A stretch of DNA of 64,000 bases from Candidatus Acetothermia bacterium (GTDB taxonomy: Bacteria; Bipolaricaulota; Bipolaricaulia; Bipolaricaulales; Bipolaricaulaceae). Made by a program: the position numbers and the translations under genes. Below are positions 1 through 64,000 of this stretch, one piece after another. The stretch covers positions 1-64,000 of the forward strand of contig JANLFW010000003.1 of the NCBI GenBank assembly GCA_024653305.1. Direction: 5' to 3'. Within the stretch, counting starts at the first letter, position 1. Each line of letters begins with the position of its first letter. Below the pieces are notes generated by a model. That model worked only from the letters and a program-made list of their open reading frames with translations, was not told the DNA's origin and ran no database searches.

Positions 1-1
1 G

Positions 2-1242
2 CTGACTTTGCGGGCGCTTATCTACTCTTTTGATCGCGTGTTGAGGAATGGGCAGGTGGGCAAACCGGCCAGGCGGGCCTTTGTCCGGCTTGTGTGCAAT
101 TACCTGGGGAAAACCCCTCCCCTTGAGGAATTCAAGGAGAAGCACGGATATTCCCCGCCCGGCTTCATCGCCATCAGCCCCACCCGCGCCTGCAACCTCG
201 ATTGCGTGGGTTGCTACGCCGGGACCGAGGCCCAGCCACAAACGTTGAACTTCGCCACCTTCGACCGGATCCTCCGGGAGATGAAGGAGCTTTGGGCGGG
301 GAGCCGTTCCTGTACAGAAGCGATGACAAAGACCTCCTCGATATCGCAGGGCGGCACCTCGACATGTACTTCCTCGTCTACACCAACGGCACCCTGATCG
401 ATGAGAAAACCGCCAGGCGGATGGGGGAACTGGGCAACATGGCCCCGGCCATCTCGGTGGAAGGAAAAATGGCGACGACGGAAGAGCGCCGGGGGAAGGG
501 CGTGTTCGGCGAGGTTATGGACGCCTTCCAGAACCTCCGCACAGCGGGGGTCCCGTTCGGCGTCTCCATGACCGCCACCCGGGAAAACTGCGACGAACTC
601 CTGTCCGATGAGGTGGTGGAGTTCTACTTTGAGGAGCAGGGAGCGCTGTACGGCTGGATCTTCCAGTACATGCCGATCGGCAAGAGCTACGACCTCTCCC
701 TCATGATCACCCCTGAACAGCGGTTGCGGCTCCAGCGGCGGATGTGGCAGGTGATCCGAGAGAAGAAGGTCTTCCTCATGGACTTTTGGAACTCCGGGAC
801 GGCGGTGCACGGCTGCCTTGCCGCTGGAAGGCAGGCCGGCTACTTCTACATCAATTGGAATGGGGACGTTACCCCGTGTGTGTTCATCCCCTATGCCGCG
901 ATCAACATCTACGAGGTCTACGAGCGGGGCGGCACCATCACGGACCTCATGGAGATCCCCTTCTTTAAGGAGATCCGCAGCTGGCAGAAGAGCTACGGCT
1001 ATAAGACCAAGCCTCAGGAAACCAAGAACCTCATCTTGCCCTGTCCTCACCGGGATCGTTTCGACTTCCTCCTTTCGCTCGTCGAGAAACACCGGCCGAA
1101 GCCCATCAACCGCGAGGCGGAGAGAGCGCTTTTGGCCCCGGCCTATGTTCAGGGGCTCCGGGAGTATGACCGGGCCTGCGCAGCGGCTCTCGATCCGGTG
1201 TGGGACCACGAGTACCTCCGGGGGGGTGGCGAAGGGCGATGA
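2..1242 (+). pseudogene. Radical SAM/SPASM-like protein, frameshifted, 5' end outside window
   Basis: The first part is read in one frame to about base 300. It carries the radical SAM cluster motif CNLDCVGC, where three cysteines bind a 4Fe-4S cluster that cleaves S-adenosylmethionine. From about base 304 the protein continues in another frame with GGEPFLY, the usual second radical SAM motif, and runs to a stop at 1240-1242. The frames meet between KELW and GGEP, where relatives have some eight extra residues, so a small deletion not divisible by three best explains the break. The downstream half looks conserved (FQYMPIGKSY, DFWNSGT, NWNGDVTPCVF). The frame is open to the window edge, so the true start lies upstream. 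Its stop overlaps the next start (ATGA). The substrate is unknown. It is either a real pseudogene or an assembly error. Confidence 0.75.
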
Positions 1243-1985
1243 GGCACCTGAGCTTGAACCGGTGGCCCAAGGTCAGCGTGGTGGTGCCGGCGCTCAATGA
1301 GGAGCGAGAGATCGGGGAGTGTTTGGCGAGCCTGGCCCATCAGACCTTCTCCGATTTCGAGGTCATCGTGGTCGACAACGGCTCCTCAGACGCAACCGTC
1401 TCCGTCGCGCGAAGCTACGGCGCCCGGGTGATCCACGAACCTCGGCGAGGGCCAGGCTACGCGAGGGAGGCGGGTTTCCAGGCGGCGCGGGCGGACATCA
1501 TCGCCGCTACCGACGCGGATACGGTGGTTCCACCTGACTGGCTTGCGCGGATCCACCGAGCGTTCGAAGAAGACCCAGAAGTGATCGCGGTGTTCGGCCC
1601 ATTCCAGGCCAAGCCGTCTTCGGCGCCCACGGTTTTGGGGAACCACCTGTTGCCCGTTCTCGAGATCGGGGTGGTGGTCGGGCAAAGGATGGCTTGGCGC
1701 ACGAGGGTTCCGTTGTTCTCGGGGGCTAACTTTGCACTCCGACGGGACGCCTTCCATAAAGTGCGTGGCTTTCGCTCCCTCAGGAGCGGCCACATCTACG
1801 CCTCCTCAGAGGACATCCTCCTGGGGTCAAAACTGCGTCGCTTGGGCAAGGTTCGGTATCTGCCGGACCTCGTTGTATGGACCTCCGCCCGCAAGGTGCG
1901 GCCGCTGAGCCCTTGGACATTGACGTTGATCGGGGATGGTTTCCGCATGGCAGGACGAGTACTCCTGGGAGAAAAGGGCCTCTGA
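1239..1985 (+). CDS. Family 2 glycosyltransferase
   Basis: A 248-residue GT-A fold glycosyltransferase that probably transfers a sugar from a nucleotide sugar to a lipid or envelope acceptor on the inner face of the membrane. The sequence shows the family opening VSVVVPALNEE, the VVDNGSSD nucleotide-binding strand and a metal-binding ATDADT motif near residue 95. A later SSEDILLG stretch may supply the acceptor-side acid. The ATG overlaps the upstream stop, and the TGA overlaps the ATG of the flippase-like gene that follows (TGATG), so these genes form an operon. It is the only intact gene among four neighbours. The donor and acceptor cannot be read from the sequence. Confidence 0.85.
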   Translation: MRHLSLNRWPKVSVVVPALNEEREIGECLASLAHQTFSDFEVIVVDNGSSDATVSVARSYGARVIHEPRRGPGYAREAGFQAARADIIAATDADTVVPPDWLARIHRAFEEDPEVIAVFGPFQAKPSSAPTVLGNHLLPVLEIGVVVGQRMAWRTRVPLFSGANFALRRDAFHKVRGFRSLRSGHIYASSEDILLGSKLRRLGKVRYLPDLVVWTSARKVRPLSPWTLTLIGDGFRMAGRVLLGEKGL

Positions 1986-2850
1986 TGCCGAAGGTTTTTC
2001 CACTGGTGCACACGGCCATGGAAAGGGCATGGACGAACAAAGCGCTCTTCCTCTCCCTGGCCCTGGGGGTAGGCCTCGTCTTCGCGGTGGTGTGGATGGC
2101 CCGCCCCATGGCCATCCTCGCCCGGATGGGGGGCTTGGGGGCGACGGGCATCGCCGCGCTCCTTCTCAACTTCGGGGCCAGTTTCTCCTGCGGGGTGGAA
2201 GGATGGAGGGCACTGCTCCGAGCCCACGGGATACGCCCTTCGTTTTCCTCCACCTTCGGAATCATGTCCGGGGGCTATGCATTAGGATACTTGATCCCTT
2301 CATGTTACCTCGCGGGCGAGCCCGTACGGGCGCTTCTGGGTTCCCGGAGATTTTCGGCACAAGGACATGAATGGCCACGATTGTTGTCGAGAAGGTCCTC
2401 TTCGCGGCAGGGGTGGCAGCTCTGTTGGTTGGGGCTGGCGTAGTGGGGCTGCGGAGCGGGCTCCCCCCTGTCCTCCACGTCGTGCCTGGCCTTCGTCCGC
2501 CGTTTCCTCCCCCGCTGGGCCTTCCTGGAGGGGGGGAGTCAGATGCTCCTCGAGATCGAAGGCGACGTCCGAAAAGCCCTATCTGGTCGCCGGGGAGCGG
2601 TTGCCAACGGTGCCGGATTACCCTTTCGATAGGGCTCAATGCGCTAGCCCCGCTCATCTTTTTCGCTTTCGCCTACGGGCAAATTCTCTCGCTCCAAGAG
2701 CTTGTCCTTTTCTTTGCCCTCAGCACCATTTCCTCCCTCTTCTCCTGGCTGACCCCTGGTGCCATCGGGATCGCCGAGGGTGCCTATGCCGGCATCTTCG
2801 GCATCATGGGCCTGCCGATCGATGGAGCTGTGGCGTTCGCCTCCGGTGGG
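1985..2850 (+). pseudogene. YbhN/UPF0104 (LPG-synthase TM) flippase-like protein, multiply frameshifted
   Basis: The product would be a polytopic membrane protein of the lysylphosphatidylglycerol-synthase transmembrane family, members of which are proposed lipid flippases. Family-like segments appear in order but in changing frames. GEPVRALL ends one frame near 2365. ATIVVEKVLFAAG follows in the next frame from 2371. FVRRFLPRWAFLEGG (about 2486-2531) returns to the first frame. LNALAPLIFFAF through LTPGAIGIAEGAYAGIFGIMGLP lies in the second frame from about 2637. At least three frame changes are therefore needed. The C-terminal end runs directly into patatin-like sequence at about 2840, which suggests a deletion fused the two genes. 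Decay or assembly error are both possible. Confidence 0.7.
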
Positions 2851-3298
2851 GCGAGAGTGGGCGGGGCCTACGCTGCAGGGGTGTCTGTGGAACGAATCGA
2901 ACAGGAGTGGCTGAACACCGACCTGCCGAAGGTGGTCCGCAGTTTCCTCCCCACGTTTCCCCGGGCTGGGCTGAGCTCAGGGGGCGAGCTCAGGAAGTAC
3001 CTGCGCTCCGTGTTGGGGGACGTACGGATCGAGGAGCTTTCCATCCCGTTCGCGGCGGTGGCGTGCGACATCGACACCGGGGAGATGGTCGTGCTCAGGG
3101 AAGGGCCGCTTGTGGATGCCCTGCGGGCCTCGGTCTCCGCCTTGGGGAGGAGCTCAAGAGCCGCACCTGGATCCCCGGGAGCCTGGTCGGGCTTCTCGAG
3201 GAGGTGTTCCGGGAGCGGCCGGAAGACGAACGTCCTCTTCCCGGGATCTACAGCATCGTCAATCAAGCGCTTGACCAAGGCGCTTCCCGAGCTATAAT
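2840..3298 (+). pseudogene. Patatin-like phospholipase remnant
   Basis: Fragments of a patatin-type lipid acyl hydrolase. The sequence SGGARVGGAYAAG resembles the nucleophile elbow (G-x-S-x-G) and the helix after it, but the N-terminal oxyanion region is missing and flippase sequence stands in its place. GLSSGGELRKYLRSVLGD and IPFAAVACDIDTGE follow in the same frame up to ALRASVSA near 3132. The next recognisable part, GEELKSRTWIPGSLVGLL, is in a different frame. The segment with the DGG/DGA catalytic aspartate is absent. At least one internal deletion plus a frameshift is implied. The promoter of the PadR operon lies inside its 3' end. Confidence 0.65.
3271..3298 (+). promoter_or_regulatory. 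Promoter of the padR-ABC operon
   Basis: TTGACC at 3271-3276 and a perfect TATAAT at 3293-3298 are separated by 16 bases. This is the best consensus-like promoter in the first 15 kb. It lies inside the patatin remnant and directly upstream of the dyad at 3299-3320. Transcription would start within that dyad. Confidence 0.75.
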
Positions 3299-3320
3299 CG
3301 GGTCCGATATATCGGAACCG
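3299..3320. promoter_or_regulatory. Inverted repeat, probable PadR operator
   Basis: A 14-base perfect palindrome, TCCGATATATCGGA (3303-3316), extends to a 22-base repeat with one mismatched pair (3302/3317). It begins right after the -10 box and ends just before the ribosome binding site AAGGAGGAAGG of padR. PadR proteins are known to bind AT-centred dyads in their own promoters, so autorepression is the natural reading. Confidence 0.7.
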
Positions 3321-3331
3321 AAGGAGGAAGG

Positions 3332-3775
3332 ATGTTCGCACGGGGGATGCTCAAGTACTGGGTGCTCCGGGTCCTCTCGGAGCGGGAACGGAGCGGCTAC
3401 GAGGTCATGAAGGCCGTGGAGGAGAGGATCGGATGGCGCCCCTCCCCGGGCTCTATCTACCCCTTGCTCCAGCTCCTCTCCGACCAAGGCCTCATCCAAG
3501 GGCGGGTCGAGGACCACAAGACGGTGTGGTCGCTGACCGAGGCCGGCCTGGCCGCCCTCTCCCGGGGCTCCGAGCGCAAAGAAGAGTGGCTGCGGGCCCT
3601 GGGGACCACGGAGAAGGCGGTCCTGGAGGCGTTCGGGGACCGGGCCCACCCCCTCCGCATCATGCCCCGGCTCGCCGCCCTCCTGCACGAAGCGATCGCC
3701 GCCGGCAAGGGCCGGGAGGCCGCGGGGATCCTCGAGGAGGCTGGGCAGCGCCTCTCCGCCCTCGTCGGGGAGTGA
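3332..3775 (+). CDS. PadR-family transcriptional regulator
   Basis: A 147-residue winged-helix regulator. The N-terminal half has the PadR fold: MLKYWVLRVLSERERSGYEVMKAVEER, then the recognition region SPGSIYPLLQLLSDQGLI, then the wing ending in WSLTEAG. The C-terminal half is helical and would form the dimer. The ATG at 3332 has a strong Shine-Dalgarno sequence at 3321-3331. It is the first gene of an operon with an ABC exporter, and three bases separate it from the ATPase gene. PadR proteins commonly repress multidrug exporters and release DNA on binding a hydrophobic compound. The dyad just upstream fits self-repression. Confidence 0.9.
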   Translation: MFARGMLKYWVLRVLSERERSGYEVMKAVEERIGWRPSPGSIYPLLQLLSDQGLIQGRVEDHKTVWSLTEAGLAALSRGSERKEEWLRALGTTEKAVLEAFGDRAHPLRIMPRLAALLHEAIAAGKGREAAGILEEAGQRLSALVGE

Positions 3776-3778
3776 GGA

Positions 3779-4795
3779 ATGGCCTACGCGATCGAGGTCG
3801 AGGGCTTGGTCAAGGTGTACCGCGGGGGGGTCCGGGCGGTGGATGGGGTCTCCTTCTCCGTCGAGGCGCGGGAGATCTTCGGGTTCCTGGGCCCCAACGG
3901 GGCCGGAAAGTCCACCACCATCAAGTGCGTGGTCGGCCTCCTTAAGCCCACCGCCGGGACGATCCGCGTCCAGGGCGTGGACGTGCACCGCGATCCCGGG
4001 GTGGTGAAACGGACCATCGGCTACGCCGCCCAGGAGACAGCGGTGGACGACCGCCTCACCGGCTGGGAGAACCTCTGCCTTCAAGGGCGGTTCTACCACC
4101 TCCCCCGGGCGGAGATCCGACGGCGCGGGGAGGAGGTGCTCCAGCTCTTCGGCCTGTGGGAGAGGAGGAAGGACCTGGCCGAGACCTACTCCGGTGGGAT
4201 GCTCAAGCGCCTGGACATCGCGTGCGCCCTCATCCACCGCCCCAAGATCCTGTTCTTGGACGAGCCCACGTTGGGCCTTGACGTCCAGACCCGGAAGACC
4301 ATCTGGGAGTACATCGAGCGGCTTAGGGAGGAGCACGCGATGACCATCTTCCTCACCACCCACTACATGGAGGAGGCGGACGCCCTCTCCGATCGGGTAG
4401 CGATCATCGACCGCGGGCGGATCGTGGCCCTGGACACCCCCGGCGCGCTTAAGGCCGGGATCGGCGGCGACCTTATCACCGTCCGCTTCGCCGCCGAGGA
4501 CGGGAGGCTGGACGGGGTGCTCTCCGCCGTCCGCGCCCTCCCCGGGGTGCGGGAGGTGAAGGGGGGCGAGGACGGCATCCATCGGATCGTGGTCGAGCAG
4601 CACGGCGACCGGCTCATCCCGGAGATCGTGGCCGTAGCCACCCGGCATGGGGTGGGGATCGCCTCCGTGCGCCTCAAGCGCCCCACCCTGGACGACGTGT
4701 ACCTCCACTACACCGGCCAGGAGATCCGGGAGGCGGAAGGGACGCGCGAGGAGATCTTCAAGTCCCGCCGGATGCAGAGGAGGGCCCGAAGATGA
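3779..4795 (+). CDS. ABC transporter ATP-binding protein, DrrA-like
   Basis: A 338-residue cytoplasmic ATPase that would drive an exporter of the daunorubicin-resistance (DrrA/ABC-2) class. It has Walker A GPNGAGKST near residue 40, a Q-loop in YAAQET, the signature YSGGMLKRLDIA, Walker B ILFLDEPTLGLD and the switch histidine in LTTHYMEEAD. The last hundred residues form the accessory C-terminal domain usual for DrrA-type proteins. Its stop overlaps the permease start (ATGA). With only one permease gene, the transporter is expected to be two ATPases with two identical permeases. The substrate is unknown. Control by the adjacent PadR regulator points to a drug-like or membrane-active compound. 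Confidence 0.92.
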   Translation: MAYAIEVEGLVKVYRGGVRAVDGVSFSVEAREIFGFLGPNGAGKSTTIKCVVGLLKPTAGTIRVQGVDVHRDPGVVKRTIGYAAQETAVDDRLTGWENLCLQGRFYHLPRAEIRRRGEEVLQLFGLWERRKDLAETYSGGMLKRLDIACALIHRPKILFLDEPTLGLDVQTRKTIWEYIERLREEHAMTIFLTTHYMEEADALSDRVAIIDRGRIVALDTPGALKAGIGGDLITVRFAAEDGRLDGVLSAVRALPGVREVKGGEDGIHRIVVEQHGDRLIPEIVAVATRHGVGIASVRLKRPTLDDVYLHYTGQEIREAEGTREEIFKSRRMQRRARR

Positions 4796-5574
4796 CGTTC
4801 TTGGCCGATGTCTGGTACGTGGCCTGGCGGGAGCTCGTCAAGTTCTTCCGTGCCCGGGTGCGCCTGGCGGTGACGTTGGTCCAGCCCGTCCTGTGGCTGG
4901 GGCTCATGGGGAACATGATGCAGGGGCTCACCGCCAACCCCTACATCCAACAGTTGCTCGGGACGGGGAGCTACCTGGCGTTCATGACCCCGGGGATCGT
5001 CCTCATGACCGTCCTCTTTGGCGGGGTGTTCTCAGGCATGTCCATCGTGTGGGATAGACGCATCGGGTACCTGGAGAAGCTCCTGGCAGCCCCGATCTCG
5101 CGGGGGGCGATCCCGCTCGGGAAGATGCTCGCTGCGGCGGTCCAGGGGGGGATCCAGGTGCTGATCATCGTGCTCATCGCCACCGGGTTTGGGGTGCGGT
5201 TCGCCACCGGTCCGGGCGGCGTGGTCGTGATCCTCCTCATCGCCATGGTGTTCAGCATGATCTTGAGCGGCATTTCCCTCACCCTGTCCGCCATCTTGAA
5301 GACCCAGGAGACGCTGATGGCCGTGGTCAACTTCCTCACGCTCCCCGTGATGTTCACCAGCAACGCCCTGTTCCCGAAAGAGGCGATGCCGGGGTGGCTG
5401 GCGGCCATCGCCCGGGTTAACCCCGTCACCCACGCCGTGACGCCGATCCGGGAGCTCGCCATCGTGGGCTGGAACTGGGGTGGCATGGCCTCCGGGATCG
5501 GGATCACCGTGGGGCTGGCCGCTCTCGCCGCCCTGGTGGCCCAGTGGACCTTCCGGCGGGCGACGGTGGAATGA
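4792..5574 (+). CDS. ABC-2 type permease, DrrB-like
   Basis: A 260-residue inner-membrane protein with about six hydrophobic segments. It carries the ABC-2 pattern: a cytoplasmic N-terminal amphipathic stretch (WRELVKFFRARVRLAVTLVQP), the conserved GxxxYLAFMTPGIVLMT segment, the EKLLAAPISRGAIPLGK coupling loop and FPKEAMPGWL before the last membrane helices. It pairs with the ATPase gene it overlaps by four bases. It forms the export channel of the PadR-regulated transporter. No other gene follows in this direction. Confidence 0.9.
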   Translation: MTFLADVWYVAWRELVKFFRARVRLAVTLVQPVLWLGLMGNMMQGLTANPYIQQLLGTGSYLAFMTPGIVLMTVLFGGVFSGMSIVWDRRIGYLEKLLAAPISRGAIPLGKMLAAAVQGGIQVLIIVLIATGFGVRFATGPGGVVVILLIAMVFSMILSGISLTLSAILKTQETLMAVVNFLTLPVMFTSNALFPKEAMPGWLAAIARVNPVTHAVTPIRELAIVGWNWGGMASGIGITVGLAALAALVAQWTFRRATVE

Positions 5575-5612
5575 GGGACAGGCCGGTGACTCGCGGATGT
5601 CCTCCCGAGGTG

Positions 5613-6488
5613 CTAGGCCACCACCCGCAGCGCCGCCGGCCGCAGCGCCACCTCGAGGTCGCGCACCCGCTCCGGGAGGAGCTCCCCATCCATGTGCACC
5701 GGAAGCGGCCGGTCGCTTCTGATCGAGATCCGCTGCGCCTTCCTCGCTTGCACCCGGGCGAGCTTGAGATAGCTGCCATCCCGGGTCTTGGGGAGCACCC
5801 AGAACCGGACCAGGCGTGGGTAGTTGCCGATGAGTCCGACGTCGACCGTCCCGTCGTCGATCGCCGCCTGCGGGGCGAGGCGGAATCCGCCCCCGGCGTA
5901 AGGGCCGTTCATGACCGACACGGACAGGAGCTTTCCGGAGAACGCCCACCCGTCGCCCTGCACCTCGGCGTGAAAAGAGCGGAAGCGCACCACCTCCAGG
6001 ATGGTGGCGTACAGGTACCCGATCTCCCCCTTGAGGATGCGCATGCGCCGGTAGTCCGCGGCGATCTGGCCCTCGATGCCCATGCCGAAGGAGTTAAGGT
6101 AGAAACGGTCAGCGGCCTCTGCCACGTCCACCGTGCGCACGTGCCCCTTGGCCAAGAGAGCGGCTGCCGCAGACAGATCCTTGGGAATGCCCATGACCCG
6201 GATGTAGTCGTTTCCCGAGCCCATGGGTAGGATCCCCAACGGGACGGTTGTGCCCACCAGACCCTGGGCCACCTCGTTGATCGTCCCGTCGCCCCCCGCG
6301 GCCACCACCAGGGATGCGCCCCAGGCCACCGCCGCGCGGGCGAGCTCCGCCCCGTGTCCGGGCCGCTCGGTGCGGACGATGGTGGCTTTGAGACCCATCT
6401 GGTCAAGGGCGTTGCGCAGCTCCGTTTCCCTTGTGCCGGCCCGGCCGCGATCCGCCGCCGGATTGAGGATCACGAATGCCTGGTTCAT
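5613..6488 (-). CDS. YegS/DAGK-family lipid kinase
   Basis: A 291-residue member of the diacylglycerol/lipid kinase catalytic family. It probably phosphorylates diacylglycerol or a related lipid at the inner membrane face. It opens with NQAFVILNPAADRGRAG. The nucleotide-binding motif GGDGTINEV lies near residue 65, and PMGSGNDYIR follows near residue 92. A C-terminal beta-sandwich contains NGPYAGGGF and DDGTVDVGLI. Its length is typical of the family. It stands alone between a convergent transporter operon and the divergent glycyl-tRNA synthetase gene. The start has no Shine-Dalgarno, but a TAGAAT box lies six bases upstream, suggesting a leaderless message. Confidence 0.88.
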   Translation of the reverse strand: MNQAFVILNPAADRGRAGTRETELRNALDQMGLKATIVRTERPGHGAELARAAVAWGASLVVAAGGDGTINEVAQGLVGTTVPLGILPMGSGNDYIRVMGIPKDLSAAAALLAKGHVRTVDVAEAADRFYLNSFGMGIEGQIAADYRRMRILKGEIGYLYATILEVVRFRSFHAEVQGDGWAFSGKLLSVSVMNGPYAGGGFRLAPQAAIDDGTVDVGLIGNYPRLVRFWVLPKTRDGSYLKLARVQARKAQRISIRSDRPLPVHMDGELLPERVRDLEVALRPAALRVVA

Positions 6489-6494
6489 GGGCGA

Positions 6495-6500
6495 ATTCTA
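6495..6500 (-). promoter_or_regulatory. -10 box of the lipid kinase gene (leaderless type)
   Basis: TAGAAT on the minus strand ends six bases before the ATG at 6488. No convincing -35 is visible. It is one of a set of similar boxes placed directly before start codons. Confidence 0.5.
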
Positions 6501-6597
6501 CACCGAGTGCGATCGAGATAACACCAACCGTGCCCACACAGACAGGTTTGGGTAGATCACATGAACCCTACTGCCTCCGGTGGCCCCGGGCATCGGG

Positions 6598-6626
6598 TTG
6601 TCCCTGAGGCCGGCCTCCGGTAGTCT
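6598..6626 (+). promoter_or_regulatory. Promoter of glycyl-tRNA synthetase
   Basis: TTGTCC (6598-6603) and TAGTCT (6621-6626) are separated by 17 bases, giving a leader of about 38 bases with a Shine-Dalgarno AAGGGA before the ATG at 6671. I see nothing else in the 182-base divergent gap 6489-6670. Confidence 0.45.
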
Positions 6627-6670
6627 AGGACCTCGACACACATCCCGGTGCCCGGGTAAGGGATGAGCCT

Positions 6671-8140
6671 ATGAACAACAAACAGGACTTGATGGACAAG
6701 GTCGTTTCGCTGTGTAAACGGCGGGGGTTCATTTTTCAATCGAGCGAGATCTACGGAGGAATCGGCGGGTTCTGGGACTACGGCCCCCTCGGGGTAGAGC
6801 TCAAACGGAATGTCAAGGAAGCGTGGTGGCGGGACATGGTCACCGGCCACGACGACACCACCCCGCCCCCGGGGATGCCGTCGGCGTACGCGATGGTCGG
6901 CCTGGAAACGACGATCATCATGCATCCCCAGGTGTGGAAGGCAAGCGGCCACTACGATCTGTTCCACGACATGCTCGTGGACTGCCGCCACTGCAAAGCC
7001 CGGTTCCGCGCCGATCAGCTCCAAACCGGCCAATGCCCGCTCAAGCCAAGCAAGCACCCCGGTGAGCACACCGCCTGTGACCTCACCGAGCCGCGGGAGT
7101 TCAACCTCATGTTCAGGACCTACGTCGGGGCGTTGGTGGACCCGGAGTCGGAGGCGTTCCTGCGGCCGGAGACGGCCCAGGGGATGTTCGTCAACTTCAA
7201 GAACGTGCTGGCCACGGCCCGGGTGAAGCTCCCGTTTGGCATCGCCCAGACCGGCAAAAGCTTCCGCAACGAGATCACCCCCCGCTACTTCACGTTTCGT
7301 TCCCGCGAGTTCGAGCAGATGGAGATCGAGTTCTTCTGCCGCCCGGCGGAGTCCCCCCAGTGGTACGCGTACTGGCGGGACCGTCGGTTCCAGTGGTACG
7401 TGTCCCTGGGGCTCTCCAGCGAGAGGCTCCGCCTGCGCGAGCACGGCCGAGAGGAGCTCAGCCATTACAGTTGCGGTACCGCCGACATCGAATACGCGTT
7501 CCCGTTCCTTCCCCAGGGCGAGTTCGGCGAGCTTGAGGGGATCGCGCACCGCGGCGACTTCGACCTCCGCAGCCACATGGAGGGCAAGCTCGTCCGGCAA
7601 GGGGACGAGCTCGTGGTGGAGCTGGGCCCGGACGGGAAACCCCGGCACCCGGGGAGCGGGAAGGACCTCACCTACTTCGACGAGGAGACCCAGGAGCGCC
7701 TGATCCCCCATGTGATCGAGCCCTCGGCCGGAGTGGATCGGTCGGTGCTCGCGTTCCTGTGCGAGGCGTACGCCGAGGATGTTGTTCCTGACGAGAACGG
7801 CGTCCCTCAACCCCGGGTAGTCCTGAAGCTCCATCCGCGTTTGAGCCCGGTCAAGGTGGCGGTGTTCCCGCTCGTCAAGCGTGACGGGATGCCGGAGGTG
7901 GCGATGGACATCTACCGCGAGCTCAAACGCCACTGGAACGCGTTCTACGACGAGAAGGGCTCCATCGGCCGCCGCTACCGGCGTCAGGACGAGTCGGGAA
8001 CGCCGTTCTGCATAACCGTGGACAGCCAGACCCTGAAGGATGGGACGGTCACCGTGCGCGACCGCGACACCACCCTCCAGGAGCGGGTGGCAGCCAAGGA
8101 GTTGGTGACGTTCCTGCGGGAGAAGCTGGGGCCGGTGTAG
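6671..8140 (+). CDS. glyQS: Glycyl-tRNA synthetase, homodimeric class II
   Basis: A 489-residue class II synthetase that charges tRNA-Gly. It is the alpha2 form and not the alpha2beta2 form. The N-terminus MNNKQDLMDKVVSLCKRRGFIFQSSEIYGG and GFWDYGPLGVELK are hallmarks. FLRPETAQGMFVNF and AQTGKSFRNEITPR cover motif 2, SREFEQMEIEFF follows, and the C-terminal anticodon-binding domain begins around LSPVKVAVFPLVK. The cysteine pair DCRHCKA near residue 105 suggests part of a zinc site. The ATG has an upstream AAGGGATGAG Shine-Dalgarno. It is transcribed in the same direction as sppA, 74 bases upstream of it. Confidence 0.95.
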   Translation: MNNKQDLMDKVVSLCKRRGFIFQSSEIYGGIGGFWDYGPLGVELKRNVKEAWWRDMVTGHDDTTPPPGMPSAYAMVGLETTIIMHPQVWKASGHYDLFHDMLVDCRHCKARFRADQLQTGQCPLKPSKHPGEHTACDLTEPREFNLMFRTYVGALVDPESEAFLRPETAQGMFVNFKNVLATARVKLPFGIAQTGKSFRNEITPRYFTFRSREFEQMEIEFFCRPAESPQWYAYWRDRRFQWYVSLGLSSERLRLREHGREELSHYSCGTADIEYAFPFLPQGEFGELEGIAHRGDFDLRSHMEGKLVRQGDELVVELGPDGKPRHPGSGKDLTYFDEETQERLIPHVIEPSAGVDRSVLAFLCEAYAEDVVPDENGVPQPRVVLKLHPRLSPVKVAVFPLVKRDGMPEVAMDIYRELKRHWNAFYDEKGSIGRRYRRQDESGTPFCITVDSQTLKDGTVTVRDRDTTLQERVAAKELVTFLREKLGPV

Positions 8141-8214
8141 GGGACGCTTCCGTGGTGGGCGTGGGGATGGGCGAGCCGGCGCGGGCCGCGCCCACGTGAA
8201 AGGGGAACGAGGAC

Positions 8215-9909
8215 ATGCTCGGTTACATCGCGTTTGCCCTGCGGTATGGGGTGTGGAAGCTTGCTAACCTCCATCGTCGGCTGCGGTGGGCCCCGGACTA
8301 CGTGCTGTTCGTCCTCGACGGCACGTACCCCGACCTTCGCCCCCCGCGGGCCGGTTTCGTCCAGCGCAAGCTGTTCCCGCCCGAGACGAGCCTCCAGGAC
8401 CTGGCCGAGCGGTTCCGCGCCGTGGCCGGCGACCCGCGCGTGCGGGGCGTGGTGCTCAACTTGCGGTTCTTGGACATGCCTCTCCCGCAGCTGCAAACGC
8501 TGCGCGACCTGATCGCGGAGCTTCAAGCGGCTGGGAAACGGGTGGTGGCTTGGTCTACCCGGTACGACACCGCCAGCTACTACGTGGCCTGCGCCGCCGA
8601 CGAGATCCTGCTGCAGCCCGGCGGGGGGATCGCCCCGCTTGGGCTCCGGCAGGGGTTCCTGTTCCTGGCCGATGCCCTGGAGCATCTGGGGATCCAGGCC
8701 GATGTGGTCCAGATCAGTCCGTACAAGACGGCCTTCGACACGGTGGCCCGGAGCAGCATGTCCGCGGAGATGCGGGAGATGGTGGACTGGCTCATGGACG
8801 ACCGCTACGCTCAGCTCCTCCAGGGCATTGCCACTGGGCGGCGCATGGACGAGGGCCGCGCCACGGCGCTCGTGGACAACGCGCCGTACACCGACCTTGG
8901 GGCGGTGGAGGCAGGGGCGGTGGACCGCCTGGCCCGCGAGGAGGACCTGCCGGCATACCTGGGGACCGCCAACCGTCCGGCCCGCCTGCTCCCGTGGGAG
9001 GAGGCGCGCCCGCGCGTGCGGCGGCCGCCCCTTCCCCGTCCAGGCCGCTATGTGGCTGTGCTCCGGATCGAGGGGACCATCGTGGACGGCCGGAGCCGGC
9101 GGCCGCCGTGGAAGCCCCCGGTGCGGGTGCCGCTCGTGGGGGGACCCCGCGCCGGGGACCTCACCGTGGTCCAGGAGGCACGCCGGGCCCTGGCCGACAG
9201 GCGTGCGGCGGCGGTGGTGGTGTACGTTGACTCCGGCGGCGGCTCGGCCACGGCGTCGGAAGCGATGGCCGCGGCCCTGAGCAAGCTCGCGGCGAAGAAG
9301 CCGGTGGTGGTGGCGATGGGGGCGGTGGCCGGGTCCGGAGGCTACTACGTGGCTACCCCGGCGTGCTGGATCGTGGCCCAGCCGGGGACCATCACCGGGT
9401 CCATCGGCGTCCTCGCCGCGAAGATCGTCACCGCAGGCCTCCTCGATAAGCTCCGGTCCCACCGGGAACTGATCACCCGCGGGCAGCACGCCGCGTTCTA
9501 CGACCCCGGACGGCCGTTCAGCGATGAGGAACGAAAGAAGGTCTGGGAGAGCATTCACCGCACCTACGACGTGTTCGTGGACCGGGTGCAGGACGCGCGC
9601 CGCCTGTCGCGGGAAGCGCTGGACATCAGCGGTCGCGGCCGCGTGTGGACGGGCCGGCAGGCACGGGAACGGGGCCTGGTGGACGAGCTGGGCGGGGTCG
9701 AGGCGGCGCTGGCCAGGGCCCGGACCCTGGCCGGGCTGCACCCGCGGGCACCGGCGCGGGAGGTCAAGGTGGGCAAGCGGTGGCTGGCACCGGCTCAAGA
9801 ACGGGCAACGCTCCTGGAGTATGCCCTGGAGGGGTTGCGCGCCCTGGAGCGCGCTGGCCCGCTCCTCCTATGCCCGCTCCTGTGGTCCGACGAGGGCGAA
9901 GGACCGTGA
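8215..9909 (+). CDS. sppA: Signal peptide peptidase SppA, tandem-domain type (protease IV)
   Basis: A 564-residue membrane-bound serine protease that degrades cleaved signal peptides. It has the double-domain layout of E. coli SppA. The N-terminal half carries the catalytic lysine in SPYKTAFDT (Lys171). The C-terminal half carries the nucleophile in AGSGGYYVA (Ser374). IGVLAAKIVT, GRVWTGRQARERGLVDELGG and the DSGGGSATASEAM strand are typical of the C-terminal S49 domain. The N-terminus is hydrophobic but short and could be a membrane anchor. Start chosen at the ATG with AAAGGGGAACGAGG ahead of it. It is convergent with the leuC-type gene. Confidence 0.92.
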   Translation: MLGYIAFALRYGVWKLANLHRRLRWAPDYVLFVLDGTYPDLRPPRAGFVQRKLFPPETSLQDLAERFRAVAGDPRVRGVVLNLRFLDMPLPQLQTLRDLIAELQAAGKRVVAWSTRYDTASYYVACAADEILLQPGGGIAPLGLRQGFLFLADALEHLGIQADVVQISPYKTAFDTVARSSMSAEMREMVDWLMDDRYAQLLQGIATGRRMDEGRATALVDNAPYTDLGAVEAGAVDRLAREEDLPAYLGTANRPARLLPWEEARPRVRRPPLPRPGRYVAVLRIEGTIVDGRSRRPPWKPPVRVPLVGGPRAGDLTVVQEARRALADRRAAAVVVYVDSGGGSATASEAMAAALSKLAAKKPVVVAMGAVAGSGGYYVATPACWIVAQPGTITGSIGVLAAKIVTAGLLDKLRSHRELITRGQHAAFYDPGRPFSDEERKKVWESIHRTYDVFVDRVQDARRLSREALDISGRGRVWTGRQARERGLVDELGGVEAALARARTLAGLHPRAPAREVKVGKRWLAPAQERATLLEYALEGLRALERAGPLLLCPLLWSDEGEGP

Positions 9910-9927
9910 GCCGCGCGTGGGCCCTTG

Positions 9928-11181
9928 CTACCCCAGCGCGCGGGGATCGGTGATCTTCCCCGTCACCGCCGCCGCGGCCGCCACCGCCGGCGACCCCAGG
10001 TACAGCTCCGCCTCCGGTGACCCCATCCGCCCCTTGAAGTTGCGGTTGGAGGTGGCGAGACCCACCTCCCCCGGGGCGAGGATCCCCTGATGGGCCCCCA
10101 AGCACGGTCCGCAGCCCGGGTTGAGCACGAGTGCCCCGGCGGCCACGAACTCGGCGAGCAGCCCCTCCTCCGCCGCCTGCAACCACACCTCCTGCGATGC
10201 GGGGAGCACGATCATCCGGACCCCATCCGCCACCGGCCGCCCGGACATCACCTCGGCTGCCAGGCGCAGGTCCTCGATCCGCCCGTTGGTGCACGTTCCC
10301 AACACGACCTGGTCCACCTTCTTCCCCGCCACTTGGGAGATCGGCACTACGTGGTCCACGTCCGGCGGACAGGCCACCTGGGGCTCGAGGTCGCCCACGT
10401 CGAACCGCATCACTTTCTCGTACACCGCATCGGGGTCGGGGTAGATGGGGGTGAACGCATCCTTGGTCCGGTCGGCGAGGTAGGCGAACGTGGTCTCGTC
10501 GGGAGCGATGAACGCGTTCTTGGCCCCCATCTCCGCGGCCATGTTCGCCATCACCATCCGGTCGGGGATGCCCATCCTCTCCACGATCGAACCGGCGAAC
10601 TCCACCGACCGATACAGGGCTCCGTCAGCGCCGAGCTTGCCGATCAAGTATAGGATCACATCCTTGGCCGTCACCAGCTCAGGGAGCTCCCCCTCGAGCT
10701 CGATCCTGAAGCTCGTCGGCACCTTGAGCCACAGCTCGCCCGTCGCCCACAGGGCGGCCATCTCGGAGCGGCCGATGCCGGCCGAGAACGCACCCAGCGC
10801 CCCATACGTCGGGGTATGGGAGTCCGCCCCGAGGATGAGGTCCCCCGGTCGAGCTAACCCTTCCTCCACCACCACCTGGTGGCAGACGCCGCGGCCGACG
10901 TCGTAGAACCGGATTCCCTGTTCGCGCACGAACTCGCGGATGTCCTTGTGGTTCTGGGCGTACTCCACGCTCGCTGCCGGGACCACGTGGTCGAGGATCA
11001 CCACGAACTTCCCCGGCTCCTTCACCCGTTTGAGGCCGATCTTGTGGAAGAGCTGGACGATGGCCGCGGTGTTGTCGTGGGACATCCCGAGGTCCGGCCG
11101 CGCGGTCACGATCTGGCCCGGCTCCACCTCGGCAAGCCCCGCCTTCTTCGCCAGTACCTTCTCCGCAAACGTCTTGCCCAC
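9928..11181 (-). CDS. Aconitase-family hydro-lyase large subunit (LeuC/HacA type)
   Basis: A 417-residue large subunit of a two-subunit hydro-lyase (3-isopropylmalate dehydratase, homoaconitase or mesaconase type). Three cluster cysteines are visible: one in GTCTNGR and two in [24 protein letters not shown] and [13 protein letters not shown] are diagnostic. I chose the GTG at 11181 because AAGGAGGAG precedes it. The product then starts GKTFAEKVL, as family members do; an upstream GTG at 11208 lacks such a site. The small (LeuD-type) subunit is not in the window. It is the last gene of an operon with CitF and a CitD-CitE fusion. An attractive role is mesaconate to citramalate or cis-aconitate chemistry, but that is inference. 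Confidence 0.85.
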
Positions 11182-11211
11182 TAGCTCCTCCTTCGGCTTA
11201 CCCGTCACCGA

Positions 11212-11745
11212 TCACGGCCCTTGGATGGTGTCGAACGTGATGAAGTCGGCGTGGTGAACCACCGCCCCCTCTGGGGAGCGGGGGTACGGGTCTCCTTCCT
11301 TGGAGTGCACGGCGATGATGTGCACCACCTCTGGGGGGAGCCCGGCCGCGTAGGCGAGGGCCGCACCAGAGAACGGGTGCCGCAGCGCCTTCCCGGACCG
11401 GGACTTCTGGAACTTGCCTCCTGCCTCCGCAACTTCCACGAGCTTGCCCACGTCGTGGAGGAGGGCCCCGGCGATGAGCACGTCGCGGTTCAGGGGCACC
11501 CGGTCGCCAAACTCCTCGCGAAACGTGTCGTACGCGGCACGGGCGATCTTGGTCACCGCCCGCACGTGCTCGAGGTAGCTGATGCCCGAGGCCTTGAGCA
11601 GGGTGAACGGCATCCGCGCCATGTCCGCTGGCTTCCAGCCGCCCTCGGCCAGGGCCCGGGCGTACGTGTCCAACACCGCGTCCCGGAGCGTCCGGTCCTC
11701 GATCCAATCCACCTCTGGCAGGAGCTTCCTGATTTCCTCGTTCAT
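11212..11745 (-). CDS. HD-domain phosphohydrolase-like protein
   Basis: A 177-residue protein with an HD metal-dependent hydrolase core. The metal ligands are seen in LLHDVGKL near residue 95, with further histidines in LRHPFSG and IAVHSKEGD, and a late aspartate in HHADFITFD. The ATG at 11745 overlaps the citF stop (ATGA), and leuC follows 30 bases later, so it belongs to the citrate-lyase-type operon. HD proteins hydrolyse phosphate esters or nucleotides, but the substrate here is unknown. Its place between two metabolic enzymes suggests a housekeeping or repair role for that pathway, or a nucleotide-signal role. Confidence 0.8.
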   Translation of the reverse strand: MNEEIRKLLPEVDWIEDRTLRDAVLDTYARALAEGGWKPADMARMPFTLLKASGISYLEHVRAVTKIARAAYDTFREEFGDRVPLNRDVLIAGALLHDVGKLVEVAEAGGKFQKSRSGKALRHPFSGAALAYAAGLPPEVVHIIAVHSKEGDPYPRSPEGAVVHHADFITFDTIQGP

Positions 11746-13289
11746 GCCCAACCCTCCACCTTCCGCACCACGTCGATGATCGTGCCGTCCCGCCACTGGA
11801 TCACGCCCACGATCTCGTCGCCGAATATCGGGCTCTTCCCTTTCCCCACCAGCCGCTCCGCCGCCGCCTTCATCTCCTCAAGGGTTCGCACCGGGAGCCC
11901 CGCCCGCCTGAGGTCCTCGGCGAGGTCCGGGCGGCGCGGGTTCACGGCGATCCCCCGCTCGGTGACCACGAGGTCGATCACCTCGCCGGGGGCGGTGACG
12001 GTGGCAACCTGGTCCCGGATCATCGGCACCCGGCCGCGCAGGGTGGGCATGGTGATCACCGTCACGCGGGCCCCGGCGGCCACGTCCTGGTGCCCACCGA
12101 TCCCATGGAGAAGCTGTCCGTCGGAGTGGGTGTTCACGTTGACGTTGAACGCGAGGTCGACCTCGGTCCCTCCGAGGAACGCGAAGTCCAGCATGTACGT
12201 GGCGCACCCGAGGGAGTTGTAGTCGGCGTAGAACCCAGGGGTGATCGGCTGGTGCCGCGGATTTGTGCGCAGGGACTCCACGGCCTCGCCATCGAACGCC
12301 TGGCCATCGAGGATCGTCCTCACCAGGCCCTCCTTGAGCATCGCCACCAGGTACTTCGTCGTCCCACCGATGGCGAACGCCGCGTGCACACCGGCTCTCG
12401 CCATCTTGCGGGCGAGGATCTCCTGGGCAGCGAGCGAAGTCCCCCCGGCGCCGGCCTGGAAGCTCATCCCCTCCCGGATCAGCCCTGCGGCGGCCACCGC
12501 GTCTACGGCGAGCTTGGCGATCCTGAGCTCGGTGGGCGAGCGGGTGACGCGCAGGGTGCCGGTGACGATCCCGGCCGGGTCGCCGACCTGGTCCACCACC
12601 GCCACCTGGTCCACGTACCCCTGCTCGATCGTGGGGGGCACTGCCGGATACGGTACGAGGTTATCGGTGACCACCACCACGTGGTCGGCACACCAGGAAT
12701 CGATCACCGAGAACGAGATCGGCCCGCACGCGTTGGGACCGTGGATCCCGTTGGCGTTGCCGTATGGGTCGGCCTCGGAGGCGGCGATGAACGCGACGTC
12801 GATCTTGACCTCGCCGCAGGCCACCGCCCGCCACCGACCGCCGTGGGAGCGGAGCACCGGAGGTTCCTTGAGCTTCCCGCCCTGGGACACGTAGGCCCCG
12901 ATCGGGCCGTTCATCGAACCCTCGATGCGGGTGAGCACCCCGTCCTGGATGTGCCGGACGAGGGGCTCGTGGCAAGGGAACAGGGCGGTGGCGAACAGCC
13001 GCAGGTCCTTGATCCCGAGGCGGGCGCAGGTGTCCACCACCTGGAGCACCAGCTTGTCCCCGTCGCGGAAGCAGTGGTGGAAGGAGATGGTCATCCCGTC
13101 CCTGAGCCCAGAGCGGCGGATCGCCTCCTCCAGGCTCGGGGCGAGCTTGCCCGCCCCCGGGCGGGTGGTCTTGAGCGGCCCCCCGACCCGGTGGCCCTGG
13201 GGCACGGTGGCGAACGCCCCCTGGAACGGACGCACCGGTTTCCCGGCGATGGTCTCAGGGATCTCCCGACCCACAGCGTTAACCGGCAT
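11742..13289 (-). CDS. citF: Citrate lyase alpha subunit-like (CitF), acetyl-ACP:citrate CoA-transferase family
   Basis: A 515-residue homolog of citrate or citramalate lyase alpha. In the known enzyme this subunit moves the substrate onto the acyl carrier prosthetic group before cleavage. Family features are GKLAPSLEEAIRRSGLRDGMTISFHHCFRDGD near the N-terminus, EGSMNGPIGAYVS, EADPYGNANGIHGPNACG, FQAGAGGTSLAAQE, and NVNTHSDGQLLHGIGGHQD near the C-terminus. The start ATG overlaps the end of the citDE fusion gene by 11 bases, and its stop overlaps the HD gene by four. Citrate and citramalate lyase subunits cannot be separated by eye. Confidence 0.88.
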   Translation of the reverse strand: MPVNAVGREIPETIAGKPVRPFQGAFATVPQGHRVGGPLKTTRPGAGKLAPSLEEAIRRSGLRDGMTISFHHCFRDGDKLVLQVVDTCARLGIKDLRLFATALFPCHEPLVRHIQDGVLTRIEGSMNGPIGAYVSQGGKLKEPPVLRSHGGRWRAVACGEVKIDVAFIAASEADPYGNANGIHGPNACGPISFSVIDSWCADHVVVVTDNLVPYPAVPPTIEQGYVDQVAVVDQVGDPAGIVTGTLRVTRSPTELRIAKLAVDAVAAAGLIREGMSFQAGAGGTSLAAQEILARKMARAGVHAAFAIGGTTKYLVAMLKEGLVRTILDGQAFDGEAVESLRTNPRHQPITPGFYADYNSLGCATYMLDFAFLGGTEVDLAFNVNVNTHSDGQLLHGIGGHQDVAAGARVTVITMPTLRGRVPMIRDQVATVTAPGEVIDLVVTERGIAVNPRRPDLAEDLRRAGLPVRTLEEMKAAAERLVGKGKSPIFGDEIVGVIQWRDGTIIDVVRKVEGWA

Positions 13290-14472
13290 TGCCCACCTCC
13301 ATCCCCAGGGCCTGGGCCATGGCGAGCGTCCTCTTCGCGCGCAGGAGCACCGGCCGGTCCACCAACCGCCCCTGGTACGTGACCGCCCCCAGGCCCTGTT
13401 CCTCCGCGGCCTCGGCCGCTTCCACCACCCCGCGGGCCCACGCCACCTCGTCGGGGCTGGGGGCGAACACCTCGTGCACGGAGTCGATCTGCAACGGATG
13501 GATCACGCCCTTCCCGTCGAACCCGAGGTTCCTCGCGCTCAGGGTCTCGACGCGCAGGCCGGCCTCGTCCTCGACGTCGGGGAACACCGTGTCCGAAGCC
13601 TGGACCCCAGCGGCCTTGGCCGCGGCCACGAGGTGGGACCGCGCCCACAGAAGGGCTTCCCCGGACCGGCTGCAGCCCACTTCGCGGGTGTAGTCCTCGG
13701 CCCCGAACGCGAGACAGACCACCCGCTCCGAGGCCTGGGCGATGTCGAACGCGGCGAGCACCCCGCGGGGGGACTCGACGATCGGCATGATCCACAGGCG
13801 CCACGGCAGACCGTACCGGCCTTCGAGCTCGTAGAGGAGCCCGGCCAGTTCCGTCACCTGGACCGGGGACTCCGCTTTGGGGAGACAAACCCCGTGGGGC
13901 CGACCACCGACCACCACCCTGAGGTCCTCCCGTCCGCCCCGGTCGAGGGGGTTGATGCGCACCCACAGCTCGGTCCCACCGAAGTCCATCGTCGCCAGGG
14001 TCCGCCGCACCAGGAACCGGGCCGCGTCCTTCTCCCCTGGGGCTACCGCGTCCTCGAGGTCGAGGAGCAGGCAGTCCGGCCCGAACGACTCGGCGAACGC
14101 GAGCAACCGGGCGTTCCCGCCGGGGACATAGAGGCGGCTGCGGCGCAGGCGGTCGCGGGCCGTGGCTTGGCGGGTGGCGACGAGCGGGAGCGGTTGATGG
14201 AACGCCTCCCCACCACCGGTGGCCCGCGCGAGCGCTGCCTCGACCCGGGCCGCGATCACGTGGTCGTAGGCCCCGGCCTCGATCACCTCCACCGCCGCCC
14301 CGCCCACCCCGTAACGGGTCAGGGTTTCCCGAACCACGGCCTCGATGCGCTCCTGGTACATGGGGCCGGACTTGGAGCGCACGGCGATGGTCAGCCCTTC
14401 TCCCGGGCGCACCCGCACCAGGGCGTCCGATCGTTCCTCGGTGCCAGCGATCGCTTCCCGTTCCAGTCGCAT
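13279..14472 (-). CDS. Fused citrate lyase gamma (CitD acyl carrier) and beta (CitE lyase) subunits
   Basis: A 397-residue fusion. Residues 1-85 match the CitD acyl carrier protein (GTEERSDALVRVRP, then VVRETLTRYG and YDHVIAARVEAALARA). Residues from about 106 are CitE, the acyl-ACP lyase (LRRSRLYVPGGN, LLLDLEDAV with the acidic metal ligands, FGAEDYTREVG, GFDGKGVIHPLQ). The linker is about 20 residues. Known lyases carry these as separate chains. In CitD the prosthetic group sits on a serine in a GTLES(S/G)D context. Here the equivalent position reads Arg14, and Ser15 follows it. It lies between argF and citF, ten bases from argF and overlapping citF. The holo-enzyme genes citX and citG are not in the window. 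Confidence 0.87.
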   Translation of the reverse strand: MRLEREAIAGTEERSDALVRVRPGEGLTIAVRSKSGPMYQERIEAVVRETLTRYGVGGAAVEVIEAGAYDHVIAARVEAALARATGGGEAFHQPLPLVATRQATARDRLRRSRLYVPGGNARLLAFAESFGPDCLLLDLEDAVAPGEKDAARFLVRRTLATMDFGGTELWVRINPLDRGGREDLRVVVGGRPHGVCLPKAESPVQVTELAGLLYELEGRYGLPWRLWIMPIVESPRGVLAAFDIAQASERVVCLAFGAEDYTREVGCSRSGEALLWARSHLVAAAKAAGVQASDTVFPDVEDEAGLRVETLSARNLGFDGKGVIHPLQIDSVHEVFAPSPDEVAWARGVVEAAEAAEEQGLGAVTYQGRLVDRPVLLRAKRTLAMAQALGMEVGNAG

Positions 14473-14481
14473 CGGCCCCTC

Positions 14482-15393
14482 CTACGCCAGCAAGAGCGCC
14501 AGGACCGCCTTCTGGGCGTGGAGGCGGTTGGCGGCCTGATCGAAGATCACCGACCCCGGGGCCCGGGACGCCTCGTAGGTGATCTCCTCCCCGTAGTGGG
14601 CAGGCAGGCAGTGCATCACGAGGGCCCCAGGCTTGGCCATCTCCAGGAGGTTGAGGTCGATCGTGAACCCCTGGAACGCGTGCCGCCGCTCCTCGGCGCT
14701 CTTCTCCTGGCCCATGCTCGTCCACACGTCGGCGTACAGCACATCCGCCCCCCGGGCGGCCTGCTTCGGGTCGTAGAGGATCTCCACCTCGGCCCCCAGC
14801 GCCCGGGCCGCGTCCACGATCTCGGGCTTGGGCTCGTAGCCGGCGGGACAGGCGATGCGGAACCGAAGGCCCAGCTTGGCCGAGGCGTTGATCAGGGAGT
14901 GGGCAACGTTGTTCCCGTCCCCGACGAACGCGATCGTCAGCCCCCGGAGCTCCCGCTTCTTCTCCCAGATCGTGAGCATGTCCGCGAGCGCCTGACAGGG
15001 ATGGAGGAGGTCCGACAGCCCGTTGATCACGGGCACGGTGGCGTAGCGCGCCAACTCCTCGACGATCTCGTGCTCGAACACGCGGGCCATGATCCCGTCC
15101 ACGTACTGGGAGAGGACGATCGCGATGTCCTCGATGGTCTCCCGCTCGCCGAGCCTGATGTCATCCGGCCCGAGGCAGAGGGCGTGGCCCCCGAGCTGGG
15201 TCATCCCCACCTCGAACGAGACGCGGGTGCGCAAGGACGGCTTCTGGAAGATCATCGCCAGGGTCTTGCCGCGGAGCACGTGCTCGTGAGAGATCCCGCT
15301 CCTGAGCTCCCGCTTCAGGTGGGCGGCGAGGTCGCGGACCTCCCAGATCTCCTCAGTCGACCAATCCGCAAGGGATACGAGATCGCGTTTCAC
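14482..15393 (-). CDS. argF: Ornithine carbamoyltransferase
   Basis: A 303-residue enzyme joining ornithine and carbamoyl phosphate to citrulline, or running in reverse in arginine catabolism. The carbamoyl-phosphate loop reads KPSLRTRVSFE, followed by HPCQALADMLT. FVGDGNNVAHSL, WTSMGQE and HCLPAHYGEEI are the ornithine-type signatures. The start is the GTG at 15393, with GGGAGGTGAAG upstream; longer in-frame extensions have no such site and read as junk. Its place inside a citrate-lyase-type operon, away from other arg genes, hints at a catabolic use, but the sequence alone cannot separate directions. Confidence 0.93.
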   Translation of the reverse strand: MKRDLVSLADWSTEEIWEVRDLAAHLKRELRSGISHEHVLRGKTLAMIFQKPSLRTRVSFEVGMTQLGGHALCLGPDDIRLGERETIEDIAIVLSQYVDGIMARVFEHEIVEELARYATVPVINGLSDLLHPCQALADMLTIWEKKRELRGLTIAFVGDGNNVAHSLINASAKLGLRFRIACPAGYEPKPEIVDAARALGAEVEILYDPKQAARGADVLYADVWTSMGQEKSAEERRHAFQGFTIDLNLLEMAKPGALVMHCLPAHYGEEITYEASRAPGSVIFDQAANRLHAQKAVLALLLA

Positions 15394-15406
15394 GGGCTTC
15401 ACCTCC

Positions 15407-16639
15407 CTATTGGACGGACAAGATCTCGCGGACCACGATCCGGCGCTTGGCGAGCTCGGCGATGAACTCCGCATAGAGGTCGCCGGCGATCGCGTCCTCC
15501 GGGGCGACGATGCCCGTGGCCTTGATCTTGCCTGCCCCCACGAACCGGGCCCCGATCGCCGCCGCGAACCCGGTGACCCGGGCCATGGAGGAGATCCCGG
15601 TCTCCCGGTCCGCTTCGTCCCACAGGTAGTAGTCGATGCGGGCCCTGCGGCCGCCCTTGGTGCCCTGGACCGTGTTCCACATCACGCACACGTCGGTGTC
15701 CTCCGGGCCCGGCTGGAGCTTGGGCGTGAGCAGGTGCGACAGGAACTCGCGGGGGACGACCTCCTTTCGGCCCACCCGCACCGGGGTCAGGTCGAGGAGG
15801 CCGCACTCCTTGAGGACGTCGATGGCCTGGTAGTGGCCGGGCCAACGGATCGTCTTCTCCGCGAACTCGCGGAGCTCTGGCCGGGTGTAGATGAACGAGG
15901 GCATCCCTGGGGTGATGGCGCACTCCAGCTCCTCGTCCACGCCGAACTGGCGGAACCGGAACCGCTCCCGGTCGGTGAGGGCGTCCACTTCCACCACCTT
16001 GCCCTCCGTGATCACCTGGACCTTGATCATGTACTCGCGTAGGACGTGATCGAACGCCCAGGTGACCATGTACCGCAGGGGATGGCGGGCGGCGGCAGCC
16101 TTGGCCGGGATTCCCCCGACCCGGGCGATCGCCGACTCCGCGCGATCCAGCTTACGGATGCCTTCCCCGACGGTGATGTTGGAGAGCCCAGGGGCGAACC
16201 CAATCCCGTCGAGGAAGGTGACCTCGTTCTTCACCGCTTGCCCGTGCAGCCATTCCCCGTACTCGGCAGCCGACATCCCCGGCGGTGTCTCCAGCCCCTC
16301 TGTCTCGTACGCGTCCGGCCGCCGGTGGTATTCCTCGAGCATGTCCACGATGTGGAGCCCGTTTTCGATGGCCAGGTGGGCGACCTTGTAGCTGGTGCGC
16401 CGGTCGGGGAGGGCGATCACGCCCACGTCGTACTCGGCCATGGCCCGCTGGGCCTCCGGCCCGCTTGCGTCCACCTGGTGCAGCCGGATCTTGGGACTGC
16501 CGATCCACCGCTTCGTCCGTTCCAGCGCCGCTTTTGATCGGGCGACGAGGCCTACCGTCTCCACCGTGGCTTCCCTGGCCAGGTCCCACGCCACCGCCGC
16601 CCCGATCTTCCCCGTGCCCCCGAACACAAGGACCTTCAT
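15407..16639 (-). CDS. Saccharopine dehydrogenase-family oxidoreductase
   Basis: A 410-residue protein with an N-terminal Rossmann fold (MKVLVFGGTGKIG, then VGLVARSKAALERTKRW) and a C-terminal saccharopine-dehydrogenase-like domain (LDGIGFAPGLSNITVGEGI, SMARVTGFAAAIGARFVG). Family members are NAD(P)-dependent oxidoreductases of amino-acid derivatives, but many are uncharacterised. The gene lies 13 bases upstream of argF and follows a stand-alone Lrp-type sensor domain. An amino-acid or imino-acid substrate is a reasonable inference, and the exact reaction is unknown. Confidence 0.8.
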   Translation of the reverse strand: MKVLVFGGTGKIGAAVAWDLAREATVETVGLVARSKAALERTKRWIGSPKIRLHQVDASGPEAQRAMAEYDVGVIALPDRRTSYKVAHLAIENGLHIVDMLEEYHRRPDAYETEGLETPPGMSAAEYGEWLHGQAVKNEVTFLDGIGFAPGLSNITVGEGIRKLDRAESAIARVGGIPAKAAAARHPLRYMVTWAFDHVLREYMIKVQVITEGKVVEVDALTDRERFRFRQFGVDEELECAITPGMPSFIYTRPELREFAEKTIRWPGHYQAIDVLKECGLLDLTPVRVGRKEVVPREFLSHLLTPKLQPGPEDTDVCVMWNTVQGTKGGRRARIDYYLWDEADRETGISSMARVTGFAAAIGARFVGAGKIKATGIVAPEDAIAGDLYAEFIAELAKRRIVVREILSVQ

Positions 16640-16677
16640 CCTTCCACTCCTCTCCGGTTGCTGCGCCTCCGGTCCTG

Positions 16678-16947
16678 CTATTCGCGCTCCGCGTACTTGG
16701 TGGTCACGATGTGGGTGCTGGTGGAGGAAACGCCCTCCACCTTGCGGATCTCTTCGGTGACGATGTGGTTGAGTTCAGCCACGGAAAAGCTGGACGGGAG
16801 CTCCTCGAACTCCAGGTACGCGATGATGTCGTAGTCACCGAATACCGTGTCCACCCGTTTGACGTGGGGCTTATGGCGGATGATCTCCGCCACCTTCCCC
16901 TCGGTAGCGCCGCGGCAGCGAATCAACACGTACGCTGAGACTGCCAT
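16678..16947 (-). CDS. Stand-alone Lrp/AsnC ligand-binding (RAM) domain protein
   Basis: An 89-residue protein consisting only of the alpha-beta RAM domain of Lrp/AsnC regulators (AYVLIRCRGATEGKVAEII, VFGDYDIIAYLEFE, VEGVSSTSTHIVTT). No DNA-binding helix-turn-helix precedes it: the ATG at 16947 has AAAGGGGGGAAG directly before it. Such domains bind amino acids and oligomerise, either modulating full-length Lrp proteins or acting as sensors. It is the first gene of the seven-gene minus-strand operon, an apt place for an amino-acid-responsive modulator. The 91-base divergent gap 16948-17038 also holds the gltX promoter. Confidence 0.85.
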   Translation of the reverse strand: MAVSAYVLIRCRGATEGKVAEIIRHKPHVKRVDTVFGDYDIIAYLEFEELPSSFSVAELNHIVTEEIRKVEGVSSTSTHIVTTKYAERE

Positions 16948-17001
16948 TCTTCCCCCCTTTACTCCCCATGTTAGCCGGGCTCCTTCCCGTGGGCAAAATC
17001 C

Positions 17002-17030
17002 TTGGGCCTGAGTGTAACGGGCGGTACAAT
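17002..17030 (+). promoter_or_regulatory. gltX promoter (leaderless type)
   Basis: TTGGGC (17002-17007) and TACAAT (17025-17030) are separated by 17 bases. The -10 box ends eight bases before the ATG at 17039, so the message would have almost no leader. Confidence 0.6.
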
Positions 17031-17038
17031 GCGCGGGT

Positions 17039-18352
17039 ATGAGCGACGTACGCGTACGGTTTGCCCCCAGCCCCACCGGATACCTCCACGTCGGGGGGGC
17101 CCGCACCGCCTTGTTCAACTGGTTGTTCGCCCGCCACCACAAGGGGACCTTCATCCTCAGGATCGAGGACACCGACCGCACCCGGTCCACCGACGAAGCC
17201 ATCGACCAGATCATCGCCTCCATGCGCTGGCTGGGCCTCGACTGGGACGAGTTCTACCGCCAGACGGATCGGGTGGAGGTCCATCGTCGTGCCGCGGCGG
17301 AACTCCTGCGTCGGGGCGCCGCCTACGAGGCGGACGGAGCGGTGTGGTTCCGCGTCCCCAAGGACGGCGTGACGGTCGTCGAGGACCAGCTCGCCGGGCA
17401 AGTGCAGTTCCAGAATCAGGAACTCAAGGACCTGGTGATCCTCCGGTCCGACGGCACCCCCACCTACAACTTCGCGTGCGTGGTGGATGACCGCGACATG
17501 GGCATCACCCACGTCATCCGGGGCGACGAGCACCTCAACAACACGCCCAAGCAGCTCCTCCTCTATCGGGCGTTGGGATGGGACCCCCCGATCTTCGCCC
17601 ACATCCCTCTCATCCTGGGACCGGACAAGACCAAGCTCGCCAAGCGGCACGGGGCCTTGTCCGTGCTCGAGTACCGACGGCGGGGGATCCTGCCCGAGGC
17701 GCTCGTCAACTTCCTTGCCCGCCTGGGCTGGTCCCACGGTGATCAGGAGGTGTTCACCCGCGACGAGCTGATCGCGTTCTTCGACCTCGACGCTGTCGGC
17801 ACCTCGGCGGCGGTGTTCGACGAGCAGAAGCTCCTTTGGCTCAACCACGAGTGGCTCCGCCGCGTGGATCTGCCCCGCCTGGCCGCCCTCCTTGCGGAGT
17901 TCGTGGTCGTGGGGGGGGTGGCCACCCCGGACGCCGTGGCCGCGCTGGGCGAGGCGCGCCTCCTGCGGGCGGCGGAGCTCCTCCGCGACCGGAGCCGGAC
18001 CCTGGTGGAAATGGCCCGGTCGGCCCGGTTCTTGTTCCCCGGGGAGGTCCCGCTGCCCGAGGACGACCGCGGGTTCTTCACCCCCGAGCTTGCTCCGGCG
18101 CTCGCGCGGCTCGCGGAGGTGGTGGCCGCTGTGACCGACCCGTCCCCGTCGGCCCTGGAGGCGGCCGTGCGGGGAGCCCTCGACGAGCTGGGGCTTCCCC
18201 TGAAGGCGGTGGCGCTGCCGATGCGGATCGCGGTCACCGGGTCCCGGGTCGGGCCGGGCCTGTTCGACGTCCTGGCCCTGGCCGGCCCGGAGATCGTGGC
18301 CGCCCGCCTCCGCGCCGCGGCTGCCCGGTGCCAAGAAAGGACGGAGCGGTGA
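17039..18352 (+). CDS. gltX: Glutamyl-tRNA synthetase
   Basis: A 437-residue class I synthetase charging tRNA-Glu (possibly also tRNA-Gln if the cell uses the transamidation route). The first active-site motif is in PSPTGYLHVGGARTALFNWLFA and the second is DKTKLAKRHG, the family version of KMSKS. IRGDEHLNNTPKQLLLYRALG is also typical. The protein is shorter than the usual 470-490 residues, mainly in the C-terminal anticodon-binding region. There is no Shine-Dalgarno, but a promoter places transcription at the ATG. Its stop overlaps the GTG of the next gene (GTGA), so the thioredoxin-like gene is co-transcribed. Confidence 0.93.
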   Translation: MSDVRVRFAPSPTGYLHVGGARTALFNWLFARHHKGTFILRIEDTDRTRSTDEAIDQIIASMRWLGLDWDEFYRQTDRVEVHRRAAAELLRRGAAYEADGAVWFRVPKDGVTVVEDQLAGQVQFQNQELKDLVILRSDGTPTYNFACVVDDRDMGITHVIRGDEHLNNTPKQLLLYRALGWDPPIFAHIPLILGPDKTKLAKRHGALSVLEYRRRGILPEALVNFLARLGWSHGDQEVFTRDELIAFFDLDAVGTSAAVFDEQKLLWLNHEWLRRVDLPRLAALLAEFVVVGGVATPDAVAALGEARLLRAAELLRDRSRTLVEMARSARFLFPGEVPLPEDDRGFFTPELAPALARLAEVVAAVTDPSPSALEAAVRGALDELGLPLKAVALPMRIAVTGSRVGPGLFDVLALAGPEIVAARLRAAAARCQERTER

Positions 18353-20454
18353 GACGAGCGCTTCTCGTGCTCTCGCTGTGCGGCGTTATCCCGATGGCCT
18401 TGGCCCAAGAGATCCAATTGGAACCCGTTTCTCCGGAAGCCCTCGGGGGTTGGGCCCAGGCGGTGCTGGCGTTCCGGCTCCACCCCACGTTGTCGCGGGA
18501 CGTGAACTTTTCCGGGCCGGCCCTGGCGATGGCCCAGTGGGGCGACGTCGCCCTGGGCAGCCACCGGTATGCCATGGTCCTTGGGGTCAGGTCGGACGGA
18601 GAGGCCGGCTTGTGGGTGGACAGAGACCGGGACGGACGGATCACCCCCGAGGAGGCGGTCCCCGGCCTCCGGGGCAACGGCCGCGTGGTCTGGAAGCTCG
18701 AGCTCCTCGCCGCGCCGGCAGGAGGTGCGCCGTACCCGCTCACGGTGGTGTGGCCGGAGGGGCGGGGCTACGTGTACCTCGTGGGCGGCGCACCCCGACG
18801 GGGAGAGCTCGTGGTCGACGGGAAGCGGGTGACGTTCGTGCTGGTGGATGGGGACCTGGACGGGGTGTTCGGCACCAAGGACGACTTCTACGCGGTGGAC
18901 GGGGACGGGGATGGGGTCATCCACGGCGATCCCGACGGCCACGAGCGGTTTACGCTCGGGGAGGCGTTCACCGTGGGCAAGACGAGCTTCGGCCTGGCCC
19001 AGGTGTCCCCGTCCGGGAGCTGGGTTCTCCTCGCGCCCACCGCGTACGTGCCGCCCAAGGTGCCGCTCATCCCCGGCCATCCCGCCCCCGATTTCCGGTT
19101 CTCCACGTTCCCGGACGGCAAGTCCCTGGCCCTGTCCGAGTTCAAGGGGAAGGTGGTGCTCTTGGATTTTTGGGCCACCTGGTGCGGGCCGTGCATGCAG
19201 GAGCTCCCCCACCTGAAGGAGGTGTACGAGCGGTTCCGGGACCAGGGGTTCGAGATCGTGGGGGTGAGCCTGGACACGAGCGAGCGCGACCTGCGGGCGG
19301 TGTTGTCCTCCCAGGGCATCCGCTGGCCCCTGAGCTTCGAGGGGAAGAGCTGGGACAACCCCGTGGCCGAGCTGTACCGGGTGTACCAGATTCCGACCTC
19401 GTTCCTCATCGATCGCCGCGGGGTCATCCGATTCCGCGACCCTATGGGGGATGAGCTCGAACGCGCGGTGGCCGAGCTCCTCGCGGAGCCCCGCGCCGAG
19501 GAACTCCCCCCTGAGGCGCCGCCGGTGGCCCTGCCGGAGGTGCGGGGACCGCCGAAGCCCATCCTGGAAGTGCAAGTCCCGACCGAGGTCGGCGTCCTCC
19601 CCGGGGGCGACACCGTGCTCGCGGTCAAGCTCGCCAACACCTCGCCCTACCTCGCCGAGGAACTACGCGTGCGCATCCATGGCCCGCCGGAGGGGATCAC
19701 CGCCCCGCCTCTGGAGGTGGGCGACATCCCCCCGTTCGGCGAGCGCACGGCCGACCTCACCCTCACCGCGGCCGAGGGCGTGGCTCAAGGGAATATCCTG
19801 ATCACGATCGACATCCTTTACCACTACTGCATTGGCGATTCGTGTTTTCAAATGTCCCAGGCAGCGGGGACGACGCTGGCCATAGGGGTGGCGCCGACGG
19901 CCGCCCGCCGGGCCTGGAGCCCGTGGTGGCTGCTTTTGCTCCTCGGGGTGGGGGTGGTGGTGGGTTGGTTCCTGTGGGGCCGCGGCCTGTCCGGGGCGGG
20001 CCTCGTCCTCCTCCTCGTGGCCGGGGCGGCGCTGGCCGCCGGGGTCTTCTTCGGCCAGTCCCGCCAGGCCCAGCTCATCGGGGCGGTGCTGTGCACGTCC
20101 TGCGTGGGGATCGAGGAGGTCCACGCCGAGCTTCCGGTCCTGTCCCGGGAAGCCAGGGCCACCTTGGCCGAGCTCGCCCGGCCCGTGCACCTGGTGGTGT
20201 TCCATGCCCCATGGTGCCGGTCCTGCCCCTACGCGATCTCCCTCGTCGAGCAGATGGCCCAGGCGAGCCCCTTCCTGGAGGTAGAGCTGGTGGACGCCGA
20301 GGAGGAACCGGCCCGGGCCGAGGCGGCGGGCGTGAGCCGCTCCGGGCGCCTGGTGGTCCCGGCCATCCTCGTCGTGGAGACGAGCCAGGTCCTGTTCGGC
20401 ACCCACCACCTCGGGGCGCGCCTGCTGGCGCTCCTCCGGGAGGCGGGCCGATGA
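18349..20454 (+). CDS. Membrane-anchored protein with TlpA-type and second thioredoxin domains
   Basis: A 701-residue exported protein with a novel-looking domain order. A signal peptide (LLVLSLCGVIPMALAQ) comes first. A region follows with a canonical EF-hand loop (DRDRDGRITPEE, Asp91-Glu102) and two more Asp-rich repeats near residues 170-195. Next is a TlpA/ResA-like thioredoxin domain with WCGPC (Cys279, Cys282), then an Ig-like segment of about 130 residues. Two membrane helices lie near 525-570. A second thioredoxin-like domain carries WCRSC (Cys623, Cys626). The GTG start overlaps gltX. The next gene, overlapping by four bases, is a NapH-like ferredoxin membrane protein. A role in moving reductant across the membrane to extracytoplasmic thiols is inferred. 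Confidence 0.85.
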   Translation: MRRALLVLSLCGVIPMALAQEIQLEPVSPEALGGWAQAVLAFRLHPTLSRDVNFSGPALAMAQWGDVALGSHRYAMVLGVRSDGEAGLWVDRDRDGRITPEEAVPGLRGNGRVVWKLELLAAPAGGAPYPLTVVWPEGRGYVYLVGGAPRRGELVVDGKRVTFVLVDGDLDGVFGTKDDFYAVDGDGDGVIHGDPDGHERFTLGEAFTVGKTSFGLAQVSPSGSWVLLAPTAYVPPKVPLIPGHPAPDFRFSTFPDGKSLALSEFKGKVVLLDFWATWCGPCMQELPHLKEVYERFRDQGFEIVGVSLDTSERDLRAVLSSQGIRWPLSFEGKSWDNPVAELYRVYQIPTSFLIDRRGVIRFRDPMGDELERAVAELLAEPRAEELPPEAPPVALPEVRGPPKPILEVQVPTEVGVLPGGDTVLAVKLANTSPYLAEELRVRIHGPPEGITAPPLEVGDIPPFGERTADLTLTAAEGVAQGNILITIDILYHYCIGDSCFQMSQAAGTTLAIGVAPTAARRAWSPWWLLLLLGVGVVVGWFLWGRGLSGAGLVLLLVAGAALAAGVFFGQSRQAQLIGAVLCTSCVGIEEVHAELPVLSREARATLAELARPVHLVVFHAPWCRSCPYAISLVEQMAQASPFLEVELVDAEEEPARAEAAGVSRSGRLVVPAILVVETSQVLFGTHHLGARLLALLREAGR

Positions 20455-21281
20455 GGCTCCGCTACCTGCGCCGGGGAACCCAGGGGCTGGGCGTGCTCCT
20501 GGGCGTGTTCGGCGTGACCGGGATCGGCATGACCCACCTCCTCTTCCCCGGCCTCCACTGCTACGCCTGTCCGCTGGCGATCACGGTGTGCCCGATCGGC
20601 CTCATGCAGAACCTGATCATCGCCGGCACGGTGCCGTTCTACCTGGTGGGGGCGGTGGCCGCGTACGGGCTCGCCCTCGGGCGGGGTTGGTGCGGGTGGT
20701 TCTGTCCGTTCGGCACGGTCAACGACCTCCTCGCCTTCCGCAAGGGTCGTTTCCGGCGCGCGCTTTCTCCGCTGAAGTTCCTGGTCCTGGTGGGCACGGG
20801 GGTGGCGGCGTGGAACCTCGCGGATACCTGGTTCTGCAAGCTGTGCCCGGCGGCGTCGCTCACGGCGTCGCTGCCGTACCTAGGGCTCGGGGTGGCCCAG
20901 GTGAACACGCCGTTCCTCGTGCACATGGGGACCCTGGCCGGTACCCTGGTCGGCATGGCCCTCGTGTCCCGGTTCTGGTGTCGCTACCTGTGCCCGATGG
21001 GAGCGGTGCTGTCCGTGTTCAACCGGGTGAGCTTGTTCGGCCTTCGGCTGCGGGCCGATCGCTGCGGGCAGTGTGGACTCTGTGTCCAGGCCTGCCCGAT
21101 GGGGATCGAACCCCATCGGGACATCAACTCCCCGGACTGCATCAAGTGCGGGGAGTGCGTGCCCGTCTGCAAGGCGGGGGCGCTGTCCATCGGATTCTCC
21201 TTGCCTGGGGTGGGAGGACGTGTTCCGCTACGCGCTTCTGGGGCTAGTGCAAGGGCTGACCGAGTTCCTCCCCGTCAGTAG
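20451..21281 (+). CDS. NapH/CcoG-like polyferredoxin membrane protein
   Basis: A 276-residue inner-membrane iron-sulfur protein. Cytoplasm-proximal cysteine pairs near the helices (CYACPLAITVCPIG, GWCGWFCPFG, WFCKLCP, FWCRYLCPMG) are typical of NapH-type proteins. Two 4Fe-4S ferredoxin motifs follow (CGQCGLCVQACP and CIKCGECVPVCK). It likely passes low-potential electrons toward or across the membrane. Overlap with the two-thioredoxin gene suggests those domains as partner. The last 30 residues after ALSIGFSLPG do not resemble the family and overlap the start of uppP by 62 bases, so the C-terminus may be extended by a lost stop. Confidence 0.87.
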   Translation: MRLRYLRRGTQGLGVLLGVFGVTGIGMTHLLFPGLHCYACPLAITVCPIGLMQNLIIAGTVPFYLVGAVAAYGLALGRGWCGWFCPFGTVNDLLAFRKGRFRRALSPLKFLVLVGTGVAAWNLADTWFCKLCPAASLTASLPYLGLGVAQVNTPFLVHMGTLAGTLVGMALVSRFWCRYLCPMGAVLSVFNRVSLFGLRLRADRCGQCGLCVQACPMGIEPHRDINSPDCIKCGECVPVCKAGALSIGFSLPGVGGRVPLRASGASARADRVPPRQ

Positions 21282-21987
21282 CTCCGGGCACCTCGTCCTG
21301 GCCCAGGAGCTGCTCGGGGTCGCTTCCCCGGGGGTGGCGCTGGAGGCAGCAGCGCACCTGGGGACCTTGGTTGCGGTGCTGGTCTACTTCCGAGGCGATC
21401 TGTGGACGCTCGCCACCCGCAGCCTGCGGCGTGGGCGGGGGGAGCGCCGGTACCTCGGGCTCCTCGTCCTTGGTACCGTGCCCATCGCGGTGGTGGGCGT
21501 GGGAGCGCGGGGCGTGGTGGAGCGGGCGTTTTCCGCGCCGGCCTTGGTGGGGTGGATGCTGATCGTCACCGCGGCCCTGCTCGCCGGGGCCGGCTGGTGG
21601 GGGCGGCGGACCCGCCGAGAGCAGCCTCGGGCCGGCGATGCGATCGTGGTGGGGCTGGCCCAGGCCGCGGCGATCCTCCCCGGGTTGTCCCGGTCCGGGG
21701 CCACCGTGGCCGCCGGCCTCGGGACCGGCTTGACCCCACGGGAAGCGGTGCGGTTTTCCTTTCTCCTGTCCGTCCCCGCCATCGCCGGGGGCGGGGCGTT
21801 CGCCCTGGTCACAACCCGCGGGCTTGAGGCCATGGACTGGGGCGGACTCGCTGTGGGGGCGGCGACCGCGTTCGCCGGGGGCCTCGCGGCGATCCGGTTC
21901 TTCCTCGCCGCCGTCCGGTCGCTGCGGCTGTGGCCGTTCGCCCTCTACTGCATGGCAGTGGGGGTCACGGCGATCCTCGTCGGTTGA
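21220..21987 (+). CDS. uppP: Undecaprenyl-diphosphatase UppP
   Basis: A 255-residue polytopic membrane enzyme that dephosphorylates undecaprenyl diphosphate, recycling the lipid carrier for peptidoglycan and glycan synthesis. LGLVQGLTEFLPVSSSGHLVLAQELLG near the N-terminus is the first conserved motif (with the essential glutamate and serines). LPGLSRSGATVAAGL is the second. I chose the GTG at 21220 because GGGAGG precedes it and the product then starts FRYALLGLVQG as in relatives. It overlaps the upstream ferredoxin gene by 62 bases in a different frame. Confidence 0.93.
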   Translation: MFRYALLGLVQGLTEFLPVSSSGHLVLAQELLGVASPGVALEAAAHLGTLVAVLVYFRGDLWTLATRSLRRGRGERRYLGLLVLGTVPIAVVGVGARGVVERAFSAPALVGWMLIVTAALLAGAGWWGRRTRREQPRAGDAIVVGLAQAAAILPGLSRSGATVAAGLGTGLTPREAVRFSFLLSVPAIAGGGAFALVTTRGLEAMDWGGLAVGAATAFAGGLAAIRFFLAAVRSLRLWPFALYCMAVGVTAILVG

Positions 21988-22007
21988 CCCGGGACAGATG
22001 ACCCGGG
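21985..22007. repeat. Direct repeat TGACCCGGG x2 at the uppP end
   Basis: Two copies of TGACCCGGG start 14 bases apart at 21985 and 21999. The CCCGGG cores can also pair as a six-base hairpin with an eight-base loop. No T-run follows, so this is a weak terminator candidate at best. The rest of the gap 21988-22190 shows no gene. Confidence 0.35.
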
Positions 22008-22190
22008 CCGCTGGCCCTGGTGGCCCTCGGCACCGGGAAAAGAACCCGTTCCTGAACTTCCCCGTATCCCACGGCTTGTGACCACGGTTCATTGGTCCAG
22101 ATGACCTTGTCGTGGAGACTGGGACCGGTGGACGCGGACCGTGACCCGCCCATGAGGAAGGGGAGGAAGGGCCATGGTGGAGGGGAACGG

Positions 22191-23162
22191 ATGAGGGACA
22201 AAGGAACGCTTCTCCTGATGATCGCGCTGGCGCTGGGGCACCTGATGGGGTCAGGGGCTCGGCTCTACCCGAACGCGTTTTACACCACCGGACGCATGAG
22301 CGGGGACTGGCATTGGCTTGAAACCCCGGCCAGCTACGCGCAGTGGGAGTTCCACGCCCTCCCGGCCTCCTTGTCCGAACAGGTGGTCCTGGACGTGCTG
22401 GCCTGTGCTGCGGCGCAAGAAGGATCCGTCCCCGCGGAGTTCGCCGTGGTGTTGACGTTGACCTCCGGTGGCCGTGCCTGCTGGTCCGGCCGGGTTCTCC
22501 TGCGGCGGGTCCAATCGGGTGAGGGAGGAGCGGTGTACTTCGGCCAGCTCCTGGTTTCCCGGCGCGAGCCCGCCCTGGGATCGCAGCTCACCGTGCGCGC
22601 GGACGGGTCCCCCAGCGGGCTGCGCCTTGGGTTTCATCCCGGATCGCTGCGGGTGCAGGGCAACCGCGAAGGCCGGGCGGTGCCCGCCGGGCAAGACCCG
22701 TTTGCCATCCTGTGGGCAACGGTGGACGGGGTGGCCGGCGGGGTACTGGTCGATTCTCCCCCCGGGCCCACCGTGCGCCCTGGTACCCCGGCCCCCATCC
22801 CTCTGCCCCTCCACAACACGGACCGGATGGAGGATGCCCCCTTCCTGGCCCCGGGCTCGTACCAAGGTCAGCTCGGGTGGCCCGGCCCCTATCAGCCCAT
22901 GAACAGCCGCGACTGGTGCCGGGTCAACCTGCGGCCGGGGCAGGTGGTGCGGTTGACCCTGGAAGTCGGGTCTGGGTGCCGGTGCTCCCTGCACCTGTTC
23001 GACCCCTACGGGCGCGAGGTCGGCAGTGTGGCGGGAGGCGAGCGGGTGGGCCTGGAGTACCAGGCCTACGTGGGTGGGGGGTGGCACGTCCTCATCGCCT
23101 GCCGGGAGGGTTGTGCCGCGTTCCCGTACCTGCTCGCGGTGCACATCGAGGACGGAGGATAG
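22191..23162 (+). CDS. Secreted protein with a PPC-like C-terminal beta domain
   Basis: A 323-residue protein of unknown function with a signal peptide (MRDKGTLLLMIALALGHLMGSGA). The middle part is beta-rich and unlike anything I recognise. The C-terminal 75 residues (LRPGQVVRLTLEVGSGCRCSLHLFDPYGREVG to YLLAVHIEDGG) resemble the bacterial pre-peptidase C-terminal fold, a small beta-sandwich on secreted enzymes. There is no catalytic domain. The ATG at 22191 is preceded by GGTGGAGGGG. It stands alone between uppP and birA. It may be an envelope or matrix-binding protein. Confidence 0.7.
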   Translation: MRDKGTLLLMIALALGHLMGSGARLYPNAFYTTGRMSGDWHWLETPASYAQWEFHALPASLSEQVVLDVLACAAAQEGSVPAEFAVVLTLTSGGRACWSGRVLLRRVQSGEGGAVYFGQLLVSRREPALGSQLTVRADGSPSGLRLGFHPGSLRVQGNREGRAVPAGQDPFAILWATVDGVAGGVLVDSPPGPTVRPGTPAPIPLPLHNTDRMEDAPFLAPGSYQGQLGWPGPYQPMNSRDWCRVNLRPGQVVRLTLEVGSGCRCSLHLFDPYGREVGSVAGGERVGLEYQAYVGGGWHVLIACREGCAAFPYLLAVHIEDGG

Positions 23163-23226
23163 TACTGCACTCCAGCGCCCGCGTTCCGCGCCCGTGGGGT
23201 GGGCCCCTTGAATGTCCTGTTCCGCG

Positions 23227-23232
23227 TAGACT
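23227..23232 (+). promoter_or_regulatory. -10 box of birA (leaderless type)
   Basis: TAGACT ends seven bases before the ATG at 23240, and there is no Shine-Dalgarno. No good -35 at standard spacing. It fits the pattern seen at about a dozen genes here. Confidence 0.45.
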
Positions 23233-23239
23233 CCGGCCT

Positions 23240-24034
23240 ATGACCTCGATGTGGGGGGGCGATGAACGGGCGGGTGGCCTGGGACATCGCCCGCGTTCGC
23301 CGGACCTGCTGCCGCAGGTCGTTCTGCCACGTCTCCGAGGTCGGTTCGGCCGCCCCTACCGGTACCTCGGCGTGGTGGGAAGCACCCAGGATGCCCTACG
23401 GCAGTGGGCCAGGGCTGGCGCCCCGGAGGGGGCAGTGGTATTGGCGGAGCGACAGACGGCGGGCCGGGGGCGATGGGGACGGGCATGGGTCAGTCCCGGA
23501 GGCGGGCTGTACTTCTCCGTCCTTCTGAGGCCCGTGCAGCCGCTTCCCCTCCTCCCGCTCGCGGCCGGGGTGGCGCTGGTCGATGCGTGCCAACTGGGTG
23601 GCCTCAAGTGGCCCAACGACCTCCTCGCCCCGGACGGCCGCAAGCTCGCCGGCGTGCTCGCGGAGGCCGAGGTCCAGGACGGCGGAGCCCAGGCGGTCTA
23701 TCTCGGGGTCGGACTCAATGTGGAGCCGGACGGCCTCCCCCTGGGGGCGGCCGGGCTCGCTGAATTCCGTCCGGTGGACCGAGCCGAGCTCCTCGCCGAG
23801 GTCTTGTGGGCCCTGGAGGTGTGGACGAGCGCGCCTCCCGAGGCGGTGGGCCACGCGTGGCGACAGCGCAATTGCACCCTGGGGCGATGGGTGCGGGTGA
23901 CCATGGGCGAGGGGGCGGTGGAGGGGGTGGCCGTGGACCTCGCGGCGGACGGGGCGCTGGTCGTGCAAACGCGGGCTGGGCAGCGCACGGTGCGCGCCGG
24001 CGACGTGGCCCATCTTCGTCACCGCCGGACCTAG
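23240..24034 (+). CDS. birA: Biotin--[acetyl-CoA-carboxylase] ligase
   Basis: A 264-residue biotin protein ligase that makes biotinyl-AMP and attaches biotin to a carboxylase carrier domain. VVGSTQDALRQWA, RQTAGRGRWGRAWVSPGGGLYFSVLL and LKWPNDLLAPDGRKLAGVLAE are the family signatures, including the biotin/ATP loop. A small C-terminal SH3-like domain follows. It lacks the N-terminal winged helix of E. coli BirA, so it is a mono-functional ligase and not a repressor. About 35 residues before the core look poorly conserved, so a later start is possible. It is convergent with the VTT-domain gene, sharing four bases. Confidence 0.9.
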   Translation: MTSMWGGDERAGGLGHRPRSPDLLPQVVLPRLRGRFGRPYRYLGVVGSTQDALRQWARAGAPEGAVVLAERQTAGRGRWGRAWVSPGGGLYFSVLLRPVQPLPLLPLAAGVALVDACQLGGLKWPNDLLAPDGRKLAGVLAEAEVQDGGAQAVYLGVGLNVEPDGLPLGAAGLAEFRPVDRAELLAEVLWALEVWTSAPPEAVGHAWRQRNCTLGRWVRVTMGEGAVEGVAVDLAADGALVVQTRAGQRTVRAGDVAHLRHRRT

Positions 24035-24492
24035 CTGCGCGTCGCCAGCCAGATCCCGGCCTGGACCAACGCCAGGCGGACTGCGGACGCGCCGGAGGCG
24101 GCAAGGGCGAACGCGAGCGGCCTCCGGCCGATCGCGGACAGGAGGTACATCGCCACGGTATCGGGGAACCCGGGGATGAGGAGCAGGAGGAACAGGGCCG
24201 GGACGCCGAACCGGTTCACCCACCGTTCCCCGATCGCCAGCCACCACTGGCCCCACCGGGTCTCCCGCCGCCACACCTCCACCCGCGGCAGCCGCTTCAA
24301 CCGGTCCCCGAGGAAGAACACGAGGTAACTCCCGGCCATCCTGCCCAAGGTGGCCACCGCGATCACCGCCCATGCCGGGGCCGCCTTCGCTGCGGCGAGC
24401 ACGGCCTCGGTAGGGCTGGGCAAGACCACGGCCGTTCCAACTGCGTACAGAAAGGCAAGGAACAGGGCGAGGGCCACGTCCTCAGGCCCCAC
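24031..24492 (-). CDS. VTT-domain (DedA/YqaA-like) membrane protein
   Basis: A 153-residue membrane protein with about four hydrophobic helices. It shows a short DedA/SNARE-associated (VTT) pattern: VVLPSPTEAVLAAAK, VATLGRMAGSYLVFFLGDRL and FLLLLIPGFPDTVAMYLLSAIG. Family members are linked to lipid scrambling and membrane integrity; the specific role is unknown. The GTG start at 24492 lies inside the end of the fpg gene (11-base overlap), so the two are probably translated together. Confidence 0.78.
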   Translation of the reverse strand: MGPEDVALALFLAFLYAVGTAVVLPSPTEAVLAAAKAAPAWAVIAVATLGRMAGSYLVFFLGDRLKRLPRVEVWRRETRWGQWWLAIGERWVNRFGVPALFLLLLIPGFPDTVAMYLLSAIGRRPLAFALAASGASAVRLALVQAGIWLATRS

Positions 24493-25309
24493 CCATGGGC
24501 TGGTTCACCCCTTGGCAACGGGGACAGAAGTCCGTCCGCTGATCGTCGAACAGGATCTCCGCCACCGGGGTGGCGCAAACCCGACACGGGTTCCCCGCCC
24601 GACCGTGCACGTACAGGAAGTCCCGCACCTCCTTGTCGAATAGGCCATCCCCAACCCGTTTTTTGATCTCGGCGATCGCCCAGCGCAGGGCCTCCGGGAT
24701 CGCCCGCCACAAGCGCTCCTGGTCGCCCTCGGTCAAGGTGTGGGCGTAACGGACCGGGGAGAGTTTGGCCACGAACAGGACCTCGTCGGCGTAGGCATTG
24801 CCGATGCCGGCGATGAGGTGCTGATCGGTGAGGACCTTCTTCAGGAGACGACGCTTTCCGGCGAACAGGGCCCGGAACGCGTCCCAGGTGAACGCGTCCG
24901 ACAGCGGCTCCACCCCGAGCTTCTGCAGCGGCTCGGCGGTCACGGGGTCGGGGACCACCCACGCCGCGGCCAGCGGCTGGGCACCGGGCTCGATCAGCCG
25001 CAGGTCGAACCCGTCGTCCAGGGCAAGGCGGAGGATCGTGGCCCGGCTGGGTGGGTAGGACGCGGGCCCGTGCCACAGCCACCCCCAGCGCATGAGGTGC
25101 ACGATGAGGTGGGGGCCGCCGTGGAACGAGAAGATCAGGTGTTTCCCCCGACGCCCGATCTGGGAGAACGTCCGCCCCTCCACCGCTATGCTGTCCGGGC
25201 CGGTGCGGACGAGGCCGGTCCGGTACACCTCCACCCCCCGGACCGTGCGGCCGACGATCCGGGGGGTGAGGTTATCCCGCAGGACCTCGAGGTCGGGAAG
25301 CTCGGGCAA
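24482..25309 (-). CDS. mutM: Formamidopyrimidine-DNA glycosylase family (Fpg/Nei)
   Basis: A 275-residue base-excision repair glycosylase/AP lyase. After Met removal the catalytic proline and glutamate are the first two residues (PELPDLE). The conserved lysine loop is in GRRGKHLIFSF, and IAGIGNAYADEVLF covers the helix-two-turn-helix. The C-terminal zinc finger is CRVC...CPRC. The RTDFCPRCQG end matches Fpg/Nei proteins. Fpg and Nei substrates (8-oxoguanine or oxidised pyrimidines) cannot be told apart with certainty. It lies six bases after the secreted FlgD-like gene. Confidence 0.88.
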   Translation of the reverse strand: MPELPDLEVLRDNLTPRIVGRTVRGVEVYRTGLVRTGPDSIAVEGRTFSQIGRRGKHLIFSFHGGPHLIVHLMRWGWLWHGPASYPPSRATILRLALDDGFDLRLIEPGAQPLAAAWVVPDPVTAEPLQKLGVEPLSDAFTWDAFRALFAGKRRLLKKVLTDQHLIAGIGNAYADEVLFVAKLSPVRYAHTLTEGDQERLWRAIPEALRWAIAEIKKRVGDGLFDKEVRDFLYVHGRAGNPCRVCATPVAEILFDDQRTDFCPRCQGVNQPMGGA

Positions 25310-25315
25310 TGCCGG

Positions 25316-25843
25316 CTAGCTCCCGGAGCCCAGGAACAGGGTGAACGCACAGCCGGAGGGGCAAGCCGGGGCCCGGAACACCTTGATGTACGGCCGGCAC
25401 AACGAGGCCCCACACGGTCGGGACCACGGCCACCACCAGAAGAAACAACAACTCGGCCTCTCCGCGATCCTCACGTAGGTCTCGTGCTCCCCGGCCACGG
25501 TGGTCACGACCAGCTTGTAGTACCCCGGAGCCACCGGGTCCCCGGCCTGGTCCTTCTGGTCCCACACCATCGTGAGCGATGTAGGATCCTTGGGCTCGGG
25601 GAATGCCACTTGGTACACGAGCGCCCCGGCCATCGTCTCCACCCGCCAGCCCACGATCCCCGGCCGCTCCTGGCAGCAACAGAACATGCCGAACGGCAGG
25701 ACCAGCTGGAAATGGACCTCCTCTCCTGCCCAGAACGCCGTGTAGCAGCACGGCCCGGCGGGGGGAGGACAGCCACACTGGGCCAGTGCCAGTCCGCCGG
25801 TCACGGCTAGAGCCGCCATCGACAACGCGAGCGCCCTCTTCAT
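25316..25843 (-). CDS. Cysteine-rich secreted protein with a FlgD-type Ig-like segment
   Basis: A 175-residue exported protein with a clear signal peptide (MKRALALSMAALAVTGGLALAQ) followed at once by a cysteine-rich stretch (CGCPPPAGPCCY, then FCCCQE, then SCCFFWWWPW and a late CPSGC). The middle part, SLTMVWDQKDQAGDPVAPGYYKLVVTT, matches the FlgD Ig-like pattern often seen at the ends of secreted proteins. The unusual number of paired cysteines suggests many disulfides or metal binding. GGAGGTGG precedes the ATG. Function unknown. It starts an operon with mutM and the VTT gene. Confidence 0.72.
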   Translation of the reverse strand: MKRALALSMAALAVTGGLALAQCGCPPPAGPCCYTAFWAGEEVHFQLVLPFGMFCCCQERPGIVGWRVETMAGALVYQVAFPEPKDPTSLTMVWDQKDQAGDPVAPGYYKLVVTTVAGEHETYVRIAERPSCCFFWWWPWSRPCGASLCRPYIKVFRAPACPSGCAFTLFLGSGS

Positions 25844-25862
25844 CCTATACCACCTCCGCACG

Positions 25863-25868
25863 ATTCTA
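25863..25868 (-). promoter_or_regulatory. -10 box of the cysteine-rich secreted protein gene
   Basis: TAGAAT on the minus strand lies 19 bases before the ATG at 25843, leaving room for a short leader with GGAGGTGG. No clear -35. Confidence 0.4.
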
Positions 25869-25890
25869 CACCGTGCCCCCGCTTTCGGTT

Positions 25891-26859
25891 TCACTTCCCC
25901 GGCCACGCCTCCGGGTTCACCAGGTGCTTGGGCCGCCGCCCCGCGAGCACGTCCAGCACTCCGTCCACCGCGAGCTCGGCCATCTTGCGTCGGGTGGCCT
26001 CCGTCGCGGAGCCGATGTGGGGGGTAAGGACCACGTTCGGCATCCCGATCAGGTCGGGATGGATCCGCGGCTCTTCTTCGAACACGTCCAGCCCCGCCGC
26101 GCGGAGCCGTCCCGCTTTGAGCGCCCGCACGAGCGCCTCCTCGTCCACCACCGGGCCGCGGGCGATGTTCACCAGGATGGCGGTGCTCTTCATGAGGGCG
26201 AGCTCCCGCTTGCCGATGAGGTGGTGGGTTTCCCGGGTCAACGGGACGCACAGGACCACGAAGTCGCTTTCGCGCAGGAGCTCGTCCAGGGAGGCATGGC
26301 GAACGCCCAGGGCTCCCTCCGCTTCCGGCTTGCGGGTCCGGGAGAAGTACAGGACCTCCATGGCGAAGCCCTTGGCCCGGCGGGCCACGGCTTGGCCGAT
26401 GCGGCCGAAGCCCACCACCCCCAGGGTGCGCCCGTACACGTCTACCCCGAGATGGGGCGGGATGAACGTCCAGCCGGGGAACCCGTGCCGGCGCAGGTCC
26501 TGGTCCGCCTCCACGATGCGGCGCGCGGCCGCAAGGAGCAGGGCCCATCCGAGATCGGCGGTGGCTTCGGTGAGCACGTCGGGGGTGTTCGTCACCAGGA
26601 TCCCGCGGGCGGTGGCGGCGGCGAGGTCGATGTTGTCCACCCCCACCCCGAGGTTGGCCACCACCCGCAGCGTGGGCGCGGCCTCAAAGAACTCCGCATC
26701 CACTCGGTCGGAGAGGGGGCAGATGAGGGCGTCCGCGTCCAGGGCCCGCCGGGCGTCGGGTGCGAGCGGCCCGTCGTGGACCGTCACCGCGTGGCCGGCG
26801 GCGCGCAGCCGCTCCACCGCCTCGGGGAACATAGAGGTGGTGATCACAACCTTGGCCAT
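25891..26859 (-). CDS. D-isomer-specific 2-hydroxyacid dehydrogenase
   Basis: A 322-residue NAD(P)-dependent dehydrogenase reducing a 2-oxoacid such as glyoxylate or hydroxypyruvate. It shows the catalytic-domain motif ANLGVGVDNID, the Rossmann fingerprint GVVGFGRIGQAVARRA and the catalytic triad in NIARGPVVDE (Arg), VFEEEP (Glu) and LTPHIGSAT (His). Its length and motif spelling resemble glyoxylate/hydroxypyruvate reductases of the GhrB type, but the exact substrate needs an assay. The upstream AEC transporter gene ends 12 bases before it, so transport and reduction of a hydroxy- or oxo-acid may be coupled. Confidence 0.9.
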   Translation of the reverse strand: MAKVVITTSMFPEAVERLRAAGHAVTVHDGPLAPDARRALDADALICPLSDRVDAEFFEAAPTLRVVANLGVGVDNIDLAAATARGILVTNTPDVLTEATADLGWALLLAAARRIVEADQDLRRHGFPGWTFIPPHLGVDVYGRTLGVVGFGRIGQAVARRAKGFAMEVLYFSRTRKPEAEGALGVRHASLDELLRESDFVVLCVPLTRETHHLIGKRELALMKSTAILVNIARGPVVDEEALVRALKAGRLRAAGLDVFEEEPRIHPDLIGMPNVVLTPHIGSATEATRRKMAELAVDGVLDVLAGRRPKHLVNPEAWPGK

Positions 26860-26871
26860 GTCGTTCTGAGT

Positions 26872-27774
26872 CTAGCCGACCGCCTCAAGGAGGACCAGGG
26901 TCAGGGAGATGGTCCCCACCGAAAGGAGGGTGGAAAGGAGAAGGGCGGACGCGGCCAGGTCCGGACGGCGGTCGTACTGGAGGGCGAGGAGGAAGCTGTT
27001 CACCGCTGTGGGCATGCTCCCCTCCACGACGAGGCTCGCCCGCAGCGTGCCGGACGTGCCGAACGCCCAAGCCAGCCCCCAGGCGAGGAGCCCCCCGCCG
27101 AGGAGGCGGAGTCCCCCTAACGCCAGCGCCGGCCCCGCCACCTGGGTCGGGCGCACGTGGGCGAGCTCCACCCCAAGGAGGACCAGGAACAACGGAATCG
27201 CCCCTTCGGCGAGGAGGCCGGTGGCCCGGCCCAAGGGGAGGGGCAGCCCGCCGGCAAGGCGGGCGGCGGCGGCCGCCGCCACCGCATACGGCCACGGCAC
27301 CCGCAGGAGGCCCAGGGCCACGCGGCGCCACCGGAAGCTCCCCTCCCAGGTGGCGAGGCCCACCCCCAGCGTGGTCAGGAGCACGGTGTTCGTGGCCAGG
27401 AACACCACCCCCACATCCACCCCAGGTTGCCCGTACGCGAACAGCAGGATCGGGAGGCCGAGGTTGCCGCAGTTCCCAAACGTGAGCACCAGCGAGGCCG
27501 CGGCTTGGGCACCCGGATCGCCGGGGAACAACCGTCGTCGCACCGGGATGGACAGGGCGAACATCCCAAGGTAGTGGGCCACGGTGAACGCGGCCACGAG
27601 CACGGCGTGGGCCGCCGGGAGCTGGGCCGTGCGCAGGGACTCGAAGATGAGCGCTGGCGACAGGACCCAGAACGCGAGCTGGGCGAGCGGCTGCGCCGGC
27701 ACCCGGGCAAACCGGCCCAGGAGATAGCCCACCCCTACCAGGAGGAACGTGGGCAGGAGGATGTCAGCGATCAT
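26872..27774 (-). CDS. AEC-family (auxin efflux carrier-like) transporter
   Basis: A 300-residue membrane carrier with about ten hydrophobic segments. The N-terminus MIADILLPTFLLVGVGYLLGRF and the mid-protein FGNCGNLGLPILLFAYG are typical of AEC proteins, the second being the conserved Asn/Gly/Pro crossover region. Bacterial members move malate, malonate or other small organic acids. Start chosen at the ATG at 27774; a TACCTT box lies seven bases upstream. It is co-directional with and 12 bases before a 2-hydroxyacid dehydrogenase, which supports an organic-acid substrate. Confidence 0.85.
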   Translation of the reverse strand: MIADILLPTFLLVGVGYLLGRFARVPAQPLAQLAFWVLSPALIFESLRTAQLPAAHAVLVAAFTVAHYLGMFALSIPVRRRLFPGDPGAQAAASLVLTFGNCGNLGLPILLFAYGQPGVDVGVVFLATNTVLLTTLGVGLATWEGSFRWRRVALGLLRVPWPYAVAAAAAARLAGGLPLPLGRATGLLAEGAIPLFLVLLGVELAHVRPTQVAGPALALGGLRLLGGGLLAWGLAWAFGTSGTLRASLVVEGSMPTAVNSFLLALQYDRRPDLAASALLLSTLLSVGTISLTLVLLEAVG

Positions 27775-27781
27775 GGGCCTA

Positions 27782-27787
27782 AAGGTA
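27782..27787 (-). promoter_or_regulatory. -10 box of the AEC transporter gene (leaderless type)
   Basis: TACCTT on the minus strand ends seven bases before the ATG at 27774; weak match, listed because spacing fits the local pattern. On the other strand of this 114-base divergent gap, TACAAT at 27860-27865 could serve the THEP1 gene. Confidence 0.35.
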
Positions 27788-27888
27788 CGCCGTCCGGCCT
27801 CGAACGTCACCCGTTCGAGTCCCTAACACCTCGGGGGGAACGCCTGGGTCACGCTCGGTTACAATCTTCACACGGGAGGTCAGTCCTG

Positions 27889-28407
27889 ATGAGGATCGCC
27901 GTCACCGGCCAGCCTGGAGTGGGCAAGACGACGCTTGTCCTGCGGGTGGTGGAGCGGGTGTCGCTTTCCTGTGGAGGCATGGTGACCCAAGAGATCCGGA
28001 AGTGCGGCCGGCGGGTGGGGTTCGCACTCCGGGACCTCGCCACCGGCCGGGAGGGAGTGCTCGCCCACATCCACCTCGCGGACGGGCCCGAGTTCGGGCG
28101 GTACCGGCTCAACCTGCGCGACCTCGAGGAGATCGGGGCGGCGGCGATCGAGCGCGCGATCCACGCGGCGGAACTGGTGGTGGTGGACGAGGTGGGGCCG
28201 ATGGAGCTCTGCTCCCCGCGGTTCGTGGCCGCGGTGGGGCAGGCGCTCGGGGAGGCGAGGAACCTCCTGGTCACCGTGCACCGGGCGTCCAACCATCCCC
28301 TGGCCTACTGCATCCGCCATGGGGTGGATCACTACCTCCGCCTTACCCCGGCGAACCGGGATGCCCAGCTCCGGGCCGTGCTGCAGTTCCTGTCCGGGCA
28401 GGGTTAG
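27889..28407 (+). CDS. THEP1-family nucleoside-triphosphatase
   Basis: A 172-residue P-loop NTPase of the THEP1 family, common in archaea and thermophiles. Walker A is GQPGVGKTT near residue 7. GGMVTQEIRKCGRRVGFALRDL follows, and Walker B is in ELVVVDEVGPMEL. LLVTVHRASNHPLAY and a C-terminal LTPANRD complete the fold. The enzymes hydrolyse NTPs to NDPs; the biological role is unsettled. The ATG has GGGAGGT upstream. It is convergent with plsC, sharing four bases. Confidence 0.88.
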   Translation: MRIAVTGQPGVGKTTLVLRVVERVSLSCGGMVTQEIRKCGRRVGFALRDLATGREGVLAHIHLADGPEFGRYRLNLRDLEEIGAAAIERAIHAAELVVVDEVGPMELCSPRFVAAVGQALGEARNLLVTVHRASNHPLAYCIRHGVDHYLRLTPANRDAQLRAVLQFLSGQG

Positions 28408-29183
28408 GGCCACCTCACATCCGAGGGAGCCCACACCGGGCCGGGGAGGCCATAGAACCGCCGGTAGAAGTCCTGAAAGGCCGTCTCCACCGCCCGCATC
28501 AGCCGTGGCACGTCCTCCGCCTCCGCCCGGGAAGGGTCGGGGAAGATCGGGCCGCCGAAGTGCACGGTCACCCGGCCCAGCCGCCGGTAGTCCCGGATCA
28601 CCTGGCGCACCACCCGGAACAGCGGCTCCGTCTCCCGCTCCGGACGGAGGGTGTACCCGTTCTCGATCCCCACCGGGACGATGGGCACACCCGCCCGATG
28701 GGCAATCACCGCCACCCCCGGGTACAGCCGTCGCTCCCAGCACCGGTACCCCTCGGGGTAGATCATCACCCGTCCGCCGCGCCGGAGGTAGCGGACGACC
28801 TCGGCTACCGTGCGTGGGTTGAGGATCGGCTTCAGCTCGGGATCCTGGGTGACCCGGAACCGCCAGAACGAGCGGTACAGGAACCGAACCAGCGGGTACG
28901 GTTTGTCCACCTGGTACACGGCCTTCATCCGCCACAGCCGGGACTGCCGGACCACAAACAGGGGGTCGAAGTTGCCGACGTGGGTCACGCAGAACAGGCA
29001 CGGCCCCCCTGGGACTTGCCCTCGCTTTTCCGACCGGACGAGCGCCGGCAGGAGGAGGATGGCTCCGACGTAGAACAGCCAGATCACTTCCCGGATCGGA
29101 GCGAGGAGAAAGCTGCCGAGCCGCGTGGGCCACCGGAGCGGGACGGGCTGGCCGGATGGCCGGGGCAGGCCCTCACCGGCCAT
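28404..29183 (-). CDS. PlsC-like 1-acylglycerol-3-phosphate acyltransferase
   Basis: A 259-residue membrane acyltransferase that would acylate lysophosphatidic acid or a glycolipid. The catalytic HX4D motif is THVGNFDPLF near residue 85. The second block is RVMIYPEGYR, where EGTR is usual and EGYR stands here. VPIVPVGIENGY and VTVHFGGPIF are later family blocks. The N-terminal WLFYVGAILLLPAL is a membrane segment. Start chosen at the ATG at 29183, overlapping the upstream glycosyltransferase by 11 bases. Its place after two glycosyltransferases suggests glycolipid or lipid-anchored glycan assembly. Confidence 0.85.
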   Translation of the reverse strand: MAGEGLPRPSGQPVPLRWPTRLGSFLLAPIREVIWLFYVGAILLLPALVRSEKRGQVPGGPCLFCVTHVGNFDPLFVVRQSRLWRMKAVYQVDKPYPLVRFLYRSFWRFRVTQDPELKPILNPRTVAEVVRYLRRGGRVMIYPEGYRCWERRLYPGVAVIAHRAGVPIVPVGIENGYTLRPERETEPLFRVVRQVIRDYRRLGRVTVHFGGPIFPDPSRAEAEDVPRLMRAVETAFQDFYRRFYGLPGPVWAPSDVRWP

Positions 29184-29913
29184 TGGTCTTCCGCCGTGCG
29201 TGTTCCCTTCCCCAATACTGGTCATCCGTGAGCCGACCCCGGCCTAGGGCCACGTCCAGCCAATACCGAAACCCCTGGTAGAACCCGGACACGAGGTTCG
29301 CCCGTACGAACCGGCGGTTCGAGGTGTAGCAGGCCATGGTGGGGACGAACCGAACCCTTCCCACCCGGGCGAGCTTCTGGACCAGCCGAAAGTCCGGGGA
29401 GGCGAGGTGGGCGAGGGGCGGGTACCCGCCGACCGCGAAGTACGCGTCCTTCCACATCCCCAGGTTGGCTGCCCCGGCCAAGGGGACCCCGAACGCCCGG
29501 GACAGCCCGGCGAGCATGGAGTACCCCAGGACCTCTAGGCGCCGCCTCACCGGCCCGCTCTCCCGGAACCCCATCGGCCCATAGGCCGCCACCACGCCGG
29601 CCGCGTCCAGCGCCTTCACCATCTTGGCCAGCCAACCGGACGGGTACAGGGTGTCGGCATCGGCGCAGGCGACGAGCTCCCCGGCCGCCTCGGTGAACCC
29701 GCGGTGCATGGCGAACACCGCCCCCCGCTGGGGCTCGACGATCAGGCGGTCCGCGAACCGACGGGCGATCTCGGGGCTTTGGTCGGTGCTCCCGTTGTCC
29801 ACCACCACGAGCTCGAAGTCGGTGAACGTTTGCCGCCTGAGCCAGGCCAGGGTCTCCGGGAGGAACCGCTCCTCGTTGAGCACGGGCATGACCACGGTGA
29901 TCCTGACCGGCAT
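29173..29913 (-). CDS. Family 2 glycosyltransferase
   Basis: A 246-residue GT2 enzyme. ITVVMPVLNEERFLPETLAWL and LVVVDNGSTDQSPEIARRF form the nucleotide-sugar fold, ACADADTLYPSGWL holds the metal-binding DxD, and LASPDFRLVQKLAR covers the likely base region. There are no strong membrane helices, so it is probably peripheral. It resembles the intact glycosyltransferase at 1239-1985 in its opening and DADT motif and may be a paralog. It lies five bases after the BcsA-like glycosyltransferase and overlaps plsC. Sugar and acceptor unknown. Confidence 0.87.
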   Translation of the reverse strand: MPVRITVVMPVLNEERFLPETLAWLRRQTFTDFELVVVDNGSTDQSPEIARRFADRLIVEPQRGAVFAMHRGFTEAAGELVACADADTLYPSGWLAKMVKALDAAGVVAAYGPMGFRESGPVRRRLEVLGYSMLAGLSRAFGVPLAGAANLGMWKDAYFAVGGYPPLAHLASPDFRLVQKLARVGRVRFVPTMACYTSNRRFVRANLVSGFYQGFRYWLDVALGRGRLTDDQYWGREHARRKTNGR

Positions 29914-29918
29914 CGCGC

Positions 29919-31049
29919 CTACGCCCTTTCCCGCCGTACCTTGTACCAGCTGTGGTTGCTGGTGAACGTCCGGAAGAAGGACACGGCGATCGCCGCCTGG
30001 AGCAGGAGGTAAACCGCGGGGAACCCGAGGACCACGTTGGCCAAAACCTCACGCCCGCTCTGCGGGCGGTGAAGGAGGTAGGCGAAGATCGCCGCCGCAT
30101 AGAGCGCGCTCATCGCCCCCGGTAGAACGACGGTCACCAAGAACGGGATGGATAGCGCCTTGCCCAGGATCAGGGCCATCTGGGGGAAGTACACCACCAC
30201 GCCTACCCCGGCCATGAGGACGACGTACGAGAGGTCGCCGCGCTGGATCTCCTCGAACATCTTCTTGATCCCGCCCGTGTACCACCGGCAGTGCTGGCGG
30301 AACAGGTCCCGGAGCCCCAGGGCGTACTGGATCTGGCAGCGCCTCCCCAGGACGAACGCCGCGTGCAGCCCCTGCTTGGCCATCCGGATCCCGAGGTCGA
30401 AGTCGTCCACCGTGGTGCGCGGGTCGAACTTCCCCACCTTCCGAAACACCTCCCGGCGCACGAACACCCCGCAGTTCATGAACACCGGCCGCCAGACGAG
30501 ACCGGAGAACACGAACGTCTTGGCAAACGCGAAGAACAGGTCCTGGAACACCACCGGTAGCGACCGCCTGGCGTTGTAGGACGCAAAGTCGGCGAACACC
30601 GCCTGGACCTGGGGGTTGGCGAAGAGAGCCGTGTACTCGGCGAGGAACGCCCCATCCACTCGGGCATCGGCGTCGAGGAGGAGGACGATGTCCTCGGTCA
30701 CGTGGTCCAGGGCCAGGTTCAGGGCGGCCGGCTTCCCCCGCACCTGGGGGTCGGACAGGACTTCCAGGGTGGGGAACTCCAGGGCAAGCCGGCGCAGGAT
30801 CTCCGGGGTGGCGTCGGTGGACTCGTCCACCACCAGCACGCGGGCGCCGGGCGGGGCGGTGGTGAGGAGGGTGCGGAGGGTGTTCTCGATGACGCTCTCC
30901 TCGTTCCGGGTGGCGATGACCACGGCCACGCTGGCGTCGGCTCGGCCGCGGAGGCGCGTCAGGAGCCGAGTGGCCCACCGGGCCTTGAGGTATCCGAGCC
31001 CCGCGAGCAGGAATCCGACCCCGATGCCGAGGGTGATGCCTGCGAGCAT
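29919..31049 (-). CDS. Membrane glycosyltransferase, BcsA/hyaluronan-synthase type GT2
   Basis: A 376-residue processive-type GT2. An N-terminal membrane helix (MLAGITLGIGVGFLLAGLGYL) precedes the catalytic domain with VAVVIATRNEE, LLLDADARVDG, VDDFDLGIRMAKQG and the QxxRW signature QHCRWYTGG. Three or more C-terminal membrane helices follow. This arrangement (DAD, DD, QxxRW, then helices) is that of enzymes that polymerise and export a glycan through their own channel, or make glycolipids. It follows leuS by 45 bases and precedes another GT2. Confidence 0.87.
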   Translation of the reverse strand: MLAGITLGIGVGFLLAGLGYLKARWATRLLTRLRGRADASVAVVIATRNEESVIENTLRTLLTTAPPGARVLVVDESTDATPEILRRLALEFPTLEVLSDPQVRGKPAALNLALDHVTEDIVLLLDADARVDGAFLAEYTALFANPQVQAVFADFASYNARRSLPVVFQDLFFAFAKTFVFSGLVWRPVFMNCGVFVRREVFRKVGKFDPRTTVDDFDLGIRMAKQGLHAAFVLGRRCQIQYALGLRDLFRQHCRWYTGGIKKMFEEIQRGDLSYVVLMAGVGVVVYFPQMALILGKALSIPFLVTVVLPGAMSALYAAAIFAYLLHRPQSGREVLANVVLGFPAVYLLLQAAIAVSFFRTFTSNHSWYKVRRERA

Positions 31050-31094
31050 CGCTTCATCCTCCGTTCGCGTGGGGAGTGAGCGCTGGGCCCCGCC

Positions 31095-33998
31095 TCATCG
31101 CACCACGATGGACACGAGCTTCCCGGGGACGGCGATCACCCGGTCCACCTCGTGGCCGCGCAGGCGCTCCTGGACCGTGGGATCCCCTAGCGCCGCCTCT
31201 TTCAGGGCTTCCGCGTCCGCGGCGTCGCGGGCGGGGAGGCGGACGCGGGCCCGAACCCTGCCGTTGATCTGGACCGGGATCTCCACCTCTCCCTCGGACA
31301 GGGCCGCCGGATCGTAGCCGGGCCACAGGGCCTCCAGGATGGGCTTCCCCTCGCCAAGACGGTGCCACAGCTCCTCGCACACGAACGGGACGAACGGGGC
31401 GAGGAGGAGGACCGCGGTGCGGATCGCCCGGCGGATCAGCGTGGGGTCGGCGTCGGAGCGCTCCACGTACGCGGAAAGCTCGTTCGTGAGCTCCATGATC
31501 GCGGCCACGGCCGTGTTCAAGCCGAGCCGGCCCTCGAACTCCTCGGTCACCTTCTGGACGGTGGCGTGGAGCTTGCGCCATAGGGCGAGCGCTGCGGCAT
31601 CGAACCTCGCGGGATCGGGCTCCCCGCGTGCGGCGGCGATCCGGGGGAACTCCCCGATCACGAGCTGCCAGAACCGGTTCAGGAACCGCCATGCCCCCCG
31701 GATCCCCTCCTCGGACCACTCGATGTCCCGCTCCGGGGGCCCCATGAACAGGGTATAGAGGCGCTCCGTGTCCGCGCCGTATCTCTCGATCAGCTCGTCC
31801 GGAGGGACCACGTTCTTCTTGGACTTGGACATCGCCAGCACGGATACCTCGAGCGGGGCTCCGCACTTCGGGCACCGGTCCCCCTCCTTGACCTCCCGCG
31901 GGGAGATCCAGTGGTGGGTGGGGCACCGGTAGGCGGGGTAGGTGATCATCCCCTGGGTGAACAGGCGCGCAAACGGCTCGTCGATCGCCAGGTGCCCGAG
32001 ATCGTGGAGGACCTTGGTGATGAACCGGGAGTAGAGGAGGTGCAGGATCGCGTGCTCCACCCCGCCCACGTACAGGTCCACGGGAAGCCAGCAGTTGGCG
32101 AGCTCCGGGTCGAACGGGCGCTTCCCGTCGCTGGGGGACACGTACCGCAGGAAGTACCAGGAGGAGTCGACGAAGGTGTCCATGGTGTCGGTGTCCCGCC
32201 GGGCCTCCCCGCCGCAGCGCGGACAGCGGGTGAGGATGAACTCCGGGATATCGGCGAGCCCTTGCTTTCCCAGGGTGGGCACGTTCGGCAGGAGCACCGG
32301 CAGGTCCTCCTCGGGCACCGGGACCTCCCCGCACTCCGGGCAGTGCACGATGGGGATCGGCGCCCCCCAGTACCGTTGGCGGGAGACCAGCCAGTCCCGC
32401 AGCCGCCAATGCACGGCAGCCTTGCCCACCCCGCGTTCCTCCAGCCAGCGGATGGTGGTCGCCACCGCCGCCTCGCCGGGCGTCCCGGTGAGGGGGCCGG
32501 AGTGGATCATCGTGCCGGGCTCGGCATGGAACAGGACGTCGCGGTAGAAGTCGAGGCCGGCGAGCATCTCCATCACCGTACGCTTGTCCCCTACCTTCGG
32601 CTCCAGCTCCTTGCACCGGGCGAGGATCCTCCGGTCGGCGGCCACGCTGTCGAACGGGACCACGCCGTCGTCGAAGATGAACGCCCACCGCGCCCCCACC
32701 ACCTCGCACCACGACCCGGGCCGGAGGTGGGCGCGCACGAGGTCGATGTACCGGTCGATCTCGGCCTCGCCGCGCAGGGTGACGTAGAGAGCCGCGCCCC
32801 GATCGCGATAGGGGCCGGCGGTGAACGCGATGTTCGCCCGCGCGAGCGCCTCGGCCAGCCCAGACCGGACCGAGCCCGGGAGGACGAAGCTCTTGGCGAG
32901 CCCGTCGGGGCGGGCGATGACGGGGATGATGGGGAGGCCGTACTTCAGGGCGAACGCGAAGTCCCGCTCGTCGTGGGCGGGCACGGCCATGATCGCTCCC
33001 GTCCCGTAGGTCATCATCACGTAGTCGGCGATCCAGATCGGGATCCGCTCCCCATTGGCCGGGTTCACCGCGTGGGCCCCGGTGGGGACACCGGTCTTGT
33101 CCAAGGCCTTCGCCGTCCGCTCCATCTCCGTCTTGGTCGCGGCCGCTTCCCGGTACGCGGCGACCTCGTCCCGGTGGGTGGGGTGGGTCAGCGCGTCCAC
33201 CAAGGGGTGCTCCGGGGCGAGCACCAGGAACGTCGCCCCCCACAGGGTGTCGGGGCGAGTGGTGAACACCACGATGTCCTGGCCGTCCTCGGCCTTGAAC
33301 GTCACCTCCGCCCCCTCCGAACGGCCGATCCAGTTCTCCTGCATCCGCTTCACGTGCTCCGGCCAGTCGAGCCTGGCGAGGTCGTCGAGGAGCCGCTGGG
33401 CGTAGGCGGTGATGCGGAAGAACCATTGGACGAGCTCCCGCCTCTCGACCTGGGTCCCGCAGCGGTCGCAGCGGCCGCCCACCACCTGCTCATTGGCAAG
33501 CACGGTGGCACAGCTCGGGCAGCAGTTGACCTTGGCCCGGGCCCGATAGGCGAGGCCGTGCCGGTAGAGCTGGAGGAACAACCACTGCGTCCACCGGTAG
33601 TATTCGGGCTCGCAGGTGGCGATCTCCCGGTCCCAGTCGTACTCCACCCCCCAGGCCCGGAACTGGCGCTTGAACTCGCGGATGTTCCGCCACGTCCAGT
33701 CCCGGGGGTGGATCCCCTGTTCGATGGCGGCGTTCTCCGCCGGAAGCCCGAACGCGTCCCATCCCATGGGGTTGAGCACGTTCCACCCGCGCATACGCAG
33801 GAAGCGCACGATGGCGTCGCCGAGGATGTAGTTTCGGCCGTGGCCGGCGTGGAGCTTGCCCGATGGATAAGGGAACATGTTGAGGTAGTAGAACTTGCGG
33901 GCCGTGTCGGCGATGTCCGCCTTGAAGTACCCCTTCTCCCGCCAGAAGTCGCGCCACCGGTCCTCGATCGCGTGAGGATCGTAGGGTTCGTGGTTCAC
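31095..33998 (-). CDS. leuS: Leucyl-tRNA synthetase with an extra editing-region insertion
   Basis: A 967-residue class I synthetase charging tRNA-Leu, about 100 residues longer than usual. HIGH is [15 protein letters not shown] and KMSKS is AMSKSKKN. The editing domain shows TTRPDTLWG and VPAHDERD, so proofreading looks intact. Several CxxC pairs bind zinc. Directly after the editing core, residues about 362 to 495 form an insertion with no counterpart I recognise, ending just before MIHSGPL, the normal continuation. Start chosen at the GTG at 33998 with GGAGGG upstream; it overlaps the phosphohexomutase stop by four bases. LeuRS genes are often long, but this insert is unusual. Confidence 0.93.
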
Positions 33999-35458
33999 AG
34001 GAGCCCTCCCTCCACCAACTGCTCCGCCGCGTCCAGCATGTGCTGGACCCCATCCGGGGAGTCCATCTCGCAGTACAGGCGGAGGATGGGCTCGGTGCCC
34101 GACGCCCGGAAAAGGAGCCACCCCCGGTCGAACCGGAGCTTCACCCCGTCCAGGGTCTCCACCGCCACCACCCGCTGGCCGGCCAGCTCATCCGGGGGCC
34201 GGGCCTGAAGGCGGTCCACGATCGCCACCCGCGCTGCCAACTTCAGGTCCCGCCGCGCGTAGTGGTGTGGGCCCACCCGTTGGAACAGGTGGTGCACCAG
34301 GGTCGAAAGCCTCTCCCCGGTGGCGGCCACCAGCTCGAGGAGGAGCAAGTCGGAGAGAATCCCGTCCCGCTCCGGGATGTGCCACTGGTACCCGTAGCCG
34401 CCGGATTCCTCGCCGGCGAACGCGGCGGTGCCGGTGACGAGCGCCTCCACCGCCCACTTGAAGCCGATCTTGATCTCCTGGCAGGGAAGGCCAGCCTCCT
34501 GGGCCAGCTTCTGGATCATGTCCGTGAGGGCGAACGACTTGAGGACCCGCCCCTGGAGCCCCCGGTGGCGGATGAGGTGCCACAGGAGCAGGGCGGCCAT
34601 GCGGTGGGCGTCGAGGAAGCCTCCGTTCTCGTCCATTGCCGCGGCCCGATCCCCATCCCCGTCGGTGATGAGCCCAACCACGATCCGCCCCCGGCTCCGG
34701 ACGCCCAGGGAGCGGATCACCGCCCGCAACGGGACTACGTTCTCGGCGAGCGGCTCCGGTTTCTTCCCCCCGAACAGGGGGTCCACGGTGGACCGGATGG
34801 CGAGGTGGGGCAGGCGGATCTCCCGGAACAGAACCGGGAGGTACCCCTGGGCCGAGCCGTACATGGCGTCCACCACCGCGTAGATCGGGGCGCGGGCGAT
34901 GGCCCGGAGGTCCACGAGCTTCCGCAGCCGGTCCAGGTAGTCGGCCTGGATCGCCACCGACTCCAGTTCCGCCGCGTCGTCCACCGCGGGCGGGTGGGCA
35001 GGGAGGCGGGCCTCGATCCGGGCGGTGACGTCGGCAGTGGCCGACCCCCCATACTCCGGCTTGACCTTGACCCCGCTCCAGTAAGGCGGGTTGTGGGAGG
35101 CGGTGATCATCACCCCGCCGGCGAGCCCGCGGTCCACCACGGCCGCAGACAGGGCCGGGGTGGGCACGGGGGAAGACGTGATCTGCACGGGAATCCCGGC
35201 CTTGGCCACCGTCCGACCGAGGTGGGAGGCGAACACATCGGACAGGAACCGGGTATCGTAGCCGACGATCAGCCCAGCCGCGGCCGGCCGGTACGGCGCC
35301 CCCCACGCCCGGTAGATCGCCATCCCGCTCCGGCCCGGGTCGTCGAGGTAGGCGGCGATGGCCGCCCCCACCCGGGCCACGTTGGCGAACGTGAAATCCT
35401 CGGCGATCACCCCCCGCCAACCATCGGTCCCAAACTGGATGCTACCTTTTTCGCCCAT
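33995..35458 (-). CDS. Phosphoglucomutase/phosphomannomutase family protein
   Basis: A 487-residue alpha-D-phosphohexomutase interconverting sugar 1- and 6-phosphates for glycan precursors. [17 protein letters not shown] opens domain 1. The phosphoserine loop is [12 protein letters not shown]. The metal loop is [13 protein letters not shown]. The sugar-binding loop is [18 protein letters not shown], and the phosphate-binding loop is [15 protein letters not shown]. Glucose, mannose or glucosamine specificity cannot be fixed by eye. It overlaps both neighbours: a small gene upstream (17 bases) and leuS downstream (four bases). Confidence 0.92.
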
Positions 35459-35696
35459 GCCGTGCCTTTCGACGCTTCCGGCCTTGGTCCAGGTCCACCC
35501 GCTCCACGTACGGCGGGATCTTGACGCCATTCCCCTGCAGCAGTTCGGCGATGAGGTCCATGGGAAGCGAGGTCTCCAGCCAGAGATCCCGGATGGACAC
35601 CACCCCATTCCGCACCGGAACGCGCTCAAACGCCCGCTCAATGGCCCGCCGGTACCCGTCCTCCAGGCGGGGCAGGTCCTGTTCCATCTCCGCCAT
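35442..35696 (-). CDS. Small conserved-looking protein, winged-helix-like
   Basis: An 84-residue unrecognised protein. The central part (GVVSIRDLWLETSLPMDLIAELLQGNGVKIPPYVERVDL) has the helix-turn-helix-strand look of a short winged helix, and the C-terminus is very basic ([12 protein letters not shown]). It is first in the phosphohexomutase-leuS-glycosyltransferase operon. The first ATG (35696) is directly against a TAAGAT box. The second in-frame ATG (35687) lies nine bases from that box and would fit the leaderless pattern, so the protein may start three codons later. Function unknown. Confidence 0.6.
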   Translation of the reverse strand: MAEMEQDLPRLEDGYRRAIERAFERVPVRNGVVSIRDLWLETSLPMDLIAELLQGNGVKIPPYVERVDLDQGRKRRKARHGRKR

Positions 35697-35702
35697 ATCT
35701 TA
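35697..35702 (-). promoter_or_regulatory. -10 box at the start of the phosphohexomutase-leuS operon
   Basis: TAAGAT on the minus strand ends immediately before the first ATG of the small gene and nine bases before the second. It suggests leaderless initiation at the second ATG. Confidence 0.45.
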
Positions 35703-35708
35703 GATCGA

Positions 35709-36935
35709 TCAGTACCCCCACTCCACCGTGTACCGCACCTCGGCGCTCCCGAAGGGCGGGACCACCACCCGGAACCGCACGCGCTGCGCATCCAGCTGCT
35801 CGTACGGGAAACTGCTCTCGGTGATGGTCCACATGCCGGGGAGGGTCTCCACCACCTCCACCTCCACCGGTTCCTCCTTGGCGGAGCGGAGGGCGATGCG
35901 CCAGGCGTCCCGGTAGAGGTTCTCGGCGAGACGCTGCCGCGCCTCCTGAACGCGCTCGCCGGTGAGGTCGAACGCCGCGCCCACGGCCAGCTCCACCTTC
36001 TCCCCTACCGGGGTATGTCCGATGGGCGCTGCCCCCACGAACAGCCGGCCGCCCTCATCGAACGTGCGGACCTCTCCGGCCGGCAAGGGTAAGGCGGTGT
36101 TCTCAAACCGTACCAGCACCTCCACTGGCCCACCGGTGAACCGGTAGGCCCGGGTGTACGCGAGCGTGGCACTCACCAGGGGGACGAGGGCCGTCCCGTG
36201 GGGGAGGTCGATCGGGCCGGGAAGGTCGTACCGGTGGTACTCGGCGGCCGGGGCCACCGCCACGTCCGCCGGGGCCATGGCCAACGCCCGCACCAGTCCT
36301 TCCCCTGCTCCTTTCGAGGAAGGACGGTACACGTCCCCGGCCACCAGGGTCACCTGGGCACTGGGGAAATCCACCCCGGTGCGGTTGATCAGGGTCGCCA
36401 TGCCCACCAGGACGAGCCCGTCTTCGCCCAGGACCGCGGTGTAGCTGGCCCCCCAGGCGAGGCCGCCGGCCAGGTAGCGGAGGGTGATCGCCGCCGGGCC
36501 CGGGGTGGCCCCGCGGTACCCCAACCGCACCGTCTGCTGCTCGGGCAGCCGGGCCAGGACGCGATCGTAGCTCGCCAGGAACAGGAGGCCATCGGCGGTG
36601 GCGAGGACGAGCCCGTCGGTAACCGCGACGAGGCGCCCCTCCAAGCGCTCCCCGTGGGCGAACACCTGCACCGTCTCCCCCACCAGCCCCGCGAGATCGG
36701 GCACGCCCGACCAACGGGGCTCAACCTGGGTCAGGGGAAGGCCATCGATGGTGAGGCTGTCCAGGAGGATGGTGTGGGGGAGGTCGCCCAGGACGAGCTC
36801 GCCTTCCCGGGCCAGGGTCACGGTCCGCGTCTCCAGAACAAGCCCGAAGCCGCCGGAGTAGAGGACAAGCTCAGGGGCGGAAAGCCCGACCATCGCCCAC
36901 AGTAAAAGGGCCGTAAAAGCAAACATCTTGCGCAC
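35709..36935 (-). CDS. Exported DUF4139-like protein
   Basis: A 408-residue secreted beta-rich protein. A signal peptide (MFAFTALLLWAMVGLSA) is followed by LYSGGFGLVLETRTVTL. The C-terminal half matches the DUF4139 layout (AITLRYLAGGLAWGASYTAVLGED, TLINRTGVDFPSAQVTLVAGDVY, FENTALPLPAGEVRTF, VVETLPGMWTITESSFPYEQLDAQRVRFRVVVPPFG). Function unknown; members are linked to the bacterial surface. I favour the GTG at 36935, with AAAGGTGG nine bases upstream; an ATG at 36959 is the alternative. Confidence 0.78.
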   Translation of the reverse strand: MRKMFAFTALLLWAMVGLSAPELVLYSGGFGLVLETRTVTLAREGELVLGDLPHTILLDSLTIDGLPLTQVEPRWSGVPDLAGLVGETVQVFAHGERLEGRLVAVTDGLVLATADGLLFLASYDRVLARLPEQQTVRLGYRGATPGPAAITLRYLAGGLAWGASYTAVLGEDGLVLVGMATLINRTGVDFPSAQVTLVAGDVYRPSSKGAGEGLVRALAMAPADVAVAPAAEYHRYDLPGPIDLPHGTALVPLVSATLAYTRAYRFTGGPVEVLVRFENTALPLPAGEVRTFDEGGRLFVGAAPIGHTPVGEKVELAVGAAFDLTGERVQEARQRLAENLYRDAWRIALRSAKEEPVEVEVVETLPGMWTITESSFPYEQLDAQRVRFRVVVPPFGSAEVRYTVEWGY

Positions 36936-37063
36936 AGGGATCACCCACCTTTGCCGCATGTTATCCGGCGAGCGAGGCCAGGTAAAGCCACGCCGAGCGC
37001 CGTCGGCCGCCTAGGCCCCCAACCCGTTCAACCGCGGTGAAGGGGGTGTTTTCGCAGTGTGGT

Positions 37064-37369
37064 TCAGGGCTTCCGCCACGCCTCCCGTTGGGCGGCGAGC
37101 CACGCCGCGGTGCCCCGGGCCGCCCGGTCCCGCAGGTTTTCGATGTGGTAACCCGGCGGGCACCCGGGCCGATCGTCGGGCACGAACTCCCGAAGCTCCC
37201 GACATGGGAAGTCCGGACAGAGGCCGCAGTGCTCGATGTCCCGGGCGAGGCAGCACCGCACGAACGGGCAGTCCAGGTGCTGGAGGGGGATGCAGCCCGG
37301 GCACTTCCGCGAAAAGTGTGGGCACTTCCCACACCAATCCCCGCATGCGCCCGCCTCACGGTGGCCCAT
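37064..37369 (-). CDS. DUF3795-type cysteine-rich small protein
   Basis: A 101-residue protein with at least ten cysteines in a metal-binding arrangement (CGDWCGKCPHFSRKCPGC, then CPFVRCCLARDIEHCGLCPDFPCREL), matching DUF3795 proteins common in anaerobes. It probably binds zinc or an iron-sulfur cluster; the biochemical role is unknown. It lies 45 bases downstream of hflX on the same strand. The gap from 36960 to 37063 between it and the DUF4139 gene shows no gene. Confidence 0.78.
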   Translation of the reverse strand: MGHREAGACGDWCGKCPHFSRKCPGCIPLQHLDCPFVRCCLARDIEHCGLCPDFPCRELREFVPDDRPGCPPGYHIENLRDRAARGTAAWLAAQREAWRKP

Positions 37370-37414
37370 CGCCCGGTAGGGTAACGGCTTTCGCCCTGGT
37401 CGGCCAGCCAGCGC

Positions 37415-38608
37415 CTACCGACCGGGGTGAGCCCGCGCCACGGCCTGGCCGGCGAGCAAGGCCGCAACCGCCCGTTTCAGGGCGGACACGTTGTCCCCGG
37501 TCTTGGCGGAGATGCAGATGTGGGGGATCGCCTCGAGCTGGAGCGCCGCAAGCCGCGCCTGTTGCGCTTCGCTCTCGACGAGGTCGATCTTGTTGAGCAC
37601 GTGCAGGATGGGGGGATGGGGTTCCCCCGGCCGAAGGATCTCCTTGGCGATCACCCGCCGCACGACCCGGAGGTGGTCCGGCGCGGACGGGGAGGAGGCA
37701 TCGAGGACGAGGAGCAGGAGGTCCGCGTCGTGCACGGATTCCAGCGTGGCGTGGAACGCGGGCACGAGCTGGTGGGGCAGGTCCCGGATGAACCCCACCG
37801 TGTCCGTCACCACCACCACCCCGCCTCCGGGGAGGGGGACCCTCCGGACACGGGTGTCCAGGGTGGCGAACAGCTTGTCCTCTACGAGCACGTCGCTTTG
37901 GGTGAGTTGGTTGAACAGGGTGGACTTGCCGGAGTTGGTGTACCCGACGATGACCACCTCGGGCGGGCCGGCCTTGCGGCGGCGACGGCGGCGGATGTCC
38001 CGGGCCTGGTGGGCCCGCGCGAGTTCCCCACGGATGGCTTGGATCCGCCGCCGCACGGCGCGCCGGCCCTGCTCGAGGCGCGTTTCCCCAGGGCCGCGGG
38101 TGCCGATCCCCCCGCCGGGATCGGTGAGGGCCTGCCCCCATCCCCGGAGGCGCGGGAGGAGGTACTCGAGCTGGGCCAGCTCCACGGCCAGGGCCGCTTC
38201 CTTGGTCCCGGCGCGCTGAGCGAAGATGTCCAGGATGAGCTGGGAGCGATCCACCACCTTGAGGCGGGTCGCCTCCTCCAGGTTGCGGGCCTGGGCCGGG
38301 GAGATCGCGGCCCCCACGATGAGCGTATCTGCCCCCACCTCTGCGGCCAGGCTCCGGATCTCCCCGGCCTTGCCCCGGCCGAGGAACGTGGCCGGATCGG
38401 GGCGTGCTCGCCGCTGCACGAGTTGGGCCATCACCGCCACCCGGGCCGTGCGCGCCAGGGCTGCCAGCTCCGCCATCCGCTCGTCGGGGTCAACCTCGGG
38501 TTGAGGAGATAGGACGTCGGCCAGGATCGCCCGTTCCTGCCCATAGACCCGGGCCCGCCGGCCGAGGTAGTCCTCGATGGCCGGGATCAGGGTTCGCTTG
38601 CCTCCCAT
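37415..38608 (-). CDS. hflX: GTPase HflX
   Basis: A 397-residue ribosome-associated GTPase that can split stalled ribosomes under stress. The N-terminal HflX domain has AALARTARVAVMAQLVQRR and FLGRGKAGEIRSL. The glycine-rich hinge is GGGIGTRGPGETRLEQ. The GTPase domain has G1 GYTNSGKSTLFN, G2 FATLDTRVRRV, G3 DTVGFIRDLP and G4 NKID. A basic RRRRRR stretch precedes the GTPase domain. The ATG at 38608 overlaps murA by 22 bases. Confidence 0.93.
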   Translation of the reverse strand: MGGKRTLIPAIEDYLGRRARVYGQERAILADVLSPQPEVDPDERMAELAALARTARVAVMAQLVQRRARPDPATFLGRGKAGEIRSLAAEVGADTLIVGAAISPAQARNLEEATRLKVVDRSQLILDIFAQRAGTKEAALAVELAQLEYLLPRLRGWGQALTDPGGGIGTRGPGETRLEQGRRAVRRRIQAIRGELARAHQARDIRRRRRRKAGPPEVVIVGYTNSGKSTLFNQLTQSDVLVEDKLFATLDTRVRRVPLPGGGVVVVTDTVGFIRDLPHQLVPAFHATLESVHDADLLLLVLDASSPSAPDHLRVVRRVIAKEILRPGEPHPPILHVLNKIDLVESEAQQARLAALQLEAIPHICISAKTGDNVSALKRAVAALLAGQAVARAHPGR

Positions 38609-39834
38609 ACCGTTGCCCCCAACCCTCGAAGTTTCCCCACAAAGTCCTCGTAGCCGCGGGCGAGGTGGCCCCCCCCGCGGATCTCGGTGCGCCCGTGGGC
38701 GGCCAGGGCAGCCAGCACCACCGCTGCCCCGGCACGGATGTCGGTGGCCTGCACCGTTGCCCCGTGAAGCCCGCTCACGCCTTCGGTGATCGCCGTGTTC
38801 CCGGAAACGCGGACCCTCGCCCCCATGCGCACGAGCGCCTCCACCTGGCCGAACCGGGATTCGAACACGGTCTCCGTCACCGTGGCCTGTCCTTCGGCCA
38901 GGCACAGGAACGCCACCAGCGGTGGCTGGAGGTCGGTGGGGAACCCGGGATAGGGACCAGTCTGCACGTTCACCGCATGAGGACGGGCCGACGCTGCGAC
39001 CCGCACCGCCGCTTCCTCTACCGCCACCTCCACCCCGGCCTGGGAGATCTTGGCGAGCAGCGCATCCAGGTGGTCCGGCCGCACTCCGGTCACGGTCACC
39101 GTCCCCCGGGTGATCGCCCCGGCGAGGAGGTAGGTTCCGGCCTCGATCCGGTCGGGGATCAGCCGGTGCGTGGCCCCCTCAAGCTCCGGCCGCCCACGGA
39201 TGACCACCCGGTCCATGTGCCACACCACGTCCGCCCCCATCGCGGAGAGGAGGCGGGTCAGGTCCACCACTTCCGGCTCCCGGGCTGGGTTGACCACCAC
39301 CGTCTCCCCCTCGGCCAGTGCCCCGGCCAGGAGGACTTGCTCCGTGGCCCCCACCGACGGGTAGTCGAGGTACACCGTGGACCCCCGAAGCTGGCAGGCC
39401 TTGGCGTGGACGACACCGCCGTCCACGGCGATCTCCGCCCCCAGGCAGGCCAGCCCCCGCAGGTGGAGGTCCACCGGCCGTGGGCCGATGGCGCACCCGC
39501 CGGGAAGAGGCATCCACACCTCACCGGTGCGGGCGAGGAGGGGCCCCAGGGCGAGGAACGAGGCGCGCATGCGCTGGACGACAGCATCCGGGGCGGCTTG
39601 GGCGAGCTCATCCCCCCCGCAGAGCCGGACCGTGCCCCCCTCTCGCCCCACCTCCTTCCCCAGGGTGCGGGCCAGGGTGAGGGCGGTGTCCATGTCCAGG
39701 AGGCGCGGGGCATTCTCGATAACCACCGGGTCCGTGGTGAGGAGCGAGGCCATCACCGCGGGCAAGGCGGCGTTCTTGGCCCCGGACGCTTGCACCGTGC
39801 CGACCAGGGGACGGCCGCCGTCGACGACGATCAC
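38587..39834 (-). CDS. murA: UDP-N-acetylglucosamine 1-carboxyvinyltransferase
   Basis: A 415-residue EPSP-synthase-like enzyme making the first committed step of peptidoglycan synthesis: transfer of enolpyruvate from PEP to UDP-GlcNAc in the cytoplasm. VQASGAKNAALPAVMASLL holds the catalytic lysine. LPGGCAIGPRPVDLH keeps the active-site cysteine (fosfomycin target). FPTDLQPPLVAFLCLAEG and FESRFGQVEALVRMGA are later signatures. The start is a GTG overlapping the M23 peptidase stop by four bases. Context with an M23 peptidase and UppP elsewhere confirms a peptidoglycan wall. Confidence 0.94.
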   Translation of the reverse strand: MIVVDGGRPLVGTVQASGAKNAALPAVMASLLTTDPVVIENAPRLLDMDTALTLARTLGKEVGREGGTVRLCGGDELAQAAPDAVVQRMRASFLALGPLLARTGEVWMPLPGGCAIGPRPVDLHLRGLACLGAEIAVDGGVVHAKACQLRGSTVYLDYPSVGATEQVLLAGALAEGETVVVNPAREPEVVDLTRLLSAMGADVVWHMDRVVIRGRPELEGATHRLIPDRIEAGTYLLAGAITRGTVTVTGVRPDHLDALLAKISQAGVEVAVEEAAVRVAASARPHAVNVQTGPYPGFPTDLQPPLVAFLCLAEGQATVTETVFESRFGQVEALVRMGARVRVSGNTAITEGVSGLHGATVQATDIRAGAAVVLAALAAHGRTEIRGGGHLARGYEDFVGKLRGLGATVWEASEP

Positions 39835-40676
39835 GGGAGCAGGGGTACCGGGTCCACCGGGTTGTCCCCCTGGCGGACCTCGAAGTGGAGGTGAGGACCA
39901 GTCGAAAGCCCGGTGTTCCCGGACCGGGCGATGGGTTGCCCTGCTTCCACGAACTGGCCTGGGAACACCAGGAGCCGCGATAGATGGCCGTAATAGGTGG
40001 TGTACCCGTTCCCATGGTCGATGACCACGAGCAAGCCATAGCCCCCCTGCCAGTCGGCCTCCACCACCCGCCCCGGGGCGGCGGCGTACACCGTGGTCCC
40101 CTCGGGAAGGGCGATGTCCACCCCGGAGTGGAACGAGGGCACCCGGTAGATGGGGTGAACGCGGGGTCCGAACGGGGACGAGATCGGCCCTCGCGCCGGC
40201 CATACGAACAGGCTGCTCCGCCCTCGGCCGAGCTCGACCGCGGTGGCCTGGGGCACCGTCCCCGGGGCGGGCACGAGGAGCCGCGCACCTGGTGACGGCT
40301 CGCCGGCAAGGTTGTTGGCGCTGCGGATCGCGTCCTCGGCCACGTCATAGGTCTTGGCGATGTCGGCCACGGTCTGCCCCGGCTTCACCGTGTGCAGCAC
40401 CCCCCCTTGGGGGATGTAGAGGAGCTGGCCCGGGCGTACCAGCGACGGGTCGGCGATCTCGTTGCTGGCCACGAGGTACGCAAGGGGGACGCCGTGCCGG
40501 TCGGCGATTCCGGACAAGGTATCCCCCGGGCGGACCACGTAGGTAGGAAAAGCGGAGGCGGTCGCCGGCGGCGGGGCCACCGGCCCCCCCGCCTGGGGGC
40601 TCGGGAGGAACGGGACCAAGAGGAGCGGGAGGAACAGGAGGGCGATGGCCACCGCCAGGATCGGGTTGTCACTCAC
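39831..40676 (-). CDS. LysM / M23 (LytM-type) metallopeptidase
   Basis: A 281-residue exported wall hydrolase or division/activation factor. An N-terminal membrane segment (ILAVAIALLFLPLLLVPFL) is followed by two LysM repeats (YVVRPGDTLSGIADRHGVPLAYLVASN and HTVKPGQTVADIAKTYDVAEDAIRSANN), then the M23 domain with zinc-binding HSGVDIA and the HLHFEVR catalytic motif. The zinc ligands look intact, so it may be active. The GTG start overlaps the end of rho by eight bases. It is co-transcribed with rho and murA. Confidence 0.9.
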   Translation of the reverse strand: MSDNPILAVAIALLFLPLLLVPFLPSPQAGGPVAPPPATASAFPTYVVRPGDTLSGIADRHGVPLAYLVASNEIADPSLVRPGQLLYIPQGGVLHTVKPGQTVADIAKTYDVAEDAIRSANNLAGEPSPGARLLVPAPGTVPQATAVELGRGRSSLFVWPARGPISSPFGPRVHPIYRVPSFHSGVDIALPEGTTVYAAAPGRVVEADWQGGYGLLVVIDHGNGYTTYYGHLSRLLVFPGQFVEAGQPIARSGNTGLSTGPHLHFEVRQGDNPVDPVPLLP

Positions 40677-41916
40677 TGTTCATCAACTCCAGGAACTGCT
40701 TGTTCGTCCGCGTCTGTTCCATCTTCTGCTTGATGAACTCCAGGGCGCTTCCTGGATCCGGCATCTCCGCGAGGAGCTTACGCAGGATCCACACCCGGCG
40801 AAGGACATCCGGCTTGAGGAGAAGTTCCTCTTTTCTCGTGCCCGATTGGATGAGGTCGATGGCCGGGAAGAGCCGCCGGTTGGCGAGATCCCGGTTCAGA
40901 ACAAGCTCCATGTTCCCGGTGCCCTTGAACTCCTCGAACACCACCTGGTCGAGGCGAGATCCCGTGTCGACGAGCGCGGTGGCGATGATGGTGAGGGACC
41001 CTCCTTCCTCGAGGTTCCGGGCCGCCCCGAAGAACTCCTTCGGCTTGTAGAGGGCGGTGGGGTCGATCCCACCGGAGAGGAGCTTCCCGGACGGGGTGAT
41101 GGACAGGTTGTAGGCACGGGCCAGGCGGGTCAGGGAGTCCATGAGGATCACCACGTCGTACCCCACCTCCACCAGGCGCTTGGCCTCGGCCGTGGCCAGC
41201 TCCGCCACCCGGGTGTGGTGCTGGGGCTCCATGTCGAACGTGGCCGCGATCACCTCGGCCCGTGTCACCGAGCGCCGGAAGTCCGTTACCTCCTCCGGCC
41301 GCTCGTCCACGAGCAGGATGAGGAGGCGCACGTCCGGGTAATTGGCCTCCAGGCCTTGGGCGATGTGCTTGAGGAGGGTGGTCTTGCCCGCCTTGGGCGG
41401 GGACACGATGAGCCCACGCTGCCCCTTGCCGATAGGGGAAAACAGGTCGATCATCCGCGTGGAGAGCTCCTCGGCGTTGTGCTCCAGGACGAGCTGCTCG
41501 TTCGGGTGGAGCGGGGTCAGGTGCTGGAAGTCCGCTCGCTTGCGCACAGCCTCGGGGTCCATCCCGTCCACCTGGTCCACCTTGAGCAGGGCGAAGTAGC
41601 GCTCCCCTTCCCGGGGTGGGCGGACCAGGCCCTGCACGATGTCCCCGTCCTTGAGAGCGAACCGCTTGATCTGGGACGGGGACACGTACACGTCGTACCG
41701 GCTGGGGAGGCAGGATCTCTCCCGGAGGAACCCGTAGCCGTCGGGCATGATCTCCAGCACGCCCTCGGTCACCAACTCCTGGCGTTCGGCCAGGATGCGC
41801 ATCGTGGCGAGCTCCAGCTCGGCCGGGGCGAGCTCGCCGAAGCCGTTGACCCCAAGGTTTTGCGCGAGCTCCTGGAGCTTCTCCGGGCCAAGTGCGCGTA
41901 CCTCGGTCATCTGCAT
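40669..41916 (-). CDS. rho: Transcription termination factor Rho
   Basis: A 415-residue hexameric RNA helicase that ends transcription at unstructured RNA. It has an N-terminal helical segment (LQELAQNLGVNGFGELAPAEL), then the RNA-binding cold-shock-like domain (GVLEIMPDGYGFLR, YDVYVSPSQIKRFALKDGDIVQG). The ATPase domain has Walker A PPKAGKTT, VDERPEEVTDF, MDSLTRLARAYN and the Q-loop region. I chose the ATG at 41916, with GAGGTG six bases upstream, over a TTG at 41934. It lacks the long N-terminal extensions of actinobacterial Rho. Confidence 0.95.
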   Translation of the reverse strand: MQMTEVRALGPEKLQELAQNLGVNGFGELAPAELELATMRILAERQELVTEGVLEIMPDGYGFLRERSCLPSRYDVYVSPSQIKRFALKDGDIVQGLVRPPREGERYFALLKVDQVDGMDPEAVRKRADFQHLTPLHPNEQLVLEHNAEELSTRMIDLFSPIGKGQRGLIVSPPKAGKTTLLKHIAQGLEANYPDVRLLILLVDERPEEVTDFRRSVTRAEVIAATFDMEPQHHTRVAELATAEAKRLVEVGYDVVILMDSLTRLARAYNLSITPSGKLLSGGIDPTALYKPKEFFGAARNLEEGGSLTIIATALVDTGSRLDQVVFEEFKGTGNMELVLNRDLANRRLFPAIDLIQSGTRKEELLLKPDVLRRVWILRKLLAEMPDPGSALEFIKQKMEQTRTNKQFLELMNSE

Positions 41917-41958
41917 GCCGATCACCTCACGCAAGACAGGTAACGCTCAGGTGGATCA

Positions 41959-41984
41959 GGCCAGTGTCCCCATGGGACACGGCC
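41959..41984. promoter_or_regulatory. Hairpin in the rho leader
   Basis: GTGTCCC-CAT-GGGACAC (41964-41980), extended by GGCC arms with one bulged base, can form an 11-pair hairpin some 45 bases upstream of the rho start. Rho is known to control its own leader in other bacteria, so this may be a regulatory or terminating structure. There is no T-run. The rest of the gap 41917-42066 shows no gene. Confidence 0.4.
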
Positions 41985-42066
41985 GGTATGGGTGTGAGGA
42001 TCCCTCGGGTTGGGAGATGAGGTACCATCGAACCGCCCCCTTTGCCGTGACGAAACGCTTTCTAGT

Positions 42067-42702
42067 TTAAATCTTCTTGAAAAAGGACTTGAGGACATCC
42101 CAATACATGGCCATGCGATCGACCATCCCCGCCCAAAACCCGCGTTTCTCTTCCTTGCGCACGTGGCTTACCCCGCACAGGACCACTTTTTTTTGGCGCC
42201 ATCCTTCCTTCAACGCTAGCTTGGTCAGGGCAGCTTCGATCCCGAACTCCGTGTCCTCCACCGCCCCACTGGCCCGCTCCCAGTTCTTGCGGGACATCAC
42301 CCGCTGGCCAGACAGGAAGGACGCGATCCGTTGGGAAAGGTCGGTGGCCATACGCCCCTCCCGGAACACGCCGATCACCACGTCTGCATCCCCCTCCGCA
42401 TAGGCGCGGATCATGTCCTCCACGTGGTGGACGCGGAGGCCGGTAAGGTCCGCATCAAGAAACAGGAGCACATCACCTTGAGCGTTCGCTACCCCTGCCG
42501 CCATCGCCGCGGCCTTGCCGCGATTGGCCGGGAGACGCACCACATGCACCCCGTAACCATCCGCCACTTCCGCGGTGCCATCGGTGGATCCATCGTCCAC
42601 AACGACAATCTCGCCCACCGAGGGCGCAGAGAGCAACGGTTCCAGGACGGCTCCAATCCTTTCCGCTTCGTTGTACGCCGGGATGATGGCTGAGACTTTC
42701 AT
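42067..42702 (-). CDS. Family 2 glycosyltransferase, dolichyl-phosphate-mannose-synthase type
   Basis: A 211-residue soluble GT2 without membrane helices. SAIIPAYNEAERIGAVLEPLL and IVVVDDGSTDGTAEVADGYG open the fold. VVRLPANRGKAAAMAAGVANAQGDVLLFLDADLTG holds the metal-binding DAD. It resembles polyprenyl-phosphate or dolichyl-phosphate sugar transferases and glucosyl-phosphoglycerate synthases. Its 3' end and flank are AT-richer than the neighbours. It has its own promoter inside the end of proS. It is followed by rho after 150 bases. Confidence 0.85.
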   Translation of the reverse strand: MKVSAIIPAYNEAERIGAVLEPLLSAPSVGEIVVVDDGSTDGTAEVADGYGVHVVRLPANRGKAAAMAAGVANAQGDVLLFLDADLTGLRVHHVEDMIRAYAEGDADVVIGVFREGRMATDLSQRIASFLSGQRVMSRKNWERASGAVEDTEFGIEAALTKLALKEGWRQKKVVLCGVSHVRKEEKRGFWAGMVDRMAMYWDVLKSFFKKI

Positions 42703-42703
42703 G

Positions 42704-42715
42704 GGTTGGCCAACC
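42704..42715. promoter_or_regulatory. Perfect palindrome at the glycosyltransferase start
   Basis: GGTTGGCCAACC lies immediately before the ATG at 42702, where a Shine-Dalgarno would be. As RNA it could fold on itself; as DNA it could be a repressor site in the transcribed leader. No regulator is suggested by context. Confidence 0.35.
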
Positions 42716-42736
42716 GGTCAAGCACTGTGTACAACC

Positions 42737-42765
42737 AGTATAGCGCGGGACGGGCTCCTGATCAA
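42737..42765 (-). promoter_or_regulatory. Promoter of the glycosyltransferase gene
   Basis: On the minus strand TTGATC (42765-42760) and TATACT (42742-42737) are separated by 17 bases. The start site would be near 42730, giving a leader of about 28 bases that includes the GGTTGGCCAACC palindrome. Confidence 0.6.
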
Positions 42766-44489
42766 CTGGACTCGGCACGGAGGAGGTCGTACACGGCATG
42801 GGTCAAGGCGTCGGGTTCGGCCGGGACCTTCCGCTGCGCCCCGTCCCGGCGCCGCTCCAGGTCCACCTCGCCCTGGGCCAACGCCCGCGGCCCGATCACC
42901 ACGAGCACCGGGATCCCGAGGAGCTTGGCGTCGTGGAACTTCTCCCCGGCCGTTCTCTCCCGGTCGTCCACCAGCACCTCCAGCCCGGCTCGGTCCAGGC
43001 ATTCGGCGACCCGGACGGCGAACGTGGCATGGTCCGGACGGTCCGGGTTGAGCACGGCAATGAACGCGTGGAACGGGGCCACGGAGGCCGGCCAGATGAT
43101 GCCCTGGTCGTCGTGATGGCGCTCGATCACCGCGGCGAGGAGCCGCCCTGTCCCGATCCCGTAGCAGCCCATGATCAGGGGCCGCGGCCTTCCTTCGCGG
43201 TCGAGGAACGTCGCCCCCAGCGCCTCGGAGTATTTGGTCCCCAGCTTGAAGATGTGCCCGAGCTCGATCCCTCGCGTGACGCGGAGGGTCCCCCCGCAGC
43301 GGGGACACCGGTCGCCGTCCCGGGCCATCGCCACGTCCACCACGAGGTCGGCGGAGAAATCACGGGGGAAATTGACGTTCCTGAGGTGCCACCCCTCCCG
43401 GTTCGCCCCGGCCACGAGGTTGCGGGCCTTGGGGATGGAATCGTCCACCACCACCTTGACCCCATCCCCCCTGATGCCGATGGGCGAGGCATAACCGGGG
43501 ACCGCGCCCACCGCGGCGATGTCGGCCTCGGTGGCCGGGGCGAGGTCCGTGGTCCCCACGGCCCGGGCGAGCTTGGCCTCGTTCACCTCGAGGTCTCCAC
43601 GGATCACCACGAACACGAGCTCGCCCTTGCCCCGGTAGAACACGGCCTTGGCCGTCTTCCGCTTGGGGACCCCGAGGAAGCTCGCCACCGCGTCGATCGT
43701 GTAGCAGTTCGGGGTAGCCACCTTCTCCAGCGGGCGCTCCCGTTCCCCCTCGTCGGCATCCTTGATCGCCACCGCTCCCTCTCGGTTGGCCGCATAATCG
43801 CCGCGCTCGCACTGGACGAAGGTGTCCTCACCGTATTCGCTGGGGAGCATGAACTCGTGGGACCCCGAGCCGCCCATCAGCCCGGGATCGGCCTCCACCG
43901 GGAGAGGCGCGAGGCCACAGCGCCGGAAGATGTTCAGGTAGGCCCGGTACACCTGGGGGTAGTAGCGGTCCAGGTCCTCGAAGCTCTCGTGGAAGCTGTA
44001 GGCGTCCTTCATCGTGAACTCCCGCACCCGAACGAGGCCGCCGCGGGAGCGGGGCTCGTCGCGGAACTTTGTCTGGATTTGGTAGAGCATCAGGGGAAGC
44101 TGGCGCCAGGATTGGATCTCCCGCCGGGCGAGGTCGGTCACCACCTCCTCGTGGGTGGGGCCGAGGACCATGTCCCGCCCGGCGCGATCCCGGAACCGCA
44201 CGAGCTGGGACCCGAAATCCTCAAGCCTCCCGGTCTTGGCCCACAGTTCCGCCGGATGGACGATGGGCATGTGAAGCTCACACCCGCCGATGGCGTCCAT
44301 CTCCTCGCGGATGATGGCCTCGATCTTCCGCAGCGCCCGCCACGCCAGCGGGAGGTAGGTGTAGATCCCGGCAGCGAGGGGACGGATCATCCCCGCCCGC
44401 AACATCAGGCGGTGGCTGGGGAGGTCCGCATCGGCAGGGTCTTCCTTCCACGTGGGGAGCAAATATTGACTGGCACGAACGTAGGCCAT
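42762..44489 (-). CDS. proS: Prolyl-tRNA synthetase, bacterial type with INS domain
   Basis: A 575-residue class II synthetase charging tRNA-Pro. Class II motifs are visible in GMIRPLAAGIYTYLPLAWRALRKI (motif 1), TKFRDEPRSRGGLVRVREFTMKDAYSF (motif 2) and GCYGIGTGRLLAAVIE (motif 3). Between motifs 2 and 3 lies the YbaK-like INS editing domain (ANREGAVAIKDADEG to the NVNFPRDF region). The C-terminal anticodon-binding domain starts around FHAFIAVLNPD. Start at the ATG 44489, which lacks a Shine-Dalgarno but has a promoter ten bases away. It is 13 bases downstream of the dinG-like gene. Confidence 0.95.
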   Translation of the reverse strand: MAYVRASQYLLPTWKEDPADADLPSHRLMLRAGMIRPLAAGIYTYLPLAWRALRKIEAIIREEMDAIGGCELHMPIVHPAELWAKTGRLEDFGSQLVRFRDRAGRDMVLGPTHEEVVTDLARREIQSWRQLPLMLYQIQTKFRDEPRSRGGLVRVREFTMKDAYSFHESFEDLDRYYPQVYRAYLNIFRRCGLAPLPVEADPGLMGGSGSHEFMLPSEYGEDTFVQCERGDYAANREGAVAIKDADEGERERPLEKVATPNCYTIDAVASFLGVPKRKTAKAVFYRGKGELVFVVIRGDLEVNEAKLARAVGTTDLAPATEADIAAVGAVPGYASPIGIRGDGVKVVVDDSIPKARNLVAGANREGWHLRNVNFPRDFSADLVVDVAMARDGDRCPRCGGTLRVTRGIELGHIFKLGTKYSEALGATFLDREGRPRPLIMGCYGIGTGRLLAAVIERHHDDQGIIWPASVAPFHAFIAVLNPDRPDHATFAVRVAECLDRAGLEVLVDDRERTAGEKFHDAKLLGIPVLVVIGPRALAQGEVDLERRRDGAQRKVPAEPDALTHAVYDLLRAESS

Positions 44490-44499
44490 CGTTACCCTA

Positions 44500-44528
44500 A
44501 GATTAGCGGAAAAGGTCCCGCAGGGCAA
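44500..44528 (-). promoter_or_regulatory. proS promoter (near-leaderless)
   Basis: Minus-strand TTGCCC (44528-44523) and TAATCT (44505-44500) are separated by 17 bases. The -10 box ends ten bases before the ATG. It lies inside the 3' end of the dinG-like gene. Confidence 0.5.
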
Positions 44529-46950
44529 CGGCCAGCTCGTCCGGTCCATCGACCATCGTCGCCGGGACAGGGAGCGCGGCCAGGAAGTGTCCGCCGTACG
44601 ACTGGGTCGCGATCCGGGGGTCGGCGAGCACCACCGCACCGCGGTCGAGCGGGGTGCGCACAAGGCGGCCTACGCCCTGGCGCAGCTTGAGCACCGCCCG
44701 CGGCAGGAACAGCTCGTGAAACGGGCTGCCGCCCCTGGCCTGGATCCGCTCCGCTTCCGCCTCGGCCACCGGGTCAGTGGGCACGGGGAACGGGAGGCGG
44801 ACGATCACGAGGAGCTCCAGCTCCTCGCCGGGGAGGTCGATCCCCTCCCACAGCGTGTCCAACCCGAACAGGAGGACCGGCGGTGGGTGGCGGCGGAATC
44901 GGGCCACCAACTGGTCGCGCTCCCCATCGCGGCCCTGGACGAGGATGGGGACCTCGGGGAGATGCTCGGCGGTGGCGACGAGCAGGCGGCGGGACGTGAA
45001 CAGGACGAGGCCCTTGCGGGGGGCAGCGGCCAGCGCCTTCCCCAGGGATTGGGCCAGGGCCGCTGGATAGCCCGGATCGTCAGGGTGGGGAAGGTACCGG
45101 AGGACGAACGCCCGGACGCGGCGGTAGGAAAAGGGCGAAGGCCAGGAGAAAAACGGGGTGCGGTCCGGGTCCAGGCCGAGTTCGCGGGCGATGGCGGTGG
45201 CGTCGTCCCCCACGGCCAACGTGGCCGAGGTCAACACCCCGGCCTGGATCTCTGTCCACAACTGCTCGGCCAGCGTCTCCCCCACTTCCACCGGGGAGGC
45301 GGTGAGGACGAGGCCGGTGGGCCCACGCGCATACCAGAACACGAACCCTTCCCCGTCCGGAGCGAGGAGGAACCGGACGAGCCCCGCCAGCCGGCCGGCC
45401 TCGGCGGCCATGGCCGCGGCTTGCTCCGCCTCCTCCTCCGGGAGATCCCGGGCCAGATCGGCCAGGGCTTCGGCCAGTTCGGCCACGGCCTGGGCCAACG
45501 CCGTCCCGGCCGGGGAAAGGGGGCGCACATTGTCTGGCTCGTAGCGCCCGATCTCCCGCTCGAACGTGGCGGAGGCCGCTTTCCAAAACGCCCGGTGCGT
45601 GGCCACCGCCCGCTCCCAGCCGCGGATTGCGGCCTCCACACCGGCGAGCTCTCCCCAGCCTGCAAGGAGCCCGGCCGGGCCGCGGCGCAGCTCTCCGAGG
45701 AGCCGGGGGATCACGGTCGGGGTGAGGCTCAGGCTCAGCGCCTCGCGCATCGCTCCGGGAAAGCCGTGGGCTTCGTCCACCACCAGGAACCGGTACGGGC
45801 CGAGGAGCTTCCCCTTGCCGGCGAGGTCGGCGCCGAGGAGGGCGTGGTTGACCACCACCAGCCGGGCCGCCCGCGCCCGGTCCCGGGCCGCCCAGGACGG
45901 GCAGCGGCCCCACCACGGGCAGGCCGCCCCGCCACACCGGTACGGGATGTCCCTGAGCTCGGCGAGGAGCGACGGACCCCCGGGGACAGACCGCAGCGCC
46001 GTCAGCTCGTCCAAGTCGCCGCTCGCGGTGCGCTCGGCCCAGGCGAGGAGGGGGACAAGGATCTCCGGGGGCAGGAGCCGCCGACGTGCGTCCTCCAGCC
46101 GTCGGGGGCACAGGTAGTTCTCCCGGCCCTTGAGGAGGGCGCACGGGACGTTCACCCCCAGCTCAGCAATCAGGAAGGGAAGGTCCCGCTGCCAGAGCTG
46201 CTCCTGGAGGGCGCGGGTACGGGTGGCCACCACCGCCCGCTCCCGCCCCCCCGCCAGGGCGAGGAGGAGGGGGACGAGGTAGCCAAACGTCTTGCCCGTG
46301 CCTGGACCGGCCTCGAGCAGCCACACGCCCCCTTGCTCCAGCGCCGCGCGCACGGCCTGGGCATACGCCCGTTGCTGGGGGCGCCGGTGGAGGCGGCTTT
46401 GCGCCTCCAGGCGGGCGAACGCCTCGTCCACCCCTGGGGGCGGCGACCGGGCCTTGGCCGGGCGGGGAGGCGGGGGCTTCCGGGGGACGAGCCAGCCCGG
46501 ATCTGGGAGGAGCCCCTGGATCACGGCCTGCGCGCCGGGAGGAAGTGCGCCCACCGCCGCCAGCGCCGCCAGGAACACGCGCCCCGTGGCCTCGGCCTGG
46601 GCTGCGGCGTCCTCGGCAGCGGGCACGGGCAGGCCCAACCTGTGGATCAGGGCGGGAAGGGTATGGTCGGCCTCGCCTGGCCACACCGCGCGGGACAGGA
46701 CCAACATGTCCACCCACCGCGCCTCGGGGAGCCGGTCGAACGCCTCGGCCAGTGCGGCCCGCAGGCGGGGCGCGTCGTGGGCGACGAAGGGGAACCCGGC
46801 GAATTGAGCCAGGCGCTCGTCCCGTCCGAGGATCCCGCCGGATTCACCCTGGCCACCGCAGGAGACCCGCACGGTCTCCGTGGGTTTCCCGTCGCGGAAG
46901 AGCACCAGCGCAAGTGCGTTTTTGTCCAGTGCGACGGCGACGAACTCCAC
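44503..46950 (-). CDS. DinG/XPD-type DNA helicase with a degenerate exonuclease domain
   Basis: An 815-residue superfamily 2 helicase of the DinG family. Residues 1-160 align with the DnaQ-like exonuclease of DinG-type proteins (FPFVAHDAPRLRAAL, VDMLVLSRAVWPG), but the opening D-x-E metal motif reads ALDKN, so nuclease activity is probably lost. The helicase core has Walker A GPGTGKTFG, Fe-S-type cysteines (one in LCPRRLED, then CGGAACPWWGRC), the DEAH box VVDEAHGF and the late QGVGRLVRT motif. It likely unwinds DNA-RNA or G-rich structures. GTG start at 46950, five bases after the CBS gene. Confidence 0.88.
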   Translation of the reverse strand: MEFVAVALDKNALALVLFRDGKPTETVRVSCGGQGESGGILGRDERLAQFAGFPFVAHDAPRLRAALAEAFDRLPEARWVDMLVLSRAVWPGEADHTLPALIHRLGLPVPAAEDAAAQAEATGRVFLAALAAVGALPPGAQAVIQGLLPDPGWLVPRKPPPPRPAKARSPPPGVDEAFARLEAQSRLHRRPQQRAYAQAVRAALEQGGVWLLEAGPGTGKTFGYLVPLLLALAGGRERAVVATRTRALQEQLWQRDLPFLIAELGVNVPCALLKGRENYLCPRRLEDARRRLLPPEILVPLLAWAERTASGDLDELTALRSVPGGPSLLAELRDIPYRCGGAACPWWGRCPSWAARDRARAARLVVVNHALLGADLAGKGKLLGPYRFLVVDEAHGFPGAMREALSLSLTPTVIPRLLGELRRGPAGLLAGWGELAGVEAAIRGWERAVATHRAFWKAASATFEREIGRYEPDNVRPLSPAGTALAQAVAELAEALADLARDLPEEEAEQAAAMAAEAGRLAGLVRFLLAPDGEGFVFWYARGPTGLVLTASPVEVGETLAEQLWTEIQAGVLTSATLAVGDDATAIARELGLDPDRTPFFSWPSPFSYRRVRAFVLRYLPHPDDPGYPAALAQSLGKALAAAPRKGLVLFTSRRLLVATAEHLPEVPILVQGRDGERDQLVARFRRHPPPVLLFGLDTLWEGIDLPGEELELLVIVRLPFPVPTDPVAEAEAERIQARGGSPFHELFLPRAVLKLRQGVGRLVRTPLDRGAVVLADPRIATQSYGGHFLAALPVPATMVDGPDELAVALRDLFR

Positions 46951-46955
46951 TGCAG

Positions 46956-47393
46956 TTACGGCTTCAGCCGGTACAAGAGGTCGATGCGGCGGACCACCCC
47001 TACCAGGTGCCCGTCCGCGTCCACCACCGGGATCTGTTTGAGTCCCTTACGGATCATGATGTCCGCGATGTGAAAGTCGCCATCGTCGGGACGCACGGTG
47101 ACCACCTCCCGGGTCATGAACTTGGCGATGGGTTCATGCGCGATCTCCCCGAGCCTCCGGGCGAGCTGGTTCACGCTGGGGAGGAAGGACGCCGACTGCA
47201 GCATGTCCAGGTATCCCGGCAGGGCGGCCCGGATGAGGTCGCGTTCGGACACGATGCCCACCACCCGTCCCTCCTCGTCCACCACCGGAAGCGAGGTCAG
47301 CCCGGATTGGTCCATGAGGTAGATGACCCGGGTGACCGGGGTGTCCAGGTCCGCCGCGGTCAGGTCCCGGCGCATCAGCTCACGGGCCTTCAT
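46956..47393 (-). CDS. CBS-domain pair protein
   Basis: A 145-residue cytoplasmic protein made of two CBS repeats (MKARELMRRDLTAADLDTPVTRVIYLMDQSGLTSLPVVDEEGRVVGIVSERDLI and FMTREVVTVRPDDGDFHIADIMIRKGLKQIPVVDADGHLVGVVRRIDLL). Such pairs bind adenosine nucleotides or SAM and act as energy sensors, usually on a partner protein. No partner domain is fused. It overlaps the PfkB kinase gene by four bases, so regulation of that kinase by nucleotide is a fair guess. Confidence 0.88.
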   Translation of the reverse strand: MKARELMRRDLTAADLDTPVTRVIYLMDQSGLTSLPVVDEEGRVVGIVSERDLIRAALPGYLDMLQSASFLPSVNQLARRLGEIAHEPIAKFMTREVVTVRPDDGDFHIADIMIRKGLKQIPVVDADGHLVGVVRRIDLLYRLKP

Positions 47394-48358
47394 CCGCCCC
47401 CCTTAGGCCGGATCACCACATGGTCGAGCTCCCGTTTGATGGCCGCTTCGTCCAGGCACAGCTTTTCCTCGACCTCGGCCGTGGCCACCGCCGCCGCCAT
47501 CCCATACTTGACGGCATCGAGGAGAGCGGCCCCACGCGCGAGCTCCACGAGGATCCCGCCCACCAACGCGTCGTCGGCCCCCACCAGGTTCTTAAACGTG
47601 GTCAGGGGGACCTTGGCCTCCAGTTCCCACACCCCATCCGGGGTGATCAGGATGTCCCCGGTCACGTGGTGGGAGATGAGGCAGGCGGTGACCCCGCACT
47701 CCACGGCCCGCCTGCCGGCCCGGATGATCTCCTCTTCCGTGCGGAGGGGCATGTCCCAAAACCGGAGCTCCTCCCGCACGTCGGGCTTGGCCAGGTACGG
47801 CCCTTCCTGGACCGCCTCCACCAGGGGACTACCGCCGGCATGGAGCACTGTGGGCACGCCCCGCAGCTTGGCCAGTTGGACCAACGTGCGGTAGAAGTCG
47901 TCCGGGATTCCCGGGGGCAGGGCCCCGGCCAGCACCACGTGTTCCGCCCGCGCCAGCATGCGCTCGTACTTGCGGAGGAAGATGTCCACCGCGGGGTGCG
48001 GGACCTCCGGCCCCTCCTCGTGGATCCGGACCGGGTGGTACTCCTTGCCTTGTTCGAGGATGGTGACGTTGGTCCGGCTTTCCCCCTCGATCCACACGAA
48101 GTTCGCGGTCACACCCCACGCCAAGAGGTCCCGGAGGATGATCTGCCCGGTGTGTCCGGCGAGGAACCCCATCGCCACCGTGTCCACCCCATGGGCGGAG
48201 AGGAAGACGGAGACGTTGATCCCCTTTCCGCCCGCGGAAGTACTGGACTTGATGGCGCGGATCACGATCTCCTCCTCCACCCGCTCCAGGGACAGGGGGA
48301 GGTGATCCACCCGGTAGAACTTGTCCAGGGTCGGGTTGAGGGTGACGGTGAGGATCAT
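47390..48358 (-). CDS. PfkB-family sugar-phosphate kinase, FruK/LacC type
   Basis: A 322-residue PfkB kinase opening ILTVTLNPTLDKFYRVD, the signature of 1-phosphofructokinase and tagatose-6-phosphate kinase. SSTSAGGKGINVSVFLSAHG is the first PfkB motif. In the second motif the usual GAGD anion hole reads GADD (NLVGADDALVGGIL): the catalytic aspartate is kept, but a glycine is replaced by aspartate. AKPDVREEL and CLISHHVTGDILIT are typical of FruK/LacC. No PTS or sugar transporter is next to it, so the substrate is unclear. It is between miaB and a CBS-domain gene, with four-base overlaps. Confidence 0.85.
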   Translation of the reverse strand: MILTVTLNPTLDKFYRVDHLPLSLERVEEEIVIRAIKSSTSAGGKGINVSVFLSAHGVDTVAMGFLAGHTGQIILRDLLAWGVTANFVWIEGESRTNVTILEQGKEYHPVRIHEEGPEVPHPAVDIFLRKYERMLARAEHVVLAGALPPGIPDDFYRTLVQLAKLRGVPTVLHAGGSPLVEAVQEGPYLAKPDVREELRFWDMPLRTEEEIIRAGRRAVECGVTACLISHHVTGDILITPDGVWELEAKVPLTTFKNLVGADDALVGGILVELARGAALLDAVKYGMAAAVATAEVEEKLCLDEAAIKRELDHVVIRPKGGG

Positions 48359-49650
48359 CGCACCCGCTCCTGGCCGATCATCGCCCCTGCGGTCGCCCCC
48401 TCCACCGCCACCTCCACGAGCTTCCCGATCATACCCGTATCCCCCGGGAAGAGCACGGTGCGGAAGTCCCGCGTCTTGCCCATCACCAAGCCCTTATCGG
48501 AGAGGTAGGCCTCGGCCAGCACCTCCACCGTGGTCCCGATGCGCTCCCGGTGGAGCTCCCGGGCGATGTCGCGGGTAACGGCGAGCACCTCCGCCAGGCG
48601 CCGCCGCTTCTCCGCGGGAGGGACGGAGTCGGGGAGGGCGGCGGCCCGGGTCCCCGGCCGCGGCGAGTACGCGGCCACGTACACCGTGCCGAAGCGCACC
48701 TCCTCGATCAGGGATAGGGTGTCCCGGAAGTCGGCCTCCTCCTCTCCGGGGAAGCCGACGATGACGTCGGTGGTGATGTTCACGCCCGGGATCCGCTCCC
48801 GGAGCCGGCGGACGAGCTCGAGGTACTGGGCGCGGGTGTAGCCGCGCCCCATCGCCCTGAGGACCCGGTCGCTCCCGGACTGGACGGCAAGGTGCACGTG
48901 CTCGCAGATGTTATCCCCTTCGGCGATGGCGGCGATGGCCTCATCGGTCATGTACGCGGGGTGGGAGCTGGTGAACCGGATGCGGGGTATCGGCACGCGG
49001 GCGGCGGCACGGAGGAGTCGGGCAAAGTCCGTGTCCCCTCCCAGGTCGCGCCCGTACGCGTCCACGTTCTGCCCGAGCAGGGTTACCTCCTGATACCCCT
49101 GCGCGGCCAGGTCCTGGAGCTCGTTCATAACCGCAACAAGCGGGCGGGAGCGCAGGGGCCCCCGCACCCAGGGCACGACGCAATAGGCGCAGGCGTGGGA
49201 GCACCCTTCGGCGATGGTCACGTACGCCTGGAATCGGCTCCGGCGGAGGACGGGCAAGGCTTCAACGCCGTCGGGGTCCGGCAGGAACGCAAAGTGCTCC
49301 CCGCGCCTCGCCCGCTCGATGAGGCGAGGCAGCTCCGCGATGCGGGCCGTGCCGAACGCGAAGTCCGCCCCTGGACAGATCCGGAAGATCGCGTCCCGCC
49401 GCCCCTGGGGCATGCATCCCCCCACGCCGATCACGAGCGGGCGCTCCCGGCGCAGGCGTTCGAGCTCCCCCACCCGCCCGGCAGCCTTGTCCTCGGCCCG
49501 CTGGCGGACCATGCACGTGTTCAGGATGACCACGTCCGCCTCCTCGGGCTGGGCGACGAGGGCATACCCCGCCGCGGCGAGCACCCCCGCGATCTCCTCC
49601 GAGCGGTGTTCGTTGAGCTGACAGCCCCACGTAAGCACACACGCCTTCAT
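48355..49650 (-). CDS. miaB: tRNA-2-methylthio-N6-dimethylallyladenosine synthase MiaB
   Basis: A 431-residue radical SAM methylthiotransferase modifying A37 of tRNAs. The N-terminal UPF0004 domain has CVLTWGCQLNEHRSE, LNTCMVRQRAE and GVGGCMPQ, whose cysteines bind the second 4Fe-4S cluster. The radical SAM motif is CSHACAYC near residue 155. The C-terminal TRAM domain starts around IGTTVEVLAEA. CQLN (not CQMN) is a family variant. Start at the ATG 49650, with a promoter just upstream. It heads an operon with pfkB, CBS and dinG-like genes, all overlapping or nearly so. Confidence 0.93.
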   Translation of the reverse strand: MKACVLTWGCQLNEHRSEEIAGVLAAAGYALVAQPEEADVVILNTCMVRQRAEDKAAGRVGELERLRRERPLVIGVGGCMPQGRRDAIFRICPGADFAFGTARIAELPRLIERARRGEHFAFLPDPDGVEALPVLRRSRFQAYVTIAEGCSHACAYCVVPWVRGPLRSRPLVAVMNELQDLAAQGYQEVTLLGQNVDAYGRDLGGDTDFARLLRAAARVPIPRIRFTSSHPAYMTDEAIAAIAEGDNICEHVHLAVQSGSDRVLRAMGRGYTRAQYLELVRRLRERIPGVNITTDVIVGFPGEEEADFRDTLSLIEEVRFGTVYVAAYSPRPGTRAAALPDSVPPAEKRRRLAEVLAVTRDIARELHRERIGTTVEVLAEAYLSDKGLVMGKTRDFRTVLFPGDTGMIGKLVEVAVEGATAGAMIGQERVR

Positions 49651-49660
49651 ATGTGGGAAA

Positions 49661-49689
49661 AGATAACCGACTTGTCCCGGCGGGCTCAA
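49661..49689 (-). promoter_or_regulatory. miaB promoter (near-leaderless)
   Basis: Minus-strand TTGAGC (49689-49684) and TTATCT (49666-49661) are separated by 17 bases. The -10 box ends ten bases before the ATG at 49650. Confidence 0.55.
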
Positions 49690-49719
49690 CCGCGGTGGGA
49701 GGGGGATGGGATCACCGGT

Positions 49720-49725
49720 TATGAT
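49720..49725 (+). promoter_or_regulatory. -10 box of the LptF/G-LptD fusion gene (leaderless type)
   Basis: TATGAT ends five bases before the GTG at 49731; no Shine-Dalgarno precedes the start. No clear -35 at standard spacing. Confidence 0.5.
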
Positions 49726-49730
49726 CGGGC

Positions 49731-52682
49731 GTGCAGCACCGGGTGGATCGGTACCTCGCGCGGGAGATCGTGCCACCGTTTGGGGTGGCCCTGCTCGCGT
49801 TCCTGGTGTTCATCGGCCTGGAACTCGTGATCTCCCTGTCCGATGCCGTGTTCGCCCGGGGGGCGGGGGCCGCGGAGATGCTGCGCCTCCTCCTCTACAA
49901 GCTCCCGAGCCTCCTTACCTTCGCCATCCCCGCCGGGGCCCTCCTCGCCACCTTCCTCGCGTTCGGTCGCCTGGCCGCGGACCGGGAGCTCCTTGCCTTT
50001 CAAGCCCTTGGGTACTCCCTACGGCGCCTGACCGTGCCGTTCCTCCTGTTCGGGGTCGCGGCGAGCGCGCTTTCCTTCTCGCTCGGGGAGTTCGGCGCCC
50101 CCCCGGCCGAGGCCGCCTACCGCCGGGAGCTCATGGCGATCCTGTACCGGGGGTCGGTGCCGAGCATCCAGGAGGACGTGTTCTTCCGTGGGGCGGAGGG
50201 GGAGCTCTACTACGTGGAGCGGTACGACGGGCAGCGGGTGATGGGGGTGGTGGTGTACGACCTCCGCGGCAGGCTGTACCCCCAGGACGGGCCGTTCCCG
50301 AACGTGATCACCGCCCGTGAGGGCTGGTTCCGCGGGGGGACGCTGGAGCTCCACGGCGGGCGGGTGCTGCGGTTCGCCTCGGACGGGGGGCTGGAGGAGC
50401 TGGTGCGGTTCGAACGCTTGTCCCTGGAGGTGGGGGAGGACGTGCAGCGGGCAGTGCTGGGCGGCAAGACCCCGAGCGAAATGTCCCTGCGCGAGCTTGC
50501 GGAGCGCATCGACCTCTTGCGCCGGAGCGGGCTCGATCCCCGGGCGCTGGTGGTGGAGTACCACGGGAAGCTCGCGATCTCCGTGGCGGCGTTCGTGTTC
50601 GTGCTGTTCGGCGCCCCGCTGGGGGCGCTCCTCGGGCGACGCGGCCGGGCCACCGGCGCCATCGCCGGGTTCCTCCTCGCCGCCGCCGCCCAGGCCTTGT
50701 TCGTCTGGGCCCGCACCATGGCCCGCCGCGGCGTGCTTCCGGCGTTCCTCGGGGGGTGGCTCCCCCACATCGCGTTCGGCCTGCTCGGACTGGTGCTGTT
50801 CCTGGCGGTGGACCGGCTCCGCCTGCGGGGGACCCTGGCGTTCCTGCTTCTGGCGATGATCGGGGTGGGCGCGGGTGCTGCCCCTCCGTTCGCCGAGTTG
50901 TGGGCGGACGAGCTCGTGTTGGATTCCGCGGGCACGGTCCTCACCGGGACCAGGGTCCGCGCCCACTTCCAAGGGTACACGCTCGTCGCCGCGCACCTGG
51001 TGGCGAGGGAAGAGGAGGGGTGGACGGTGGAGGCGACCCAGGCCTCCCTCACCGGTTCCGACGGCGAGCTCCAGGCCGAGCACCTCACCGTGCGCTTCAC
51101 CCCCGACGGGGAGCCGGCCGGGGCGGTGGCCGCGGGCTTCGCCGGCCGGTCCACGTTCCGTGGCCCAGAGAAGGAGGAGACGCTCCTCTTCTCCGGGGCA
51201 TGGGGGGAAGCCGAGCTCGCGGACGGGGAACTGGTGCGGCTCGAGGCGCGGTCGGTGCGGTTCACCACCTGCCCCTGTTTCCCTCACGCCCCCTACCTCG
51301 TACGCGCCGATCGGTTCGTGCTCCGGCCCGCGAAGTGGCTGTTCGCCGAAGGGGTGACGGTGGAGTCGTTCGGCGTTGCCGTGGGTTGGCTCCCGTTCTA
51401 CGCGGCCCGCCTGGGGGAGGAGGCATCGCCCCTGTTCCCCGAGGTGGGCCGGGCCGGGGCGGATTGGCTCTTGCGTTGGTCCTTCCCCTGGGCCTTCGGG
51501 GAAGGGGTGGCGGGGGCGGCAGATCTCACCTGGTACGTGGGGACGGGACGGGTCGACCCGGCCATCCAGGCGGTGTGGGATACAGGGGGGATCTGGGCTA
51601 GCCCTACCGGCCTGCGGTTGCGCGCGGAAGGGCGGTGGGAGGGCGAGCCGTGGCGGGCGGCGCTGCGGGTGACCGAGGACCAGCTCTCCGCGGACCTGTC
51701 CGGGGACCTGGCGGGGTGGGCGTGGTCCCTGTCCTGGGGGCGGGTGGAGGCGGGAGACCAAACCTACGAGCGCATGCCCGAGTTCTCGCTCACGCGGCCC
51801 AAGGTGGAGTGGCTGGATGGGACGTTGGCCGTCACGCTCTCCGGCGGCCGCTTCCGCGAAGGGCAGACGGAGAGCTTGCGGGCCGGGGTGGACCTCTCCT
51901 GGTCCCGCCGGTGGGTCGTGGGGCCGGCCGTCGTGGACGTTCCGTGGCGGTTGGGGGTTGACCAGTACCGGGAGGCAGGGCGCGCCTTCTTCTCGCTGTC
52001 CCCACGGCTGACGGTGGGGGGGCTGTCCTTCGGGTACCAAGGGCGGTGGGAGGTCGGCCGGTCGCCGTTCGATTTCGACGCGACTCCGCCCCTGAGTCGG
52101 CTCGCGCTCGAGCTTGCCACCCGCGCCGGGGGGTGGCGGGAACGGCTGTCCCTCGGGTGGGACCTGGCCGCGGAGGCGGCGCTCCCAGCGAGGTGGAATC
52201 TCTCCCGGCCCGGGCTGTCCTGGGAGGTCACGTTCCTCCCGGCCCCCTTCGCCCTGCACGGGAGCACGTGGTCCCTGAGCTGGCAGGACGAGGGGGTGGC
52301 GGTCATCGTGGTCGGCGGGTTCCGCGCTTCCCCGTGGCGGTGGGAGGACACGCTGGTCAAAGGGCACTGGTCCGGGGAGGCGTTCTCCCTGTCCGGCGGG
52401 GCACGGGTGGCGGCTTCCCCGGCGCGGGTGACCAGGGTAGCGCTCGCCGGGGAGTGGCGGCCGGTCCCGGAGTGGGGCCTCGGGCTCGCGCTGGAATACG
52501 ACGGCCCGACGGCGCGCCTCGTGCAGTTGGAGGGGAGCGTTGTCCGTGTGTTCGCCGGGTGCTTGCGGGTGGGGGTGGTTGCCACCCTCACCGGGATCCG
52601 GTTCACGGTGGAGGTGCCCGCGTTCCCCCAGGCCAAGATCCGGTTTGCTCCGCTGGACGAGGGCCTGCAGATCGGGGAGTAG
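49731..52682 (+). CDS. LptF/LptG permease fused to an LptD-like beta-barrel
   Basis: A 983-residue fusion. Residues 1-355 are an LptF/LptG permease, the inner-membrane part of the ABC exporter that pulls lipopolysaccharide or related lipids out of the membrane: three N-terminal helices, a periplasmic beta-jellyroll (residues about 120-265) and three more helices. Residues 360-384 then read like a signal peptide (VDRLRLRG, a hydrophobic run, GVGAGAA). After this comes an OstA/LptA-like segment and the LptD motif VRFTTCPCFPHAPYLVRAD near residue 514, with VGWLPFYAARLG. Alternating-strand barrel sequence continues to the end. LptD is normally a separate outer-membrane protein. The partner ATPase (LptB) is not here. 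The permease may alternatively end near residue 359, with an internal GTG (50808) starting LptD. Confidence 0.82.
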   Translation: MQHRVDRYLAREIVPPFGVALLAFLVFIGLELVISLSDAVFARGAGAAEMLRLLLYKLPSLLTFAIPAGALLATFLAFGRLAADRELLAFQALGYSLRRLTVPFLLFGVAASALSFSLGEFGAPPAEAAYRRELMAILYRGSVPSIQEDVFFRGAEGELYYVERYDGQRVMGVVVYDLRGRLYPQDGPFPNVITAREGWFRGGTLELHGGRVLRFASDGGLEELVRFERLSLEVGEDVQRAVLGGKTPSEMSLRELAERIDLLRRSGLDPRALVVEYHGKLAISVAAFVFVLFGAPLGALLGRRGRATGAIAGFLLAAAAQALFVWARTMARRGVLPAFLGGWLPHIAFGLLGLVLFLAVDRLRLRGTLAFLLLAMIGVGAGAAPPFAELWADELVLDSAGTVLTGTRVRAHFQGYTLVAAHLVAREEEGWTVEATQASLTGSDGELQAEHLTVRFTPDGEPAGAVAAGFAGRSTFRGPEKEETLLFSGAWGEAELADGELVRLEARSVRFTTCPCFPHAPYLVRADRFVLRPAKWLFAEGVTVESFGVAVGWLPFYAARLGEEASPLFPEVGRAGADWLLRWSFPWAFGEGVAGAADLTWYVGTGRVDPAIQAVWDTGGIWASPTGLRLRAEGRWEGEPWRAALRVTEDQLSADLSGDLAGWAWSLSWGRVEAGDQTYERMPEFSLTRPKVEWLDGTLAVTLSGGRFREGQTESLRAGVDLSWSRRWVVGPAVVDVPWRLGVDQYREAGRAFFSLSPRLTVGGLSFGYQGRWEVGRSPFDFDATPPLSRLALELATRAGGWRERLSLGWDLAAEAALPARWNLSRPGLSWEVTFLPAPFALHGSTWSLSWQDEGVAVIVVGGFRASPWRWEDTLVKGHWSGEAFSLSGGARVAASPARVTRVALAGEWRPVPEWGLGLALEYDGPTARLVQLEGSVVRVFAGCLRVGVVATLTGIRFTVEVPAFPQAKIRFAPLDEGLQIGE

Positions 52683-52688
52683 TATAAT
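52683..52688 (+). promoter_or_regulatory. -10 box of the CDP-alcohol phosphatidyltransferase gene (leaderless type)
   Basis: A perfect TATAAT starts right after the stop codon of the upstream gene and ends nine bases before the ATG at 52698. No -35 consensus at normal spacing. Confidence 0.5.
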
Positions 52689-52697
52689 TGGGTACGT

Positions 52698-53243
52698 ATG
52701 ACCAGGAAGAAGAGGATCCCTGACTGGCTTACGGCGAGCCGGGTCCTGATCGCCCTGGCCATCTTGGCCCTAATCCCCGCCGGTCCCCGGGCCTTGCGGG
52801 CGGTGGCCTGGCTCCTCCTCGTGGGGTGGACCACCGACATCGTGGACGGGCGCCTTGCCCGCCGGTGGGAGAAGGAACCCAGTTGGATCGGAGAGCACGA
52901 TTTCCAGATCGACATGCTCATGGTGCTCGCCAGCGCGGTGTACCTGGTGGCCACCGGCCTCGTGCCCCGCGCCGTGGGCATCGTGTACCTCGCGGTGGGG
53001 CTCCTGGTCGCCCTGGCCGTGCACAGCCGCTCCGCCCAGTTCCTTCGGTTCAAAGCGGTGACGATGCTGATCGCCTTCCCCTGGGTGTTCCTCCCGTTCG
53101 TGGTGGCCTACTTTTACGATCCGTTGGCTGCCTACGTGGGGCTGGCGTGGACGGCGGGCGCCCTCCTCGTGGACCGGCGCCGGTTCGCCGGGGTGGTGGG
53201 GGACTTCCTGTCCGGGGCCCGCGCGTTCTTGCGCCGACCGTGA
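52698..53243 (+). CDS. CDP-alcohol phosphatidyltransferase family protein
   Basis: A 181-residue membrane enzyme transferring a phosphatidyl group from CDP-diacylglycerol to an alcohol such as glycerol phosphate. The family signature DGxxAR(x8)Gx3Dx3D is seen in DGRLARRWEKEPSWIGEHDFQID, with all acidic metal ligands present. About five membrane segments follow. The short size and WLTASRVLIALAI opening resemble PgsA-like proteins. The alcohol cannot be told from the sequence. It has its own promoter and ends convergent with ruvB. Confidence 0.88.
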   Translation: MTRKKRIPDWLTASRVLIALAILALIPAGPRALRAVAWLLLVGWTTDIVDGRLARRWEKEPSWIGEHDFQIDMLMVLASAVYLVATGLVPRAVGIVYLAVGLLVALAVHSRSAQFLRFKAVTMLIAFPWVFLPFVVAYFYDPLAAYVGLAWTAGALLVDRRRFAGVVGDFLSGARAFLRRP

Positions 53244-53250
53244 GCCCTTG

Positions 53251-54252
53251 TTAGAGGAGCCGGCTCGGGGTCCGTTCGAGGTGGGCGTAGGCCTTGTCCG
53301 TGGCCAGCCGTCCCTGGGGGGTACGGCGGATGAACCCCAACGCGATCAGATAGGGTTCGTAGAGCTCGGCGATCGTGTCCGGGTCCTCCCCCAGGGCCGC
53401 GGCCAACGTCTCCAACCCCACCGGTCCCCCGTCGAACCGATCGATGACGACCCCCAGGATCTTGCGATCCAACCCGTCCAGTCCCTTCTCGTCGATGCCC
53501 AGCATGGACAAGGTTTCCTCGGCCACGGCCAGGCTCACCGTGTTGGTCCCGGCCACCTGGGCCACATCGCGGGCCCGGCGGAGGAGGCGGAGGGCGATGC
53601 GGGGCGTGCCCCGGGCCCGGGTGGCCAGCTCCCGGGCCGCCCGTTCCTCCACGTCTACCCCCAGCCGGGGCGCGACCCGGCGGATGATCTCGGCCAGCTC
53701 CTCCGGCCGGTAGAAGTCGAGACGGAACACGACCTCGAACCGATCCCGGAGGGGGGCGGTGAGGAGCCCCTCCCGGGTCGTGGCCCCGACCAGGGTGAAC
53801 GGGGCGAGGTCCAGGCGGATGGAACGGGCGTGGGGGCCCTCCCCGAGGACGATGTCCAGCTTGTACTCCTCCATCGCCGGGTACAGGATTTCCTCCACCT
53901 GGGGTCGCAGGCGATGGATCTCGTCCACGAAGAGCACATCGCCCGGGGAGAGGTGGGTGAGGATCGCTGCCAGGTCCCCCGGCCGTTCGATGGCCGGGCC
54001 GGAGGAGACCTTGATGTGCCCCCCGATCTCGTGGGCGATGATGTAGGCGAGGGTGGTCTTCCCGAGGCCGGGGGGGGAGAGGAGGAGGACGTGGTCCAGG
54101 GGCTCGTTCCGCGCTCTGGCCGCCTGAATGTAGACCTGGAGGCGCTCCTTGATCTCCGTTTGCCCGACGAACTCGGCCAGGGTGCGGGGACGCAGGGCCC
54201 GCAGGGGCTGATCCGTGTCCTGCCGTTCCGCGCCGAGATCCCGTTCGGCCAT
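53251..54252 (-). CDS. ruvB: Holliday junction branch migration ATPase RuvB
   Basis: A 333-residue AAA+ motor that drives Holliday junction migration with Ruv[23 protein letters not shown] opens the core. Walker A is [16 protein letters not shown]. Walker B is [11 protein letters not shown]. Sensor 1 is [27 protein letters not shown], and the C-terminal winged helix is around [31 protein letters not shown]. The ATG at 54252 has no Shine-Dalgarno but a TACAAT box eight bases upstream. ruvA and ruvC are not in the window. Confidence 0.95.
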
Positions 54253-54260
54253 CGTGGGCC

Positions 54261-54290
54261 ATTGTAGCCCGCCCGCGCGGGGATGGGCAA
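54261..54290 (-). promoter_or_regulatory. ruvB promoter (leaderless type)
   Basis: Minus-strand TTGCCC (54290-54285) and TACAAT (54266-54261) are separated by 18 bases; the -10 box ends eight bases before the ATG. It is back to back with the promoter of the TolB-like gene. Confidence 0.55.
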
Positions 54291-54295
54291 CGGGT

Positions 54296-54324
54296 TTGTC
54301 ACCGCGTGCGTCCGTCCCTAAAAT
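54296..54324 (+). promoter_or_regulatory. Promoter of the TolB-like gene (leaderless type)
   Basis: TTGTCA (54296-54301) and TAAAAT (54319-54324) are separated by 17 bases. The -10 box ends nine bases before the ATG at 54334. Its -35 lies five bases from that of the divergent ruvB promoter. Confidence 0.6.
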
Positions 54325-54333
54325 GGGCAGGCA

Positions 54334-55161
54334 ATGCGCTGGATCCTGGGGGTGCTCGTGGGGTTCCTGGTCCCGCTCGGTGCCGGGGGGGGGTTCCTCG
54401 CCCTGACCTCCCTCGATTGGTCCGTCGACGGCCGGTTCGTGCTGTTCTGCGAGGCCGGTGATCTGTACATCGGCCTTGCCCCGAGCGGCCGGGAAGCGCG
54501 CCCGCTCACGTCCGGTGCCGGCACGGATTGGGGACGCTTCGGCCCCGGGGATTGGTTCGTGTACGCGACCCCGGTGGAGGGAGGGTACACCCTGTGGCGG
54601 GGCCGGCTGTCCGGGGAGGAGCCGGAGGAACTCTTGTTCCTGCCGGCCCTCATCGCCCGACCCGCGGTGTCCCCGGATGGAAGGCGGATCGCGTTCGTAT
54701 CCAACCGCGACGGCCCTTGGGACCTGTACCTCCTGGATCTCGAGACGCGTCAGGTCAAACGCCTGACCGAGACGGATCCGGAGTGGCTTGAGGACACCCC
54801 CGAGTTTTCCCCCGATGGCCGGTTCCTCATGTTCGTCGGGCTGTGGGGCACCGGCCCGGAGGGGAGCTGGGACATTTTCATCCTCGATCTCTTGTCCGGT
54901 GGGGTGGAACAGTTGACCGAGGACCCGTTCTTCGATTGGTGTCCCCGTTTCTCCCCGGATGGGGAATGGATCGCGTTCGAGTCCAACCGACGCGGACCTT
55001 CGGACATCTACTTCATGCGCCGCGACGGCCGGAACCTGACCCCGTTCACCCACGACGCTTGGCGGGATGCCTTCCCCTGCTGGTCGCCCGCCGGAGACCA
55101 GATCGGCTATGCCTCCTTGCGCGTCGGCGGGTGGGTCCTCCTCGCCGAGGGGACCTACTGA
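54334..55161 (+). CDS. TolB/WD40-like (PD40) exported beta-propeller protein
   Basis: A 275-residue protein with an N-terminal signal or anchor ([24 protein letters not shown]) and four to six PD40-type repeats, each with SPDGR ([82 protein letters not shown]). This is the TolB-like propeller, but TolB's N-terminal domain is missing. A periplasmic scaffold or sensor role is plausible; function unknown. It has its own leaderless-type promoter and is followed by ribF after 26 bases. Confidence 0.83.
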
Positions 55162-55187
55162 GCCTGACCGCTCCTCCTGAACCCGCC

Positions 55188-56084
55188 ATGGGCGACCGCG
55201 TGGGGATGGGGCGGCTGGTGGCGGTGGGACGGTTCGACGGTGTCCACCTTGGCCATCAGGCGTTGTTCGCCGAAGGGCGGCGCTTGGCCCAGGAGCGTGG
55301 CCTCATCCTCACCGCGTACACCTTCCCCCCACGGGGACCATCGCTCCTCACGCTCGCGGCCAAGGAACGGCTGCTTGGGGCATTGGCCGACGAGGTGACG
55401 GTGGTGCGGTGGGAACAAGTGCAGGACCTGGCTCCGGACGTGTTCCTTCGGGAAGAGTTGGTGGAGCGGCTGGGGGCGCGCGGCGTGGTGCTGGGGCCCG
55501 ATCACCGGTTCGGTCGTGGCCGGGCCGGCGATGTGGGGCTCCTGCGGCGCCTGTCCGGCGAGCTCGGCCTGTCCGTGCACGTGGTGGAGCCGCTCGAGGT
55601 GGATGGGGGGGCGGTGAGTTCAGCGCGCATCCGGGATCTCCTGCGCTGCGGCGAGGTGGCCGCGGCGGCGCGGCTCCTCGGCCGCCCCCCGTGCGTGGTC
55701 GGCCAACCGGTGCCCGGGGTCGCCCTGGCACGACGGATCGGGTTCCCCACGGTCAACCTGGACCTCGCGCCCGAGCTCCTGCGGCCGCGGGAGGGCGTGT
55801 ACGCGGCGTGGGCCCATTGGCCGGGAGGGGACGGAGGGGCGCTGTTCTACATTGGGAAACGCCCCACCTTCCCCGGACTTCCCCCGTCGGCCGAAGTCCA
55901 CCTCCTGGTCCCTCCGGCTGGGGAGGTGCCCGGCCCGGTGGAGGTCCACCTCCTCCGGTTCCTGCGGGGGGATGAGCGGTTTTCCGATCCGGAGGCCCTC
56001 ACCCGCCGGATCGCCCGGGATCGGCAGGAGGCGGAGACGGTCGTGCGCGCGACCCGGCCCCCCACCCCGCTTCTGGTCGGATGA
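55188..56084 (+). CDS. ribF: Bifunctional riboflavin kinase/FAD synthetase
   Basis: A 298-residue cytoplasmic enzyme converting riboflavin to FMN and FAD. The FAD synthetase domain has [17 protein letters not shown], where the usual GNFDG reads GRFDG, then [14 protein letters not shown] and SSARIRDLL. The riboflavin kinase domain has [29 protein letters not shown], which holds the conserved GxPTxN motif, and IGKRPTF. Starts at 55188 (ATG) or 55206 (ATG, which fits the family N-terminus better) are both possible. Confidence 0.9.
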
Positions 56085-56099
56085 GCGGGAGAACGACGG

Positions 56100-56129
56100 T
56101 TGCGCACGTGGGCCGAGAGGCTCTATCAT
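56100..56129 (+). promoter_or_regulatory. tsaB promoter (leaderless type)
   Basis: TTGCGC (56100-56105) and TATCAT (56124-56129) are separated by 18 bases. The -10 box ends five bases before the ATG at 56135. Confidence 0.55.
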
Positions 56130-56134
56130 CGTTC

Positions 56135-56788
56135 ATGCGGGTTTTAGGGATCGAGACGGCCGGCGAGCAGGGCGGAGTAGCCCTTCTCGGCGAGGAGGGT
56201 CCAGGATATGTGGTGATGTTCCCCACCGGCCGTGGCCAGGGCGAGCTCCTCGCGCCCGCGGCGCGGGCGGTGCTGGACTTGGCTGGGGTGCGGCCGAGGG
56301 AACTCGGCCTGATCGCGGTGGATGTGGGCCCGGGATCGTTCACCGGCCTCCGGATAGGACTCGCGTTCGCCAAAGGATTGGCCCAAGCCCTGGGGGTGCC
56401 CGTGGTGGGCGTGCGGCAGACCGAGGTGGTGGGGAAGCCGCTGGCGCGGTGGTGGCCGGGGCGGGTCGCGGTGTGGGTCCACGACCGACGGGAGTTCGTG
56501 TACATGGCCTGGGCGGATGCGCACCGGGCGGGAAGCGAGATCGTGCTCCCGTGGCCGGACGCCCTGGCTAGGATCGGCGATCGGGCAGGGGTGCTCCTCA
56601 CGGGCTCAGGGGCGGTCCGGTTTGGAGAAGCGGTCCGGGCGCAGGCGCCCGGGGTGACGGTGGCGGATCCCCTGTGGGCCTGGCCGAGTCCGCTGGAGGT
56701 GGCGCGACAAGGTCGGGCCAGGTTCCTCGAACTGGGGCCGGACGATGTGCTGCGGCTTGAGCCGCACTACGTGCAGAAGGAGGGATGA
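56135..56788 (+). CDS. tsaB: tRNA threonylcarbamoyladenosine biosynthesis protein TsaB
   Basis: A 217-residue ASKHA-fold protein that works with TsaD and TsaE to make t6A37 on ANN-decoding tRNAs. VLGIETAGEQGGVALLG opens the fold (LxIDTS in most). VDVGPGSFTGLRIGLAFAKGLAQALGVPVVGV is the family's most conserved stretch. It has no active-site metal ligands, as expected for TsaB. The stop overlaps the start of rpmB. tsaD and tsaE are not in the window. Confidence 0.9.
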   Translation: MRVLGIETAGEQGGVALLGEEGPGYVVMFPTGRGQGELLAPAARAVLDLAGVRPRELGLIAVDVGPGSFTGLRIGLAFAKGLAQALGVPVVGVRQTEVVGKPLARWWPGRVAVWVHDRREFVYMAWADAHRAGSEIVLPWPDALARIGDRAGVLLTGSGAVRFGEAVRAQAPGVTVADPLWAWPSPLEVARQGRARFLELGPDDVLRLEPHYVQKEG

Positions 56789-56976
56789 TGGGCAGGGTAT
56801 GTGAGATCTGCGGGCGGGGGCCGGAATACGGGACACAGGTGAGCCATTCTGGGCACCACAGCCGGCGGGTCAGGCTCCCCAACCTGCAGTACGTGCGGGC
56901 GGTGTACCAAGGGCGCCGGCGGCGGAGGCGCGTATGTGCTCGCTGCATCAAGGCGGGCAAGATCGGGAAGGCGTGA
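56788..56976 (+). CDS. rpmB: Ribosomal protein L28
   Basis: A 62-residue large-subunit protein with a four-cysteine zinc ribbon (CEICGRGP at the N-terminus, CARCIKAGKIGK at the C-terminus). VSHSGHHSRRVRLPNLQYVRAVYQGRRRR is the L28 core, slightly divergent from the usual VSHSNRRTKRRFLPNLQ. Two ATGs (56785, 56788) follow an AAGGAGG; I chose the second, which gives better spacing and starts MGRVCEICG. It overlaps tsaB by one base. Confidence 0.92.
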   Translation: MGRVCEICGRGPEYGTQVSHSGHHSRRVRLPNLQYVRAVYQGRRRRRRVCARCIKAGKIGKA

Positions 56977-56988
56977 GGGGCTTGCCCT

Positions 56989-57009
56989 CCCGCCTCCCCA
57001 GTGGGCGGG
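56989..57009 (+). terminator. Hairpin after rpmB, attenuator candidate
   Basis: CCCGCC (56989-56994) and GGCGGG (57004-57009) can form a six-pair stem with a nine-base loop, followed by the T-rich TTCCTTTGG (57016-57024). It is a partial terminator candidate between rpmB and the S1-domain gene. Confidence 0.35.
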
Positions 57010-57034
57010 GGCCCGTTCCTTTGGTTGAGGAGGG

Positions 57035-57484
57035 ATGATGCAGTTCAAGGTCGGCGACCTTAGCCTGGGCAAGGTCTTGGAGATCCACCCCAACGGGGCC
57101 CTGATCGGCCTTGCCGAGGGGGAGGAGGCCGGGTTCCTCCACCTCGCGGAGATCGCCGAGGAGGCGGTGGGGCGGGTGGAGGACTACCTCACCGAGGGCC
57201 AGCAGGTGCTGGTGAAGGTGATCGGGTACGACCGCCTCGGCCGGCCATCCCTGTCGTTGCGGCGGGTCACCGACCGGGATCGGGAGGCGGCCGAGTTCCA
57301 TCGCGAGGCCATCGAGTTCCGATCCGTGCTGGCCAATCGCTCGATCAGTGTTCCGCTTCCTGAGCGGCCGGAGGAGCGGCTGGAGTGGCGGCTTTCCCGG
57401 TGGCTGGACGAGGCGGAGGCCGCCTTGGCCGGGCTGCGGAAACGCCGTGCCGGCCGGCTCTCGGAGAAGTTCTACACCGACTGA
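57035..57484 (+). CDS. S1 RNA-binding domain protein
   Basis: A 149-residue protein (148 from the second ATG at 57038). Residues 3-75 are an S1 OB-fold: FKVGDLSLGKVLEIHPNGALIGLAEGEEAGFLHLAEIAEEAVGRVEDYLTEGQQVLVKVIGYDRLGRPSLSLRRV. The rest is a charged helical tail with no family I recognise. It resembles the general stress protein 13/YabR group. An RNA-binding or ribosome-associated role is likely. GGAGGGATG precedes the ATGs. It sits before the oxidoreductase genes but has an independent function. Confidence 0.83.
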   Translation: MMQFKVGDLSLGKVLEIHPNGALIGLAEGEEAGFLHLAEIAEEAVGRVEDYLTEGQQVLVKVIGYDRLGRPSLSLRRVTDRDREAAEFHREAIEFRSVLANRSISVPLPERPEERLEWRLSRWLDEAEAALAGLRKRRAGRLSEKFYTD

Positions 57485-57494
57485 AGGGGGAGGG

Positions 57495-57734
57495 ATGCCC
57501 AAGGGAATGGCGCTCATCGACCGAGAACGGTGCAAGGGCTGTGGGCTGTGCATCGCCGCTTGCCCGTTCGGGGTGCTGGGGTTCTCCGACGAGCACAACA
57601 GCTCCGGGTACAACGTGGCCGCCATGGTCCACCCGGAGAAGTGCACCGGGTGCACAACCTGCGCCCAGGTGTGTCCGGACGTGGCCATCGAGGTGTACCT
57701 CCTCCGTCCGGCCCCGGTGCGGGAGGCGCGATGA
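57495..57734 (+). CDS. 2-oxoacid:ferredoxin oxidoreductase, delta (ferredoxin) subunit
   Basis: A 79-residue protein with two 4Fe-4S motifs (CKGCGLCIAACPFG and CTGCTTCAQVCPDV) that carries electrons from the TPP centre to soluble ferredoxin. GGGGGAGGG precedes the ATG, and the stop overlaps the next start. In most relatives this delta subunit is the first gene of the operon, as here, followed by alpha, beta and gamma. Confidence 0.9.
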   Translation: MPKGMALIDRERCKGCGLCIAACPFGVLGFSDEHNSSGYNVAAMVHPEKCTGCTTCAQVCPDVAIEVYLLRPAPVREAR

Positions 57735-58780
57735 GGGTGCTGATGCGGGGCAACGAGGCCATCGCCGAAGCGGCGATCCGCGCCGGGTGCAAGTGCTATT
57801 TTTGCTACCCCATCACCCCGCAAGGGGAACTGGTGGAGTACATGGCCCGCCACCTCCCGCGGCGGGGTGGGGTGTTCCTGCAAGCGGAGAGCGAGGTGGC
57901 CGCGATCAACATGGTGTACGGCGCGTCCGCAGCCGGGGTGCGTACGATGACCTCCTCCTCCTCGCCCGGGATCAGCTTGAAGATGGAGGGCATCTCCTAC
58001 CTGGCCGGGTCGCGCCTGCCGGCGGTGATCGTGAACGTGATGCGGGGAGGGCCAGGCCTCGGGAACATCGCTCCGGCCCAAGGGGACTACTTCCAGGCCA
58101 CCAAGGGCGGAGGGCACGGGGACTACCACCTGATCGTGCTTGCCCCGTCCACCGTCCAGGAGGCGGCGGAGCTGGTAATGCTCGCGTTCGCTCTCTCCGA
58201 CCGATACCGCGTCCCGGCGATGATCCTCGCCGACGGGATGCTCGGACAGATGATGGAGCCAGTGGAGCTCCCGGAGCCGGTGGACGAGGGCGCGATCCCG
58301 GAGAAGCCGTGGGCCCTCACCGGGGCCGAGGGGCGGGAGCCCCGTGTGGTGCTGAGCTTCGATCTCGATCCGCAAGGGCTCAAGGAGATGAACCTCGTCC
58401 TCCAGGCCACCTACCGGGAGATCGAGGCCCACGAGGTGCGGTGGGAGGAGGTGGACACCGCGGACGCGGAGATCCTCCTCGTGGCGTACGGGACAATGGG
58501 CCGGATCGCCAAGACCGTGGTCCGCCTTGCCCGGGCGGAGGGGATCCGTGCCGGGCTTCTCAGGCCGATCAGCCTATGGCCGTTTCCGTACGAGCCGATC
58601 CGCGCGCTGGCCGAGCGCATCCCGGTGGTGCTCACCGTGGAGCTCTCCGCGGGCCAGATGTGGGAGGACGTGCGGCTGGCGGTGGAAGGACGGGCCGCGA
58701 CCCCGTTCTACGGGGAGCTCGGCGGGGTGGTGCCCACTCCCAAGGAGATCCTAAGCGAGGTGAAAAAGCATGCTCGCTGA
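57731..58780 (+). CDS. vorB: 2-oxoacid:ferredoxin oxidoreductase, alpha subunit (VorB/KorA type)
   Basis: A 349-residue subunit carrying the pyrimidine-binding half of the TPP site. [71 protein letters not shown] and [28 protein letters not shown] are characteristic. The spelling and operon match the 3-methyl-2-oxobutanoate (branched-chain 2-oxoacid) type annotated as VorB, but a 2-oxoglutarate form cannot be excluded. It overlaps both neighbours. In an amino-acid fermenter it would oxidise 2-oxoacids to acyl-CoA and reduced ferredoxin. Confidence 0.9.
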
Positions 58781-59540
58781 CGTGAAGATCCCGGAGGGCT
58801 ATGTGCGCGTGTTCAAGCGACCGGATTCCATGTCCGATGCCCCGTACACCTACTGCCCCGGCTGCCACCACGGGGTCATCGGGCGGCTGGTGGCGGAGGC
58901 GATCGATGAACTGGGGATCCGCGGGCGCACGGTGGGGATCGCTCCGGTGGGGTGTGCCGTGTTCCTGTACCGGTTCTACCGATGCGACTTCATCCAGGCC
59001 GCCCACGGCCGGGCGTGCGCGGTGGCCACCGGCCTCAAGCGGGCCAACCCTGACCTCATCGTGTTCACCTACCAGGGGGATGGCGACCTCGCCGCCATCG
59101 GCACCGCCGAGACCGTCCACGCCGCCAACCGCGGCGAGAACATCACCGCGATCTTCGTGAACAACGCCGTTTACGGGATGACCGGAGGGGAGATGGCCCC
59201 CACCACCCTGCCTGGCCAGCGCACCGTGACCACCCCGGAAGGGCGGGACGTCCGCACCACCGGCTACCCCTTCAAGATCTCGGAGATGTTGGCCCAGCTC
59301 GATGGCCCGGCGTACATCACCCGCCAGGCCGTGTACGACGTGCGTCACGTTCAGATGGCCCGGAAGGCCATCCGCAAGGCGTTCCGCAACCAACTGGAGG
59401 GGAAGGGGTTCTCCATGGTGGAGGTGGTGGCCGCGTGCCCCACCAACCTCAAGGTATCCCCAGTACACGGGAACAAGTGGGTGACCGAGCAGGCGCTCCG
59501 GTACTTCCCCCTTGGGGACCTCAAGGTCCGTGATCCGTGA
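58770..59540 (+). CDS. 2-oxoacid:ferredoxin oxidoreductase, beta (TPP-binding) subunit
   Basis: A 256-residue subunit with the TPP-binding motif [30 protein letters not shown] near residue 108. [27 protein letters not shown] at the N-terminus supplies cysteines close to the cluster, and [10 protein letters not shown] follows. The C-terminal [10 protein letters not shown] is typical. It overlaps the alpha gene by 11 bases and is separated from gamma by 74 bases that contain no gene. Substrate as for the alpha subunit. Confidence 0.92.
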
Positions 59541-59614
59541 TGGGAGATCGGTAATGGACGGTTTCAGGCAGCGTCGGCCCGCGGCCCTCACCGATTACGC
59601 GTCACGGAGGTGAC

Positions 59615-60157
59615 ATGGAGATCGGGGTGATCTTCGCTGGGTTTGGTGGACAGGGGATCCTCCTTGCCGGGAAGGTGCTGGCCCGGGCGGGGATGGACCA
59701 GGGGCTCGAGGTGACCTGGCTCCCCTCCTACGGTCCGGAGATGCGCGGGGGGACCGCCAACTGCACGGTGATCCTTGCCGACGAGCCCGTGGGGTCGCCG
59801 ATCGTGGACGCCCCGCGGGCGCTGGTGGCGCTGAACGGGCCGTCGCTGGATCGATTCGAGCCCAAGGTCGCCCCGGGCGGGGCGGTGGTGGTCAACAGCT
59901 CCCTCGTCCCGCGGCCGGTGCGCCGCAAGGACGTGCAGGGGATCCCGGTGCCGGTGAACGACATCGCCCGGGAGCTGGGGGAGCCGCGGGCAATCAACAT
60001 GGTCGCCCTGGGGGCGGTGGTGCGGGCGCTCGGGATCCTGCCGCTCCAGGCCGTGGTCCAGGCCATGGCCGAGGAACTGGGAGCCAAGGGCCGGGAGCGC
60101 CTCGTGGAAGCGAACCGCCTCGCCCTCCGCCGGGGACACGCCGCCTGCCCCCCTTAG
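59615..60157 (+). CDS. 2-oxoacid:ferredoxin oxidoreductase, gamma subunit
   Basis: A 180-residue subunit of the POR/KOR/VOR gamma family, which binds CoA and stabilises the complex. GFGGQGILLAGKVLARAGMDQGLEVTWLPSYGPEMRGGTANCTVILADEPVGSPIV is the diagnostic stretch; MRGGTAN is the core motif. GEPRAINMVALGAVVRALGILP is a later signature. It completes a delta-alpha-beta-gamma operon. The upstream GGAGGTGAC provides a ribosome site. Confidence 0.92.
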   Translation: MEIGVIFAGFGGQGILLAGKVLARAGMDQGLEVTWLPSYGPEMRGGTANCTVILADEPVGSPIVDAPRALVALNGPSLDRFEPKVAPGGAVVVNSSLVPRPVRRKDVQGIPVPVNDIARELGEPRAINMVALGAVVRALGILPLQAVVQAMAEELGAKGRERLVEANRLALRRGHAACPP

Positions 60158-60179
60158 GCCCCCCCGGCCACGCCCCCGC

Positions 60180-60209
60180 TTGACAGGGAAGGGGCGGGGA
60201 AGATATCAT
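60180..60209 (+). promoter_or_regulatory. Strong promoter ahead of the secreted-protein and peptide-transport genes
   Basis: A perfect TTGACA (60180-60185) and TATCAT (60204-60209) are separated by 18 bases, starting just after the gamma-subunit gene. The leader to the first likely ATG (60315) is about 100 bases and holds no clear gene. Confidence 0.7.
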
Positions 60210-60314
60210 TCGTGCGACTCCACTGCAGGAGGCGAGGGGGTGATGGGAGGACAAGAACCTTTCCGAACAGAGTTCCATCCGCAGGTGTCTGAAGGAGGTG
60301 TCGGAAGGGAGGAG

Positions 60315-60679
60315 ATGAGACTCATGCGAAACCTGGCAGTAGCGGCGTGTCTTATCCCGGGGCTCTCGCTTCTTGGGCCGCCGTGCCGGTGGCCAAGGTC
60401 CAGCCGATGAACGCGGGGACGTTCTGGGTTCAGAACACCGCTTCCTGCTCATTCGACACGTTCAAGTTCGACTTCGCTCCGCAGGGAATCACCGTGAAGG
60501 CCCTCACGATCAACGGGCCGACGGTGAAGGAGGTCGCCAACGTCAACGGCGCGGTCACGGTCAAGCTCAACGCCGGCGGGTGGCTGATCGTCGGTGTGTC
60601 GGGGGTTCCGGCCACCTACACCGACAAGACGCTCCTCAAGTACAGCGAGGCGTTCACGGTCCCGCCGTTCTGCCGGTAG
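60315..60679 (+). pseudogene. Small secreted beta-rich protein with an apparent one-base frameshift
   Basis: From the ATG at 60315 (GGAAGGGAGGAG upstream) the frame reads MRLMRNLAVAACLIPGLSLLG, a good signal peptide, then breaks. The next frame gives AAVPVAKVQPMNAGTFWVQNTASC and a plausible beta-rich mature domain to CR at 60678. One extra G at the GGG run 60375-60377 would join them as SLLGAAVPVAKVQ, restoring signal peptide and cleavage site. A single-base deletion or a sequencing error at that run is the simplest reading. The mature protein of about 100 residues is unrecognised, with two cysteines. It sits between a strong promoter and the peptide-transport genes. Confidence 0.65.
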
Positions 60680-60722
60680 GGAAAGGATAGGAGACAGACT
60701 CTACGGTACGGAGGGAAGAGGG

Positions 60723-62867
60723 ATGAAAAAGCTATTTGCATTGGTGTTGATTGCGACGGTGGCGTTCGCTGGGCTTGCTCAGCGGAAGGGCGCGTGGGTG
60801 GACGAGGTTGTGCTCGTGGAGGAGCCGAGCACGGGGAAGGCCATTGAGCGGCTCGCGGCCGGCGACATCGACGTGTACGCGTTCTCGATCGGCGACCGGG
60901 CCCTGTTTGCCAAGGTCCAGGCCGACCCCAACCTCAAGTACTACCTGTCCTACGGGTCGTTCAACGACCTCACGATGAACCACGGCAGCGACCAGCCGTT
61001 CTTCCAGGACGGCCGGCTCAACCCGTTCGGGGTCCCCGCGATCCGCGAGGCGATGCACTACATCATCAACCGCGAGTACATCGCCCAGGAGATCATGGGG
61101 GGACTGGCCACCCCGAAATACTCCTACCTCAACCCGGCGTTCCCCGACGGCTCCCAGCGCTACCCCGACCTCATGGAAGCGCTGGAGGACATGTACGTCT
61201 ACGACTTCGCCAAGGGTGAGCAGATCATCACCCAGGAGCTCACGAAGCTCGGGGCGACGAAGGTCGACGGGGTGTGGACGTACGGCGGCCAGCCCATCGA
61301 GCTCAAGTTCCTCATCCGGACTGAGGACGAGCGGCGGCTCATCGGGGACTACATCTCCGACCAGCTGGAGAATCTTGGGTTCACGGTCGTGCGCCAGTAC
61401 GGGATCAGCCGCGAGCTCTCCCCGCTGTGGATCCAGAGCGACCCGACCTTGGGGCAGTGGAGCCTGTACACCGGCGGTTGGGTGACGACCGCAGTGAGCC
61501 GCGACCAGGGGACGGGGTTCAACCAGTTCTACACCAAGCGGATCCTGCCGTGGCCGCTCTTCCAGGCCCTGGCCACTGAGACGACCGACCCGATTCTGAA
61601 CGAAGTCAGCGACAAGCTCTACCGCCGCGACTACAACTCCATGGAGGAGCGGCGGGAGCTCTTCGAGCAGGCCCTGTACCGCTCGAACGCGTACGCGAAC
61701 ATCATCTGGCTCGTGGACCGGCAGGGGTTCTCCCCGCTGCGGGCCAACGTGGGCCTGGCGGCGGACCTCGCCGCGGGCATCTACGGGTCCCAGGTGTGGG
61801 GGCACACGGTCCAGTTCCAGATGGAGGGGGAGCCTGTGGTGGGCGGGACGATGAAGATCGCCACCTCGACCCTCCTCATCGAGCCGTGGAACCCGATCGC
61901 CGGCTCGAACTGGGTGTACGACATGTTCCCCATCCGGGCGACGGGTGAGGGCGGGACGGCCGTGGACACCCGGGACGGGCTCGTCTGGCCGCTCCACATC
62001 GAGCGGGCCGAGGTGTACGTCCTGAAGGGCCTCCCCGTCTCCACGAACCCCGGCCACGGCTGGTGCTGGTTCGAGTTCGTGGACGAGATCGAGGTCCCGG
62101 CGGACGCCTGGTACGACTGGGACGCCGCGGCGCAGAAGTTCATCACCGTCGGGGAGAAGTTCCCCGGTGGGACGACCGCCAAGCGGAAGAGCGTCGTCCA
62201 CTACCCGGAGAGCCTGTACGATGTCCCGCTCCACGACGGGAGCAAGATCTCGATCGGGGACTTCATCCTCGGGATGATCCTCACCTTCGACCAGGCCAAG
62301 CCGGAGAGCCCGATCTACGACGAGGCGGCGGTGCCTGGGTACCAGTCGTTCATGGCCTCGTTCAAGGGCGTGAGGATCGTGTCCACGAACCCGCTCGTGA
62401 TCGAGACCTACTCCGACGTGTACACGCTCGATGCCGAGCTCAACGTGAGCACCTGGTTCCCGTACTACGATCAGGGGCCGGGGTTCTGGCACACGCTCGC
62501 GCTGGGGATCCTGGCTGAGTCGAACAAGGAGCTCGCGTTCTCCAAAGACAAGTCCGCCCTCGTCAAGGTGGAGTGGATGGACTACACCAAGGGGCCGTCG
62601 CTCCCGATCCTCGTCAAGTACCTCGACGAGGCGCTCGCCACCGGGTACATCCCGTACGCCCCGACGATGGGCGAGTACGTGAGCGCAGCCGAGGCCGAGG
62701 CCCGGTACACGAACCTCAAGGCCTGGTACGAGAAGATGGGCCACCTGTGGGTCGCCAGCGGCCCGTTCTACCTCGACAAGGTGTTCCCCACCGAGAAGCA
62801 GATCGTCCTCAAGCGGTTCGAGAACTACCCGTTTGCGGCCGATCGGTTCCAGTTCCTGGTGAAGTAG
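60723..62867 (+). CDS. Peptide ABC transporter substrate-binding protein, lobes in swapped order
   Basis: A 714-residue exported SBP family 5 protein (signal peptide MKKLFALVLIATVAFAGLAQ). The lobe order is unusual. The mature chain starts with what is normally the later part of the fold (WVDEVVLVEEPSTGKAIERLAAGDIDVYAF, PFGVPAIREAMHYIINREYIAQEI). The usual N-terminal opening GGTMKIATSTLLIEPWNPIAGS appears only at residue 374. The chain ends with VASGPFYLDKVFPTEKQIVLKRFENYPF, which is normally in the middle. This matches a circular permutation. It would capture peptides for the permease downstream. GGAGGGAAGAGGG precedes the ATG. Confidence 0.88.
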   Translation: MKKLFALVLIATVAFAGLAQRKGAWVDEVVLVEEPSTGKAIERLAAGDIDVYAFSIGDRALFAKVQADPNLKYYLSYGSFNDLTMNHGSDQPFFQDGRLNPFGVPAIREAMHYIINREYIAQEIMGGLATPKYSYLNPAFPDGSQRYPDLMEALEDMYVYDFAKGEQIITQELTKLGATKVDGVWTYGGQPIELKFLIRTEDERRLIGDYISDQLENLGFTVVRQYGISRELSPLWIQSDPTLGQWSLYTGGWVTTAVSRDQGTGFNQFYTKRILPWPLFQALATETTDPILNEVSDKLYRRDYNSMEERRELFEQALYRSNAYANIIWLVDRQGFSPLRANVGLAADLAAGIYGSQVWGHTVQFQMEGEPVVGGTMKIATSTLLIEPWNPIAGSNWVYDMFPIRATGEGGTAVDTRDGLVWPLHIERAEVYVLKGLPVSTNPGHGWCWFEFVDEIEVPADAWYDWDAAAQKFITVGEKFPGGTTAKRKSVVHYPESLYDVPLHDGSKISIGDFILGMILTFDQAKPESPIYDEAAVPGYQSFMASFKGVRIVSTNPLVIETYSDVYTLDAELNVSTWFPYYDQGPGFWHTLALGILAESNKELAFSKDKSALVKVEWMDYTKGPSLPILVKYLDEALATGYIPYAPTMGEYVSAAEAEARYTNLKAWYEKMGHLWVASGPFYLDKVFPTEKQIVLKRFENYPFAADRFQFLVK

Positions 62868-62875
62868 TGGTCTTC

Positions 62876-62907
62876 GGAGCCGCCCGGGTTGAACCCCGGG
62901 CGGCTCC
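62876..62907 (+). terminator. Strong hairpin between the binding-protein and permease genes
   Basis: A perfect 13-pair stem GGAGCCGCCCGGG / CCCGGGCGGCTCC (62876-62888 and 62895-62907) with a six-base loop, followed by CTTGTATCTTTCC rather than a clean T-run. Such hairpins after the binding-protein gene commonly stabilise its message or partly end transcription, giving more binding protein than permease. The gap 62868-62973 holds nothing else. Confidence 0.7.
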
Positions 62908-62973
62908 CTTGTATCTTTCCCCCACCTTGCAGCGACGATTTCCCGGGAGCGCCCAGCCAGGAGGAGGGAAGCC

Positions 62974-64000
62974 ATGCCAGGCGGAAACGCCCTGAGGTTT
63001 TTGCGGTACACGGTGGTGCGGGCCGTCACCCAAGGGTTGGCGGTGATCGTCGCCCTCTACATCACGATCCTCATCGTGAACATGGGGGGCAAGCTGGACG
63101 ACATTCGCCGCTCGGAGATCAAGCTCAGCGTGGCCACCGCCATCACCACCAACCCAGCCAACGCTGACCTGCCGCCGTCGGTGATCAAACAGATGATCGA
63201 GGAGCGGGCGCAGCTGGAGTACCGGCGGTTGGGGTTGGACCGGAACTTCTTCGTCCGCAGCTTCGAGTACCTCACGACGGCCCTGTCCCTGTCGCTGGGC
63301 CGGGCGGAGTACCTGTTCAGCGACAGCGGATCCCGGGAGGTGCGGCGGATCATCGCCGAACGGCTCCCCTCGACGCTCATCTTGTTCGGAACGGCCAACC
63401 TCCTCATCTTCTTCCTGACGCTGTGGGTGGGGCTAGCCCTCTCCCGGCGGTACGGGACGTGGATAGACCGGCTGGTCGTGTCGTTGGCCCCCACTTCGGC
63501 TGCGCCGGGGTGGTTCTACGGGATCTTCCTCCTCCTCATCTTCGCCGCCGTGCTGCGGGTCCTCCCGTGGGGGGGGATGGTGTCCGCCCCACCGCCCGAG
63601 AACCCCTGGCTGTACGCGGCAAGCGTCCTGCTGCACATGATCCTGCCGGTGACGGCGATGGTGATGGGGAGCTTCTTCTCCGGGGCCTACGGCCGGCGCA
63701 CGTTCTTCCTCATCTTCTCCAGCGAGGACTACGTGGACCTCGCCAAGGCCAAGGGCCTCTCCAGCCGCGCCCTCCAGAACCGGTACATCCTCCGGCCGAC
63801 CCTGCCCACGATCATCACCGGGTTCGTGCTCATGGTGATCGGGCTCTGGTTCGGGGCGATCATCTTGGAGACGGTGTTCAACTGGCCGGGGATCGGGCGC
63901 CTGTACTACCAGGCGACCAACACGAGCGACACCCCGGTGGTGGTGGGCGTGATGGTGGTGTACGGGTACTTGCTCGCCATCTCCGTGTTTCTCCTGGACT
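62974..64000 (+). CDS. Peptide ABC transporter permease (DppB/OppB type), 3' end cut
   Basis: An inner-membrane permease with its first 342 residues in the window and no stop. The N-terminal helix is RYTVVRAVTQGLAVIVALYITILIV. It has an unusually long periplasmic loop up to about residue 130, then ERLPSTLILFGTANLLIFFLTLWVGLALS. The cytoplasmic coupling loop is EDYVDLAKAKGLSSRALQNRYILRPTLPTI, the EAA motif that contacts the ATPase. WFGAIILETVFNWPGIGRLYYQA is the usual closing block. GGAGGAGGG precedes the ATG. The second permease and the ATPases should lie beyond the window. Confidence 0.9.
   Translation, partial: MPGGNALRFLRYTVVRAVTQGLAVIVALYITILIVNMGGKLDDIRRSEIKLSVATAITTNPANADLPPSVIKQMIEERAQLEYRRLGLDRNFFVRSFEYLTTALSLSLGRAEYLFSDSGSREVRRIIAERLPSTLILFGTANLLIFFLTLWVGLALSRRYGTWIDRLVVSLAPTSAAPGWFYGIFLLLIFAAVLRVLPWGGMVSAPPPENPWLYAASVLLHMILPVTAMVMGSFFSGAYGRRTFFLIFSSEDYVDLAKAKGLSSRALQNRYILRPTLPTIITGFVLMVIGLWFGAIILETVFNWPGIGRLYYQATNTSDTPVVVGVMVVYGYLLAISVFLLD

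Follow-up and report, generated by a model that had tools for sequence, protein, structure and literature searches.

A single gene for an LptF-type permease and an LptD-type barrel, with a signal-peptide-like joint, in Bipolaricaulota and Thermotogota

The canonical Lpt machine of Escherichia coli is assembled from LptB2FGC, LptA and LptDE, and its LptD component carries an interdomain disulfide formed by a hinge cysteine and a cysteine of the C-terminal barrel. The permeases of the LptF family have both their N and C termini on the inner side of the membrane (N-in/C-in). Several departures from this plan are already known, including the presence of Lpt parts in diderms without LPS, as in Borrelia (PMC10353723), and the use of a single LptF/G in diderm Firmicutes (PMC5007114). 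The domain family DUF3769 corresponds to the LptD family of cyanobacteria (PMC4365693). Thermotogae have been said to be without nearly all of the outer-membrane genes studied, and lptD was never found in the atypical diderms (PMC8871954). The envelope type of Bipolaricaulota is considered uncertain, and no LPS genes are reported for this phylum (PMC6092417).

We analysed a window of 64,000 nucleotides from a Candidatus Acetothermia bacterium of the phylum Bipolaricaulota (contig JANLFW010000003.1, positions 1 to 64,000), which is part of contig 3 of a source genome of 1.59 Mb that is 95% complete. A preliminary description made from the letters of this DNA had proposed that a continuous frame of 983 codons encodes an LptF/LptG permease and an LptD-like barrel as one polypeptide. 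The frame proved to belong to a real gene rather than to be a chance product of GC-rich DNA, and both domain identities are now well supported by Pfam matches, predicted fold and conserved cysteines (Table 1). A full-length fusion frame with 95% identity is present in a separately assembled Bipolaricaulota MAG (L002, the nearest named record), and the single-contig genomes G004 and G005 carry an uninterrupted fusion frame with 59-60% identity. Because the uninterrupted frame recurs in these and many other genomes, a frameshift or misjoin is excluded. Long chance frames do exist in GC-rich DNA, for example one of 782 aa on the opposite strand, but the fusion frame is present in an independent MAG, in single-contig genomes and in the genome of Thermotoga maritima, and we assign a negligible probability to the idea that an artefact of any of these kinds has joined two genes.

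Table 1. Features of the fusion gene, with positions numbered from the first nucleotide of the window.
Feature	Position	Strand	Basis and comments
lptF~lptD fusion gene	49731..52682	+	GTG start, 983 aa; open frame; full-length homologues in both phyla
LptF/LptG permease domain, residues 1-362, six helices and periplasmic domain	49731..50816	+	PF03739; TIGR04407/TIGR04408 below cut-off; hydropathy
Internal signal-peptide-like segment, residues 363-384	50817..50882	+	Alignment; site scores; N-terminal signal peptide in split relatives
LptA/LptD-type beta-taco (jellyroll) domain, residues ~384-560	50880..51410	+	AlphaFold2 strands; PF03968 in 21/67 homologues
Cys514, TTC motif	51270..51272	+	68/68 homologues; likely counterpart of LptD hinge cysteine
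Predicted LptD beta-barrel, residues ~571-972, ~26-27 long strands	51441..52646	+	AlphaFold2, mean pLDDT 91; Foldseek
Cys944	52560..52562	+	67/67 homologues; probable partner of Cys514 in the disulfide

The LptF/G topology proposed for the N-terminal part is matched by a PF03739 (LptF_LptG) hit that spans residues 7-358 and nearly the entire profile (positions 1-352 of 353; E = 1e-79; 268 bits versus a cut-off of 27.9), and by six LptF helices in the hydropathy profile. The same profile reveals a seventh hydrophobic segment at residues ~363-390, which was overlooked when six helices alone were placed ahead of the barrel part. Scores against the equivalog models for LptF (TIGR04407, 167.5 of 230 bits) and LptG (TIGR04408, 154 of 240 bits) stay below the cut-offs, and therefore the permease half is classified by its sequence as a member of the LptF/LptG family but as neither of the two in the strict sense. 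For brevity, we refer to it as LptF. The only PF03739 match in the whole 95% complete genome is the fusion protein itself, such that neither a separate lptG nor any other lptF/G gene was found by this search.

The identity of the C-terminal half emerges only from its family alignment and fold. A Pfam scan of this half alone returned no match up to an E value of 10, and the window protein alone matched no LptD model. In contrast, a profile built from an alignment of 67 homologues (A1) identifies LptD (8h1r, E = 2.7e-4) as its best match among PDB sequences, and Pfam searches with the 67 homologues yield PF03968 (LptD_N) in 21, DUF3769 in 17 and PF04453 (LptD) in three. AlphaFold2 models residues 385-983 with high confidence as an all-beta chain, and the Foldseek matches to this model in the PDB are all LptD structures from rank 1 to rank 37, the best being a full-length alignment with 4q35 (E = 2.2e-21). 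Residues 385-983 are thus predicted to be LptD, with a beta-taco followed by a barrel of ~26 strands. This model confirms the barrel-like C terminus of the preliminary description and contradicts a non-barrel fold. A search for a separate lptD elsewhere in the source genome found none.

A motif typical of LptD had also been reported near residue 514, and the sequence TTCPCFPHAPY indeed occupies residues 512-522. Cysteine occurs three times in the window protein, at positions 514, 516 and 944. Two of these are conserved throughout the alignment (C514, in TTC, in 68/68 sequences; C944 in 67/67 homologues), and among Thermotogota representatives the TTC motif is present in 30/30 and the C-terminal cysteine in 28/30. 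C514 and C944 are likely to be the counterparts of the cysteine pair that forms the LptD interdomain disulfide.

The LptD half lies behind LptF and has no N-terminal signal peptide of its own; the signal-peptide-like segment, between LptF helix 6 and the beta-taco, is internal to the chain. In this joint, positive charges are followed by a hydrophobic core and then by small residues, a pattern shared by almost every fusion in the two phyla. The joint of the window protein reads RLRGTLAFLLLAMIGVGAGA/APPF (slashes mark candidate cleavage points), and its best signal peptidase I site is GAGA/APPF, after residue 383. The aligned joints of relatives resemble textbook signal peptides (RRLVPFVLVLGWVSAAWA/QEPPP and LLFFSLALPVRA/QEM), and a Thermotogota example is LTRFLAVLFVILLASHAQA/ATMQ. 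Given the N-in/C-in topology of LptF, the segment would be oriented N-in/C-out.

Candidate sites were scored with a matrix derived from 26 E. coli signal peptides. By this E. coli-derived measure, the window site scores 7.4; for the 26 peptides themselves, scored leave-one-out, the median is 10.4 and the 10th percentile 5.9. Compared with copies whose cores were shuffled, the joints score significantly higher in each phylum (Fisher p = 5e-12 and 9e-7). Helix 3 of the same proteins passes this comparison as well in Bipolaricaulota (Fisher p = 7e-8), and a high score by itself is therefore not specific. The sites of Thermotoga joints often score modestly, and the best site of T. maritima is ambiguous (4.6); a candidate cleavage point there is SSLFS/SQVV. 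A plain count of AxA motifs was rejected as a test for signal peptides, as helices 3 and 5 also give positive results; small-residue ends are almost as frequent on these helices as at the joint.

The best evidence on the joint comes from relatives in which the two halves are separate genes. In the split relative G072, the LptF frame ends immediately ahead of the segment and the free LptD starts with MRAIAAVAAVVCAVLAPVVLA/AD; in G441, which is independent of G072, LptF stops at the same place and LptD starts with MHLRYKSFSPVLFIISLFFIILSGTKVFS/AT. In both, the joint segment takes the place of an ordinary N-terminal signal peptide. This anatomy suggests that signal peptidase I may cleave the fusion protein near residue 383.

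The remaining parts of an Lpt machine reside outside the window. The source genome encodes one LptB (G000:C14:31442-32143; 268 bits versus an equivalog cut-off of 240), and its gene (L081 7440-8156, minus strand) is located behind pyrG on G000:C14. Directly upstream of lptB, and overlapping its start, is an unannotated gene for a protein of 204 aa (8140-8754, minus strand) that adjoins lptB in 30/30 loci. This protein has no Pfam match, and the profile of its family found nothing among PDB sequences. Its LptC/LptA-like character is visible by fold only, in that a model with a pLDDT of 91 most closely resembles LptC of the LptBFGC structure 6mit, followed by LptD and LptA. A search of the whole source genome with PF03968 gave no match, and the bridge protein was therefore found by its position beside lptB. 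Together, lptB and the LptC/LptA-like gene complete a minimal Lpt set. The earlier suggestion to look for lptB, lptA and lptE nearby is thus answered in part, since lptB was located with this neighbour, whereas searches of the source genome found no separate LptA and no LptE (PF04390; a diverged LptE would escape this search). One Omp85 protein is encoded. LpxC is missing from all 100 Bipolaricaulota genomes examined and was detected in control genomes, and for this reason lipid A, and hence LPS, is probably not the cargo.

The fusion is a general feature of Bipolaricaulota, with a match to the family in 91/100 genomes. In 62 genomes, one uninterrupted match covers both parts, and in 13 more both parts share one frame, such that the fusion is intact in at least 75; most of the remaining matches are at contig edges. 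True splits occur in G072, where the halves are far apart, and in G043/G044, where they are adjacent in overlapping frames. Two other candidate splits (G484 and G068) were rejected because both are contig breaks. In a profile search of 389 genomes, the same fusion was found in two genomes outside Bipolaricaulota, both belonging to a second phylum, Thermotogota. There, 101/103 genomes have a match and ~87/103 have one frame of ~1,050-1,490 aa. The search of related genomes suggested in the preliminary description thus finds the fusion across both phyla.

One of these Thermotogota genomes (G477) represents T. maritima, since genes neighbouring the fusion there encode proteins with 100% identity to the PDB entries 1YT5 (NAD kinase) and 1IN4 (RuvB), both T. 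maritima structures. Counted from ompA2, which is TM1729 (PMC3387000), the fusion gene would be TM1735. OmpA2, an outer-envelope SLH protein (PMC3387000), is encoded ~3.5 kb upstream of the fusion (L138 1297-2520, plus strand), and an envelope gene cluster may exist at this location. In T. maritima, a few genes separate ruvB (L138 2617-3621) from the fusion. The window has ruvB (53251-54300, minus strand) two genes downstream of its fusion, which might reflect old synteny. Directly 3' of the window fusion is a gene for a CDP-alcohol phosphatidyltransferase (52698-53243, plus strand), perhaps forming an operon that couples lipid synthesis with a lipid exporter. A TolB-like beta-propeller with PD40 repeats and a hydrophobic N terminus is also encoded nearby (54334-55161, plus strand) and may be an envelope protein.

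In a tree of 81 LptF domains, Bipolaricaulota and Thermotogota form one clade (support 100/98) with the split forms nested inside, although the outgroup was sampled from those other genomes that scored best, and the tree therefore does not prove vertical descent. Because of this topology, a single fusion event with later fissions is the likely history of these sequences. Some loci show other arrangements. The Thermotogota genome G393 (L155/L182, L156) differs from the rest of the phylum in carrying a pair of neighbouring permeases and, at another location, an unfused LptD; this system might have been transferred or might represent the ancestral type. In G149, an in-frame stop (L090 5781-5783) splits the barrel part of the gene into 755 and 394 codons, compared with ~1150 in relatives, and could be a sequencing error, decay or recoding. 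In another phylum, family f85 (L094, L158) has lptF, then a gene for a long protein in which LptA-like repeats occur several times, then lptD; the long protein resembles a bridge made as a single chain of repeats.

We consider the best explanation, with a probability of roughly 0.7, to be that the translation product is a polyprotein, which signal peptidase divides into a self-paired LptF and the outer end of a minimal Lpt bridge with a cargo other than lipid A. LptF would be translated first and its six helices would enter the inner membrane, leaving the growing chain in the cytoplasm. The joint segment would then act as an internal signal peptide to start export of the LptD part, and signal peptidase I would cleave the chain near residue 383, releasing the LptF permease and mature LptD in a 1:1 ratio. 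Omp85/BamA would insert mature LptD in the outer membrane. Since the genome appears to be without LptG, LptF would presumably pair with itself and associate with LptB. The products of the fusion gene, LptB and the LptC/LptA-like protein encoded beside it would constitute a three-gene bridge that exports another amphiphile to the outer-membrane surface.

The preliminary description had offered either a tether or a polyprotein. Processing is favoured because the joint has the anatomy of a signal peptide and because two independent fissions (G072 and G441) retain the segment in that role. If the chain instead remained uncut, residues 363-384 would be a seventh helix and one protein would be rooted in both membranes, a covalent link that provides each permease with an exit port. 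Retention of the fusion in two phyla after a likely single origin would fit such an arrangement, in which a physical link could be useful, as would the modest site scores of Thermotoga joints. A precedent from another lipid system is the long MlaD of Veillonella, one chain in both membranes (PMC10665443). However, the joint ends in signal-peptidase-like sites, and an LptF dimer would carry two barrels. Only one beta-taco of ~175 residues would extend from helix 7 to the barrel, which, judged from E. coli LptD, is short for a normal periplasm. In at least two fissions, moreover, the signal peptide was retained and neither half was lost, indicating that the covalent link is dispensable. The short span and these losses make a permanent membrane-to-membrane tether rather improbable, but the MlaD precedent keeps it worth considering as the main rival.

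The fusion could also be a neutral relic, in which loss of a stop codon joined adjacent lptF and lptD genes to no advantage, and this history is compatible with cleavage of the product. In several other phyla, a separate lptD directly follows lptF (L095, L161, L162, L164), an obvious starting point for the fusion, and splits recur within the fused clade. Yet by far most genomes of both phyla still carry the gene in one piece after a very long period, more than would be expected if fission were free, and we view strict neutrality as unlikely.

The fusion places LptD and a minimal Lpt set in the Thermotogae, including T. maritima itself, whose outer membrane was thought to lack this machine. LptD was probably missed earlier because its sequence has diverged and the annotation is taken by the LptF part in front of it. 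Given that Bipolaricaulota are without LpxC, another lipid is probably exported to the surface. The finding is also relevant to the question of whether these deep lineages descend from a diderm. Moreover, an internal signal peptide that splits a permease from a barrel, if confirmed, would be an unusual route to matched amounts of both ends of a machine. T. maritima can be cultured, and cleavage is therefore testable.

Full-text searches of the open-access literature found no description of an LptF-LptD fusion or of its internal signal peptide. The initial impression of an undescribed system holds within that scope, whereas the fusion is no peculiarity of this genome, being characteristic of two phyla. 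Like the canonical E. coli machine, the system has an LptF/G-type permease, an LptB ATPase, an LptC/LptA-like bridge protein and an LptD composed of beta-taco, barrel and interdomain cysteine pair. It differs in combining LptF and LptD in one gene with a putative internal signal peptide, in having one permease type and one bridge gene found, and in the absence of LptE and of LpxC, and so of lipid A. The reduced Lpt system of diderm Firmicutes also employs a single LptF/G homologue, OstA-type bridge proteins and LptB, but it has no recognised LptD and serves organisms that make LPS (PMC5007114), whereas here LptD is fused to the permease and LpxC is absent. The LptD barrel is shared with cyanobacteria, to whose LptD family (DUF3769) the C-terminal domain of the fusion gives weak but recurrent profile matches, but the cyanobacterial protein is separate (PMC4365693). 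Borrelia burgdorferi likewise combines a diderm envelope lacking LPS with Lpt components, LptD among them, yet these are all separate proteins and LptF and LptG are both present (PMC10353723). The long MlaD of Veillonella also unites an inner-membrane domain and an outer-membrane barrel in one lipid-transport chain, but it belongs to an unrelated family, is proposed to be an uncut trans-envelope bridge, and is not reported to have a signal-peptide-like joint (PMC10665443), the element that in Bipolaricaulota and Thermotogota may separate the two ends of the machine.
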